Assembly (NCBI RefSeq): GCF_040954645.1
Contig: NC_092806.1
Span: forward strand, 30,591,644-30,655,643
DNA length: 64,000 bases
Source: Diabrotica undecimpunctata
Lineage: Eukaryota; Arthropoda; Insecta; Coleoptera; Chrysomelidae
Reading direction: 5' to 3'
Shown: in pieces, positions 1-64,000 of the stretch
How the letters are laid out: every line of letters begins with the position of its first letter
Position numbering within the stretch: the stretch's first letter is position 1
The notes under the pieces: generated by a model
Databases searched by the model: none
Told to the model about the DNA's origin: nothing
Seen by the model: only the letters and a program-made list of their open reading frames with translations
Made by a program: the position numbers and the translations under genes

Positions 1-589
1 TTTCCGCGAACGGAATGAAAGTGTTACACTGACAATCACTGAGAAATGAAGTTAAATCAGATCCCGGACGGGGAGTTTTGTTTTGCCGGGAAAAGATAAT
101 CGAGGCTTGGGAGAAGGAATGCAGTCTTGTCTTGGCCTTTGACTGGTCTGAGTCTGGCATTTTAGCGATTAAAGTGGTACTGCCAAAGCCAGTACCATAG
201 ACTCCTGGATGAGACTTTCAGGGAGTCAAATTGAAAGAGACCTGCCATATTATCTTTTAGCCGGTATAGCAGGTCTTACTGATTATTTTTTTAATTTTTT
301 TGTTATTTATTTTTTTTTTATTCAGCGTATGGATTTTAACGGTACGATAAATACACATAGACAAATACTAAAATAAAATGAAACTAAATATTAATGTTGT
401 TACCCATTGGCACCCACCATTTCTGATGGGCCAATGTATAAGCTTTGAATGACCTATTAGAAACGGTATCCAAACGGTAGGAAAACGATCCATCAGAAAA
501 CGTGGATACCAATGGGTATATATAACTACTTCCAAAAGTTGGGAGCCAATGTAGAACAATAAAACTCGCAACTCACAACTTTCTTTGGG
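1..589. other. AT-rich intergenic sequence, no gene seen
   Basis: No coding region is recognisable. The only structure seen is a weak inverted repeat: tacccattgg near 400 is matched by ccaatgggta near 510. This could be the hairpin of a small degenerate transposon. Confidence 0.5.
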
Positions 590-1130
590 AGCCAGTTGTT
601 AGGCCTCGTTTAGCTTAGTCTCTCAAATGTGAGAACATATTATCTTAGAAGTTTATCTGAAAAATGGGTTTGGCTGGGACAAATAAACCAAGGCATTAAT
701 TAATTATATTTATTATGCATAAAAAAAATATAAAAATTGAAATTTTAATATTAAATTAAAATCAACAGAGCAAATCTTGCCTATAGCTTTACATAAAAAC
801 ATTTTTAAATGATACTTATGGCTTCTGATGTTGTCTTTGAGTAGTTAGACAGGATTGTATAATGTAGTGGTTAGTTGCAGATGTAGCTGAATCTATATCT
901 TATAGATACTTTTATGTTTGATCTTCAGATGGCTATTGAGTTCTGAGTAGCAGCTGCAGTTATTATTGCGTGGTCGTCCATGTGCTATGGAGAGTCTTTA
1001 ACAAAGCTCAGAAAGATTTACCCATGTGGTTTCGATATGTCCTACCAAGAGGTGAGCCAGAAAAATTAATAAGGTCAAAAAACTAGAAAAATTAACCTTG
1101 TGTTAGCAACTGTCTATGTTCTAAAATATT
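590..1130. repeat. Divergent dispersed repeat, copy 1
   Basis: This stretch shares ordered blocks with 24600-25090 in the same orientation. The blocks are an agtctctcaa block, a catatttatt-like block, a gcctaaagctttaca-like block followed by aacTgatacttatgg, and cagctgcagtt. Spacing is similar in both copies. No open reading frame is present. It is an old non-coding repeat family of unknown class. Confidence 0.5.
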
Positions 1131-1689
1131 TCCTTGTCATATGAAGATTGAAAGTAATTACAATTTTAAATAGCAATAAGCAGATTGGCAAGAATAAAAT
1201 GAATATAATTATTATTAAATGAATTAGTTAAATTATATTAAAGATACTAACTGAATCTGGATTGAAAAGAAGCACGTGGGTTGATGTTAGATATGTATAA
1301 AAGGTCAAGTTATAAAAAGACAGATATAAGAAAAATTTATTAACTAGAAATGTAAGTACTCACCCTACAAAAGACTTAACGATATAAAATGATTTTTAAA
1401 CTGAAGAATATCTTTTTATAGATGAAGAATATTTACAAAAAAAATAGTCCCTTTCTATTTTGAAGTACAGATCTTATATCTATCATCTCATAGAAAATTT
1501 TAGGGTCTGAATAAAGGGATTAAATTAGATCACAGAATATTTATCAAATAGAAAGTTGATCGAAGGGTTTAGCGCAAATATTTTTAGAATAAAAATAGCA
1601 AATTGAAAGAGACATGTCAATTAAATGAATAAAATCGAAAAAAACTTAAATAAAATCATTATTTAAAGAAAAATAACAAACATGTGACG

Positions 1690-1870
1690 TTTATAACGTT
1701 ACAATGTCTAATTTAGAGAACCATTCAATTGCTTCTGGGGAACATTCCACAAAGCCTTGGAGGTATTTCCACGATAGGCACGATTTCAGCAGTTTGAAAC
1801 ACAGTGGTTTATGGTCCGTCTAGATGATCCGCAATCGCACTTTGGATCCTCCGCATGGCCCTATTTGAAC
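1690..1870 (-). pseudogene. LINE C-terminal zinc-knuckle remnant
   Basis: Read on the minus strand across two frames, this shows a CDCGSS..TINHCVSNC-like cysteine/histidine cluster and then SPEAIEWFSKLDI before a stop. That is the usual tail after the RT of APE-type LINEs (C-x-C...H....C, then a short xxWxxxLDI end). It is frameshifted, and the rest of the element is absent. It could only be a fossil. Confidence 0.4.
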
Positions 1871-1949
1871 AGCAACACATTTATCATGTCCCGTACATAT
1901 GCAATTAAGCCTCGCCCAGGTAGGTCAGGGCGGATTTGATCTGAATGAA

Positions 1950-2645
1950 ACCTTGAGTTGAAGAGTACAGCTTTATGCAACTTTTGTATTTTGCTGCAAA
2001 TAAAATCAGTTTTTATAAGGTTGTTAAATAAATAAACGTTTCGCAATTTTTCCCTTTTTTACGATTCTCATGAGATCAATAAAATGTATTACTTTCATTG
2101 ACCAGTGACTATGGAATTTCCATTTTTAGAGCCTAATCTTTCAAACCTATAGCCTGCACTTTCGGTTTTGCGTTTTGGCAAAACGTTCTTAAACACTGCT
2201 TTATTTCGATGACACAAGTAGGTTTTTTGAAAATACATAACTTCACCTACAAATTTATCCCAATACCGACTTCGTGGAGGTTTTTCTGTGACTGTGACAA
2301 ACGTGATCGTTTTTACGTGTACGTGATCGTTTGTCATGCGAAAGTTTAAAATTTTCGTTTTTTAGGCATGTTTCAAATGCCTCATATACGTTGCCAAAAC
2401 TCAAAATCGAAATTTCATGCTATAGGTTTTAAAGATTAGGCGCTAGCAATAAAAATTCCACTACGACGCGACGGGTCAAAGGAATTGATAAATTTTAATT
2501 GATCTCATGAGAATCATAAAAAATGGCAGAAATCGCGCAACATTTATTTATTGATCAGATTTATAGAAACTGATTTCATTTGCGGTAAAATGCAACAATT
2601 GCATACAAAAGCTGCACTCTTTACCTTTAAAACGCCTTTTTACTT
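1950..2645. repeat. Foldback element with ~250-bp imperfect inverted arms
   Basis: The left arm (about 1958-2200) reappears reverse-complemented at about 2385-2640. Shared blocks include gattctcatgagatcaat, gcctaatctt..aaacctatagc and the acttttgtattttgc / gcaaaatgcaacaattg region. About 190 bp separates the arms. No transposase is seen. This looks like a MITE or foldback transposon, or an old inverted duplication. Confidence 0.65.
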
Positions 2646-2649
2646 TTGT

Positions 2650-4420
2650 CGATAGCACACTCTGATTATAAGATATCGAATTTTTACCGTCGAGTTGATA
2701 CAAATTTTATTTAAAATTGATTTCGCGCTTAACTGAAATTCAACATCGCTGGTCGCTCCAATCGTTTTTTCTGAGAGAACTGTTCATTTTACACAAAAAA
2801 TGCTAATAAACGTTTTTATTTAAATTATCTCAGCTACATTTTTTATTTAGAATATTTTTTTCTACGGCGTACATATTCATGGTAAATCGATTTTCCCCTG
2901 TGAGGAGGGGTTTTAGGGGGTAGCGGGGAGGTATGGGTGGTAAACTTTATTAAATATTTTTTGAGGTCCTAAAATTGACCTTGTCAGAAAAACTCAGCTT
3001 GTTTGTATGATTTTTATAGCTCAAATTCCTGGCGACTGGACTATTAAGCAAAAGTTTTTTTAAAAATCGTTGTATCTCCTTTTTTAAATTATAACAGCGT
3101 TATGTCTTTAATTTACTGCTTTTTATTAAGAATTGTATACATATTTTCTACGTTTCTTCATTTCCTTTGTTCTAAAATCTTTTTCTGGCAATTTAATATG
3201 TCCTTGACAACGTTTTGTCGAGGTGAGTTAACATTTTTCATTTTTAATTATAATTTTCTGAAAATTTCCTGTGATGATTTGGGTCTTAATGGCATATATT
3301 TAAATATTATTTTTGCAAACAATAATTGTTCCCAAAGCTCTGTGCAGTTCAGATCAATAGCTATTTGATTTTACTTTTTCTTCTCATGAACCTCTTTATT
3401 TATATAAACTATTTATTAGAAAAGGAGATGCAATTACACAAATTAGCAGTAATCAAATCATTTTTATGTGCGATATTGAGAACTATTTGTATTTTTTTTG
3501 TCTTCTGATATTCACCTAATTTCAGGCAATTTTTTTCATGTACATATAAGTTTAGCACTTTTTTCACAACTTGTTTAATGTATAAAATTTTGTAGTGGCC
3601 TATAACATTCACGGAGAAACGAGATCCAACTAAAAGCTGAAATTTATTCAGACTAGAATGTGTAAAAGTACAAGAAAACCTAGAGAATGATAATCATGCT
3701 CTCTTCAGCACTTACTGAGTTTCATTGTAGTTTTTCTGAGTAATTTTCGGTATTTTCTCTTTATCTTCGGAAGTAATAAGTGTATCGAGATCGAATTTCA
3801 TATTGTCTGGATGAGAGGATTTCATATTGCCCCACGAGAAGTTAAGAAATATATGGTTAATCCTGGCCAAACCCAGCTAACGAAAGAAACCTAATAAAAC
3901 CTGGGTATAGTCTGATATCTGGAGTTTAAGCTATCCTCAAGCTAAGCTATTTCTACGCGGTCATTCTCTCTTCATAGAATCGTGATCGAGCATAAGCAAA
4001 ACATTCAAAAACACTTTTTTTACTAACATACCACAGCAAATATTAATATAACTGTAGACGGAAAAACAACTGGAAGAAATTAAACAATTTTATTAACAAA
4101 GAAGCATAGTGGACAGCGCAGAAGGAATTGACAACAATATACTAACAATAATAGGCAAATATTTAACAGTCTTAACAAGATATTGTGATGTTACGGTCAA
4201 TAATTGGTTAAAATAGTTCAAACAGTTTTAAACAAATAATTCTGATTCATATGATTGTTTTCTGGAAATTTTCATTTCTTATCTTTTCTTAACAAGACAA
4301 GAATCTATGGGAAAAACAATCCAACAGCAAATGAAAGTGGATATACCATATCTTTAAAAAGCTAAACAACATTTACCACACTCTCCGTTTCTTTGTTAAG
4401 TCTTTTTTACTTATTTCACA
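2650..4420. other. AT-rich stretch, nothing recognised
   Basis: Only short open frames rich in Phe, Ile and Leu occur here, as expected from AT-rich noncoding DNA. No family motif, RNA gene or clear repeat was seen. Confidence 0.5.
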
Positions 4421-4474
4421 TACTTCCTTAGCTGCATCCAATAGATAGTAGATAAAACAGTTCTAGATAGTAAA

Positions 4475-4600
4475 ATGCAGGGCGCAAGAAGAAAAGAAAG
4501 GCCACGAAAAAGATGGGAGGATGAAGTAGCAGCAGACGCGCAAATGGAGAACTGTAGCACCATTGGAGAGAGAGAGAGGGGGGGGGGGGGGATGTTCCCC
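4475..4600 (+). pseudogene. LINE C-terminal tail fragment plus poly-G tract
   Basis: A short plus-strand frame reads GARRKERPRKRWEDEV, the basic 'RG(R)PRKRWEDEV' motif near the end of many RTE/Jockey-type RT proteins. It is followed by a (GA)n tract and a 14-base G run at 4578-4591, probably a simple-repeat tail. The body of the element is missing. Confidence 0.45.
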
Positions 4601-4839
4601 TTAAAGTGGGGTTCTGCGGTGTGGGGCTTTTCCCCGTATAGTGATAAAAGTTCATAAGTGCATAAATAAAGCGCTTGTATTAACCTATATTAATATTCTA
4701 GTGTGACAAAAATAAAAAAAATATTTCTGAAAAAGTACCTATGCATATTGCAGTACATAGTAAAACTAGTCAGATCCTCTGTGAAATAACTTTTTATTTT
4801 TTCTTAATCCTTAACTACCGCATAATCATTTGGCACCAT

Positions 4840-5565
4840 TATTGATTCAGTGCCCTGCAGTAAGTTACCAATGTGTTCTTCTTGGACAGTAACCTCCAGC
4901 TTGAAAAAAAATCTTACTCAGCACTTCTATCATGAATAGAATAATCGGCATCGGATTCCGAAGAGGATTGTTTTTTAGAGTCCTTCTTTTTTTTGGATTA
5001 TAGTAGGACACATTTGTAGTTTGTCACATTTTGTTTTAAACGTTTTTGTCTTTTCAAAGTTTGTGTTGTCTTATCAGCTAGTTGCTTTTCCTCTTCAGGT
5101 ACTTCCTCTTCCAAACGCTTTTTCGTAGGTGTTGAAGTCAGGAATTGTGATTTCAATACCATTTTAATACGCTTTTTTTTAATTTTTATTTTGATAAAGG
5201 AATTATATCTTTGAGAGTTGATACTTAAGTTTGAAAAGAAAAATCGTCTTCCCTCGTAAAGGGTGTAATTTTATGTTGGTACTTCTGTAATATATCGTCA
5301 TCTACTTCAGAGGCAAGTAAACCTGAAATGGACGGTTCATCATAAAGAATATATTCTGAAACAAAAGGTAGATCTTCGAACTGATTTTCGTTAATACCAA
5401 ATATCAACTGTTGATCATCATCACGTGGATCTTCATCCGGTGGTTGATCTGTAACTTCGGATAGTAGGAAAACAACATCTGATAAAATATTTATGTTAAA
5501 GGGATAGATCCCAATAGCGTGATAGGGTTGAACTGCATGTTCAAGAGTGCTCACTTTTTCAAATG
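4840..5565 (-). pseudogene. pogo/Tigger-like transposase C-terminus, decayed
   Basis: A minus-strand frame ending at 5225 contains AFEKVSTLEHAVQPYHAIGIYPFN followed by an acidic stretch. The 'A....GI.PFN...' block is the typical region after the DDE core in pogo/jerky-like transposases, where a C-terminal tail follows. Downstream on the same strand (5150-4840) are lysine/glutamate-rich and serine/aspartate-rich segments in shifting frames. The catalytic DDE core is not present. No TIR was identified. Confidence 0.5.
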
Positions 5566-5599
5566 CTATTTTAAACGTTTATATTATTAGGCTATGTCC

Positions 5600-7080
5600 A
5601 GGCATGCATGGATTTTCTTTTAATTATGCGATATTTCTCTTGTCAATGATCATAAAATTGATCTCGTTCTCAGTTTTTCCATTTGGGTTCTGCCACGTCC
5701 ATCTCCGATGTCCTTTTTTGTAGAAAAAGCTGTTCATTTGGAATAGATTTTTTTTCATCTGCCTATAGATTCGTTTTAATCATATCTTAATTCGTGCAAA
5801 ATATTATTTATTATGACTAAAAATAATTTAAGGCTTAAAATGGAGCACTGAGGAATTCCATTTTCTAGAAACATTATGGTAAATGATTTGCTCTAACTTG
5901 AATTGGTCAAACTTTGAAATTTTATATAAAAACTAGTGTGACCCTAAACTTTCCATTGTTTTATTGTTTTTAGAATATATTTAGAATATATGAAGACATC
6001 TAGCAGTTTTTAGTTACGTAGAAATGATTCATAAATTTCAGACTGCAGCATTAAGAGACTGTCAGTAGTGAATTTGCCTTTACGCAAACTACATTAAAGA
6101 TAGGATAGTAATTCCTATTTTTTAAATTCCACATCAGTCTACCATTTACCACCTTTATCAGTTTTCACATACTACATGTTAAAGAGACTGGACGATATAA
6201 TGTGGGGTCGTCTTTCGGTCTGTTGGGTTCATGAACTGGGCCAATAATTAAATTGCACTTTGGAAAACATGATTTAAGAGAAAATTAGGTTAACTGGGTC
6301 TGGAAGTATGAGTTAAGCTAAGCCAGAAAGATTTTCTAAGAAAAGAGATGAGATGTCTTTTGAGTCAGAATTGTTTTTTTAGGCTATTTAGTGTCATAAA
6401 GTTCTTGCAGAGTAGTTTCTGCTTTTATCAATATATTTTTGTTAAATTTATTTTCAGTATTTAACATGTTATGATTAAAATCTCTGTTTAAATAATATTT
6501 TGTTTGCTTCAAAGGTATTTATGCATTTGTTTCACGAGATATTGTCTTGTAGACATCTTTTAATAAATTAATTAAAATTGATATTCAGCATTCTTTACCT
6601 TGGCGATTACAATATTTATACAATATATCAATTTTAGAACTACAAATATAATGTATCATTATTTTCATATCTGAATATATTATAAAAAATTTTATCTGCG
6701 CAAAAGGAAAAGCCCTTTTAATCTATTTTTCGTTTACTTAAATGCATTCATCACTTAAGAACCATTTTCCCTTCCTTTTAGCAAATTTATTGTCTTGAAA
6801 GGCGCATTTATCCGGCGTATATGAATTTCAAAGTATAATAATTTCATAATGTTATTCTCACTGAATAATGTATTCAAATGAAGTGGAGCTGCTTGAGAGA
6901 CAAGTGGAATATCGTGGATTTTGATAATTAAATTTTCAGGGAATTTCAAATGCCAACCATGTTAAAATCAATGCCATACTAGCATAGTTTTGTTTGTTTG
7001 GTTGTTTATTATGATGCATTTATAAGTATACAAATGTTTCATGTAAAACACAGAAAATTGTTAAAATCATTGATAATAGC
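5600..7080. other. AT-rich stretch, nothing recognised
   Basis: No gene, RNA or repeat structure was recognised. Short frames only. Confidence 0.5.
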
Positions 7081-7105
7081 ATTGTTTGAGAATGCTATTC
7101 TATAT

Positions 7106-7266
<161 letters not shown>

Positions 7267-7585
7267 AAACAAACAACCAGTTTATTAGGGCTGCAGTCAG
7301 AAGGTTGGCCGGGAACTTAAAGAAACACTCTTTTGACTTTTTTTCTAGCTTTCGGAATTGTTTTATTCCTTTTTCAAGAAGCTGTAATATAAATAAAAAG
7401 AATATTTTAATATTTACAAAATATCACAATTCATCAGTGTAACTTACTAAACGTTGAAATTATTTATAATAAGCTTTGACCCTCAATATTATTAACACAA
7501 ACATAAAATAATGGACAAAATACATTCTAAAATTTTAGTAAGGATAATTCGCGAGGAACCGCAAAGTGGGCGACACCTGGTGGTA

Positions 7586-8359
7586 GATTTCAAAAGCATG
7601 CACTTCGGGAAAACCTTGAAATTGTCATTATTTTGTATACATATTAGCGACCGGTTTATATTGTAATTAACAATGACTTCGGCTTCAAAAAACTATTGCA
7701 GTGTTCCTCAATGTTCCTCCTATTATATTTCACAAAAAAAAATTCATATATAAGTTTCCGCTGGACGAGACTATGAGAAAAGTTTGGCAATTCATTTTGC
7801 GAATTGACAAACCTATAACCAAGTACATGACTGTGTGCAGTTTACATTTTACTGAGAACGATTACTTTCCAAGTGTTATATTTTAATATATTTATACTTA
7901 ATTTACTTTATAGTAACACCTGAAATTAAATTAAGAAGACTGAAGAAAAATGCTGTTCCATTAGCTAAATTGCCCCTACGGTCTCATGAAGTTATTAGTA
8001 GAAAACTTAAGGCGTAATTTACAAAATATAACGTGGCCAGCTCCAAAAACTGCCTCACCCTAAACTAAAGATCTCTGCCGATGCAACCATATAAATAATT
8101 AAGATAATGTAAATTTTACTTCCCGTGTTTCAGACATACTGTAGAAAAACAAATATTTAATTTTATTTTTATTCAGGTTTGGGATTCAATTACCTTATGT
8201 GTAAACTCGAATCACAAACAAATAAACTTTGAAGAACGTACGCAAACTTTTACTTTGGCAACACACACGTGTAAATGATTTATATTAAACGTTTTATAGC
8301 TTAGAGATCAAATGACAAAATGATTTGTTTTCCCGAAGTTATCGTCCATCTTTGAAATC
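7586..8359. repeat. Short inverted repeats flanking the THAP fragment
   Basis: gatttcaaa..acttcgggaaaac at 7586-7614 is mirrored as gttttcccgaagtt..tttgaaatc at 8327-8359. The pair encloses the THAP exons symmetrically, with the gene about 60-310 bp inside. They may be the ends of a THAP-encoding transposon. They do not resemble the Drosophila P-element termini I know. Confidence 0.45.
7673..8017 (+). pseudogene. THAP-domain gene fragment, frameshifted
   Basis: The frame from the ATG at 7673 begins with CSVPQC (the first zinc-ligand pair of a THAP domain). It shifts by one base at an A9 run near 7732, then continues YKFPLDETMRKVW ... VCSLHFTENDYFP, which carries the W and the final C-x2-H. 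A 41-bp intron (gt at 7873, ag at 7912-7913) would join this to RLKKNAVPLAKLP, matching the AVPxxxLP end of the domain. A stop follows at 8015-8017. THAP domains are C2CH zinc fingers that bind DNA in P-element-type transposases and in host regulators. Only the DNA-binding part is left. The intron call is inferred. Confidence 0.6.
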
Positions 8360-8634
8360 TTCAGCGCCCCCTGTTGGAATTGGATATTGCGAATAAAACT
8401 TTGTTTATTCTATGACATCTTTTGATTGTGTGTTTTAACTCTGATGCATAGAGAACAGAAAGAAAAAACAATAAGATTAAAATGTAATTAGGTGTTCTTA
8501 ATATTGTATTTCTTTTCAAAAATCAAGAGGCACATACTGGGTAATGTTTAATTTTTAAGCCTGTCTTAATGGTATGCAACCTGTTATGCACAAAGGTATA
8601 TTGTGAAGTCTATATGTAAAAGTAAATATTTGTT

Positions 8635-9290
8635 TTATTTTTGATGTTTTTCCAGTAAATAACAATAAATGTTGCTCAATTTATCTATGTCAGACTTTTT
8701 CTTTATGCAAGACGTACTAGATAAGTAACACATTTCCAAGAAAACACGTTTTGAATGTTTTTTTTTTGTCAAAATACAGGAATCTTCGAAATTAAACTCG
8801 TGTTTCAAAGTTGATGCGTGTTCTGTAAGTGCACATGCATTTATTTTATTGGTTTTTATGTCACTACGATGTGAGATCACCCTACTGTGGAAATTACGAG
8901 ATGATTCTCCGATGTATACGTTGTTACGATTTGTACACGGTATAGAATAACCAACACTTGACTCCTGTATTGTGAAGGGATCCTTTGTTTCTGTGTATAA
9001 CTTAGACACCGTTTTCACATTTCTTGTTGTAATTTTTAAGCCATTAACATTTTTGAAAATGTTAATTAGCTTAGGAGTCAGAACTGGAATGTAGGGTAAG
9101 GAACCAAAAGTTATTTTAGATGGTATTACTGATGTGTTGTATGTCAATGTCAATTGTCGGACCTCATTATTATGAAAATTTTGTTTGTCAGAAAATTGCA
9201 AAGGAAAAGAAGAACCGAAAATGAGTTTATTTAAAAGTCCCATGGGATAGGAGTTCTCTAGTAGTATATATCTGGATGTTTTCATAAGAA
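8635..9290 (-). pseudogene. Penelope-like element: RT thumb and GIY-YIG endonuclease
   Basis: The minus-strand frame ends at 8635. From about 9280 it reads SRYILLENSYPMGLLNKLIFG and later LPYIPVLTPKLINIFK, the RT thumb region. It then gives VGYSIPC....NVYIGESSRNFHSR with R and E residues further on (about 8960-8640), the GIY-YIG endonuclease of Penelope-like elements. The endonuclease end is intact to its stop. The RT palm that should precede it is missing, because at about 9290-9300 the DNA switches to an inverted copy. The open frame continues upstream to 9678 only by chance. Confidence 0.8.
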
Positions 9291-9299
9291 TTTTAACAT

Positions 9300-9960
9300 T
9301 CATAATTGACTCTAACACATTTTTGTTCAATTGTAATTGGTAATAATGGTTTTTTAAACAAATCTTTGGCACTCCAATGGGCAGCAAAATATCCCCCATA
9401 CTATGTAACTTTGTTTTGGATGAACTTGTAAAGAAAAGATACCGTTTCACATACCTTTTATTAAGCGATATGTAGATGATTTGATTTTCTCGGAGCCTGA
9501 AAATAAAGTAACTGATGTTTTTAAACACCTTTAACGCCCAATGTGAATACCTAAAGTTTACGGTTGAGAGGGAGGCTGATAGTATGATTCCTTTTTTGGA
9601 TATGTTTATCCATCGTGACAGTGATGGCTTGCTAAGGACGGAGTGATATCGTAAGCCTTGTTTTAGTAACCATTTCATAAATTTTCATTCTCAACATCCA
9701 TCTAAGATGAAAACAAATTTGGTTTTGGCCTTAAAAACTAGGGTTACTAACTTGTCGCACATCGAGTTCAGGGACAAGGGACTAAAAAGTTGAGATCTAT
9801 ACTACTAGAGAACTCCTATCCCATAGGGCTTTTAAATAAACTCATTTTCGGTTCTCCTTTTCCTTCGTAATTTTCTGACAAACAAATTTTTCATAATAAT
9901 GAGGTCCGACAATTAACATTGACATACAACACATCAGTAATACCATCCAAAAAAAACTTT
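9300..9960 (+). pseudogene. Penelope-like element RT palm, opposite orientation
   Basis: The plus strand encodes FFKQIFGTPMGSKISPILCN (GTPMGS at 9368-9385). After a frameshift comes FIKRYVDDLIFSEPENK, with the catalytic YVDD at 9469-9480. Then follow FTVEREADSMIPFLDMFIHR and SNHFINFHSQHPSKMK. These are RT motifs 4-7 and the thumb of a Penelope-like RT. At least three frameshifts or stops break it. Its 5' end abuts the minus-strand copy at about 9295, giving a head-to-head arrangement. Confidence 0.75.
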
Positions 9961-9987
9961 TGGTTTTTTACCCTACATTCCACGTTT

Positions 9988-10395
9988 CATAAATTTTCAT
10001 TCTCAATATCTATCTAAGATGAAAACAAATTTGGTTTTGGCCTTAAAAACTAGGGTTACCAACTTGTCGCACATCGAGTTCAGGAACAAGGGACTAAAAA
10101 AGTTGAGATCTATATTACTAGAGAACTCCCATTCCATAGGGCTTTTAAATAAACTCATTTTCGGTTCTCCTTTTCCTTCGTAATTTTCTGACAAACAAAT
10201 TTTTCATAATAATGAGGTTCGACAATTAACATTGACATACAACACATCAGTAATACCATCTAAAAAAACTTTTGGTCTCTTACCCTACATTCCAGTTCTG
10301 ACACCTAAGCTAATTAACATTTTCAAAAATGGTAATGGCTTAAAAATTACAACTAGGAAAGGAATGTGAAAACGGTATCTAAGTTATACACCTTT
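9988..10395 (+). pseudogene. Tandem second copy of Penelope RT thumb
   Basis: The sequence from cataaattttcattctcaa (9988) repeats 9676-9960 almost base for base. It then continues further into LPYIPVLTPKLINIFK and KITTRK, matching the minus-strand copy at about 9000-9080. Partial tandem copies are characteristic of Penelope elements (pseudo-LTRs). This copy stops at about 10395, before the endonuclease. Confidence 0.75.
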
Positions 10396-10399
10396 AGGT

Positions 10400-11265
10400 T
10401 GGTCATAGTTAATTATAAGCAAAATAATAATAAAACAAATCTTATTAACAAAGTAAAGTAAAATAAAACTAAACATGTAGTCGAGAGGTTCTTCTTGGAG
10501 TGTGGTTTCGAGAATCTTAGATATCAGTCACTAAAGAAAGAATCGCATCCTAAGACAAGATACACATGTGTATCTTTCCTCAACATATAGTGTGATAAGT
10601 AATATTTTATTTTAATTAATTTTTTTTGCCTAGTCTGTCAAACTTAATATCCGGTTTCCTCCAGTCTGTCAATTCTTAACACATTTTATCACATCCGTTA
10701 CTTATGTTCTAACGCTACGCCCCTGAATATATTCTCAATATCAAAAATCGTTCTTTTTTCAAAAATATTGCCCATTGTTTTGAAGTATATGAGTTTTTTG
10801 TTCACGAAGGGTAAAAAAAATTAAAAAGGCAATATAAATTTGGTCTTTTATACTGCTACAATCTGCTACAAATTAAAAAATGATTCTATCTGACTAGCTC
10901 AGAGTTTTATGTCTCGATATGTTATAAAACGTCCATATGTACGGAAAGTTTTACGAACTAGATTTCCTAGACTTAAATTTGAACTTAAATGTGGGTTTCG
11001 TGAACCATTAAAATAGAATGAAGTCGATAAGCTTGTAAAATTTGCTACATTTTAAAACTAAATTACCATGAAGTTTGTTTAGTTATATCATGTTCTTTCC
11101 TTTTTATGTAGGTGTTCAATTTATTAAAAATTTAAACATTCTTCCTTTTCTTTTGGTTTTAAAAAATATATGTATCTACTAAGGTCAACATCTTTGTGTG
11201 CTGAAAACATTTTTAGTTCCATATTTTTTACATATTTCATGAATATTACATATCGTGACCAATTC
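10400..11265. other. AT-rich stretch, nothing recognised
   Basis: No gene or repeat was recognised between the Penelope remnant and the next microsatellite. Confidence 0.5.

Positions 11266-11269
<4 letters not shown>

Positions 11270-11356
<87 letters not shown>
11270..11356. repeat. (AT)n microsatellite at a LINE 3' end
   Basis: About 85 bp of AT repeats directly follow, in minus-strand sense, the last codons of the LINE fragment at 11360-11565 (..GVNDGEWD). Simple repeats at the 3' terminus are common in RTE-like LINEs, so this tract is probably the expanded tail. Confidence 0.9.
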
Positions 11357-11358
<2 letters not shown>

Positions 11359-11359
11359 A

Positions 11360-11565
11360 TTCTCCATCGTTTACGCCTCTCTTATTCATGGTGTCGTCTA
11401 CTTCGTTCTTCCAGGATTTTCGGAGTCGCCCTCTTTTCCTCCTTTCTATGGGGCTCCATTCGGTTATTCTCCATACATACATGTCCATACCACTTTAGTC
11501 TTTTTAGTTTTATATATGTTAGTATGTATGTTTCTATTGATGTTCTTTGCTTTATTTCGTCATTA
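11360..11565 (-). pseudogene. LINE RT 3' part, separated by an LTR insertion
   Basis: The minus strand reads TYIKLKRLKWYGHV, then in a shifted frame EWSPIERRKRGRLRKSWKNEV..NKRGVNDGEWD. This is the C-terminal tail of an APE-type LINE RT. It continues the reading frame left at 17183 once the LTR element and one 'atta' target copy are removed. The two pieces were therefore one element before the LTR insertion. Confidence 0.8.
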
Positions 11566-11973
11566 TGTAACGGGATTTAATTAAGCATCAGATTCAAGTA
11601 ATCTTTTTAATAACGTGACACACATTTGCCAAAATATATTATTTGTTTTGAAAATATCGGTGTAACTGGAACGCGCTCTGACCTAGTGAAATTTGCAATG
11701 TAATCAAAAGCTTATTAAATAATGTGTACAAACTAAACAAGTAAAAACAATAATATATCAACAAGCGCACGGGAGGTAAATAGCTGGAAATCACGGGATT
11801 AGTATTATTATCAATATAGTTAAGAATGAAGAATCAAGAGAACGGTCTAAGTTAGTCAACGTCAACTGAGTACTATTTAGTATTGTACTTGATTCTAATA
11901 AACTAAACTATGAGTATCTAGTGTTTTAAATAAATATACCACACGAGACGATAAGTGATGATTATTTATTACA
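11566..11973 (+). repeat. 5' LTR
   Basis: TGTAA...TTACA terminal inverted repeat. Identical by eye to the 3' LTR up to acacgagac, then three substitutions and one indel in the final ~25 bp. The 3' end meets TGGCGATCC, a plausible tRNA primer site. Confidence 0.92.
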
Positions 11974-12738
11974 TGGCGATCCTACCTTTCGAATAAGGAG
12001 TTTTCTGATTCGCAGAAACAAATCAAAAATGCCAACCACATACTGGAAATTTAAATGGAAATTTACATAATAGATGATATATGGAACCCACTGTGGAAAA
12101 TGCATCAGCAGGTAAGGAAATTCCCGCCAAATTCCGAACCAAACCCGCCAGGAGTCCCGCGACGGAATTCCAGCTCCTGATAATGGACAATAAATGGGAA
12201 AAATGGATAAATGGACAAATGTGAATTATCAAAAACAATATGTGAAATATATTATGTAAGTAAATTTTATTTTTTATCCCTTATGTAAATTATGCAGTCT
12301 AACAGAAATTATTACTTAGTATTTGAATATAAGAATTTAACTAATTCAAGTTCAGAATGTTGAGTACACAATTTTTATGGCTTTTAAAAGTACAGAATAT
12401 AATTTATTTTTAAATTATCGCTAAATAACTGTTTATATATCAAATTCTATTTATTTTTATTTCTATTTTTTAATGAAACAAATATGTGACATATAATTTT
12501 ATTTGCTTAAGGTATAGTTTTAAAAATATTTATATTTGACCATGAAAATATACTGTGACTAAGTCGGAAAATATTAAATTACGACATGAATTTGCTTAAA
12601 TGACAAATTCTTCAATTAATATAGACGAAGAAATCGGATATGACTTTTTATTTTACTATTTAGCTATAATAAATTAGGATATTTAGAATTATTGTTACAT
12701 TTATAAGGAAGAAAAACGAATTTAAAAGACAATTGACC

Positions 12739-13413
12739 ATGGCGTCAGAAAAATTTTCATTATGTTGGAACAATTTCCACGAAAATATGAGTTCAGGAAT
12801 AAATTCATTATGGAAAAGTCAAGATTTTGTAGACGTAACGCTTTCAGCACAAGGAAAATGCATAAAAGCGCATAAAATGGTTCTTTCGGTTTGTAGCCCA
12901 TATTTTAAAGAAATTTTTATGTCAAATCCCTGTCAACATCCTATAGTAATTTTGACAAACGTGACTTACGAAGCACTAAGAGACTTACTACAATTTATAT
13001 ACCATGGAGAAGTACAAATTAGACAAGAAAATTTAAATACCTTCATTGAAACGGCCGAATCATTGCAAATACAAGGACTCACTGGAGATAGAAAAGTTTT
13101 AAATGATAATAACATTATGGAAAATTCGGATAAAGAATATACTCAAAATGTAAAAGATTTTAAACCAGTTTCTCTACCTGTGACAAAGAAACAACAACCT
13201 ATAAAGAAGGAAGAATATAGCGACACAGAGCAAGAAATAAGTATGGCTCTTACAACAAACGAATTTTTAAATATCGCAAGCAAAGTGTTACCCAGCGAGT
13301 TTGATGGAAAAGCAGGTAAACTGCAGTCATTTTTAGATGCACTAGAACTCCTTGAGAAAATAGCGATAGGACACGAGGAGACAGCGACAACATTAATAAT
13401 AATTGCTAAATAA
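12739..13413 (+). CDS. BTB/POZ domain fused to gag capsid (5' part)
   Basis: 224 codons from ATG 12739. Residues about 5-117 are a BTB domain of the arthropod TTK/BAB/Lola class, with motifs FSLCWNNFHENM, FVDVTLSAQGK, KAHKMVLSVCSPYF, NPCQHPIVIL, FIYHGEV and AESLQIQGL. Known BTB domains of this class dimerise and recruit chromatin proteins. A charged linker (118-165) follows, then a Gypsy-like gag capsid start, PSEFDGKAGKLQSFLDALELL. The frame ends at a TAA where gag continues in another frame from about 13414. There is no intron, as expected of a reverse-transcribed capture. The frame lies wholly inside the LTRs. An upstream TTG at 12733 is in frame, but ATG is the better start. Confidence 0.85.
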   Translation: MASEKFSLCWNNFHENMSSGINSLWKSQDFVDVTLSAQGKCIKAHKMVLSVCSPYFKEIFMSNPCQHPIVILTNVTYEALRDLLQFIYHGEVQIRQENLNTFIETAESLQIQGLTGDRKVLNDNNIMENSDKEYTQNVKDFKPVSLPVTKKQQPIKKEEYSDTEQEISMALTTNEFLNIASKVLPSEFDGKAGKLQSFLDALELLEKIAIGHEETATTLIIIAK

Positions 13414-14009
13414 TAATAGCTAAATTGGCGAAGAAAAGACAAGGACATAAGGATGCAGAGGTCTATGCATCTGAAGTTGAAGAATTAGCGGAACAGCTAA
13501 AAGTTGCATACGTAGCGGAAGGAATGTCATTGGAACTAGCGAAAAAATACACAACAGAGGCAGAAGTAGCTACAATGAAACGCAACGTCAACACAGAAAA
13601 AGCTAAATTCATTTTGGAAGCATGTAACTTTTCAACCACACAAGAGGTAATGTACAAATTTTTATCGATAGACGAGACAGAAGATAGCACACAAGGAAAA
13701 GTATTAAATTACATGAACAAATACGATTTTGATATGAGAAAAGAAAGTAAGAATACAATATATGCATATTATAAAAATAAATTCGAAGAAAGAAAACAAT
13801 ATAGAAACAAATATTATATAAATATAAGTGAATATGAAAGACATAATACGAGGATATATCGTAATAGAAACAGAGGAGATTGGCAATCACAACGAAGAAC
13901 AAAGAATAATCAATGGACACAGGTGAGATGCCACAGAAATAGAGGCACAGCAAGAGCATATTACGCATCGCATGCGAATACGAATACAGTGACAGAAGTA
14001 GATTTTTGA
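13414..14009 (+). pseudogene. gag, continued in a shifted frame
   Basis: The frame reads LAKKRQGHKDAEVYASEVEEL, continues with EGMSLELAKKYTTEAEVAT, and ends in an Arg/Asn-rich tail (RNRNRGDWQSQRRTKNN). It belongs to the same gag as 12739-13413, offset by one base. The expected capsid segment between 'LIIIAK' and 'KKRQG' (about 30-40 residues in relatives) seems deleted. A basic tail replaces any clear CCHC knuckle. This could be a broken frame or, less likely, a programmed shift. Confidence 0.65.
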
Positions 14010-14429
14010 CAGAAATATAGGCAAACTGCATATGGTTCGACCTTAATGGTTGAAACCTACGTCGAGCAGGAGGCTGCTAAGAGGATAAGCTAGGGTGGTA
14101 CTTGAATCCCAACCCGCTGAGAGTCCTGCGGCTCCAGCACGACAATACAGTAACTACAGAATGGATTAAAATTGCGGAACGAATTTTGAATAATGATTTT
14201 TTTTTAATAAAGTAAATGGAAAATTATTGAAAAGGAAGTTTGTCACAATGAAAGACGATTCCCTACAATTATTTTATTTATATGCAAGAGAAGAAAATAT
14301 GTTAAGTAAATTAAGTACGCACAAAGGCGAAAAATGATGAACAGATTATTTTGAAAAGTATATGTCAGTATTATTACATATTTGACGAAATTAATGTCGA
14401 GATCGAACTGAAAAATAGAAGAAACAGTT

Positions 14430-14645
14430 ACAGTAATAAAGAAACCAGAAGTTGAGAAGGAATTTACAGTAGGATTAATAGATAAACCGATTAAAATTAT
14501 GTTACCTATACGAATCATAAATGTAAATAATCGAGACATAAAAATTAGATGTTTAATTCCGAAGATACAAAACCAGGAAAATTTTTTATATATTTTATAT
14601 GAAAGAAACAAAGCAAAGAGTAAAAAAGAGTCGAACACCTATTAA
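14430..14645 (+). pseudogene. pol remnant between protease and RT
   Basis: A plus-strand frame gives EFTVGLIDKPIKIMLPIRI followed by NVNNRDIKI. This resembles the linker following the protease in some insect Gypsy polyproteins. No intact protease DSG/DTG motif was found. Confidence 0.35.
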
Positions 14646-15182
14646 GCACAGTAAAAACCATTAATATTTGAAGAAAAAATGACCATAGAAAAAAGTGCAA
14701 AATATGCATATGTTTTTATTTAGAAAAGACCCATATGTACAAGCAAAAGTTAGTTTGTAAAAGACGAGAAACCAAACAATAAATAAAAAAAAAAACTATA
14801 ACTATAATAATTTCATTACGAAAGCAATCACAGTATTCGTCATAAAAGCATTACATAATAACATTAGGTTAATAGTATGATATTTGATACAGTTGTAGTA
14901 AGCAAGTTCATAAACTTGAAATGAGTGATAACTGACCAGGTTAATTATTTTATTATTAAGATCCGTATGTTTAAAATTTTATTCAAGATGCAAGAAGAAC
15001 TAACAAGTATGGAATTTTTTTTTTGACAGAGAAGAAAAATCGATGAACAGATATATGTTCATGTTTTCTAAAAGAGGAAATCTTAAGACATAAGTTATCG
15101 AATAAACAGTATCCTACACCTACGCAGAATGCAAGAAAAATTTAATAAGCCCAAGATATATCTAATAAGCCCCGATTATGGA

Positions 15183-15337
15183 ATTCCCCGATTTATCGAA
15201 GAAAAACAAATTTATTTTAAGGGTTTATGCTTCAGGAATAGCATTAGGAGACTTGTTGAGATTTTGTCTCACAAATGTGAGTGCAGAAGATTATAAAGAA
15301 AATGATAATAATGAAAATGAGAATAAGAAGAGATGAA
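15183..15337 (+). pseudogene. pol remnant: RT end / RNase H start
   Basis: The frame reads FPDLSKKNKFILRVYASGIALG, matching the FPDFSKxFILxTDASxxALGAVL junction between RT and RNase H in Gypsy pol. The catalytic Asp of TDAS is replaced by Tyr (VYAS). The RT core upstream is missing or unrecognisable. Confidence 0.6.
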
Positions 15338-15668
15338 AAATAAGAATCAACCAATTCTTAATGAAATACAAAGAGAAAAATAATAATTTTTTTTAAGGAA
15401 AGTATAAAAAATTGTATAGTATAAGATAAACATAATACAATCAATACATAATATAGTACAAGATAAGCAGATCAAGAAGAGTTATAATTAACGACTTCCA
15501 CATGTTAGAGGAAGGATATGGAAGAATGAATAGGATATATTAAATACAGAAATATAAGTTAATACTAGTTGTGGAACTAATTACGAAGAAATGTTGAGAA
15601 ATATGTAAAACGTGAAGAGATGCGACGACTGCCAAAGGCATAAGCACTAAATCATAAACAAGGAACCC

Positions 15669-15897
15669 ATGAAAATGTACATAGATGAAAATGGAAACAG
15701 ATATATTGACGTACAATGCGAATTAAGCAACTACGTAGAAGAATATGTAATAGAAAATAAAATAAGCCAAAACAGTAGCCAAATCATTGGTAGAAAATTT
15801 ATCTTGAGGTATGGAGTACCCAGAAAAATAATAGCAGACCAAGGCACAGAGTTTATAGCTAGAATAATTAAGGAAACAATACTTTGCTACAATTAGA
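15669..15897 (+). pseudogene. pol remnant: integrase core fragment
   Basis: 75 codons with NRYIDVQCELSNYVEEY and FILRYGVPRKIIADQGTEF. This is the integrase core around its second Asp (DQGTEF). The first Asp and the last Glu are not in this frame, and a stop follows soon after. It is the clearest evidence that the internal region is retroviral-type pol. Confidence 0.75.
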
Positions 15898-16172
15898 GTC
15901 AATGAATATACTCGTAATATATACAAGTACTTTTGAATGCAAATAATATACAAAAATATATTTAAATGAATATAATGTGTAAATATAGTTTTAAGTTCGT
16001 ACAATATTTTTATTTAAAATGTGTATAACAAAAAGAAAAATGTTAGACTGTATAGTAGTAGTTAAACAAAAGAAATAGGGATAAATGAATAAAACGACAA
16101 TACTTTATTGTGAGATGTCAAAGTTATTAATAGTGTATATGAAAAGTGAAAACAGAACTATTACTTGGTACC

Positions 16173-16231
16173 AAGAATTAATGCAAGAATTAATGCAAGA
16201 ATTAATGCAAGAATTAATGCAAGAATTAATA
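16173..16231 (+). repeat. 12-bp tandem repeat
   Basis: About five copies of agaattaatgca in the 3' untranslated part of the LTR element. A looser duplication of cataatagggggtaagatat follows at 16301-16390. Confidence 0.92.
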
Positions 16232-16530
16232 TAAGATTTTATTATTATAAATTTTTATTTATTATTTAAAATATGTAAAGGTTATTGTAAATATTATGTG
16301 CACATAATAGGGGGTAAGATATAATACATAATAACATAATAGGGGGTAAGATATAATATGTAATCAACCACATAATAGGTGGTAACATAAGGTAATATAA
16401 TCTAAATGATTTAACGTAAGGTAAGAAAAAACGTACGTAAAATATTAAATTAATATACCAGTAAGGCATAATGAAGGATACCAGATAGCATATCATAAGG
16501 GAACAATTTGGGTAACCTTATAATATGCTG

Positions 16531-16551
16531 AGGTTAGGTTAGGTTAGGTTA
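16531..16551 (+). repeat. (GGTTA)4, insect telomere-type motif
   Basis: Four perfect units of TTAGG in a row, upstream of the 3' LTR. The tract is far too short to be a telomere. It may be part of the element's 3' untranslated region. Confidence 0.8.
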
Positions 16552-16773
16552 CTAAATTTTTTTAGATATAAGGAAATATGTACCAAAAATTTGTATATAA
16601 TTCTATAAATATGTATATGTAAATACTGAATGTAATTAATGTATATATGTACAGTAATCAGTTGATGATGACACGAAAAATTTTCTTCTTTCGGAGGGGA
16701 AGAGTAAAACCAGCTCCTGTAATTGATTGAAAACGAACAGCACTCAGAAAATTTTTCTTCTGAGGGATAGGGA

Positions 16774-17182
16774 TGTAACGGGATTTAATTAAGCATCAGA
16801 TTCAAGTAATCTTTTTAATAACGTGACACACATTTGCCAAAATATATTATTTGTTTTGAAAATATCGGTGTAACTGGAACGCGCTCTGACCTAGTGAAAT
16901 TTGCAATGTAATCAAAAGCTTATTAAATAATGTGTACAAACTAAACAAGTAAAAACAATAATATATCAACAAGCGCACGGGAGGTAAATAGCTGGAAATC
17001 ACGGGATTAGTATTATTATCAATATAGTTAAGAATGAAGAATCAAGAGAACGGTCTAAGTTAGTCAACGTCAACTGAGTACTATTTAGTATTGTACTTGA
17101 TTCTAATAAACTAAACTATGAGTATCTAGTGTTTTAAATAAATATACCACACGAGACCAAAAGTGAAGCATTATTTATTACA
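16774..17182 (+). repeat. 3' LTR
   Basis: Near-identical copy of 11566-11973, preceded by the purine-rich tract at 16762-16773 that should prime plus-strand synthesis. It is followed at once by the second atta target copy and by LINE coding sequence. Confidence 0.92.
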
Positions 17183-17920
17183 ATTACTTCTCTTATCCAT
17201 TCTTGTTACTCTGCAGCATCTTCGCATGCATTCCATCTCTGTTGCTACTATTTTACTGCTGTTTTTCTTGTTTATGATCCAATTTTCAGCCCCATATGTC
17301 ATAATACTTCGCACTAATGTTTTATAAATCTGTTTTTTTGTCTTCATACTTAGGTGTCTATCCCACCATACTGAGTTAAGTTGTCGGATTGCTATTCTTG
17401 TTTGTATTTGTAACCCCAAGTATTTGAATTTATCCTTTCCTTTGATTGTTACGTTGTCATCAATCTGTAGATCTTCTATGTCTTCTTCACTTGTAGATAG
17501 GTACTCTGTTTTCGCGAGGTTAATATCTAGGCCAGCCTTGGTATATTCTTCTTGTAGTTTCTTCATCATGTAGCTGAGGTCGTCTTGGTCTTGTGCAATC
17601 ACTACTTGATCATCTGCAAAGCTTAACGTATATAGGTATTCGTTCCGTACCGGTACTCCCATGCCTTCGCATTTTCTTTTCCATGTAGTCAAGGCTTTCT
17701 CTAAGTATATTTTGAATAGGGTTGGAAATATGGAACAACCCTGCAGGAACCCTTTTGTTGTGGTGAAGTCTCCTATTATTCTTATTCCTATTTTAATGGA
17801 CACTTTATTTTCTTTATACAGTGCTTTTGTAGCTTCTATGAGTTCCATATGTATTTCTAATTTGTACATTGCCTCCCATAGTTCTGACCTTGGTACAGAG
17901 TCATACGCCTTTCTCATACT
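17183..17920 (-). pseudogene. LINE RT, 5' of the LTR insertion
   Basis: About 245 codons of APE-type LINE RT on the minus strand: MRKAYDSVPRSELW (palm, Asp present), KGFLQGCSIFPTLF, LSFADDQVVIAQD (catalytic FADD), LDINLAKTEYLS, KFKYLGLQI and SIMTYGAENW. The frame runs straight into the LTR element at 17183 and resumes at 11565. Its 5' end is cut at about 17920. Within the surviving part the frame is open, so this LINE was fairly young when interrupted. Confidence 0.85.
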
Positions 17921-17943
17921 TCAATATTCACAACTCTAAACAG

Positions 17944-17961
17944 TCGAATATGAATATTCGA
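17944..17961. repeat. 18-bp palindrome
   Basis: TCGAATAT-GA-ATATTCGA, immediately upstream of the truncated LINE. It may be a transposon end or a dimer-binding site. Nothing else supports either reading. Confidence 0.55.
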
Positions 17962-18099
17962 TAGGTAAACAAGCGAATGTGCCACAATCGCACTTTTACC
18001 AAAGTGTATTACAACCATTACAGATCGTCAAAATAACGAAAGTGGCATATTTGTCAGTTTACTTGTTTGGATTTTTGCAGTGCTGAAATGAAGTAAATG

Positions 18100-19150
18100 A
18101 CGAATGTTTCTTGAAATACCGGCTAGAAGCATTGATCCCAGTGATAGGCCTACTATAAATGATAACCGGAACCCAGCACAAAATCAGAATCATTTATCGC
18201 CAAAAAAGCGAAAAGTATCAAAAAATGGTGTTCATATATTTAAGACAGGAAGAAGCATCCAAGAGACTAAAAGGTCTCGAATATTCAACCGTACAAGGAA
18301 AATTAATTAATGCAAGGACCGTCAAACAACCAAAATGCTCTGACCGAGTCAAGCATAAACGTTTAACTAATATACCTGAGCCTGAGAGAGAAAAAATCTA
18401 TAATGGTTTCCACAAGTCATGGAGTCACGAAGAGCTTACATCGAAAAATACACTTTTTTCATTGAAAATGGCAGAGTTGATGTGTGTAGAGAATTTTTTC
18501 TCGATACTTTAAATATTTTAGAGTCACTTGTAAGATGGGCTCTTAAAAAGGTTAACTCTAGTGGAATTTTCCTATCTGTCTCACGAGGGAAAAAAGATCC
18601 ACCAAATAAAGTAAACCCTATAAATGAAAAATTCCTAAGAGATCACATTTTATCGTTCCCAAGAATGGAATCACACTATGCCAGGAAGAAATCAGAATAC
18701 CAATATTTTGCCAGTGACTTAAATGTAACAATTATACACAACTTGTATAAAGAAAAGTGCATCGAAGAAAACAAAAGTCCAGTATTTTAGAAAAGTACAG
18801 ACGAATTTTTCGTGAGTACTAACTGAGATCTCACAAACCTGCTAAAGATCGTTATAAGAAATGAATTGCTCATGAAGAGCAAAAAGGAGGTACACACTAT
18901 GATTATAAAATTAGAGATCAAGACAAAGGATACAAAGGACTAAGAAAGTGTTTTGGCAATACAATCAGATTTTCAAGGAACAACTAATTTATAATAGACA
19001 AAAAAGAGGACCTTATATAGCAACAAGGCAACAGATACAGTATACACAATACAAAAGGATTATGCACAAAACATCTGGATTGGTCATTTGAAGAGTGTTT
19101 CTTACATAACCTTGTCATCCTATAGTACAATCTACAATCTAGAAAAAGCT
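18100..19150 (+). pseudogene. Unknown insect transposase-like family, N-terminal part
   Basis: Overlapping plus-strand frames carry REKIYNGFHKSWSHEE, VDVCREFFLDTLNI, FLSVSRGKKDPP and FLRDHILSFPRMESHYARK, then after a stop SHKPAKD. The order 'C..FFL.TL - RGK - (V/L)RDHI.SFP..ESHY.R - ..F..P.KD' recurs, as I remember it, in many unnamed insect proteins thought to be transposon-derived. I have no family name for it. At least three frameshifts and stops break it. The segment at 39130-39480 looks like the C-terminal half of the same family. Confidence 0.45.
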
Positions 19151-19990
19151 GAAATACCATCATATCCATGATTTAAAAAAAAATAAGTGACACTTTCAAA
19201 TAATACAAGAAAAGTAAATATCAAAAAGCAGAAATCTACAAATAAAAATTTCTAGAGCAGAATTTTATGAACAAACTTGTTTTCAAAGCTCATAATCACA
19301 TCGTCCTAATAAAATAAATTCATAAAGAATTATAATATCTTTTAAAAAATGCCTTCATTCATTTGGTGACATTAAATTTCATGGAAAACGCGTAATACAA
19401 TACAACAATCACGAGACTAAGAAAAAACTTTCTAAAAAACACAAATTGTAAAATTGACTTGATACCCAAATCTTACAATAAAAAAAACGTCTAGCTTGTA
19501 AACGATGAATCATTATTTACGTAAAACATTCTTCAGGTTATTATAGCGTACTGTGAAGGGCTGTGTAACTAAATTACGGTTCACGACTGTAATAGCTTTT
19601 TGTATTAGTAGTGTTTAACGCACCTGCTACAATTTGTTACGAGACGATGATCCTTTTTGTGCACTTCGAGAATTCATTTAGTGACAAAGTGAATGATTTT
19701 TGTATGGTATTAATTTAAACTATGTGGTTTATTTATAAAAATATACTTACTGAACTAAACTGAGTTAATTTTATTTTTTTAATAAAAACCGAATTTCTCT
19801 TAATCCTTACATGTAGATATTATACTAAAGAACACGTAGACATATTAGGACAGCTTAAGGGAAAATAGAAATTAAAACAAATTTACATACAGGATATGTG
19901 CATTTTGGGAAAGCTTACTACTCAGTACTGGAATCAAAAGCGTAAGAAGCAATACACAAATTGGGAATACAAAAAGAATTAATCTTTCAG
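19150..19990. other. AT-rich stretch, nothing recognised
   Basis: No gene or repeat structure was seen. Confidence 0.5.
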
Positions 19991-20002
19991 TGGACGCAGA
20001 TT

Positions 20003-20665
20003 AAGCCGGAGATACATTGCAAAGCGTTTGTACCCTTTAATTTAAGAAACTGGCAGGACCCTGGTCTACCTGGTCTTTCGGCTATACGACCGTTAACGAA
20101 TCCACTGCCCCTACGAGTCCGACACCAAAATGAAGGTGTCACGCCACGTATACCAGAAACGTTTCGTGGGGCTTCACCTTCCCCGTAGTACCTGTGTTGC
20201 GATTACCGCACTTACCCGTTATCCCACCCACGGGCGGATAGGCGAAGCAGGCAGAGGAATTTCCACCTCGCACGTAGACAGGTCGCCGCCGAGGATCTCT
20301 CCTCTACCACTCTTGAATCTCCTGACTGGTACGTGCCGGGGCACCAACACCACGCTTGACACAAGGCCAAGAGAGGTGTGTACGGAACCAGCTCGTTCAG
20401 CCTCGCCAGGTTTTCTTGGAAGGAGAGTAGAGTGGTCCCACGAGAGTCTCGTCTCGGATACTAGGAATTTAGACCGGTGACCGTGTCGCCTAAGCGACCG
20501 TGTGCGTTTCTACAAACGCGACACCTCAAGCGACGGCTCTCCACCTCTCGATTGCTACCCATTAGTCGCCTCTTACGACAGGCAGGGCCTTCTGACCTCG
20601 GCCGTATTCTTATCTCCGCGAGCCGAACGGAGCCGCGAGCCGTACGGAGCAAAGCCGGAGATACA
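20003..20665. repeat. GC-rich inserted block between 14-bp direct repeats
   Basis: The 14-mer aagccggagataca occurs at 20003-20016 and again at 20652-20665. The DNA between is markedly GC-richer than both flanks and contains cgcctcttacgacaggcaggg. Open frames on several strands are not protein-like. It reads as the insertion of a non-coding retroposon or the GC-rich 5' region of a LINE, with a target duplication. Confidence 0.5.
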
Positions 20666-20965
20666 CATGCTGTTACTAGCATAATGGCATACCAGTACCT
20701 AGCAAGCACCAGCTACTGTCCCCAAACTGGCAAGTGTGTACGTTAGCCGGCATGCTAATGCCAGCTAATCGCAAAGAATTTGATTTTTCTTGCTAGTAGC
20801 ATACTGTAAGATGCATGGCGCATGCGTGGGCATGTGGCATGTGTGAACCATGAGTGAACGCACGCTACCGCTACGGGCATGCCAGCACCTAGCAGAGAAT
20901 CGTCAGATTTGTTGTGTTGGTGATAGAAATTAATCGTTTTATTTTTAAACTTCTTAATTTAAAAA

Positions 20966-21185
20966 ATGTTCCGTTGGGGTGATTAAAAAACCATCAAATT
21001 TATTGCTATATATAGAGAATTGCACTGTATTTTGAATTCTAAATTATCTCTATACAAAAATAAAATAGCTCGTGACAATGCTTACACAAAAATTCAAGAG
21101 AAAATGGGTGAAGGTATTACTATAAAAGAGACAAAGGCCAAAATAAAAAATTGCTCCAAAATTTTCTCGCCTACCTATCCAATTT
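20966..21185 (+). pseudogene. MADF (Myb/SANT-like) domain remnant
   Basis: The frame from 20966 reads MFRWGD, a stop, then KTIKFIAIYRELHCILN, YKNKIARDNAYTKIQEKMG and TKAKIKN. This fits a MADF domain (FI.LYRE.PCLWN...YKNK..RD.A...I...M). MADF proteins are DNA-binding and are often encoded alongside the transposase of PIF/Harbinger elements. Sequences rich in catgccagc / actggcatgtgtgtac flank it (20710-20900, 21245-21285) and may be element ends. Confidence 0.45.
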
Positions 21186-21297
21186 CTCACCCAAATTTTT
21201 CTCTTTGCACTAGCAAGACATACTAGCAAATGTGTTTTGTGCCTGCCAGCTACTTTACCAATTTACTGGCATGTGTGTACCCGTCTTTAATTTTGTG

Positions 21298-21318
21298 TAT
21301 CAGTAGTCGCGCACGGTC
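21298..21318. repeat. piggyBac-end-like fragment
   Basis: agtagtcgcgcacggtc matches the left end of the piggyBac element at 30449-30466. A TTAA lies about 15 bp upstream. It is probably a solo end or a MITE relative of that element. Confidence 0.5.
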
Positions 21319-21329
21319 TACTACACCAG

Positions 21330-21880
21330 TCATAAAAATAGTCCCATGGATGCATTTTGTTTAAATTTCATTAAAATAATATATTGTTTGTAGTTTTTAA
21401 CATTATGTATTATTATTGACATATTTAGTTTATTTAAAATGTTTATTTAAGTAACACAAAAAATAGTCCACAATTTTTGTAATAGTTTGATTTATTCTCT
21501 TTTTTACTAAACAAATTACAATTAATTTAATTTTATCTTAAACAAAAATAAAACATTATTTCACTAAGACTTATTATAAAAAAATGTAAGAGATTGCAAA
21601 AAACATAATAAAATTAAGCCGGAATATTGTTAAAGTCATTGCAAATTGGATTTACGTGTTCCAATCAAAGATACTTTTTACAAATCGAACAAAATATATT
21701 TTGTTTTTTGATTCTTTTTCCATCCACAGTCACTACACTTCCCAATTGCTCACGTAGTTTTTTGAACTAACAGGACATCTTCATCCAAATGACGGATCTT
21801 CTTTAGATCAGATTATGTGAGGTCGTTAAGGCCATGCGGCCTCACCGCACTTCGACCTATAGAGATCTTTTGTGCATACC
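21330..21880. other. AT-rich stretch, nothing recognised
   Basis: No gene or repeat structure was seen. Confidence 0.45.
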
Positions 21881-21885
21881 TTAAT

Positions 21886-22625
21886 CTAGTTAAACTCTAA
21901 AATCCCAATACTTCTGATGAAGTTGATTAGCTTCCTAGGTGACTTGTTTCCTATGTCAGAGGACGCCAGACTGACCTCTCCTAGGAATTTTAGTCGTTTG
22001 CAGAAAAGTGCTACGCAGTTGCATAGTATATGTTCTGCCGTTTCGTTTTCATTGTGACAGAAACGACACTTCTCAGTGTCTGATTTGCCCATCTTCTTGA
22101 GATGGTATCTCAGAGGGCAGTGACCAGTGAGAAGGCCAGTGACCATTTTGATATCCTTTTTACTCATTTCCAGAAGGCGGTTTGTTGCAGTAAGCGACAT
22201 TTTTATGAGCCTTTTTGCTTGCCTTTGTCCTGGTGTGTTAGAACTGTTAGACCAATATGATTTTAGTTGATTGAGTTCTCAGGTACGGAGTTCCTCTCTG
22301 ATGTGGCTTTTCGATAGTCAACAGAAGGGTTGACCCTGGAATGGGGTATTAGCTCCTTTTTTTGCGAGGCTGTCAGCTTCCTCATTTCCTGCAATTCCCT
22401 TGTGACCTGGCACCCACATCACAGTTACATTGTTGCGTTTCGCCAGCTTCTTGAGAGATTGTTTACAGTCCCAAACCAACTTTGACTCACATGTAAATGA
22501 CTTTAGAGCCTTTAAGGCGATTTGGCTGTACGGATCTTCTTTAGTCGAATCCTTGTTCTCTTGGGTATATAGACATTTTGGCTCCGATTCTTCTGGTGTG
22601 TGTACATAAGGCTAAATGCTAAATT
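21886..22625 (-). pseudogene. I/R1-like LINE: RNase H and C-terminal zinc knuckle
   Basis: The minus strand encodes KLAKRNNVTVMWVPGHKGIAG followed by NEEADSLAKKGA, the RNase H region with the conserved H and final D. Across a frameshift it then reads LLTGHCPLRYHLKKMG with CRFCHNENETAEHILCNC. This order (RNase H, then a CCHC-type knuckle after 'TGHC.LR.HL') marks APE-type LINEs of the I/R1 group. It belongs with the RT at 23440-24600. The RNase H start is displaced by foreign sequence at about 22630-23430. Confidence 0.8.
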
Positions 22626-22760
22626 TGTCGAAACTTCTTGTCGGGTCTTTGTGGAGTTTTGAATGTTACAAGAATTGTAAATAACAAAGGAATTTATTGC
22701 TGTAACATTTAAAAGGTTGTACTAAACAACCATAGGCCATCTTCTACTACAACGTGCCAC

Positions 22761-22878
22761 ATCATATTGTGCTCATAATTTATCTACGGTATCAACACCG
22801 CATTTTGTGCTGTAGTGCACCGCTAACAGCACAAAATGCGGTGTTGATACCGTAGATAAATTATGAACACAATATGAT
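22761..22878. repeat. Near-perfect hairpin, 53-bp arms
   Basis: Arms 22761-22813 and 22826-22878 are reverse complements with a single mismatch, around a 12-nt loop. It sits in sequence interrupting the I-like LINE between RT and RNase H. It could be a tiny MITE made only of terminal repeats, or a fold-back insertion. Confidence 0.9.
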
Positions 22879-23244
22879 TATGCTAATATGATTTCCGGTT
22901 TTCCAGTTACAGGATCAACGTCGTTACCATGGTGCATAGTGGAATATAACACAACGTTTTTATTTTTCTTTTGGTTTATATGACACTAGTATTCCTCTTG
23001 AACACAGTCGACAAATTTTGTCTACTGCGCCGTGGTCAGGAGTGTTTGCAACTTTGCAGTATCTTCTACATATTAAAAGAAGGTACAGAGCCGGAGAAAC
23101 TCAAAAGCTTCCGATTGGCTTTAGAATTAACCGTCATTGACTCACACCGATCTCCTAGACAAGCTGCGTCTACTGAAAGGTTAATAAATGCCACAAAAAA
23201 TTGTGTATATATATATATGTATGTATATAATATACTGTCGAGGA

Positions 23245-23345
23245 ACTGTTTCATCTAGCTGCCGACCGAGAATCATTTCATCAGCTTGTCAATATGACGA
23301 TAGCCAACGCTTGAATACAAGCACGGCACACAAAGAAGAAGATGT
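23245..23345 (+). pseudogene. LINE C-terminal tail fragment
   Basis: The frame reads LAADRESFHQLVNMTIANA, then ARHTKKK. This is the last stretch of RTE/Jockey-type ORF2 proteins just before a short simple repeat (here aagaagaagatgtatata). It lies in opposite orientation inside the I-like LINE, so it is a later insertion or rearrangement. Confidence 0.45.
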
Positions 23346-23439
23346 ATATAATATATACATGTTAGAAGGATGTTATGTTGCAGATTACAGATTACAACTA
23401 AGATGGCTCTCGGCCTGATACGCTGCCACCTTTACAGAT

Positions 23440-24600
23440 GGCTTTACTCAGCAGATTGCCCTATTCTCTTAATGAGCTTTAACAGCCTTGAGAGGGATTT
23501 CTCATATAGACTGATGCTTTTCATACTGAGATAAGGCGTGCACAGCGGTTTCCTCTTCCTCTGGATAGAACCGATAAATGCTTATTGAACCTACAAACTC
23601 TTACTGTTGCGTCGTGGTTAACCATGCCACTAAACCGTAAGTCATCATTGACCTTACAACCTTTGTATATAATCAAAAACTAATTTTTGGACTCAGTCCT
23701 CATTTCTTCCCACAGAGTTGTCTATATCTTTCTATTGTAGCCTTCTCTGTGACTTTTAATGTGTGGATTCCACGTCAGCTTCTTGTCAAATATTACACCT
23801 AAGTACTTGCCCTGAATTATAAATGAAATCTCCACTCCCCTGAGGTGGATATAATCCTTGTGTCCTTTTTCTGATAAAGGTTATATTGCTGTTTATTTGC
23901 GGGTTAACGCTTAGGCCTTCAGCTTTGCACCAGTTATTTATCACGCTCAGAGAGATTTGCCCTCGTACTGAGACTGTATTGACAAAACACCCTTTGACTA
24001 CTACTGAGAGGTCATCCACAAAGCCCAGGCAGTAAAACCCGTCTTTGGATAATTTTGTTAAGAGGTCATCTCCTGGTGTTGTTCACAACAGTGGAGATAA
24101 TACTCCTTACTGTGGGCTACCTCTTCCTTTCTTCGCCTTAGAATTGCTTCGCTTAACGAACACCATCGTCCTATTTGTTAAGTCTGCCTTGATCCACTTG
24201 CATATGAGTATAGGACTTTGGAGCAGTCTACTGAGATCATCCAGCGCCTGGCCTGTTATCCTGGCTAATAAGCATTTTGAGGATCACTAAGTGGTTATTC
24301 TCAGCTTTTCATCTCTGATGTACCTATCTAGGAGCCTTTCTAGCTTTTTAGCTAGGACAGAAAAAAGGCTTATTAGTCTCTATGACTTTTGTTTTTGCTC
24401 TATTACCCTAGTTAGTTTTGGTATACAGGTAACTTTCACCTTTTGGCATGTCACTGGTATATATGTCTCCATGCCAAACTACGCACCAAACAGAAGGACT
24501 GGATATTTTCCATCCATTCTGGGGACTTATAATGTTGTTATGGTGTGTAACGATAAGACCACCAAAGAGAATTGAAATACTATTATAAAATAATACCTCA
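23440..24600 (-). pseudogene. I/R1-like LINE: reverse transcriptase
   Basis: In minus-strand order: VTCIPKLTRVIEQ..RLISLFS (finger), LLDRYIRDEKL, ICKWIKADLTNRTM, GVLSPLL, FYCLGFVDDLSVVVKG (FADD-type box, here FVDD), INNWCKAEGLSVNPQ, KYLGVIFDKKLTWNPHIK and VVRSMMTYGLVAW. This is a nearly full RT, with frameshifts and stops between blocks. It is the upstream part of the element whose RNase H lies at 21886-22625. The endonuclease is not seen. Confidence 0.78.
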
Positions 24601-25090
24601 ACCAACTATGGGAGCTTATCGTCTATGCTTCGCCTAGCTCAGTCTCTCAAGTCCATCTGTCTGAATCCGTCTTATCTTAAACAATGAATTAAACAATGAA
24701 AATTTAGTTGGTAGCAAATAAAACAATAAATTAACTAATCATATTTATTCAACATAAAACAAAGCAAAAACTACCCTGCCTAAAGCTTTACAATAAAAAA
24801 ATTTAGAACTGATACTTATGGAATATATTTGGTTGCTTGTTCCTGTTAAGATGTTGCCTCCAGATTATGTGGGTAGGTCCTGCTGCCGCCTCCAGAGCAT
24901 GTGGGTAGGTCTTACAGACAGCTGCAGTTGTTCAGTTCTACATTATTTCATAAATTATTCAAACTATTCCATAAAACATTCCATAGAATATTCCAGAAAT
25001 TATACAATAAACCCAAGAGATGTTATGTTAAAGGAAGCATGATTTGCTATAATTCATTCATATCAAAAAATAGGTTTAGGTATTTCAGCA
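24600..25090. repeat. Divergent dispersed repeat, copy 2
   Basis: Counterpart of 590-1130, with collinear blocks including cctagctcagtctctcaa, gcctaaagctttacaataaa, aactgatacttatgg and cagctgcagttgtt. No coding content was recognised. Confidence 0.5.
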
Positions 25091-25147
25091 CTTACTTTTG
25101 ATCGTGTATAGAGAATATTTCCCATTGGAATCTTAAAAAATATTATA

Positions 25148-26314
25148 CAGTATGTCCGTAAAGTATGGAATAAATTCGATATTTCCTAAATGAAAAACCT
25201 TTTACCTCCAAGTATTTTTAAAATACTTGGAGGTAACTTTAAAACATCCAAGATTTATTGTACTGGGGAATAAATTAACTAAAGTAGGTACGAGATACCC
25301 ACTTAAAAACTGAAGGTATGCTGGCCCGTTTAAATTACCTTCGAAATAGTAGGGTCCAATGATTTTATTTCTTACAATGCCAGCCCGTACGTTTACCTTT
25401 TGCGGGTATTGTGTATGATGTTCCCGCATCCAGTTGGAGTTTTCTTTTGCCCAGTATCTACAATTCTGACGGTTGAACTCGCCATTTAATTTGAATGTAG
25501 CCTCATCAGAAAAAATAATATTTTGAACCAAGAGAGGGTTTCGGTGGCTGTTATGCATCATTATTTCGCAAAATTGTATTCTTTTATCTGGATCATCCTC
25601 TTTTAATTCCTGTACAACTGCATTTTACTTACTTTACTTACTTTTACGTACTTTGTGTACCGTTGTTTTGCAAACATCAATATCACTACTAACCTTACGA
25701 ACAGAAGTGTGCGAATCTTCTTCAAAAGCAAGTAGAACATCTAATATTGTAACTTAATTTACAGAAGGACGGCCTGATTTGCGTGCATTTTCAACCGTAC
25801 CAGTTTCTCGAAATTTTTTTTCAATCTTACTTACTGTTGACTGCGTGATGGGTATTTCTGGATATTTATCATTAAATAAATTACACACTTACTTGCTTCA
25901 CACTCAAATTCATTTCTACTTAAAATTAATTCTAAGCAATAATACAGAACATTTACGAATTGTACTACTTAATTGTTATTGAACGTTACTAAAAATAGTT
26001 ACAGTTTACCAAAAACTAGAAGTAGGCTACTTTTTTGCAATTGGTAATAAATAATTTATTTTCTAAGCGCATATCTTTCTAATTATATCCATTAGACCCG
26101 AGTATTATACTTTTTTGAATTCAGCTTATTGTATCGATCTAAAAATGTCCTAAAATACAGAGTGTTACATTTAAAAAAAGAGCCGATGACGTCATCACTG
26201 TAATGTGTATCACCTTGTATGATGAAATTTTATTGTAAAATGTAGAACATTAAATTTAAAAATGCTTTTCATTTAGGAAATATCGAATTTATTCCATACT
26301 TTACGGACACACTG
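25148..26314 (-). mobile_element. Tc1/mariner-superfamily element, complete ends
   Basis: About 49-bp terminal inverted repeats (cagtatgtccgtaaagtatg... and its reverse complement ending at 26314) differ at one position near the tip. They are flanked by the TA dinucleotides expected of this superfamily (25146-25147, 26315-26316). The length, 1,167 bp, is typical. It encodes one broken transposase on the minus strand. Confidence 0.92.
25233..25930 (-). pseudogene. Tc1/mariner-like transposase, truncated
   Basis: The minus strand from about 25930 gives a helix-turn-helix (PITQSTVSKIEKKFRETGTV, ARKSGRPS, VRKVSSDIDVCKTTVHKV). It continues into IIFSDEATFKLNGEFNRQNC with YPQKVNVRAGIVRNKIIGPY. The first catalytic Asp (FSDEATF) is present. 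The second Asp block (QQDGAP..H) and the final acidic residue are missing, replaced by a short palindrome at 25205-25233. The enzyme cannot be active, though the TIRs could still be used in trans. Confidence 0.82.
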
Positions 26315-26526
26315 TATATTGTAACTCGATTTCATCATTAGTTTCCATAATGTTTGTGGGCGGCTATATCTGATAGTATATCTTTACAGTTTTTAATAAA
26401 TCTTCATCAACATTAAGTTATGGATTCCATTTTTTAACCAATATATAAATACAATTTTTGATTATTTGCGAAACAGTTCTTTTTATCCCTAATAGTGTGT
26501 CTTTCTAGAAATGTAGCGACAGAAAA

Positions 26527-27818
26527 TTAAGAAATGTAGCGACTGTAAACTCATTAGTTTAATGAGCCGTGCCGTTAAAATACTGTTGCATATTCTTCTA
26601 AATCGAATTAACAACAAGTGCGAAGAAATAATTAGTCAAGAGCAGTTCGGGTTCCGGAGATGCCTTGGAACTAGAGAAGCACTATTTTCTATGCAAACAC
26701 TCCTTCAACGATGTTGGGAGGTAAGAAAACCCGTATATATGTGCTTCATTGATTTTGAAAAGGCATTTGATCGCGTTCAGCATACCAGACTAATTACCGC
26801 CTTGCAGAGCATCCAACTAGATGAGAAAGACATCAAACTTATTGCCAAACTTTACTGGAACCAAACAGCCATTATTAATACCAACAACAGAGAATCAAAG
26901 CCAATCAGTATTGAACGAGGCGTAAGACAAGGCTGTATACTATCTCCCACCCTCTTTAACGTGTATTCTGAGAATCTATTTAGGGAAGCTTTAAAAGATC
27001 AAAAAGGAATTATCATAGAAGGAGAAATAATTAACAACATACGGTACGCCGACGATACTGTGATTCTAGCTAAAAACATCGACGATCTGCAGGAGCTAAT
27101 CAATAGAGTTGACATGGAATGCACAAATTGGGGACTGTCGATAAATATCGATAAAACTAAATACATGGTGACTAGTAAAGTGGATATCGGCGCAACCCAA
27201 CTGATATTAAACCAACAACCGCTGCAGAGAGTTCAGAGATTCAAATACCTTGGATGTTGGATTACCCAAAATCTAGATCCATCATTCGAACTTCGATGTA
27301 GAATTGAACAGGCAAGAAACTCATTTCAAAAATTCAAGCCTCTATTATCCAATAACTCATTAAATTTGGAAATCCGTGAAAAGTTTACAAGATGTTACGT
27401 GTGGTCTGTACTTTTGTATGGATGTGAAACTTGGACTTTAAACGCCGATATCCTAAATAAAATCGAGGCGTTTGAGATGTGGTTGTATCGAAGGATACTA
27501 AAAATTCCATGGACTAGCAGAACCAGAAACGAAGAAGTTCTTCGAAGAATGGGACATCAACGAACTCTATTAAATATTATTAAGAGGCGTAAACTAGAAT
27601 ATCTTGGACATATAATCAGAGGACCAAGATATGAGTTCCTTCGGCTAATTCTCAACGGTAAAATCGAAGGAAAGAAATGGATAGGACGGAAGAAACTCTC
27701 TTGGTTGAGGAATTTGCGGCAGTGGACAGGTTTGACAGCGGATCAATTGCTACACGTAGCGCAAGACCGAGATCGGTATAAAAATATTATAAGCATGGTA
27801 GTCGCCGACGTTCCGTAG
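26527..27818 (+). CDS. LINE (APE-type, family A) reverse transcriptase, open frame
   Basis: At least 418 uninterrupted codons. The block order is FIDFEKAFDRVQH, GVRQGCILSPTLFNVYSE, INNIRYADDTVILAKN (catalytic YADD intact), GLSINIDKTKYM, RFKYLGCWI, LYGCETWTLN, MWLYRRILKIPW and RRKLEYLGHIIRG. It ends VVADVP, with ggcactctaagaagaag just after. The endonuclease half is absent, so the copy is 5'-truncated (RT similarity starts near 26527). It is the least damaged of seven family-A pieces in the window. Without its 5' half it cannot retrotranspose by itself. Confidence 0.85.
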
Positions 27819-27834
27819 GGATATGGCACTCTAA

Positions 27835-29050
27835 GAAGAAGTGTGTCTTTACACATTTAAAAGAAATCTTCATTATTAACAAAAGATAAATTCCATTTTT
27901 ACCCAAAAAATAAATACGTTTCCAAACTTATTCGTCGTTTTGAGTTATAGAACTGAGTAGAGTGCATATTTTTGCTCTATACTCAATCAGTATGTGCCTA
28001 GAAGTGATGGTTGGAAGGAAGCTATTTATCGCAATTAGCGTTAAGAAAGTTGACTGTATCTCATATCCTGTTTTCGTCTTTCTTTCTTTCGTCTAAAATG
28101 TGTGCAGTTTTTGGGGTGGTAATGTCAGGTCTGTTTTTTAAATATAAATATAACTAAATATAACCAAATTAGATCTTATGTTAATTATTGATTTTTCAAG
28201 GATGAAGGTGCTAAATTATAAATGATTTTCCTTATTTTAAATCCAAACTTTTATTTGAATATATGTGTAGGCATTTTGTTTTTCTGTTTTTAATTTTTGT
28301 CCAATTAACTAGTTGATAGTACCGTTTTGACGTTATGATGAAATAAATGAATTTTTCTAAACTTTAACTAACAAAATAGAGTATATTTTATTTACGAAAA
28401 AGGCCCTCCACAATTTTGACTCATGAATACTAGTATTTTTGTCAACTAGTCAGCAGGACTATTTTTTTCCTGCCTTGAATTTTTAGCGTATAAAAATCTA
28501 TTATTTGTATGTATTTATAATTGAACTAAATTGAATATATTATATTTATAATTGAATAAAAAATATATTTCTCCCCGCCATTGGTAATTTGATTGAGTTT
28601 CTTCACTTGATTTCAAATTGACAGTGTTCTCTCATAAAATAAAGAAACTTCTTGTTGACACTCTGCCGGTATACCGAAGACATTAGTTTATTAAAATAAC
28701 ATCGGTTTAAGTTTCGAATTTCCTTAAGAGGTGGAAACAATAACTCTGAAAAGTTGGAAGTTCAACTAAGTAGAAGAGGTCTCGTGGATAGAACATACGT
28801 GAACAAAATCTATTACAAATAATGGCAACCGTTAGAAAACTCCTGAAAATGTGAAATCATGACAAACTTCATTTCAAAGATGTATAAGTGTAGAAAAAAT
28901 AGAATCTTTTATTTAGTACAAAAACAGAAAATTTGTTTAATAAATGGAATAAAATGGATAGATACAGATATACCTTTATTATAATTGACATTATATAAAA
29001 AAAATATAATAAAGAAAGTCCTAAAATAGATATATGTATACCAATAAATA
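27835..29050. other. AT-rich stretch, nothing recognised
   Basis: No gene or repeat structure was seen. Confidence 0.45.
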
Positions 29051-29065
29051 TTCCCGTGACTACAA

Positions 29066-29320
29066 ATGTGGGTATACCGCCGTATTTTGAGAATATCCTG
29101 GATAGATCATCGCACTAACGTATCGATATTAGAACAACTTAAAGTAAAGGATAAATTGCTTAAAGAAATACAACAGAGATATTTGCAGTATTTTGGAAAC
29201 ATTGCTAGAAGAACAGGTACGATGGAAAAACTGATAGTCGAGGGTAGAGTTGAAGGAAAGAGTCCTAGGGGAAGATCTCCAAGCCGTTGAGTAGATCTAA
29301 CAAAAATACTGATACTAAAA
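29066..29320 (+). pseudogene. LINE RT C-terminal fragment
   Basis: The frame reads MWVYRRILRISWIDH, LQYFGNIARRTG and VEGKSPRGRSPSRWVDL across a stop. This matches the W.YRR.L.I.W...K...G..R.GR.P.RW tail of LINE RTs. The upstream RT is missing. It abuts a decayed Tc1-like transposase at about 29330, next to a 10-bp-arm hairpin (ctacaaaaag / ctttttgtag). Confidence 0.65.
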
Positions 29321-29329
29321 TACCACACT

Positions 29330-30310
29330 ACAAAAAGTGGCTTTTTGTAGCCACATTGGGAATATTTTTCGATTTTCTGGAATGGTAATGGGCGTTTTTC
29401 CAGTGTTGGTAAAATCTTTTGGAGCCAGATTTCAAATGACTTTCAATCCATCTTCTCATGGTAGTCTCTACTTTTGGTCGATTCAAAAGACCACAGTGCA
29501 TCCGGAAAAAATTCCATAACCATTCTCACCTCCGATGTGACAGATTATCAATCTTTAACCTTTTCCTAAAAGTGATAATAAAGATAATAATAAAAAAATT
29601 CAAAATTTATTTTAATTTAAATTACCTGAGGAATTTTTAAGCCTGTCGACAGCTCATCCAAAAATACACGTCTTGCAGAAGTCACAGAAGCATCCACCTA
29701 AACTTTTGACTTTGTGTGGCCAGCATGTATCCATGTTTATTCCAAGTAAAAGATTGTTCTATTTTCAGCTCTATATTGTCTTATCTTTTGCAGATAATCT
29801 CTTCGCCATAGCACAATTTCATTTCTGTCGAGTAGCAAACTGTTTCTTCCACGTTCTTGAAATTTACAATTGTAATTTTCGCAAGAGTTTGTAAAAAGTC
29901 ATTATCACTATTTACATCTCTTAGAACTTTGTCAATTGTAGGAACTTCATTACGGAAGAAATATTGATGAACTTTTCTTCTTATAGCTGACTTATCAAAA
30001 TTATCTACAGTATCTATTAATTTTGGACGATTTTGATTTGTTTTAGGTGCAGATAATGTGTGGGTACTTTTATACTGTTTAATGACATTGAAGACACTAT
30101 TCGAACAAACTCCAACTTTATCTCCAATCTTTTGTTGAATGTCCGTTAACGCTCAAGTAGGATTATCTTGTAATTCACATTTATATGTATTAACCATTAT
30201 AACTTTGGTTCTTATATCTATTTGGTTCTTTTTAGCTCTTTTCCTTGGATGACTTAGTGATAACAGTGGCCCATTTTATCCCCAGACTCCGTATCAGACA
30301 TTTTTAATAA
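29330..30310 (-). pseudogene. Tc1/mariner-like transposase, heavily decayed
   Basis: Minus-strand blocks, in order, are KRAKKNQIDIRTKVIMVN, IQQKIGDKVGVCSNSVFNVI, VDNFDKSAIRRKVHQYF, TWIHAGHTKSK, EFFPDALWSFESTKSRDYH and SFEIWLQKILPTL. This is the layout of a common insect Tc1-like family (HTH, VDNFDK.AIRRKIH, ..DETWVNAGHT, GDYHEEMD, LP). The first Asp codon is a stop (YLE*TW), and the region after 'ILPTL' with the second Asp is lost. No TIRs were found. Confidence 0.65.
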
Positions 30311-30418
30311 ATGTAATTATTATACTTTTTCCAACTAAAATAACAAAATGTGCATTTTCAAAATTTACTCTTTTAGTAGAGAATCCAATATAAGGTCGAC
30401 CTGCATCGATCTGTTTAA

Positions 30419-32885
30419 ACCTTCAGTAGTCGCTAGGAATTTTTGAAAATTAGTAGTCGCGCACGGTCGAAACGACCGTTTGGTCTTTTACTTCTTAGTT
30501 TGTGTTAATAAAATTATTTGGAACCAGTTTAAGTAAAACACGATTTTATTAAGGTTTAATAAGTAGAGTAACATATTACAAAATAATATAAAAAGTAAAC
30601 TAATGTTAAAAACACTGGACAGAACATTAAAAAAACTATTTTCTACTCCGATAAAAAAAGGAAACTTTTAGTTAATCCGAATAAGTTCAGTTTGGCACTC
30701 TTCGCATACTGCACGTGTATGTTATCTGCATAACTTTTTACATTTACAGCAGGAAACAGTCGTTTTCCGGTTCTTTTTACGGTCGCAAAAGTAGCATCTA
30801 CCATGTACTCCTTCATTCGTTGGAGTGCCGTCTGTGTTAGGAATATTACATATGGCCTTAATACGTAACTCCAGATCTCTATTTAAATTGTCTACTGTTG
30901 CTCGGACCCGTAGATGTTAGTGTCCATAAGAGAAAATGCTAAATGCTTCAAAAATTTTCTTCTAAGCATCTTATTATCAGCAAGGTTGTTACTTGCATGA
31001 ATCACTAACGAATTAATGCCTGCGATATTTAGTATGGTGTTAAAAATTACCATGGGCCAACGTCTTGTTTTTCGCGAAACATCATAAGAGGAGCATAGCT
31101 GATCAACGACGTCAACACTGCCTTTTGTTTTATTATAAAACGTCAGAATTTCTGGTTTATAATGTTCAAATGTTTCTCTATCTATAGCGTCGTCATCATG
31201 TAGACTTAAAACAAGCAATACAACTTTCTTCTTTTTGGGGATATACGACACTAAGGTACATGTATCGCTAAAGGCGAACATACTTGATTTTAGAGGACGA
31301 GATCCTTGAAGTAATTCAGGGAGCCGTTCCCTTTTGTTCTTTCTAATGGTCCCCACAACAGTCAATCCAAATTCTTTTTTTAAAACATCTATTAGAGGAA
31401 TGCTAATGAACCAATTATCTAGAGTAATGTTGCGCCCAGAATTCTTTATTGGCGCACACATTCTCTTTACAACTTCTTTCGGGGAATTGTCTACAGTAAA
31501 TGGGCCATCTCGTTGACGACCCACATAAACCTCCATATTTATGGTATAATACATTTCAGCATCACATTAACTAAAAATTGTGAGCCCATATTTTGAGGGT
31601 TTGCTTGGAATATATTGTATCCAAGGGCAATTCCCTAAAAATCCAGGAAGCATTTCATCGCATGTTAAATTTTGCGAAGAGTTATATCCCGATTTACACT
31701 TTTCTACGAATTTGTCAAAAAATACTCGGATGGCGGCCATCTTATCCAGTCTCCTACGTTCTTCACGATCGACCTTATCATCAAATCTAATGCATCTTAG
31801 AAGAAACCGAAATCGGGATAAGGACATGACTAGTCTAAATATTTCGATACCTTCGCCATTAGTTTGCCAGATATCTTCTGTATTCAGGTGATGGGCTTTA
31901 TATGTCCCTGCCAAATATAAAAAGCCTATAAGAGCGCGAATTTCAGATGGGTTTGTAAGCTTTGCATCCCACTCCCTAGAGAAATTGCTTGCTATACTTT
32001 CAATGTATTTATTAGTGAATTATGTAAATCATGTCCTCATCAATGAAATAACTCCATATTTCATAAATGTCTTTTAACTTTTTCGTAAATCTATTAGGCC
32101 CAGGTGATTGTTTCACTAAATTAGGCTTGCTCATACGTACCCTTTTGTTTTTTCTTTGATGCTTTCTCCACACTGTACCATCTTTTCCCCTAAAAACACT
32201 TTCTTCTTGTACATTATTCAGTAAAACTTCTCCTATTTCCTCTAAATCCTGTTCTTGTTCGCTTTCCGAATCTTTCTTCTTTACTTCATTCTCGTCATCG
32301 TCGTCGTCATATTCTATATCAAGCGGTTCTTCTTCCATGAGGGCTTGAAGTCTCCTTTGTTCCTTCTCATGGTCCATTCTAAAAATAAAGCCAAACAAGT
32401 TATATATAAAAGTTTGCTGTAGCTTAAAATTTAAAAAAATTAATATTTGATTCTCAATAATAGAACAAAGAAAATTATGAAATATCGTAATAGTAATTTG
32501 CTGCAAAGTAATTTAAAATTTGATGACTAATTACATAGTAAAAGAAAGAGAGGTATATTCAAAAGGTTACTAAACAATAAGACAAAAGTATAATAGTATA
32601 TGTATTATTTAAAAAAACTAGCGTTTATACATACCTTAAGGTGATAAGGAACACAATAAAACGATTTATAAAAACTTTTTAGCTGACTAGACGCGCGCGG
32701 AAATTATGACCTTTGCGCTGTAACTCCTAATCAACAAACCTCCCGCTCCTGATTTAGTACTGAGGCTCCTTGTATCGAATGAGTAAGCTACTGAAGGCCG
32801 TGGTTGCCAAATGTAATTTTTTTCCGAAATATTAGCAATTTTTAATACGTGCGGTCTTGTTGACCATGTAGCGACTAGTTAAGGG
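30419..32885 (-). mobile_element. piggyBac-like element, end to end
   Basis: TTAA target duplications at 30415-30418 and 32886-32889 bracket imperfect terminal inverted repeats (accttcagtagtcgctagg at left; complement of the right end cccttaactagtcgctacat). A second similar block lies inside the left end (tagtagtcgcgcacggtc). The 2,467-bp length is that of a full piggyBac element. One broken transposase gene is inside, on the minus strand. Confidence 0.9.
30668..32377 (-). pseudogene. piggyBac-type transposase, near full length
   Basis: The start ATG is at 32377 (MDHEKEQRRLQALMEEE), followed by a long acidic N-terminus. Then come RALIGFLYLAGTYK, LLRCIRFDDK, CDEMLPGF and PSKYGLTIF. CDAEMYYTINMEVYVG, NITLDNWF and GSVDVVDQL carry the three Asp of the DDD core, all present. 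RKTRRWPM follows, then a Cys-rich tail (CYFC...CCKC...CEEC). Damage is light: a frameshift near 32025, an in-frame stop at 31567-31569 just before the first Asp, and a stop in the Cys-rich tail. It would cut and paste DNA at TTAA if intact. Confidence 0.88.
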
Positions 32886-32944
32886 TTAATGGATAAAAAC
32901 TATTTGGTATGTAATTTAGTATGTTAAAAATTATAAAAAACAAG

Positions 32945-33595
32945 AGGTGCTTGATATAATTTTGTCCAGACTATAATTAATAAATAATTAAAAAATAACT
33001 GTTTTATTTGTAACAAACTTTGTAAAAAAAATTTTGACCCGGGCGATATTATTTTAGATTTTTTGGATCATTTGCATCATAAAAGGCCTTTTGTAATTTT
33101 TCTATTATGTCGATCGTTTTCGAGTTATAAACGTACATAAATTCAAGCTTAAACCTTCTATCAGATTCTGATAAAAATTTTGTCATGTTTTGCTCTAAAA
33201 TATACTTTTTTTATTTGTTAATGAGTAAGGTTCCTTATCGGGAAAGGCGATCGGGCTGCATTAACAACTAAAAAACAATGCTTCAAAATGAAATAAATCT
33301 AAAATACTTATCAAAAACCGATTGAATAAGGTTTTGTATTGAATTTACGTATTTCGTAATTTCAAAAATGATATTTTTTAAATATGGTTTTAAGCCTTGA
33401 AAATCATCATCTTTCGTTCTTTTTCAGTTTTAAATTCAGTATCGAAAACGATACCTTTTTTGTTTCGAATAATCTACAAAATATAAAATAATATCTGCCC
33501 GGGCCGAATTTTTTTAATTTACACAAAAAAAATTTTTTTTTAATTATTAATTAATTATTATAGTCAGAAACAATTATATCGAACACACTTTTAAC
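32945..33595. repeat. Inverted-repeat element, ~150-bp arms
   Basis: The left arm (about 32945-33080, with ttgatataattttgtcca, cccgggc and gatattattttagattt) is mirrored at about 33470-33595. Internal parts are partly palindromic too. There is no coding content. It is probably a MITE, similar in design to the element at 1950-2645 but unrelated in sequence. Confidence 0.65.
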
Positions 33596-33899
33596 AGACT
33601 AAATTACATAATCAAATAATTTTCATTCATTAAACAGATCAGTGCAGATCGATCTTATTTCGTATCTTTGGCTATTATAAATGGTTTAATATTGTTGTAT
33701 TTTTATTAATCTAATTTATTGTTTTTATTTATTATCAAAGGTTTTACACTTATAACACTTACAAGTTTATTTAAAGTCTTTATTTGTACAATATAACTAA
33801 TTTATTTCAAACTAATAATTATATAATTTATCTACATTTATTACAATACGTGCGTTACATTTTAAAAACTCGACGCGATGTTCAAAACTAACTGTCCCT

Positions 33900-34112
33900 T
33901 TAACTAAAATGTCTCATATATATAAATAACCGTTAGTTCTGCAATTACGGCGAAGAATCGATGACCTTCCATCGAAGGAACTCCATCAAAAGCAGGTTTT
34001 TTATATCGGAGGGGGACCCATACATCCAGAAATTTCTGCCGGCAGGTATATTTATGATCTAGAAAAGACGAATGGGTTAGTAATAATATGTTTACAGTTT
34101 TATGCGTCATAA
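33900..34112 (-). other. Unrecognised exon-like open segment
   Basis: On the minus strand a pyrimidine-rich cttttctag precedes about 150 bp open in two frames (for example RQKFLDVWVPLRYKKPAFDG, stop at 33904). I recognise no family. It may be an exon of an untranslated or unknown transcript, since the sequence upstream (34200-34650) is less AT-rich. Equally it may be chance. Confidence 0.2.
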
Positions 34113-34139
34113 TATTTATCGTAACAATATACTTACAGG

Positions 34140-36030
34140 AATTATTTTAAAGTAAAGAAAACGTTTGTATTGGCTATAAATCAATAAATTCTTAAAAAGA
34201 TGCTTTACACTAATCAACACACGAACTAATTATTAACAAATCAACACACCAAAAAACAGTTTTGCACAATAACAACTGTGACTCTTCATTCGACGAACGA
34301 CGAAGCGAAAAAACGAAGGCGTGCCTGTTAGCCCAACAGACATGACTAAAATAGTTCGATAATTTATGGCCAATCGGCAGACGTTAGTCAGGTGCACACT
34401 CAAATATCACGCGGTAACTTGTGTTTATTCTTTCCGTAGCTAGAAGTTGAATTTACTTTAGATAACATTTTATACTTTTAACTTTGTGTACCTTAACGAG
34501 TATGAGATATTTTGTTCTTGTTTTACATGTAATTTTCAGTATTCTACCGTCTTTAGCTGTAATCCGGTTTAAAGTTTTCTGTCTCGCGCTTCACTAGATA
34601 GTCAGCGTTGCACACGAAAATAAGTCAAAGATTGCCGAAACATTACCTCAGAAGCGATGTTTTAAAACTTGTAACCTCAATTTTAGATCTACGTTTCCTC
34701 GACTGAATAAAGTTTTTCAGGATATCGTTAAAGTTTATCTAAAAGTGCATGTTGGTTTTAGAACTTGCTGCGAATCAGTAGATTTCAGTCAGTGGAGAAC
34801 AAGTTTTATTTAATATAAAGTAAGAATTTTATGGGATTTGTAGGACGTTCACTCTTGATTCGTCGATTTTAAAAAGGCGTTAGTAAAAGGATTTTAATGG
34901 TAGGATATTACTATTCGGAAATCATGAGAATATTGAGTAATTTAAAAAATAATACATTACCGCTGTATCTAGAGGGAAAAAGACTTATCGATATGAGAAA
35001 TAGGCTATCTACAGTTGGTACAGTATAAATACCGATATACGTCATTATCTACGTCATAGATCTAAGTTGACATTGTTGCCAAATTACAAAAAAAAATCCT
35101 GAAATGATTTTAAATCTAGTATATCACATAGTTATTGCAGAAGTGGATTATACAACAAAACAAATTAATATTCAATGTAAACAGATAAGAAAATTAGAAA
35201 TAGAAATATTACATTAAAAACAATTTTAGTCTCTTGTGGAGTATAAAAAAATAAAATAGAATAAAAAAACAATACTTTTTTCATTACCTATTTACTTTAA
35301 AACGTTTTGTTACAAGTAGATTTTCAAATGTTAATCAATCTTTTTTTCTTCAGCTTTATTTATGTTTCAGTTTTCTGATCGATACATTACAATTATGCAC
35401 GTGATATTTTCATATAGGTTGCGAACTTATAAAATGAGGTACTTACCTTTAAAATGAGAGGACTTTTAAAGGCAATTGCACGTATGAAAGCTGAGTTATA
35501 CTTGGAAAAACCCCATCGAATGCCTATTTTGCAATTGTTTTTCACGAAATTTGATATAACTCCGGTTTTAACAATCGGAACTAAATTTACCTAACGCCGT
35601 TTTGTTCATTTTTTCAAAAGAAACAATTTTCATTTTGGTAAAATTAAATATATCTGATAGTTTAGGAGATATAATCATTTAAACAATTAAGTAGCCCTCG
35701 AAAACTTGATTATACGCACCAAAAAACATGAAAAAACGTCAAAGTACCGAGGGGACCTAAAAGTGCATACTCAACACCCCCTGGCTCCTAGAGTAATAGG
35801 TTCTTGTCCAGGTCCTAGGCCATACTACTCAAAACAACTGTCGTTTGCCTGGCTGGGGCAGTATCACAAACAAGATACTTTTTTTGCTTATTTCCTTGAA
35901 CTAGTAGTTTATGTTTGGTTTCTACTGAACACACTGTATTCCACAGGATTCACATATTTCATTCGAACAAATATAGTGATCTTTAATCAAATAAAAGGCA
36001 GATATCGAACACAGTTTATTTATTATTATT
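34140..36030. other. No gene recognised
   Basis: Mixed composition with a ccaatcggcag box near 34370. No coding family, RNA gene or strong repeat was identified. Confidence 0.4.
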
Positions 36031-36041
36031 ATCTTGCCCAA

Positions 36042-37670
36042 ACACTTAAATGAAAACGTGGAAGAAGAGACCACGATGATAGAAACCGAGCTAGAAAAAC
36101 CAACGAAAGATGAAGTTGAGGAAATTATAAACAGTGGTCGCAACGGTAAAGCACCAGGTATAGACGGTATAAACATGGAACTTATAAAATATGGTGGACA
36201 TGAACTCAGAGAAAAAATATACCAATTAATAAAAGTCATATGGGACGAAGAAAAGATGCCAGAAGAATGGTACAAAGGACAAATTATCACAGTCCATAAA
36301 AAAGGATACCAACAAATGTGTAATAATTATAGAGGACTGACATTATTAAACACAGCGTATAAAATCATGTCAACCTTAATACAACGAAGACTGGCCGAAG
36401 CGACTACAAATATCATGGGACAGTATCAATGCGGATTTACTAGGGGAAAGTCAACAACAGATGCCATACATACGTTAAAGCAAATATTATGGAGAAAAAT
36501 ATGGATATAAAATAGAAATTGAATTGCTTTTTATAGACTTCCAATAAGCATTTGATTCAATAAACAGAGCGAAATTACTTACAGCTATGAGAGAAATGAG
36601 AATACACAACAAATTAAGACGATTAATAAAAATGACAATGAGCAAAACTGTAGTAACTGTAAAAACACAAGAAGGAGACATAGAAGAATTTGTTATAAAT
36701 AAATGTGTACGTCAAGGAGATTCATTATCTGCAACTCTGTTTAATCTTACCCTGGAATATATAGTCAGAAAAACCAACAAAGGTACATTTAGAACGAGAG
36801 AGGGACAAATAATAGCATATGCCGACGAGATTGTATTAATAACAAAGAACAGAAAAACAATGGAAAGTATGTTAAAAGAATTGGTAGCAGAAGGGAAAGT
36901 AATGGGCTTAGTAATAAATCAAGAAAAAACAAAAATAATGAGATTTGACAAAAAATATGAAAATAAAAAGACTAGACTGGGAGAATATATATTTGAAGAA
37001 GTAGAAAAGTTTAAGTATTTGGGAATATTAATAACAAACAATGGAGAAAGGGAAACAGAAGTTAAAGAAAGGATAATTACAGCAAATAAGACATACCATG
37101 CAAATAAAAAACTTCTAAAAAATAAATTACTGAGCAAGAAATCGAAAATGAAGATATATAAAACAATAATTCGACCGACTATGATGTATGCTGCCGAAAC
37201 CCTTAGCATGACAAAAAAACAAGAGGAAGACCTTAGAATACTAGAAAGGAAAATACTAAGAGTAATATTAGGACCAATAAAAATTAATGAAAACCAATAT
37301 AGACAAAGAACGAATCATGAACTACTAAACGAAATTAAAGAGGATATACTTTGTAAAATAAAACAGCAAAGGGCAAAATGGCTATTTTCAATATTATTTT
37401 CAATCTAAAAGAAGACGTGGAAGACCAAGATCTACATGGCTACAAGAAGTAACAAATGATCTCAACAGGGCGGGCGTACGGCAATGGAGACAAAAAATCA
37501 GAGATTGGAAACAGTGGAGAAAAATAACAGGAAAAATTAAATAAAGAAAATGAGGACTGATCTACCTCGTAACATAGATCTAGAGAGCTTAAGAGGCGTA
37601 ACCCCGTGTGGGGGTTACGCCTCTTAAGCTCTCACAAGGGGGTGTTTAGCCACAATATATATCTTGCCCA
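36042..37670 (+). pseudogene. RTE-like LINE, 5'-truncated, with target duplication
   Basis: The 11-mer atcttgcccaa at 36031-36041 and 37671-37681 brackets this copy. The coding order is EVEEIINSGRNGKAPGIDGI, WYKGQIITVHKKG, NYRGLTLLNTAYKI and YQCGFTRGKSTTDAI. After a frameshift near 36505 and a stop in FIDFQ*AFDSIN comes VRQGDSLSATLFNLTLE, IIAYADEIVLITKN and EEVEKFKYLGILI. It ends, after another frameshift, KRRRGRPRSTWLQEV. The second catalytic Asp of YADD is Glu here. The 3' end includes the hairpin at 37583-37633. Confidence 0.82.
37583..37633. repeat. Perfect hairpin, 23-bp arms, 5-nt loop
   Basis: gagagcttaagaggcgtaac (and three more C) is exactly mirrored across gtgtg. It lies about 40 bp after the LINE stop codon and inside the element's target duplications. 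It may therefore be a 3' RNA structure of that LINE rather than a host feature. Confidence 0.95.
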
Positions 37671-37689
37671 AGTACTTTCGCTCCTAGAG

Positions 37690-39120
37690 CATCTTCAGGG
37701 GCATTTCGTGAGATTTGGCCTATCCAACAATCTATTGAGAATTTCATAAACATAATTATATAACACTACACGACACAAAGATAAACAGTTTAAAATTTTA
37801 AAAACGGCGAAGCTACATATTGGTTGGCATCAGGAGAGAGAATGAATGAAATAATGCGTGATGAATGCCTGATGCCTAGTGTTGTGGGTAAGCAGTGTTT
37901 TATTTCGTTCGGTATATTATGATTTTGGCCGATATTAATAAAATTTCACTTATAAATTCTTCTTTAGCTATACACTTTATACTACCACTTTTCACATTAA
38001 ATTATGGCATTTGTTTTTTTTGCCACATAAACTTAAAATAACTTACATTTATACATTTTTAAATATCCCTAAAAGAGTTTGAAATATTCATAGTCATTGT
38101 GTGCATGTATAGTGCCTGGATATGATATATTCCCGCTAAATATCCATAAAATTTATATGTTCCGTATCTTAATAGTTCAGCTAGAGTATTGTCAGGTCCG
38201 GAATATTTGCCGGTTTTTAGATTTTTATAAAATGTTTCATTTCTTATTTCACTGTTTGATAAAGAACTCTTGTTATTATATTAGAAATATATTGAAAGGA
38301 TGTAAAGAGACGTTAATGAAATACTTTGATAGATTATTGTTAATCGAAAAGAGATTGACAATACTTGTAGAATCAACTGATATGATAAAAGTAACGGTGA
38401 CCAAAATGACAAACACTACAAAAAATACAGCGTATTTGTAGAAATTTGGATAGCGTTGGACAAAATGGAAACAATATCCAACAGAAATCGCGAAAAAAAT
38501 ATTAGTTTGTGTGATGAGTTTGCCACCAAATTTAATAATTGAGTTCCTTAACAGCAAAACGCGTTAAGTCCAAAGATGTAACTTTTAGGAAAAGGGCAAA
38601 AAACGGTTATCGCTTCATATTAAGATATTTTATTTTCAAAACATGTAAAATTTGTTTAGATATTTGAGTAAATTATTTTATGGTAATCTTGAGTTTTTAA
38701 GAAGCTCAATCAATATTTTGAAAACGAATTTTATCTGTTTTGCTTTCAAAATTTGGATTTTTGGATTTTGCATCTTAGTTTATAGAGTTTTTTCCTTTTG
38801 CTTGAATATGTAATTAATAAAAAATAGGTAGGAAGTCAGTAAAAAATATATTATATGATAATTTCATTACATTCTTAACAATAAAAAAATATTTTGGACT
38901 CATAATTCTGGTGCTTCTTCCAAACCCAAAATTCAATTCGGAAAGCATTTTGGCATCAGACAATTTTTTCTTGTTTGCTGAGGTATTGTTTTTAGCCCTT
39001 TTTGAAGAATTAATGCTTAAAACATTTTCTTTCCCTTTCATAATGGATGTAACATTACCAATGGAGTAGTAATAAAACTGTTCTGCTTAGACGAGAATCA
39101 TGTGTTGGAAGTTTACTGCC
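37690..39120. other. AT-rich stretch, nothing recognised
   Basis: No family motif, RNA gene or repeat was identified. A minus-strand lysine-rich frame at 38960-39041 (ENVLSINSSKRAKNN) could be the tail of the transposase-like gene to its right. Confidence 0.4.
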
Positions 39121-39129
39121 CACTTTTGG

Positions 39130-39485
39130 AAGGCTAAAAATTAAAGTTCCATTGAGAAATGGGTTGAAATTGATCTACTACCTCTTGTTTCCAATCAAAA
39201 ATATCTACGTCAATACCTAGTCGTCTTATGGTTGCATCCATCTGAATTATTTTAATAAAGAGATCTGTATTCTCGATAATTATTTGTTTGTTGAACTTCT
39301 TTTCGCAAAGACCAAATAAACGGTTCGGTAGTATGAAGAAATGGTCTCGTATCGAAAATATCAATACTATCTTTTCAACATTCTTAGAAACGAATAGCAG
39401 CCCTCTGTGTAGCATAACAATCATAGCTTTATTTTGTTCTATTTACAGCAGCCATCAGCAAAGAGTTTTACCTTCTTAACTTGCG
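39130..39485 (-). pseudogene. Unknown insect transposase-like family, C-terminal part
   Basis: The minus strand reads LFADGCCK, a stop, then in the next frame MIVMLHRGL, FILPNRLFGLCEKKFNK, MDATIRRLGIDVDIFDWKQE and ISQWNFNF. The 'DGC..QNKN - H.F.P.R.FG..EK - T..LG.D..DWK' order is one I associate with unnamed transposon-derived insect proteins, the same family as 18100-19150. It is frameshifted and truncated. Confidence 0.4.
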
Positions 39486-39489
39486 ATGT

Positions 39490-40830
39490 AAGTTTTGCAT
39501 GCAATGAAAAACGCATGACGCTACCTCATTTGAAACTTCTGGATAGGTTTCTTGAGTCTATACGTAGCTAAAGCAATTATTTGGAGATATTTTGCACTGA
39601 AAAATATCAACAACAATAGAAAAATTGAAAAGGAAAAGTTGACGTCGATAGTAAGTCTCCTGATCTGGGGAATTTTATGACTGGACAAATTTTTCTGGCA
39701 ATAAAATGAGAGCGTAAGAGAAAAAAAAAATGAGAAATATATACCAAAATACCCAATTGTATTTGCATATCTTAGTCAGTTTTGCTAAGCAATACATAAA
39801 TCGCCAGTGTGTAAGAAAAATTTCAACACCCCGTATCTCGGCGAACGAAGTATTTGCGGGCATACGTTTATATAGCAAACTGTCATTATGCTTTTATGCA
39901 GAACCACTCCCTTAAGTTTTTTGCACTTATTTACTAACAATTATATAGAAATACAAATATGCATTATTCAAATTGACTATAAACCGACACTTTTAATCTC
40001 TAACTCAGAAACAATTGAATTCTGAGTCTTGTGGTAATCAGAATTTTGATTACCATGTGCAAGGCTATCTCTCTGCAAAGGTTCAGGCAATTTAACTAAA
40101 ACCACTTTTATATAAGAAAAGTGCTGGGGTCCTTGGTAATCAAAAAGAGCGTTATTAAAAACGTATATTAATTTATTTTGTATTAAAGTATATTGGACTT
40201 ACACAAACATTTAGATTCTCACAGTACATAATAAAGTAAATTGATAAACAAAAACAACTGAAAATTAGTATACCCTGTGTTACTAATGGCTACAGGCTTT
40301 ACGATCTATTAAAAGCTCATTAAGAAGGACGAAAAATGTGTTAATAAAAAATATTTTAGAGTTTGCCGTAACTTTTTAAAAATAAGCAATTTTATTTCAT
40401 CGAGCGAAAAATTATATAAATTAAAATTGTTTCCTAATTTGGTTAATAGTTATACAATTATAGGATTTTGTTTAATAGTTTTATAACTTATAGAATTACA
40501 TATTCACTGAAATTATCAACATTATCATAACATTTTCGCAGTCAATATCCCAACCACACACTTATAATATAACCGATAGCGTCCATTGCTCAACATAGGC
40601 CCTCCTCAGTTACCTCCAGTGCTCCTTATCTTGTGCTGTGTAAATTCAGCAGCAGCAGTAATTTAATTAAACCTAGCCTGAGAGACTTACACACCCTTTA
40701 GAATGACATTTGGGTGTTACAATTTATTCGAACGAGGTGGATTAATCCGTGTAAACAGGAACGGTTCCACCGCACTCCAATGCTACAGGCCATTCCTGTC
40801 CTCCCTATAGCACTCTAATAGGGGCTCTCT
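39490..40830. other. No gene recognised
   Basis: AT-rich, short frames only. cgtccattgctcaacataggcc at about 40582 resembles short 3' remnants common in LINE-rich insect DNA. Confidence 0.35.
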
Positions 40831-40839
40831 ATCAGCCAA

Positions 40840-41640
40840 GTGCTTGTCCTGTGTAAGTTCTGGTTACAAAAACTGCAACACGATATCCTAACCCGATCAA
40901 TGCAGGCTAGCGTGGGCTCGGGCCTTAAGGCTCCGCTCCGGGCTATACTCTGTTCAGCGACTCGGTGCTCGATGATGACCTCGTGCCCAGGTTTTGTAGT
41001 TTTATTAATTTTGTTATGTGGCTTTCGCCTTTTTTGTTAGTGTTTGGTATTATTTTGATGGCTGGTGTGGTTTTTTCATCATCCATCATATTCAGTATCA
41101 TTATTAACCTTACACCAGTGCTAAAGATTGTTTTCTTTGATAAAGCTACGAACTTATCTAGTATTGACATGTTGGATAGGATTTTCGGCTCTGGTCTTTT
41201 GTGCTTTCATCGATGGAACGTCATCGATACCTTATTATCTCTCGCTGTATCCAGCTTGGGTGGTTTTCTAGCCCAGGCAACTTTATTTCTTTCTTTTTCG
41301 ACCATCGTGTCTGTCACCCTTACCTGTTAGTTCTCTGAACAAGAAGCGTTTAGCGACTACATTTACCGCTTCTCGTTGGCTGTCGTTGTAAGCTGCTTGT
41401 ATCCTCTTTTTATTTGTATTGCTGATATGTCCTCATGCGAGAGATGCATATGTCAATATAGGCAGTATGGTGCTGTTTATCAATCGTAATTTTGCTTTTG
41501 TGCGTAGTTTGCTTTTTCTACCTGCAACTCCTCTTATTCTATTTTTTATAAATCTCTTTATACCATTAGTCCATCGTATCAAATGTCTACCCCTACCACT
41601 ATCAGCACGAAATCTAGTGTAATATTGCCGGAGGCAGATA
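40840..41640 (-). pseudogene. LINE RT thumb region, decayed
   Basis: The minus strand carries RIRGVAGRKSKLRTKAKLRL, STILPILTYASLA*GH, KKRIQAAYNDSQREAVNVV and SMKAQKTRAENPIQHV. This is the post-YADD thumb and connector of R1/Jockey-type LINEs (..L....ILP.LTYA..AWGH...). Several stops interrupt it. No RT core or RNase H adjoins. Confidence 0.55.
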
Positions 41641-41999
41641 GATTCATTTCACTCTTAAGTAGCTAGGAGAGAAAAGAACACATCCTTACTAAACAAGCAC
41701 CCAGTTTACTGTAGTTCTTTAATTGAATGTAAAAATGCTTCAAGAATTAGGGCACTTCACATTTCAAGTCCACGTTACAAAACAAATTAACAATCTTAAT
41801 AAAAAAAACCTTCAAAAACCTTCATTTTTAGATATGTTAGTATATTTGTTTAAATACTGTACTTCTGTAATCTAACAAGAGCTGTCATACACAAAAACAC
41901 CCAAAACTTAAAAAAACACAATATGTTGATATAGGAATAATTTTTATTTACATTAAAATAAACAAATATAGCGAAAAAAATTTTAAAAATATTACACTT

Positions 42000-42312
42000 T
42001 TATGAATAGATACATAAAACTACGCTCGTCGCGAACGTGTTAAAAACCTAATGATTTTGTCATAATCCGCACTGTCCAAAGCGCACTTTATATCACTTGG
42101 TAGTCCAGTAGCTTGATACTTGCTTGATATAATGGACAGTCTATAACAATGTGGCCTACAGTTATATTGGTTTCATAGGCGTAGCATATTCTAGGAGGTT
42201 CCTTCATTAGTAAGTGTTCGTGCGTCAGTCTGGTTTGTCCAATTCGGATACGATGTAGTACAACCTGGTCCCTGCGCTTTACTAAATTTTTCATTGTCTG
42301 AATATACAATTT
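42000..42312 (-). pseudogene. LINE C-terminus after RNase H
   Basis: NLVKRRDQVVLHRIRIGQTR continues LTHEHLLMKEPPRICYAYE, then TVGHIVIDCPLYQ. This is the region after RNase H in I/Loa-type LINEs ('R.RIGHTRLTH..L....PP.C..C....TV.HIL.DCP'). The first Cys pair is degraded (CYAYE). Confidence 0.65.
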
Positions 42313-42929
42313 CTCAATTTATGGAGAGAAAAAACCTTAAAATGTCATTTTAACGTGAAGTAAAAATAATTCAATATTTTTCGGTAAAGCACAGTTATGC
42401 TCAGTTATTACTTTTTATCATTTTATGAGCACATGTAATTCTGTTATGCTAAAAACAACGAAATAAACAAAATTATTGTCTGATAAGACAAAATTACTTG
42501 AAAGACCGACGGCGAACGTCGGGGGCAACTTATCGCATACTTGCCAAAGGTTGTGTTTAATTATCGGATTCGTGAATTTTATGACTGGTTAATACAGATA
42601 ACGACATTGTTTTGTTGACCATAGGAATTAAGATTTATTGCAATCCCATCCTTATTTTTTAGCCTTAATAGCAATACAAATAAATAAGTAAATAAGTAAT
42701 ATGCTTTATTGTCATTGAAAATTGTACAAATTTTATGGACAAAGCTTATAACAATAAGACAAGAAAGAAGAAAAAAAACCAGAATAAGAACCGTTTGTAC
42801 TTTTAAACAAAAAAAAACAATAAAATTCTTCCAAACTTAAACATAAAAAATACTGCCTAATTAAGAACCTAAAAACTTCGTAAAATGTACCTAACAAAAA
42901 AGAAAAATTAGGAAAGCAGATTAATGAAT

Positions 42930-43949
42930 TAAGGGCTCAAATATTCCACTTCCTTGTGCTAAACAGTAATCAAATCTGTCATATAGATTTCTCCTCATAT
43001 TTTGGAGTAGGGCTGGTGTAATGCTTGCAGAGAAATGAAGTATTTTTGCCCTTAATTCGACTAGGTTTGTGGTCCTTTCAAACTGCTCCCTTTAAATGTT
43101 TTCTTTAAGAAAACTCCAAAAAAATAAATCGTTAGGCGCTAAGTCACAGGATCTAACGGGCCATATAATTGTACCACGTGTACACCCATCCTGTTGGAAA
43201 TAAACCTCCTGAAAATTAACGGGAAGGCGTTAAACTGCCGAAATAATCTCACTCTGTAAAAGGTGTAAATATTTGGGACCGTTTAGGTTTCCATTGATAA
43301 AAAATGGACCGACAATATGCTCGCCTAACATCCCAGTCCAAACATTTAACTTTTGCGGAGGCTGCGTTCGCACTGCAACACTGAGGTGCTTATTTTTCCG
43401 AGAATAATACCTTGCAACAGATGGATTGTGTTTTTTTATATAATGAAAATGAAGATCCGTTAGAAAATAAAATATTTTTTAAAAAGTGTACATTTTCATT
43501 CTGTTTATCTAACATAAATTCACAAAATTCCATCCGCCTAAAGTTATCTTCCGGAAACAGTTCTTGTGTTGGTTGTATCTTAAAACCCCATTCCTTTTGA
43601 GAACTCGCTGGACAGTTCGAGCATTCTCGTTAACTTCCCTAGCAATTTGTACACTATTGCAGGGTTCACTAGCTTCCACAAAAGCACAAATGTCAATATC
43701 CCTGTTTTGACGCTCCTCATCGACAGGTCTAACACGTGGTTCATTACCTTCATGACACTTTTTACAACTGTTTACACATCCCGAAGTTTGAAAATGTTTA
43801 ATGGTATTTTTAACTGTTGTAATACTTGTTGAGGGTCTATTTTCGAAGGCAACAATAAATAAATCAATTACTTCGCGTATCGAATGACCCTGAAAGTACC
43901 ATGTTACAAGTTGCACTTTTTCTTGGACGGTATACAACGTAATAGTCAT
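42930..43949 (-). pseudogene. Tc1/mariner-like transposase with DUF4817-type N-terminus
   Basis: The frame from 43949 reads MTITLYTVQEKVQLVTWYFQ, FENRPSTSITTVKNTIKHF, QNRDIDICAFVEAS and IAREVNENARTVQRVLKRNG (two helix-turn-helix units). Across frameshifts come NILFSNGSSFSLY, AKVKCLDWDVRRAYC, FPTGWVYTWYNY.. and LEFS. The first catalytic Asp and the next Glu (FSDEA in relatives) are Asn and Gly here, so it is inactive. It resembles the element at 25148-26314 in its middle region. No TIRs were located. Confidence 0.72.
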
Positions 43950-43999
43950 TTTATTAATTATTTGTTTATTCTTTTAGAACTTCGTTTGAAATTTTTAAT

Positions 44000-45025
44000 G
44001 TCAATGTGACAATTACGACAATTCGTACCTACTGTGAAATGAATATAGAGGTGGAAACGTGTAACATGTCACAGCGATTGCCATTGTGTTGTATGGTCAA
44101 TAAAACAATGTCGTGATCTTTATTCTAGAGTTAAAAATGAATTTTATATATAAATTAAACAGAATAGCCGGTCCTGACATTTGTATTTATATTAAAATTG
44201 TAAAACTGGACATTTTTATGTTAAAATAAATGCCTAGCTGAGCTTGAATTTTACTGCCACTGCTTATATTATGATCGTATATGTCAGAATATTTTATTTT
44301 TATATTAAAAATAATCTCAGATAGACAAGAAATAAAACATAAAATTAAAATAAAAACGACAACCACATACTGGGATTATTTAAAAAGACAGCAAAAATAT
44401 ACATTAATCCGTTAATTGAATAAGTAAAACGTAATACCACAGAATACACCACCCAACAAGAAGCGAAACGAAGGTCTGTTTCGCAATTAAAATTTCTGTG
44501 TGAATCCGCCATGTTCTAAATAGTTTATTTGTCAACCTTTAAAAACTGAAGTTTGTGTACGTATTGAGAAATGTTGTTTCATGTGTGTTGTTTAATAGTA
44601 AAAATAGAATAATACTGTTATACCTATTTTGTATATACATACATATACATATTATTTTATAAACCTTAAAAAATCGATAAAAAGTAATAGAAATCGACTG
44701 ATTTTCATCTCTATTTTGAAATTGACTCAAATTCAATCGCTTTTATCGTTTTTTTTTTAACGTACTAAAATACTTTTATACGTTTGTATTTACGTTACGT
44801 TTGTATTACGTGGTAATACGTTTTCTGATTTCCAGTTTCTATTGGTCTCGGTCATTCAGAAAGTACTCTTTTTACTGTAATTCTTTTAACTTTGTTTTAT
44901 TTCAATTAATCTCATCGATCACTAAGATTATTAAAATTGATATAAAAAAAAACATGAAATAAACTTAATTAAAATAATTAACTTTCTGGATTGATATTTG
45001 ATATAATTCCAAACTTTCGTTTCAG
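44000..45025 (+). other. Intron of the CNG channel gene, left part
   Basis: AT-rich with no coding content seen, ending in the acceptor ttcgtttcag before 45026. Exons for the transmembrane part of the channel were not found anywhere upstream in the window. Confidence 0.55.
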
Positions 45026-45106
45026 GTTTTTTCACCCGGAGATTACATCTGCAGGAAAGGTGACGTCGGTAAAGAAATGTACATCGTTAAGAGAGGAAGA
45101 TTACAG
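45026..45106 (+). CDS. CngA: Cyclic nucleotide-gated channel alpha, CNBD exon 1 of 4 seen
   Basis: 27 codons in phase 0 between a cag acceptor and a gtaatt donor: [20 protein letters not shown] followed by VKRGRLQ. This is the start of the beta-roll of the cyclic-nucleotide-binding domain of CNG channel alpha subunits, which open on cAMP/cGMP in sensory neurons. It matches the family almost residue for residue. Phase and sequence join directly to 47279. Upstream exons must lie outside the window. Confidence 0.9.
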
Positions 45107-45285
45107 GTAATTATTTATTAGAATAAAATATATATTTTTTATTAACACATGTAATTTTATGAACTTACTTTTAAATTATTTTTATTTTTGATATATTTAA
45201 TAATAAATGTTATCATTCTTATTTTATTCAGGCAACTGAAAATCTATAGCATTGAAGAATAATATAAATCAGTTAAAAAAAATTA

Positions 45286-46060
45286 TTAAGGTAGGAGCAT
45301 AAGCCTAAGGTAAAAGCTTTCTAAGCCATGGATTACAATACCTTTCGTTAGGTATAATATATACAAAAACAAGCAATTAGACTCCGTCAGTCCAACGTGA
45401 CCGGAAGTAAACTCTTTGTGCTTGACGGTTAAGGGACTGCTGCAATGGCAACATGCAGGTGGATCGGTAGATGCCATGTGTAAGCCGAGTGTGTCCAATT
45501 CTTAATCTTCTTAGAATAACCTTGTGTCTTCTGGGCATAGGTGGTAGCTCTAAGGAAGGTATAACTGGTTATATATCGTGTAAGTGACTCGCAGTTGTGT
45601 TCCAATTAGCTTACCATTTGTCACCTCTATACGCTTTTTGAACATTTTTTTTAAATATCATTATGCAGCTAGATATTTGATATAGGTATATCCAATGTAA
45701 AAGCTTCTTTTGCGGCTACATCTGCAGCCTTATTTCTTGCAAGACCTACATGTGAAGGTACCCAGCCATTAGTGGCAATTACTCCATGGTCCATAAGTTC
45801 AAATCTGTGCAAATCGTTACATTGCGGTCAGTAGGTTCCAACATACCAAAAGCCTCGACGATACCATATAGTTTTCCAATGTATGCACTACAAACGACAG
45901 CAAGTTTGATTAGTTTTGTAGTGCTGAAAGAGGAAACAACAGCACTATCCACCCCTACATCATTTTTAGACGCATCTGTATAAATTACTTTATGAAACTG
46001 ATTTGGATTAAGTATGTCTGGGAACGATTGTTTAATCTTAAAAGACAAGAAGACTCGTTG
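45286..46060 (-). pseudogene. I/Loa-like LINE RNase H in a channel intron
   Basis: The minus strand has KVIYTDASKNDVGVDSAVVSS, IKLAVVCSAYIGKLYGIVEA and PTDRNVTICTDLNLW, the RNase H domain with its first Asp and Glu region. Then come HMASTDPPACCHCSSPLTVKH, the C-terminal knuckle. Stops lie between the blocks. It is antisense to the host gene. Confidence 0.78.
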
Positions 46061-46077
46061 AAATTATTCGTTATTGT

Positions 46078-46205
46078 AATATTTAGTATATTCTTCTTCT
46101 TTAAGTTCCATCTTCAATCGAAGGTTGGAAATCATCATGGCTATGTGGACTCTGTTGACTGCCGCTCTAAAAAGTTCTGCACTACTGCAGAACTTTTTAG
46201 ATACT
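46078..46205 (-). pseudogene. LINE family A, extreme 3' end
   Basis: The minus strand gives AELFRAAVNRVHIAMMISNL and a run of aagaagaaga. This is the last ~40 codons of family A and its terminal repeat. A 15-bp-arm palindrome (46167-46181 with 46186-46200) marks its truncated 5' edge. Confidence 0.65.
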
Positions 46206-46269
46206 ATTAGTATATATTTAGTATATACTATTTAGTATATACTTATCTTTAATTTGTATAATGTTATAT

Positions 46270-47090
46270 CCATACAATTACATTTTTCTTCTTATGGTGC
46301 CCTATCCAATAAGTGGATGTTGGCGACAATTCTGGCATACTCCTCTCGATCTTGTATGGCTCAAAAGAGTGCATGGGCATCGAGGTTTGTCCAATTCCTT
46401 ATGTTTTTAAGCTATGAGTATTTCTTTCTTCCGATGTCCCGTTTTCATTCTATCTTCCCTTCCATAATAAGCTTTAAGAACCAGTACTTGGAATTTTGAA
46501 ATATACGACCCAGATAAGCAATTTTTCTTCTTTTTATTATTGGCAGCAATTCTCGTTCTCTGCCCATTCGATTTAATACTTCGACATGTGTTGTGTGATC
46601 TATCCAGGGAATTTTAAGTAGTCTTCTAAATACCAACATTTCAAAGGCCTCCAATCGGTTCATCACATTGGCCTTTATGGTCCAGATTTCTACACCATAT
46701 AGCAGTATGGAGTAAATGTAACATTTTACAAAGCGATATCGAAGCGTTAAGTTAAGGCTGCTGTTGCTTAGCAAGGTTTTGATATTAGTAAATGCTGTTC
46801 TGGCTCGCTCAATCCTGCTACGTATCTAGATGTCAGGATATAGATCTTCAGTTATCCAACTACTGAGATATCTGAACTTGGGGACCTTTTGGATGTTCTT
46901 ATTGTTTACTCTTATATTTAATTGCATATTTCGTGTTCTACTAACCACCATTACCTTCGTCTTGTCTATATTAATCTTCAAGCCCAGTCGTTCTCCTTCA
47001 GTGTTTATTTTATCTATTAGTCGTTGTAGCGCTTCTTGGCTACCAGCTATTATGACTGTATCATCAGCATAGCGAAGATTACAATTACAT
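46270..47090 (-). pseudogene. LINE family A, RT C-terminal half
   Basis: From about 47080 the minus strand reads RYADDTVIIAGSQEALQRL, GLKINIDKTKVMVV and FRYLSSWITEDLYPD. Next come LLYGVEIWTIKANVMN, RRLLKIPWIDHTTHVEVLNR and RRKIAYLGRI. It ends ANIHLLDRAP with aagaagaaa. The palm YADD is intact, but the copy starts there and is 5'-truncated. It lies antisense in the first visible channel intron. Confidence 0.8.
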
Positions 47091-47278
47091 TAAATCCATT
47101 TTTATTAGTCTCTTTGTATATTGCAATGTTTTCGTTTTACAATCGGCAATATGCTCTACACTTACATTACTGAAAACTTTTGAAAACATAATTATAATCC
47201 ATCCCATACTAAATTTTATTTGTAATTTAAAATTTAAAATTAAAATTATCTATCACGCATGTTTTTTTTCTTTTGTAG

Positions 47279-47473
47279 GTGGTGGCTGATGACGGTTATA
47301 CAGTTTTGGCTACTCTTGGCGCTGGCTCAGTATTCGGCGAAGTTAGCGTCTTGGATATTGTCGGAAATCGTACAGGAAATAGGAGAACTGCCAATGTCCG
47401 GTCTTTGGGCTATTCAGATCTCTTTTGTTTAGCTAAAGACGATCTTTTAGTGGCTTTAGCCGATTACCCAGAA
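47279..47473 (+). CDS. CngA: Cyclic nucleotide-gated channel alpha, CNBD exon 2 of 4 seen
   Basis: 65 codons in phase 0, from the acceptor ttttgtag to a gtaagt donor. It includes [20 protein letters not shown], the phosphate-binding cassette [29 protein letters not shown] with the Arg-Thr pair that contacts cyclic nucleotide, and [12 protein letters not shown] of the C-helix start. All key ligand residues of CNG alpha subunits are kept, so the gene is probably functional. The introns around it are 2.2 and 4.9 kb and full of LINE pieces. Confidence 0.95.
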
Positions 47474-47899
47474 GTAAGTCATTCGAACATTTAACAAATA
47501 AAAAGTAGTTTAAATATAAGTTATATTTCTTAACCATTTTTAGCTGCTAATTCATCTTTTATCTATACAAGGAAGTAACTTTTGATTACTTATTTATTAT
47601 CTTTAATGGAAATTAACCACAATTTTAGTTGAAAATGCGTTTATTTTCACGTGTCGATTTAAATTTTCAATTTCTACTTTAACAACAGTCGAACTGATAA
47701 TTGTAAAAATTCGACATTTTATTTATATGTAATTATTTTAAAATGAGAATTGTCTAGAATAAAAATGTAAACAGATGATTCAATATTGTTGATGACTTTT
47801 AAATTTTGACCGTTCGAGAATCGTTACGAATCGAATTCTTGTATCGATATTTTATTTTTCAGTTTGCTTTACTAGGTACATCCTTTATCGACAGATATT

Positions 47900-48230
47900 C
47901 TTTTAATTTTTTATTTTTCTTACGAGTATTTTCTCCCTATGGAGGTTGACAATCATAATGGCTATTTTTATTTTTGAACTCGCTGCTCTAAACAAATCAA
48001 TCGATCTGCCTTGATACCAATCAAGACCTGCCTTCTCCAACCAAGAATTCTGCCTTCGGCCAACGGATCTTTCTTGAATCTTTCCCTATATTATGAGTCT
48101 CAAAATTGCATATTTTGGTCCCCTTATCACGTAACCTAGGTACTCCAGTTTTCTTGTTTGTATAGTGGTGATTAGTTCTGTATCTTTTCCAACGCTCTCT
48201 AGTACTTCTTTATAATATACTTTTCAAATG
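47900..48230 (-). pseudogene. LINE family A 3' end, fused to a Naa15 retrocopy
   Basis: The minus strand reads KEVLESVGKDTELITTIQTR, KLEYLGYVIRGPKYAILRLI and FRAASSKIKIAIMIVNL. This is the last ~100 codons of family A. It begins within a few bases of where Naa15 similarity ends (about 48225) and in the same orientation. Confidence 0.7.
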
Positions 48231-49165
48231 CCATCAGATGGATTTTTATTCTGTCTTTGGCTACTGTTTATAAAGGCTGTAGGAATTTTATAGCTTATTC
48301 TAATGGATCATCAACCTTTGCCAATTTATCCGGAATTAACTCATTAAGTTGTGGCGCATCCGCCTCCACGTCACATTGTTGCCGAGATTTGTGATGCGAG
48401 TCTCTCTTTACTTGTGCTTCTCACGCTTGCGCGCTCTCTTGTTCCGCCTTTTTTCTTTTCTTTCGCTATTTGTTTCTTAATTTGTTTAATTCCGACGGTT
48501 CAAGGTTTTCTGTATTTAATGTCTTTTACACGCTCTCGTTTTTGAACGGCTCATCGAACAGATGGAGATACACTTCAATGGCACATTTGGCTGCTTTAAA
48601 ATAAAACGGATGACCCCGAAGCACGTCTTCTAACCGTAATAGACCTAAGTAAGATCTTAGCGTCATTTTTCGCATACATGTATGGAAGTCGAACTGATCT
48701 CTGATTTCGGAAAAATTCCTATCTATTTCGTGACATTTTTTTAACGCATCTCCGAATTTTCCTAGTCTCTGGTATGCCAGCGCACACTCGGTCTGAAACG
48801 ATATGCACACTGAAACGCCTTCCCGCGTAAATTTTCCCCACGTTTCTTCGGCTTCTTTCACGTAACACGTACGTAACATATATTTCACGCATTTCGAGTT
48901 TGGCTGTATCTAAGACTTGAGCCTCGTCTAACCACTTGAGGGCCTCTTGAGGATCACCGGTATGCTTATATATTCTACCCTTGACAACAAAAGTTCAATT
49001 AAGGTGGGGGTGTGTTCAATAGCGGCATCAATATAAGTTAATTCCTTTTCAGTCTGTTTAAAAAGTCAAAATGTTGCACCAAATTGTAGTAAACCCACAA
49101 GAGAGCACTTGCCGGTTCTTTGGGTCCGTTATTAACTTCTAATTCACTGTATTTCCCCACAGTTT
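48225..49165 (-). pseudogene. Naa15: Retrocopied fragment of Naa15 (NatA auxiliary subunit)
   Basis: On the minus strand, successive frames give [125 protein letters not shown] and IHLMAFEKY. This is a long collinear stretch of the TPR protein that anchors the N-terminal acetyltransferase NatA to ribosomes. It is intronless, with frameshifts and an internal deletion after GVSV. Both ends are partial and there is no poly(A) tail. It lies antisense in a channel intron. Confidence 0.88.
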
Positions 49166-51600
49166 TTAATGCTTGGCACTGAGAATAACGAAAACAAGAG
49201 AAATCACTATAGTCCTAGATGATCTCAATACAAAGATTGGAAAGGGACATCTGTTACAATTCTGTCAAAAGCAGAACTTGATTATTACAAACACATTTTT
49301 CAAGTTACCAAACAGACGACTGTATACATGGCGATCGCCCGCAGAAACATCGGAGAAAGTACTCAGGAACCAGATAGACTGCATTATAATCAATGAAAGA
49401 TACCGTAATGCTGTTAAAGCCGTGAAAGCATATCCTGGATCATACGTGGCCTCAGATCACAATCCGCTTATCGCCAAGATTACACTCACCCTTAAGAATA
49501 TTAAAAGACAACAAAGAATCCCTACAATAGACACAAGAAAACTTAAAGAACCTAACGTAAAAGAATGCCTCCAACAGGAACTGCATGTGAACTGAAGCAA
49601 ATTGAACACAAACACCAAAGATATTGACGAGTACTGGGATCGACTAAAACATTGTCTACTGGAATCCTGTAAAGAAATACTAAAGACTTCTGCAAGGAGA
49701 AAAGAAGAATGGATGAATGACGAGATACTCAATATGATGGAACAACGGAGACAATTTAAAAACAAATACAGCAATAAATACAGAGAGATAAACCACGAGA
49801 TCAGGAACATGATAAAGCAGACAAAAGAAAAATACTTTGAAGAGAAATGCATAGAGATCGAAGACCTTTAAAATAAATATGATCTGTTTAACCTACACAA
49901 GAAAGTTGAAAAATTGGCAGGACTAAGAAAACAAAATCCCACTTGTGCACTTCTGGATAGACATGGGACTACTTTAACACAGACGAACAAGAAAGTATAA
50001 AGATGGGCAGAATATATCGACGAACTGTTTGATGATGAAAGAGGAGATTGGGAACACATATAACTTACGTCTGAAGAAATAGGTCCATATATTACAAAAG
50101 AAGAAATATTACATGCATTAAAAACAATGAAGAGTGGGAAGAGCCTGACATGCTTCCTACAGAAATCCTAAAAATCTAGATGAGAAGCACATTGATATTT
50201 TAGTGACACTCTTGAACCAAATTTATAGTTCAGGCGTATTACCCAAAGAGTGGTTAACGTAGATTTTTATCTGTCTCCCCAAAAAGAAAAACGCAAGAGA
50301 ATGCAGTGATTACCGCACCATTAGCTTGATGTCTCATGTCCTAAAGTTACTACTAACAGTCATCCATAACCGAATATATCACAAACTGGACATAGACGTT
50401 AATGATACACAATTTGGTTTTCGCAAAGGCCTAAAAACGCGTGAAGCTCTTTTTTCACTTAATATAATGATACAAAGATGTCTTGACATCAATCAAGATA
50501 TATACGCATATTTTATTGACTATAATAAAGCATTCGAGAAAGTACGACATGAACAATTAATGAATGTCCTGAAATCAAAGAAGATTAACTACAACGACCT
50601 CAAGATCATATCAAATTTATACTATAAACAGCTAGCAAAAGTACGTGTTAACGAACAGCTGTCAGAAGAAATTGAAATTAGACGTGGAGTGAGACAGGGA
50701 TGCGTATTGTCGCCAATTATTTTTAATACCTACTCCGAAGAGATCCTGAAAAAGCTCGTGAGAGTGAAACAGCTGGAATAAAGGTAAATGGAGTTCCCAT
50801 TAGATTTTAACATTAGATATGCGGACAACACTGTGATTTTAGAAGAAAACATTAAAGATCTTCAGAGACTGGTGACCAGAATAGCGGAGTATTGAAAAGA
50901 GTACGGTCTAACAATGAACGTCAAGAAGACGAAATTTATGAGAATATCAAAAACTCAAAAAAATAACGAGAATCTTCTAATATGCGGAACCAACGTCGAA
51001 CAAGTGGACAAATATGCATATCTGGGAACAATGATTAACTACACAAATGATTACATTCAGGAAATCAAAATCAGAATAGAAAACTAGAGCAAATTTCAAC
51101 AAAATGTGAAGAGTGCTATGTATAAGGGATTTAAAATTAAAACCAAAAGTTAGGTTGGCGAGGTGCTATGTTTTTTCGACTTTGTTTTATGCGGTGGAAT
51201 CTTGGACCTTGAATGCGACATCAATGAAAAAGCTGGAATCATTCGAGCTGTGGGTGTATAAAAGAATTCTGAAAATATCGTGGACAGAACACGTCACAAA
51301 CAAGGAGGTTCTAAGAAGGATGAATAAAGAAATAGCAATTTTAAATACAATTAAAACAAGAAAATTGGAATATCTCGGACATATTGCACGTGGAGAGAAA
51401 TACATCTTGCTCCAACTGATTACGCAGGGAAAGATCCAAGGAAAGAGAAGCATAGGGAGGCGTAGAATGTCGTGGCTGCGCAACCTGGAGAGAATGGTAC
51501 GGATATACATCAAATGAACTTTTCAGAGCAGCCGTCTCAAAAGTCCGAATAGCTATCATGATTGCCGACCTCCGCCGCGGAGATGGCACTTGAAGAAGAA
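49165..51600 (+). pseudogene. LINE family A, endonuclease end plus RT
   Basis: The plus strand starts inside the AP-endonuclease: ITIVLDDLNTKIGKG, IITNTFFKLPNRRLYTW, RNQIDCIIINERYRNA and YVASDHNPLIAKI. A coiled linker follows (49602-49871), then RT with THFGFRKGLKTREAL-like (TQFGFRKGLKTREAL), YFIDYNKAFEKVRH, RRGVRQGCVLSPIIFNTYSE and FNIRYADNTVILEEN. It ends with RILKISWTEHVTNKEVLRR and TRKLEYLGHIARG, then gatggcacttgaagaagaag. The second catalytic Asp is Asn (YADN). At least four stops or frameshifts occur. It is the longest family-A copy here. Confidence 0.85.
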
Positions 51601-51602
51601 GC

Positions 51603-51870
51603 TTGTTAGGAGTGGTTTTATTCGTATAAATGCTGATCTGGCAATCTCTATTCGTCTGTTTATTTCAACAGTATGATTATGATGAATGGTTTCATTGATC
51701 AAAGTTCCCGAGTACTGATATTTTTCTACTCGTTCTATCACGTTACCATTTATTGTGAATATTTGGTGTATATTATGTGGTCTTTTTGTAATAAGCACAT
51801 ATTTCGTTTTTTAGCGTTTATAGTAATTCCCATCTCAGCGCTATTCATACTTAAGCTTTCGATTAGATGA
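51603..51870 (-). pseudogene. LINE family A, RT mid-fragment, tail-to-tail
   Basis: The minus strand reads EMGITINAKKRNM, VIERVEKYQYSGTLINETIH and RRIEIARSAFIRIKPLL, the segment between YADD and the thumb. It stops at 51603, directly against the 3' end of the plus-strand copy. Confidence 0.7.
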
Positions 51871-52377
51871 TGATTAATGTATGTATTTTGTTAGTTATTT
51901 CTTATGCAGTTTTTAATTTAAACCTGCTTAGAATAAATATGTGATGAATAGAAACAAATTTATGGATAGTAGTAAATCAATGTGAAGACCGCTATTTCGT
52001 GGCCGTACTTCACGCCGCAACTATTCATCATTTCCTGCGTTGCAAAAATTATTGACTTTATTTGTTGGGCTTTCAACCAAATAATTAAATCCCTGCACAA
52101 TATTTTTAATATCTTATATATGTCATCACTCTCAGTTTCTTCTTTTGCACAGCTCCTTATTTTAGGGTAATTAATAATATACAGTAGTATATTAGTTATC
52201 GCGATACATGTCTGTTTTCACAAATAAATCTTTATTTTTATAGATAAAAATCCCGCTAAACAAAGGAAAATACTATATTAGTCTAAAAGTATTTTTCCTG
52301 CAATAAAATTTCTTAATCCATTGTATCGTTCTCCGTCTTTTATCAGCACCTTCACTAAGCAAAATTTATTGTTTCAG

Positions 52378-52604
52378 GCTAGAGCAACGCTAACAGAACG
52401 CGGTTGCCAACTTCTGCGAAAAGATGGCCTTCTGGACGAAGAGCAATTCCGGAACGCAAAAGATACCCAAGAATCGATGAGCGACAGTATAAAAAAGTTG
52501 GAGAGCACGGTGGAAACTTTGCAGATTCGATTGGCAAGACTCTTGGCCGAATTTACTGCAAGTCAAGCCAAAATCAAACAGAGACTTACGAGAGTAGAGA
52601 CAAA
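52378..52604 (+). CDS. CngA: Cyclic nucleotide-gated channel alpha, CLZ exon 3 of 4 seen
   Basis: 75 codons plus two bases, from the acceptor gtttcag to donor gtaaat. It gives the rest of the C-helix (ARATLTERGCQLLRKDGLLD) and the leucine-zipper trimerisation segment of CNG alpha subunits (SIKKLESTVETLQIRLARLL, SQAKIKQRLTRVE). The CLZ fixes the 3 alpha : 1 beta channel stoichiometry in vertebrate relatives. A TAA would follow if the donor were ignored, but phase 2 joins cleanly to 58540. Confidence 0.92.
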
Positions 52605-53195
52605 GTAAATATATTTTGGGTTTTTTATTATTACTTTGATGCCGTTTAGATAAACGGGATATGTTGGTTTTGTAGCTATAAATTTCCGTTGAGAATATAT
52701 ATACGGTGTAGTAAGTACAATTAAACATTTGATTAATAGAACTAATGTTGTACAGTGTGTCCAAAATGTGACATAATTTGCTAATATTTTAAATTCTAAT
52801 AGGTTTACATACAATTTTGGAATATTATGTTCTTGTCTTGAACATAACGAAAACATTTATCGGACGTCTTAGTTTAACCATAATTTCGGATCATTACTTC
52901 TATAGTAAATAAAATACAGCATTTATGTGCGTCTAATTAATCTGTGTCCTTAATATCAAGAGATATAAACCTGAGAAAACTGCCCCTAAAAAGCTACATG
53001 TTTTCCAAAAATGCAAAAATTGTAATAGTTTTTTTATTCAGTACAACTCAATTTTTTTAGATTCAATACAAATAATACATTTTTTTACGTATTTATAGCT
53101 ATACTGATATGAGATTACTACATTAGTGGTTGTGAGTGATTTTCTTGAGTGTTTTGCTTCTGACGCAACTTTTTTTAAGTGTCCAGCAGTAGTTA

Positions 53196-53680
53196 GCCAG
53201 TATTCTCTTCTTCTACCTTCTTCTTCTTCTTCTTCTTTTTATATAGACATGACTCTGTTTTCAATGTGGCTCCAGTAAGTTGTCGTTCCATCATTTTTGT
53301 GGTCTTCCTATTGGGGAACCGCCTCTTGCCGTCTTTACTACTCTATTTGTTGTCATTCCGCTTATATGGTCCTTCCAATTCTACTCTTCTATTTCTTACC
53401 CAGTTTTTGACGTTCTCCACCTTGCATCTACGTCGTATATCTGTACTTCTAGCTCTGTCCCATAGTGTATTACCATAAATTGTTCTAAGTGTTTTCATCT
53501 CTGCTGTTTCTAACATCCTTTTTGTCCTCTCTGTCAGGTCGTGTTTCTGCCGCGTACGTCATTATTGGTCTGATGACTGTTTTGTAAATTCTGCCTTTCA
53601 TTTCTTTCTCGATATTTTTATTTCTCCATATTTTTTCATTCAGACAGCCTGTGGTTTTGTTGACTCAATTCACTTAATCT
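53196..53680 (-). pseudogene. LINE 3' part with (GAA)n tail
   Basis: Minus-strand frames: EKEMKGRIYKTVIRPIMTYA followed by AETRPDREDKKDV, then decayed RRCK, KNWVRNRR and PIGR.. blocks. They end in a (CTT)n tract at 53196-53247, the complement of a GAA tail. It is an RT C-terminus of a LINE distinct from family A, antisense in a channel intron. Confidence 0.65.
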
Positions 53681-53689
53681 TCTAATTTA

Positions 53690-54060
53690 GTTTCGAGCTT
53701 TCCGTAGCCAAATAATGTGAATAATGAGTATTCTCGGACACCATATTCCTTGATATCGTTGTTCTATACTGGATATATCTTGATGAAAACGTTCTCCAAG
53801 TTTATCACTAATATCTTCAAGATTTTGTGGGGTTAATGTAGTATGTAAATGTAATGTACGTCGCTCCGTTTCAGTCTCCTATGTGTTTTAAAATGTGTTC
53901 ATGTATCATCCTCAATTCTTACTGTGGATAGAAACTTAATCACTATCATGTTTTTCATACATATAAGGTTTTTTGGAATTCCTAACCCATCCATAGCATT
54001 GTACAGCCATCCTTTTACGATGCTTATCTAGGGTAGGAAACGAGCTTTTATAGTGATTTT
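53690..54060 (-). pseudogene. Remnant of an unnamed repeat protein
   Basis: The minus strand contains LTPQNLEDISDKLGERFHQD, ISSIEQRYQG and WLRKARN. 'SDE.GERFHQDI...E.RYQG.W' recurs, as I remember it, in unnamed proteins multiplied in insect genomes. I cannot assign an enzyme class. Frameshifted. Confidence 0.4.
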
Positions 54061-54099
54061 TGGGCGAGAAAAAATTTTACGACTTTTTTATTTTTTTTT

Positions 54100-54790
54100 T
54101 TTTTTTCTAGTTTTGCATTTTTGGAAAGCACTAAAATGTTTTAAGATCGACTATTAAAAAATCTATCTAGTGAGAAGTCGTAAAAAGACAGGTGTGTAGA
54201 AAGATTTGGTTTAAATTATTTTTTCTTGTTTTTTAGAACTATAAAATAAGCTCTGATCTGGTTTTAATGCCTCCTCAGGTATTATGTAAATAATAGTTCT
54301 TGAAATATATATAAAGGATCTCATTTATGACGTAATGACGTAATAAGTTTTTAAATGACTTTAAACCAAACTTGAATTTTTATGATAATGGAATATGTTA
54401 CACCCGTAACACAGATTAAATACAAGAGTTGGCATACTGAAACTTTGTCACGATCCCTTTGGAAAATATGGAGCCTTTGGTTGTCCAAGGAAGGCCTCAG
54501 AATCAACTCCAACGCTACAGATCTCTACAGCGATGGGTAGAAATCACGAAAGTTCCGGACAAACAGTATACTGAGACAGTACATGTAACGGATGATCGCG
54601 ATCAGTAGAAAAATAACATTAATCAAATAATCTGAGTTCCTGAACCTTAATGATGAACTACAACACATGTGCTAAGATGTTAATGACTATGATGATGATC
54701 ATTAATGACTTTAATGGTCAATCGGTTTATTACACTATTTACATGCATACCTCAATAGTAATTGGTATCTCTTCAGTTGTCTCTCTTCAA
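54100..54790. other. Intron sequence, nothing recognised
   Basis: Contains a poly(T) tract near 54090-54108 and otherwise no identifiable feature. Confidence 0.4.
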
Positions 54791-54799
54791 AATAGATAC

Positions 54800-54985
54800 A
54801 AAGTGCACCGTCTTCTCCTACGATGGAACAGATGTATCTGTTGACAGCAGTTTTGCATCAAATAGATTATTGTGTTCCATACCCAAAGGCCTTTTTCCTT
54901 AAATAATTCGACAGTAATATTTCCAGGACCTGGGGATCTCCAATCCTTCATTCTGGATACAGCGGTTCTAAACCCGCACAATTTA
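54800..54985 (-). pseudogene. LINE RT finger fragment
   Basis: The minus strand reads AVSRMKDWRSPGPGNITVEL followed by VWNTIIYLMQNCCQQI. This is the first RT block of APE-type LINEs (MK.G.SPG.D.I..E..K). Only about 60 codons are left. Confidence 0.6.
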
Positions 54986-55000
54986 CATGCACATACACAG

Positions 55001-55033
55001 GGTCGGACTGAGGCACGTGCCTTGGGCCCGTAA
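55001..55033. repeat. hAT-like element end (candidate)
   Basis: cagggtcggactgaggcacg followed by tgccttgggcccg resembles the CAGGGxCGGAxT...GGGCCC termini of some hAT families. A second one, tagggccggaattacaatc...gcctagggctcg, is at 58073-58106 in the same orientation. Matching right ends were not found. Confidence 0.35.
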
Positions 55034-55570
55034 TTTTTGAAGATCGAAAATTAGGTTTTTAATTTTTTTATTTTTTTAATTAATTTTTGTTTTTATTTAA
55101 CAGAAAAACGTAATATTCATAATTATTGCTGAAAAGTTTCCAAATTATACCGAATCGTTGATGGGTAAATTCGACAAGGTTGGACGAGCGTTTCCGTATT
55201 TATTCATCCATACCCGCGAGTGTCGATATGTGTAAAACGATCCATCCTCGAGCTTATCCAGCTTTTATTATGCCCGTGTTTAAAAAGTCATACGTAAAAG
55301 CTAGTAGTAGTTTTAGCTACATATTTAAAGTCTCCTGAACGTTACGTATTGCTTCTTATGTGAGTTTGAATTGAAAATTGTGGAATTAAGACTGAATTAC
55401 CTAGACTTGATTGCAAATAGATTGTTTTGGATTTATAGTTAATACTTTCTGGAATTCATCAAATAAAAGTGTAAGTTTTTATAAAGGTATTACGTTATTT
55501 AATTTAATGCTAAAAATTTCGACCAAAAGCCTCGGAATACAAAGGATAGATTAAAACAAAGACGACTAAT

Positions 55571-56235
55571 GCAACGGAAAAGGAAAATGATATTAGCTAC
55601 ATGGAATGTACAAGGACTTAGAACCAAATAAGCAGAAGTATTCAAAGAATTAGCGGAAAAAATAGATATATGTATTCTCACCGAGACCAAGAAAAAGGGA
55701 AAAGGAAATGAAGAGATAGGAAAATATATACATATCTACAGTGGAGTGAGTAAAGATACCAGAGCTAAGAGAGAGTCTCTATTGCCATTCGAAAAAAATC
55801 TTAAAGCAATATTAAATCGTGGACCGAAGTAAATGAACAAGGGCACAACATCGTAATTGTCGGAGTGTATGCCCCAAATGAAGATGCAGATTAAGAAAGT
55901 AAAGACGATTTCTAAAACAGGATGAATGAAATACTCTTTGAAGTTAAAGAAAACTGTTAAATCTTTATACTAGAAAATTTAAACGGCAGAGTAGGGAGAG
56001 AAGAAAATAACAGAGTCGTAGGAAGATATGGGGAACAAATAACCAATGATAACGGAAAGCGTCTTAGAGATTTTTGTGAAACAATGTCTCTCAAAATTAT
56101 GAATGGCTTTTTTCAACATAGAGACATCCACAAATTTACATGGATACAACCTAGTAGGAATCTGCGCTCGATAATCGACTATGTAATCCAACGTCAAACC
56201 CCACCACATTTCTAGAAAAGCGGATATCCAAGAAT
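55571..56235 (+). pseudogene. RTE-like LINE: AP-endonuclease domain
   Basis: Plus-strand blocks: MILATWNVQGLRTK, IDICILTETKKKGKG, NIVIVGVYAPNEDAD, LENLNGRVGREENN, GEQITNDNGKRLRDFCETMS, FFQHRDIHKFTWIQPSRNLR and SIIDYVI. This is the nicking endonuclease (Asn of WN, Glu of TE, and D/N of the middle box) with about five frameshifts and stops. In the middle motif 'GDFN' is 'ENLN'. The RT half is not attached. Confidence 0.75.
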
Positions 56236-56394
56236 GGCTACATCTAAAATGCATCCCCTTTGACGACTCACTTCTCAAAGTGCAACTTTTAGCACTTGTT
56301 TATATACAAAAAAAACAGTATGATAAAATTATGTAGCAGCTAAAAATACAACTTTTAAGTTTGCCGACATGAAAAATGAGTTTTCTTCTTCTTG

Positions 56395-56920
56395 ATGTGC
56401 CTATCGGTGACGAATGTTGGCGATCATCATGGCAATCTTCACCTTATCTCCCACAGCGCGGAAAAGCTGCATAGATGTTGTGTTGAACCAGGTTATGAGG
56501 TTCTTCAACCAGGACGTTCTTCTTCCTGGACCCCGTTGTCCAAATATTTTTCCTAGCAGGACGGCTTGTAGAAGGGCATATCTGGATTCATTTCGCATAA
56601 TGTGTCCAAAGTACTGTAACTTTCGAGATTTGATGGTGGTCAGTACCTCTCGGTTCTTCTTCATTCTTCTGAGGACCTCCTCATTGGTGACTCGGTCAGT
56701 CCACGGGATTTTAAGTATTCTCCGATATAGCCACATCTCAAATGCTTCCAATTTTCTGCACATATCTTCATTCAAGGTCCACGATTCAACACCATAAAAA
56801 AGAACAGATTAGACGTGGCATCGCAGCATTCTTACTTTTATACCAAGAGAGAGGTTGTGGCTCTTGAAGAAGGCCCCCATCCGGTTGAAGATGGATCTAG
56901 CTTTTGATGTAGAAATGAGT
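56395..56920 (-). pseudogene. LINE family A, RT C-terminus
   Basis: The minus strand reads MLRCHV*SVLFYGVESWTLN, MWLYRRILKIPWTDRVTNEE, SRKLQYFGHIMRNESRYALL and LFRAVGDKVKIAMMIANIR. It ends ggcacatcaagaagaagaaa. A 5'-truncated family-A insertion, antisense in the last channel intron. Confidence 0.82.
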
Positions 56921-56924
56921 AGCA

Positions 56925-58530
56925 ATGATAAATAAAAGATACGAAATTATTCGAAATTTTTTCCGGTACTTATTTTTCGTAATTCGATATTACTTATATG
57001 TAATAGTAAAAAGTTTTTTTCATCATTTTCAAAGAAAACCTTTCGTTTTATATCCGCAAAGTATGTTCGTTTGTACGTTGTCGCCTATGCAATACTTGGG
57101 GACGGTCTAACGATGGATTCATGTAAAGTTTTGTCTCCTGAATCAAAATCTGAAAACGGCATTTTGATATGTCGAACCATCTTCGACATAACCGGCATCA
57201 AAATCAAAAATAGTGACGTCACAATTCTTCTAAATATACATTCGTTTCTGCTGACACAAATAAATGTTAAATCGAAATCGAAACGTCGACTTAATAAATT
57301 TTATTTATTAATGTTAATGTAATGTTAAATGTATAAGTCTATCTACCCAATAATATATGTATAAGTATTTTCCCTAACTTTTACACAAAAAGAGGTCTCT
57401 TTTTATATCATTAATGATAATATTATTACTTATTTCCAAATATTTGTCTTAGAGCGTAAAATGTATAACAACAACTTTCTATTTTTTGCCTTTTGATTAG
57501 TACCACAATTATCTAATGATGTGTGAATGACAGTTTACAAAAACTAATATTAAAGTATACTTCTTTGGAAGATTAATCATTGATTACTATTATTTTAACA
57601 GTAATCCTAAAAATTATAAATTAATTCATTTCAAATTCAGATGCTAGAATCTTAATACAACCCTGTACAAATATATAAACATCAGGTTTCGCGTGTTCTG
57701 TGCATGCATTTGTTGACGGCTACTTTTCTGTTAAATGAATTTAGTATATTATAGTTTCAACGCTTTTACACGATCTTACATTATAAGTAAACATTTCAGT
57801 ATTTTTTGTTTTGTGTAGAATAATAAGTAAAAGGACTTATATGAGTTTAATTATGAAAATTTCCTTAATTGGTCAATTGCTGGTTAACTCGCCCTATATT
57901 TGTTTAAGTATTATGGTTTGTTTTAATAAAATATTTTTATTAATTTTTGTACATTTTTTTTGTATTTTTTGTATATTATTTTTTCCTTTGTTTTTGGAAT
58001 CCGATAATTAAATAGAACTACATACTATATGCTTTGAAACCGAATGCAAAGTATGCGTCATGACTGAAAAATAGGGCCGGAATTACAATCTTGCCTAGGG
58101 CTCGCTTTAGTTTTAGTCCCCCACAGCACACACAAGCAAATTATAATATTATAAAAATAAATGTAATTTACATATTCAATTCGCTTTATTATGGCCAATA
58201 CGGTACTTTTAATAATAAAAAAACTAGTGAAACGACTCTCACAAACACCTATTCAAATGTAGAGATCTATTTTTTAATATTTGGTTCTTTCTTATTTTAT
58301 TTTGTGTGGCAATAACTCATTGCATAAATGCAAAATCAAAAACAAATTTATTGTTTGCTTTTATGCTTTCCTGGTTCAATACAAAACGTTTCCAATTGAA
58401 TATCACAGGACAAAATGCTAAAAACGAATTGAAATTTGTACACAGATTTCTTTGCTGCTACCGATATATTCTTCTTTTTGGTTTTTGTGATTGGACTTTG
58501 ATTTCATTAACCGTTATGTACTTTATATTT
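56925..58530 (+). other. Last channel intron, right part
   Basis: AT-rich with only short frames. A candidate hAT-like end lies at 58073-58106. It ends at acceptor gtgtttcag (58531-58539). Confidence 0.5.
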
Positions 58531-58539
58531 GTGTTTCAG

Positions 58540-58681
58540 AAGCGAAAAGGAAAAGGAAACTGCCGCGAGTGAGCCACCTTCCAGTGAAGCCCTACCCGTT
58601 CCACAAGGACGAAAAAGACTTCGTTCATTTGAAGTGCGAAGAGAACCAACCGCTTTAAGCTCTAGACATAAAACGATGTAG
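58540..58681 (+). CDS. CngA: Cyclic nucleotide-gated channel alpha, terminal exon
   Basis: One base completes the Lys codon split at 52604. Then 46 codons run to TAG at 58679-58681: SEKEKETAASEPPSSEALPV, RKRLRSFEVRREPTALSS and RHKTM. It is a low-complexity, charged C-terminal tail as expected after the CLZ, and poorly conserved in the family. Splice phase and absence of other stops support it. The AATAAA at 58731 fits the end of the transcript. Confidence 0.85.
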
Positions 58682-58730
58682 TTTAACGACCAAAAATATC
58701 AAAGCTACGTTCTAATATTGTTTTATTATA

Positions 58731-58736
58731 AATAAA
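58731..58736 (+). promoter_or_regulatory. Polyadenylation signal of the channel gene
   Basis: AATAAA 50 bp after the stop codon, with cattggtgtacgaaagtgttttgg a short way downstream. This gives a very short 3' untranslated region. Confidence 0.7.
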
Positions 58737-59052
58737 TATTATTCATTGGTGTACGAAAGTGTTTTGGCAATTTAATGAAACCCATAGTCAATGATATATA
58801 TTTTGGCAGTATTAAGTAGAATATATTTGTTTATAACTTTATATTTCAGTCAATTAGTTTGTCGCATCGAGTTTACACTAGTCCATATGTATAAAATATA
58901 TTTTTTCTTTGATGGTGTCACTATACTCTATGATACTCATTTGTGTTTCCTTTAAAAATCTTCTTGTCTACGCTACAGACCAGAGGTTGGCAAGTAATTT
59001 TATGTGGGATCCGGATACTAGAAGAAAATTTGAACAAGGTCCAGAAATAAAA

Positions 59053-59064
59053 ACAAATGATAAC
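59053..59064. repeat. 12-bp direct repeat, left of the array
   Basis: acaaatgataac, repeated exactly at 62529-62540. The array fills the space between the two copies to the base, as expected of a target-site duplication. Confidence 0.88.
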
Positions 59065-59310
59065 TCGGTAAGATAGTTTCGAAACAAATTCAGATTTCTG
59101 CTTTAATCTGGAGCCTTCTAAAAATTGCAAGGCATGGCCAAACGATGATAAAGATGTTAATAGAGACATGGGGAATCTAAAATTTGCATTCCACGACATG
59201 TCTATTCATCTAAGCAGAAATCCTAACGAATTTGTTTCTCGTACTCATACAGAGTAGATCCGAAGAAAAATGAAAAAGACAGAAAAGATTTTATTTCACG
59301 TTCAAAGCGT

Positions 59311-59370
59311 CTATGTACCTATTGATACGTATTTCGCTTTAATAAAGCTCATCAGAATAGTTATTCATAG
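59311..59370 (-). ncRNA. Type I hammerhead ribozyme, unit F1
   Basis: Minus-strand sense. Stem I is CUAUG/CAUAG and CUAUU/AAUAG around an AAUAA/GUA internal loop, with core CUGAUGA. Stem II is GCUUU-AUU-AAAGC, then GAAA. Stem III is AUAC/GUAU, self-complementary with almost no loop. Cleavage is predicted after AUC, between 59324 and 59323. All invariant core bases of the hammerhead family are present. Stem III this short usually works best as a dimer of adjacent units. Confidence 0.9.
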
Positions 59371-59711
59371 CCGTTCTTAACGTGAAAAATAAAATTCTCT
59401 GTCTTATTAGAAGTAACAATAACATGACTTCGTTATGGACGCAATAGCGACATCTGATAGAAAAATCGGTAAGATAGTTTCGAAACAAATTCAGATTTCT
59501 GCTTTAATCTGGAGCCTTCTAAAAATTGCAAGGCATGGCCAAACGATGATAAAGATGTTAATAGAGACATGGGGAATCTAAAATTTGCATTCCACGACAT
59601 GTCTATTCATCTAAGCAGAAATCCTAACGAATTTGTTTCTCGTACTCATACAGAGTAGATCCGAAGAAAAATGAAAAAGACAGAAAAGATTTTATTTCAC
59701 GTTCAAAGCGT

Positions 59712-59771
59712 CTATGTACCTATTGATACGTATTTCGCTTTAATAAAGCTCATCAGAATAGTTATTCATAG
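59712..59771 (-). ncRNA. Type I hammerhead ribozyme, unit F2
   Basis: Identical to unit F1, 401 bp further on. The predicted cut lies after the AUC at 59725. RNA spanning F1 and F2 would release a 401-nt monomer. Confidence 0.9.
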
Positions 59772-60112
59772 CCGTTCTTAACGTGAAAAATAAAATTCTC
59801 TGTCTTATTAGAAGTAACAATAACATGACTTCGTTATGGACGCAATAGCGACATCTGATAGAAAAATCGGTAAGATAGTTTCGAAACAAATTCAGATTTC
59901 TGCTTTAATCTGGAGCCTTCTAAAAATTGCAAGGCATGGCCAAACGATGATAAAGATGTTAATAGAGACATGGGGAATCTAAAATTTGCATTCCACGACA
60001 TGTCTATTCATCTAAGCAGAAATCCTAACGAATTTGTTTCTCGTACTCATACAGAGTAGATCCGAAGAAAAATGAAAAAGACAGAAAAGATTTTATTTCA
60101 CGTTCAAAGCGT

Positions 60113-60172
60113 CTATGTACCTATTGATACGTATTTCGCTTTAATAAAGCTCATCAGAATAGTTATTCATAG
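60113..60172 (-). ncRNA. Type I hammerhead ribozyme, unit F3
   Basis: Identical to unit F1; predicted cut after the AUC at 60126. Confidence 0.9.
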
Positions 60173-60513
60173 CCGTTCTTAACGTGAAAAATAAAATTCT
60201 CTGTCTTATTAGAAGTAACAATAACATGACTTCGTTATGGACGCAATAGCGACATCTGATAGAAAAATCGGTAAGATAGTTTCGAAACAAATTCAGATTT
60301 CTGCTTTAATCTGGAGCCTTCTAAAAATTGCAAGGCATGGCCAAACGATGATAAAGATGTTAATAGAGACATGGGGAATCTAAAATTTGCATTCCACGAC
60401 ATGTCTATTCATCTAAGCAGAAATCCTAACGAATTTGTTTCTCGTACTCATACAGAGTAGATCCGAAGAAAAATGAAAAAGACAGAAAAGATTTTATTTC
60501 ACGTTCAAAGCGT

Positions 60514-60573
60514 CTATGTACCTATTGATACGTATTTCGCTTTAATAAAGCTCATCAGAATAGTTATTCATAG
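60514..60573 (-). ncRNA. Type I hammerhead ribozyme, unit F4
   Basis: Identical to unit F1; predicted cut after the AUC at 60527. Confidence 0.9.
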
Positions 60574-60914
60574 CCGTTCTTAACGTGAAAAATAAAATTC
60601 TCTGTCTTATTAGAAGTAACAATAACATGACTTCGTTATGGACGCAATAGCGACATCTGATAGAAAAATCGGTAAGATAGTTTCGAAACAAATTCAGATT
60701 TCTGCTTTAATCTGGAGCCTTCTAAAAATTGCAAGGCATGGCCAAACGATGATAAAGATGTTAATAGAGACATGGGGAATCTAAAATTTGCATTCCACGA
60801 CATGTCTATTCATCTAAGCAGAAATCCTAACGAATTTGTTTCTCGTACTCATACAGAGTAGATCCGAAGAAAAATGAAAAAGACAGAAAAGATTTTATTT
60901 CACGTTCAAAGCGT

Positions 60915-60957
60915 CTATGTACCTATTGATACGTATTTCGCTTTAATAAAGCTCATC
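60915..60957 (-). pseudogene. Hammerhead ribozyme broken at the inversion point
   Basis: The fifth unit keeps the 3' stem I strand, stem III, GAAA, stem II and UGAUGA. The array inverts exactly before the first C of CUGAUGA. The core C and the 5' strand of stem I are lost, so it cannot cleave itself. Confidence 0.85.
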
Positions 60958-61221
60958 AAATTCGTTAGGATTTCTGCTTAGATGAATAGACATGTCGTGG
61001 AATGCAAATTTTAGATTCCCCATGTCTCTATTAACATCTTTATCATCGTTTGGCCATGCCTTGCAATTTTTAGAAGGCTCCAGATTAAAGCAGAAATCTG
61101 AATTTGTTTCGAAACTATCTTACCGATTTTTCTATCAGATGTCGCTATTGCGTCCATAACGAAGTCATGTTATTGTTACTTCTAATAAGACAGAGAATTT
61201 TATTTTTCACGTTAAGAACGG

Positions 61222-61281
61222 CTATGAATAACTATTCTGATGAGCTTTATTAAAGCGAAATACGTATCAATAGGTACATAG
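61222..61281 (+). ncRNA. Type I hammerhead ribozyme, unit R1
   Basis: Plus-strand sense. CUAUG 61222-61226, CUAUU 61232-61236, CUGAUGA 61237-61243, stem II 61244-61256, GAAA 61257-61260, palindromic stem III 61260-61267. The cleavage-site C is 61268, then AAUAG 61269-61273 and CAUAG 61277-61281. Outside the core, CACGUU/AACGUG and longer A/U-rich pairings extend stem I. Confidence 0.9.
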
Positions 61282-61622
61282 ACGCTTTGAACGTGAAATA
61301 AAATCTTTTCTGTCTTTTTCATTTTTCTTCGGATCTACTCTGTATGAGTACGAGAAACAAATTCGTTAGGATTTCTGCTTAGATGAATAGACATGTCGTG
61401 GAATGCAAATTTTAGATTCCCCATGTCTCTATTAACATCTTTATCATCGTTTGGCCATGCCTTGCAATTTTTAGAAGGCTCCAGATTAAAGCAGAAATCT
61501 GAATTTGTTTCGAAACTATCTTACCGATTTTTCTATCAGATGTCGCTATTGCGTCCATAACGAAGTCATGTTATTGTTACTTCTAATAAGACAGAGAATT
61601 TTATTTTTCACGTTAAGAACGG

Positions 61623-61682
61623 CTATGAATAACTATTCTGATGAGCTTTATTAAAGCGAAATACGTATCAATAGGTACATAG
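61623..61682 (+). ncRNA. Type I hammerhead ribozyme, unit R2
   Basis: Identical to R1; predicted cleavage after C 61669. With R1 this defines a 401-nt monomer from 61269 to 61669. Confidence 0.9.
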
Positions 61683-62023
61683 ACGCTTTGAACGTGAAAT
61701 AAAATCTTTTCTGTCTTTTTCATTTTTCTTCGGATCTACTCTGTATGAGTACGAGAAACAAATTCGTTAGGATTTCTGCTTAGATGAATAGACATGTCGT
61801 GGAATGCAAATTTTAGATTCCCCATGTCTCTATTAACATCTTTATCATCGTTTGGCCATGCCTTGCAATTTTTAGAAGGCTCCAGATTAAAGCAGAAATC
61901 TGAATTTGTTTCGAAACTATCTTACCGATTTTTCTATCAGATGTCGCTATTGCGTCCATAACGAAGTCATGTTATTGTTACTTCTAATAAGACAGAGAAT
62001 TTTATTTTTCACGTTAAGAACGG

Positions 62024-62083
62024 CTATGAATAACTATTCTGATGAGCTTTATTAAAGCGAAATACGTATCAATAGGTACATAG
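62024..62083 (+). ncRNA. Type I hammerhead ribozyme, unit R3
   Basis: Identical to R1; predicted cleavage after C 62070. Confidence 0.9.
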
Positions 62084-62424
62084 ACGCTTTGAACGTGAAA
62101 TAAAATCTTTTCTGTCTTTTTCATTTTTCTTCGGATCTACTCTGTATGAGTACGAGAAACAAATTCGTTAGGATTTCTGCTTAGATGAATAGACATGTCG
62201 TGGAATGCAAATTTTAGATTCCCCATGTCTCTATTAACATCTTTATCATCGTTTGGCCATGCCTTGCAATTTTTAGAAGGCTCCAGATTAAAGCAGAAAT
62301 CTGAATTTGTTTCGAAACTATCTTACCGATTTTTCTATCAGATGTCGCTATTGCGTCCATAACGAAGTCATGTTATTGTTACTTCTAATAAGACAGAGAA
62401 TTTTATTTTTCACGTTAAGAACGG

Positions 62425-62484
62425 CTATGAATAACTATTCTGATGAGCTTTATTAAAGCGAAATACGTATCAATAGGTACATAG
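62425..62484 (+). ncRNA. Type I hammerhead ribozyme, unit R4
   Basis: Identical to R1; predicted cleavage after C 62471. The array ends 44 bp later. Confidence 0.9.
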
Positions 62485-62528
62485 ACGCTTTGAACGTGAA
62501 ATAAAATCTTTTCTGTCTTTTTCATTTT

Positions 62529-62540
62529 ACAAATGATAAC
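62529..62540. repeat. 12-bp direct repeat, right of the array
   Basis: Exact copy of 59053-59064. Removing the array and one copy rejoins plausible hAT 3' untranslated sequence. Confidence 0.88.
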
Positions 62541-62599
62541 ATTTAATGACAAGATGTTTATTATTTTGGTACATTCTTAATGATAAAACAATAGACCTT

Positions 62600-64000
62600 A
62601 AATTAATGCGAAAAATTGCACCGACGGTCTTAAATTAGTTGTTTGTGGTCTGGTTCTCGAGTCGAACAACAAATTCGAAGTATATCTTCGAGGTTGGCGT
62701 CCGTTAATCGGGAGCGATATTTGCTTTCCAAAAAATTTATTTTTGAGAAAGACGTTTTGCACAATTTTCATATTTTGCTGGCACATGTTTGGCCTAAAAT
62801 TCTTCGGTGAATATTAATTTATAAACGTGCAAGGACAAATCTTCTTGCAATTCAATATTCTTCATTTGAAGTATTGCTTTTGACAGATTAAACAGCTTAG
62901 CAGCTACATCTGTCCATTCTACCGCTGCATCAACTTCAAATGGTAATTTTAGAAATGAAGATAATTTGCTTACCTGTGCAAAGTCTTGGAATCTTGAAGC
63001 AAATCCGTTCCTAAGATCGCCCAGAAATTTTACGAACACTGCAATGTCTTCTTCGGAGTACTCCTTATTTTTATTATATTCAAGAATAGTTGGAAAATAA
63101 ATGAATTCTTGTTGTGCAATATCTTTTTCAAAGTTAACCAGCTTACGATGAAAAGCAGACACGCTTTGTATCAGATCATATACTAATTTTTCATTTCCTT
63201 GTAACTTTGTGTTAAGCGCATTGAAATATTTTAAAATATCTTTTAGAAAAGTCACAACCAGCACGTTGCGCCTGTTTGTTATACACTCAAAATGTGCTCT
63301 GACTCCCTGCGTATCTATATTTTATAAGAAGGAGACCACATGTTCTTTTATTAGCCAGAAACGTTCAATAACTTAACCTTTACTTAACCAACGAGCATTA
63401 TTATGTTGTAGTAAATCAGAATATTCTGAATCACATTCAGAAAGAAACTCCTTGAAATGTCGATGCTAAAGAGCAGAATGTGATCTCATAAAGTTAATTA
63501 ACTTCACTAAACTGTCCATGACTTTTTTACGTCTAGCACTAAGTTTTCCACAAAGGGCTGCCTGGTGTATTATGCACTGAAATGTTATTAAATTTGAATT
63601 TTTATCCCTGATCCTCTTTACTACACCTTTTTTTGCCAATCATTGCTGGTGCCCCATCAGTAGAAAGCGAAATCATTTTATTATAACTGATGTTAGATTT
63701 AGAAATTAATTCATCAATAACCTTGAATAAATCTTCTCCTCGAGTGTTACCTTTCAGCGGCAATATTGCTAGCAACTCTTCCCTAAAAATCTGACACTCA
63801 ATGTCAAGAAATCTTAAAAAAACAGACATTTGTTCATCATTAACAATGTCACATGATTCGTCAAGTGCTATGGCGTAGCAAAGTGCCTTTTGCAAAAGAT
63901 TAAAAAGACAGTTTTTAATATCCGCAGCTAAAATTTCCGTTCTTCGTGTATTACTTCTCAGCTCAGTATCAGAAAATGGTTTTTGGTGTTTATTAAGTAT
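62600..64000 (-). pseudogene. hAT transposase (ZBED/GTF2IRD2-like), partial
   Basis: Running from the right edge on the minus strand: KHQKPFSDTELRSNTRR, YAIALDESCDIVNDEQMSVF (first catalytic Asp), ISLSTDGAPAMIGKK (second Asp), FQCIIHQAALCGKLSARRK, LLQHNNARWLSKG, VLVVTFLKDILKYFNALN and, after frameshifts, ESKYRSRLTDANLEDILRI and RRCNFSH, the hAT dimerisation end. It keeps the layout of domesticated-looking ZBED/GTF2IRD2-type transposases. There are frameshifts or stops near 63620, 63330 and 62790. The N-terminal BED finger would lie beyond 64000. Confidence 0.85.

Follow-up and report, generated by a model that had tools for sequence, protein, structure and literature searches.

Hammerhead ribozymes were first reported from animals in newt satellite DNA (PMC7229834). 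Other hammerhead-encoding repeats are cited there from schistosomes and cave crickets. Animal retrozymes, which have insects among their named hosts (PMC7229834, Cervera and de la Pena 2020), are small, low-GC, non-coding tandem units with a type I hammerhead and a self-paired RNA (PMC7229834). The enzyme that moves them is left open in that source, and Penelope-like elements (PLEs) are called a strong candidate only. Further features expected of a retrozyme are tertiary contacts between loop 1 and loop 2, linear and circular monomers among the expressed RNAs, and a high genomic copy number alongside PLEs with minimal hammerheads.

In a rotifer, inverted Penelope copies are most frequently arranged head-to-head. 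Duplications of 8-10 bp accompany several of these inverted copies, and some Penelope copies there have none (PMC3846280). A purified PLE protein cuts and extends both target strands, prefers AT-rich DNA and an ATT motif, and has a start site that is no different between strands. Its insertion in vitro is independent of hammerhead cleavage (PMC11167929). Here, we compare these systems with an array of hammerhead-encoding units in a 64-kb stretch of the Diabrotica undecimpunctata genome (NC_092806.1), which we call the window; positions are counted from its first letter.

A two-way array of 401-bp units

The whole insert is 3.46 kb long and consists of two mirror-image arms that match each other without a mismatch. 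In both arms, the 5' end in the retrozyme sense is at the centre and the 3' end is at the target, so that the arms stand 5'-to-5' (head-to-head). Units are spaced by 401 bp inside each arm, and successive units within either arm are 100% identical. The two-way layout and the unit length given by an earlier reading, made from the letters alone (the sequence-only reading), are confirmed, and so is the insect host that it had named. That reading had also predicted a double-stranded hairpin of about 1.5 kb. On fold-back, the array forms a perfect hairpin of 1571 bp (arms 59267-60837 and 60958-62528) that is closed by a loop of 120 nt. Beyond the paired part, the left arm extends a further 202 bp outward.

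59065..60958, minus strand: left arm, 1894 nt, 4.7 units of 401 bp, monomer positions 371 to 259
60957..62528, plus strand: right arm, 1572 nt, 3.9 units of 401 bp, monomer positions 90 to 57
60838..60957, strand not applicable: hairpin loop, 120 nt, computed from the perfect 1571-bp pairing
61269..61669, plus strand: complete 401-nt monomer, as self-cleavage is predicted to release it, 33.7% GC

The unit is non-coding, with longest ATG-started open reading frames in its circular form of 55 residues (sense) and 48 residues (antisense). Its GC content of 33.7% is below the 45-50% expected of a retrozyme; the window itself has 32.9% GC, so the low GC of the unit carries little weight. As a circle, the unit is predicted to be strongly self-paired, at -98.3 kcal/mol compared to -73.1 +/- 5.2 kcal/mol for 200 shuffles, none of which was as low (z -4.8). 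The reverse strand is predicted to be equally self-paired (z -5.0). A blastn search found no second copy of the unit within the 64-kb window, where the best other matches were at chance level (E 1.8 or worse).

An siRNA role of the palindrome is possible, as a read-through transcript would form the perfect 1571-bp hairpin. That the two-way array was retained for a function as hairpin dsRNA or siRNA source is, in our judgement, highly improbable. Zero divergence points to an insert too young for selection to be visible, and the hammerheads, if active, would cut the sense arm of any transcript.

Hammerhead cores and the retrozyme family

An identical 32-nt string, running from CTGATGA to the C of the cut site, is present eight times, four times per strand:

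61237..61268, plus strand: hammerhead core (CUGAUGA, stem II, GAAA, helix III, cut-site C), predicted cut after 61268
61638..61669, plus strand: hammerhead core, string match and descriptor
62039..62070, plus strand: hammerhead core, string match and descriptor
62440..62471, plus strand: hammerhead core, string match and descriptor
60527..60558, minus strand: hammerhead core, string match and descriptor
60126..60157, minus strand: hammerhead core, string match and descriptor
59725..59756, minus strand: hammerhead core, string match and descriptor
59324..59355, minus strand: hammerhead core, string match and descriptor

The window was also scanned with a structural descriptor, which demands an inner stem I of at least 4 bp, CUGANGA, a stem II of at least 4 bp, GAAA, a helix III of at least 2 bp and UH. 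It matched all eight cores and nothing else in the window. As a control, 300 dinucleotide-shuffled windows gave 5 distinct matches (about 0.017 per window). String search and descriptor agree with the sequence-only reading on eight intact type I cores at 401-bp spacing, four per strand. Since the eight are copies of one motif, they count as one independent observation. Where the left arm ends inward, the junction truncates a ninth core: the arm starts at TGATGAG, and this core has neither its first C nor the 5' strand of stem I. Helix III amounts to no more than 2 bp closed by an ACGU tetraloop. Alternatively to this tetraloop, an 8-nt palindrome, AUACGUAU, could pair two units. When the fold is held to the hammerhead, stem I contains an internal loop and loop II has 3 nt.

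Of the refuting outcomes named in the sequence-only reading, the first, the lack of a covariance-model hit, applies in part. Rfam gave no gathering-level match in the whole window and, over 7 kb, nothing at E up to 1. When a 141-nt stretch was searched at E up to 10, five sub-threshold matches were returned. Two of them are hammerhead models: Hammerhead_3, the type III model, is the best of these with 18.5 bits against a cut-off of 48.5 (E 0.095), and RAGATH-1-hammerhead follows with 14.2 bits (E 4). The other three are two miRNA families (19.4 and 13.1 bits) and one lncRNA (2.5 bits). The output gives the best match per clan only and no score for the type I model itself. Rfam was dropped as the deciding test, since the hammerhead models match below their cut-offs only.

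By folding energy, the hammerhead is predicted to lie 3.3 kcal/mol above the minimum with flanks of 35 or 60 nt and 7.9 kcal/mol above it with flanks of 20 nt. Pairing around the core reaches far outward: with the hammerhead held, shuffled flanks (plain shuffles, not dinucleotide-preserving) were equally good in 1 of 500 cases at 35 nt and in 0 of 500 at 60 nt. The outer pairing is also present in the competing fold and, therefore, backs a long hairpin around the core, not the hammerhead itself. At flanks of 20 nt, the real pairing was equalled by 121 of the 500 shuffles. An extended stem I formed from the inner 20-nt flank alone was rejected as unsupported; it has support from the longer flanks only.

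Animal non-LTR retrozymes are the best-fitting known family for the 401-bp unit. The likeness covers unit size, low GC, non-coding sequence, tandem arrangement, helix III and a long duplication, with the unit at the top of their range of about 170-400 nt (PMC7229834). Repeats of 401 bp in 4.7 and 3.9 copies fall within the tandem units of about 150-450 bp expected of a retrozyme. The full conserved core of a type I hammerhead is present in 8 of 8 cores; among the sub-threshold hammerhead matches in Rfam, the type III model scores best. The array differs in its layout, since the main text of PMC7229834 has tandem copies only, with no inverted double array, and the word "inverted" is absent from the paper. 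The sequence-only reading had called a two-way array in an insect DNA transposon unusual. For retrozymes, the literature searched, mostly non-subscription, gave no description of such a layout, which is a weak statement; for Penelope in a rotifer, it is the most frequent inverted layout (PMC3846280). The core pattern, with the letters of stem II left open, had 0 matches in viral contigs and 0 in bacterial and archaeal genome contigs. These are not expected to contain insect DNA, so the lack of matches there is no evidence of rarity.

PLEs resemble the locus in their 5'-to-5' inversion, AT-rich target, tandem copies and association with hammerheads (PMC3846280, PMC11167929). They differ in encoding a reverse transcriptase (RT) and a GIY-YIG endonuclease, whereas the 401-bp unit encodes nothing long. 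With a longest reading frame of 55 residues and neither RT nor GIY-YIG, the unit can only be a passenger and not a PLE.

Outer ends, junction and neighbourhood

A perfect 12-bp direct repeat, ACAAATGATAAC, adjoins both outer ends of the array. Both strands of the window were searched for this 12-mer and it is present at these two sites only.

59053..59064, strand not applicable: left copy of the target-site duplication, ACAAATGATAAC, 12 bp
62529..62540, strand not applicable: right copy of the target-site duplication, ACAAATGATAAC, 12 bp
60957..60958, strand not applicable: head-to-head junction, CA common to both arms (2-nt microhomology)

A duplication in retrozymes, when present, is expected to exceed 4 bp, as this one does; it compares with 8-10 bp in rotifer Penelope, where some copies are without any (PMC3846280). 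The outer ends of the array are at differing monomer positions, 57 and 259. Penelope junctions contain palindromes (PMC3846280), in contrast to the junction here, where none is seen by eye in the sequence on either side.

A 12-bp duplication at both ends, which the sequence-only reading did not mention, points to one insertion and away from the satellite that it had proposed. The palindrome most likely came in as a single insertion with target-site duplication, rather than as a satellite or a fold-back artefact. A classical satellite would be a long array grown in place with no integration signature, which is not what we find. Growth of a conventional satellite in place through unequal exchange, together with an internal inversion, would suit the tandem units and the newt satellite in which the first animal hammerhead was found (PMC7229834). 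It is very improbable given the perfect 12-bp duplication at the ends, the absence of target sequence between the arms, a junction overlap of just 2 nt and zero divergence. The array also differs from the newt, schistosome and cave cricket repeats, since it forms a discrete, duplication-flanked insertion.

Artefacts are known to take the form of perfect palindromes, and polishing can yield perfect identity. The array has this form and its identity could come from polishing, as would be the case for a fold-back chimera or a collapsed repeat of assembly or library origin. In a fold-back read, mirroring would extend into the flanks; here, the flanking sequences beyond the array are not mirrored, but differ and carry the direct repeat, and the window has no Ns. 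We regard such an artefact as very unlikely. The exact copy number of the array in the assembly may be wrong.

A decayed Penelope-like remnant, which is also head-to-head, is found about 50 kb from the array and is the sole one in the window by tblastn. Its designation as PLE-like is our reading of the combination of RT and GIY-YIG matches, whose Pfam scores are below cut-offs. String and descriptor scans found no hammerhead in this one remnant (n=1). A 313-bp tandem at 9673-10294 was considered as a second retrozyme and rejected: the PLE-like coding matches overlap it, and the scans showed no hammerhead there. The DNA-transposon setting claimed by the sequence-only reading, with the array next to or inside such an element, is likely. 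A DUF4371-like fragment scores below the Pfam cut-off, and an end motif may resemble hAT ends.

Possible routes of integration

The reading that we consider probable, with some reservation, is a single insertion event, in which PLE-kind machinery reverse-transcribed an animal-type (non-LTR) retrozyme into genomic DNA that had been cut. The array, its cores, their orientation, the duplication and the junction can be read directly from the sequence, while cleavage, circularity and a PLE as the enzyme are inferred. In a detailed version, which we put forward tentatively, the template is circular, priming occurs at both target ends and the products are joined by CA microhomology. The type I hammerhead would cut the 401-nt unit out of multimeric transcripts, and the unit would be ligated into a circle. 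A staggered cut of 12 nt, made by the enzyme, would leave two 3' target ends, and both would be extended on the retrozyme RNA. More than one round of the circle would give tandem cDNA of 4.7 units in one arm and 3.9 in the other; in both, the RNA-3' side would face the target and the RNA-5' side the centre. The cDNAs would then be joined end to end at the CA microhomology, and repair of the stagger would leave the 12-bp duplication.

The 5'-to-5' orientation at the centre is the one demanded by two-ended target priming, and it is found in rotifer Penelope (PMC3846280) and in the PLE-like remnant of the window, which argues for the retrozyme and PLE reading. Under a 3'-overhang model, the top-strand cut at the target would be AAC^ATTT, to be compared with the ATT preference of the purified protein (PMC11167929). 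Several observations argue against this reading. The Rfam cut-offs are not reached and the hammerhead fold is above the energy minimum. The reverse strand is as self-paired as the sense strand, and the window has no second copy of the unit. The array ends at monomer positions 57 and 259, while the PLE protein starts alike on both strands and does not need hammerhead cleavage for insertion in vitro (PMC11167929). A duplication is absent from some of the rotifer Penelope copies (PMC3846280). The single PLE-like remnant (n=1) is in a decayed state and, by our scans, carries no hammerhead. Finally, identical units are equally expected from recent DNA-level copying or from snap-back.

In snap-back, the 3' end of the left-arm cDNA folds back, pairs via CA/TG, templates the right arm and then joins the other target end. 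The right arm lies wholly within the copyable left arm (1571 bp perfect, 120-nt loop, 202 bp to spare), and a single outer end as start site suits the differing end positions of 57 and 259. Self-priming has been proposed for Penelope inverted repeats, yet a head-to-head product would then require an antisense template (both PMC3846280). Snap-back would also have to prime over merely 2 bp, would need an extra step to capture the right target end and, unlike in the Penelope cases, no junction palindrome was seen by eye. We find it somewhat doubtful, and infer two-ended priming in preference to it.

Instead of a circle, a long, linear, multi-unit transcript from an array already present could have been the template, copied by twin priming. 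Human L1 5' inversions, which arise by twin priming, have outward 3' ends, an inner junction with microhomology and a target-site duplication. In these three respects, they are like the array; they are unlike it in that the arms here are multimeric, there is no poly(A) and the unit is non-coding. Arms of 4.7 and 3.9 units are compatible with a read-through transcript, and PLE insertion in vitro proceeds without hammerhead cleavage (PMC11167929). If both arms came from one molecule, it would have carried at least 8.6 uncleaved, fully identical units, and we hold a linear template to be unlikely.

Returning to the retrozyme insertion by PLE-kind machinery, the apparent copying as two mirror-image arrays in a single event gives a hint of how such elements are moved. 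With both target ends, the junction and unmutated units preserved, an insertion of this sort captures the integration reaction as a snapshot. The locus, if read through, would yield a perfect 1.57-kb dsRNA hairpin. It is conceivable, at a tentative level, that head-to-head multimers with a duplication are a normal retrozyme product of PLE rolling-circle priming at both ends on a hammerhead circular RNA, which would identify PLEs as the enzyme. If such duplication-flanked head-to-head arrays are common in Diabrotica and its relatives, retrozymes would be tied to PLE integration, and circle-templated, two-ended priming would become directly testable.

Array layout and a probable single insertion

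As the sequence-only reading had described, the 401-bp unit forms a two-way tandem array, with a left and a right arm in opposite orientation. Monomer position 1 is the first base 3' of the predicted cut.

Arms of the array, with strand given as hammerhead sense
59065-60958, minus: left arm, monomer positions 371 to 259, 1894 nt, 4.7 units
60957-62528, plus: right arm, monomer positions 90 to 57, 1572 nt, 3.9 units

Successive units have zero mismatches within the left arm and likewise within the right arm. The RNA-5' side of both arms is central and the RNA-3' side outermost, and two bases, CA, are common to both arms at their junction. The DNA sequence folds back as a perfect hairpin of 1571 bp with a 120-nt loop, which bears out the earlier claim of a hairpin of ~1.5 kb. 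If transcribed, this hairpin may be a source of siRNA, as the sequence-only reading proposed. The array is known from one locus, as a single copy, and its exact unit count could depend on the assembly.

The 12-mer ACAAATGATAAC abuts both arms, its left copy ending at 59064 and its right copy starting at 62529. It is absent elsewhere in the window on both strands, and only 17 of 2,000,000 random position pairs within the window had a 12-mer in common. Since this unique 12-mer flanks both ends, the 3.46-kb palindrome was in all likelihood inserted in its entirety in a single step that left a target-site duplication of 12 bp. We have high confidence that this single insertion occurred by retrotransposition. 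The earlier label "satellite" fits poorly with the duplication at both outer ends of the palindrome, which points to a single insertion. A fold-back library artefact would give mirrored flanks, and the flanks here differ.

The hammerhead motif

There are eight complete hammerhead cores, four per strand. Each contains, in order, CUGAUGA, stem II (5 bp with a 3-nt loop), GAAA, helix III and the cut-site C after AU; the inner stem I has 5 bp (CUAUU/AAUAG). Helix III consists either of two base pairs closed by an ACGU tetraloop or of an inter-unit pairing through AUACGUAU. In PMC7229834, an axolotl hammerhead with a 2-bp helix III and tetraloop cap is termed similar to invertebrate ones, and dimeric hammerhead action is described for the axolotl.

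The claim of a hammerhead in every unit stood in a descriptor scan, which matched the eight known cores and no other core in the window, but an Rfam search did not call the hammerhead. The same descriptor gave five distinct matches in 300 shuffled windows (~0.017 expected per window). Because the cores are copies of each other, the eight count as one observation. Long pairing outside the core adds support: with the hammerhead fold held, plain flank shuffles were as good in 1/500 cases at 35 nt and 0/500 at 60 nt, though 121/500 were equally good with 20-nt flanks. An alternative fold beats the hammerhead fold by 3.3 kcal/mol at 35- and 60-nt flanks and by 7.9 kcal/mol at the shortest flanks. 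Since this competing fold also has the outer pairing, that pairing is evidence for a long hairpin around the core and not for the hammerhead itself. Self-cleaving activity is predicted as likely, and with four cores per strand, three complete monomers could therefore be released from each strand. We hold with very high confidence that the unit is a retrozyme, a small non-coding mobile repeat encoding a type I hammerhead.

Genomic surroundings

A BTB gene at 12736-13410 matches a D. balteata protein (90% identity, 98% query coverage), so the host, judged from this match, is a Diabrotica-like leaf beetle. The BTB-domain ORF and an overlapping ORF behind it span 12673-14009; after D. balteata, relatives reach at most 68% identity, both statements referring to the best 120 of 773 matches. 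A long open reverse transcriptase (RT) frame (RVT_1, 433 aa) lies at 26517-27818. At 30892-32019 on the minus strand, two adjoining open frames carry a DDE_Tnp_1_7 transposase, which we take to be of the piggyBac type. An open frame at 48526-48909 matches the NatA auxiliary subunit (PF12569) and is probably a host-gene exon.

A broken DUF4371-like fragment adjoins the insert (62600-64000, minus; E 2.3e-6, 28.1 bits against a Pfam cut-off of 32.1). The motif CAGAGGTTGGCAA at 58981, 84 bp left of the array, presumably resembles hAT ends. Together, these suggest that a hAT-type transposon may carry the retrozyme within its 3' end. This is tentative, since no second copy of a CAGAGGTTGGCAA-type end was found in the window.

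Possible routes to a head-to-head insertion

Animal retrozymes, according to PMC7229834, are transcribed as tandem repeats, from which hammerheads release monomers that are ligated into circles and become templates for another element's RT; Penelope-like elements (PLEs) are a strong candidate source. In PMC11167929, a purified PLE protein cleaved and extended both strands of an AT-rich target. It is moderately probable that PLE machinery made this insertion. In a two-ended circle model, the target would be cut with a 12-nt stagger, and both 3' target ends would prime cDNA on retrozyme RNA. With a circular template, each cDNA would extend beyond one unit, and the cDNA ends would join at CA. The model fits the observed outward 3' sides, multimer arms, unit identity, junction microhomology and duplication. 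Two points count against it: the differing arm end positions, 57 and 259, are not predicted, because the studied PLE protein showed no strand difference in its start site, and insertion in that study did not depend on hammerhead cleavage (PMC11167929). Of the detailed routes it is the one we favour, with low confidence in the model as a whole.

Another possibility is snap-back, in which the left arm was copied into the right arm by self-priming. This accounts better for positions 57 and 259, since one end alone would be the start site, and PMC3846280 proposes self-priming for Penelope palindromes. However, snap-back requires two-base priming, the lack of a palindrome at the junction of the arms (by-eye inspection) counts against it, and head-to-head copies through self-priming would require an antisense template (PMC3846280). 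A linear multimer transcript, instead of the circle, is also a possible template.

The window has its own decayed PLE, named from our reading of a D. virgifera match. It lies head-to-head inverted at 8635-10391, with a 313-bp tandem duplication (9673-10294) within its right half.

Pieces of the PLE remnant
9285 down to 8845, minus: residues 139-296 of the D. virgifera protein
9377-10357, plus: residues 1-163, then 102-236 of the D. virgifera protein

The D. virgifera protein was the sole match of the protein search (~52% identity over 158 residues). Its matches to RT and GIY-YIG fall short of the Pfam cut-offs, in part only narrowly, and the remnant's own frame has a weak GIY-YIG match only (E 0.066). 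The inverted halves match each other at 92%. The remnant shares the head-to-head layout of the retrozyme insert and looks like an older insertion.

Retrozymes are an already known family with insects among their hosts (PMC7229834). No description of a head-to-head, duplication-flanked retrozyme was found in the open-licence literature, surveyed mostly at listing level.
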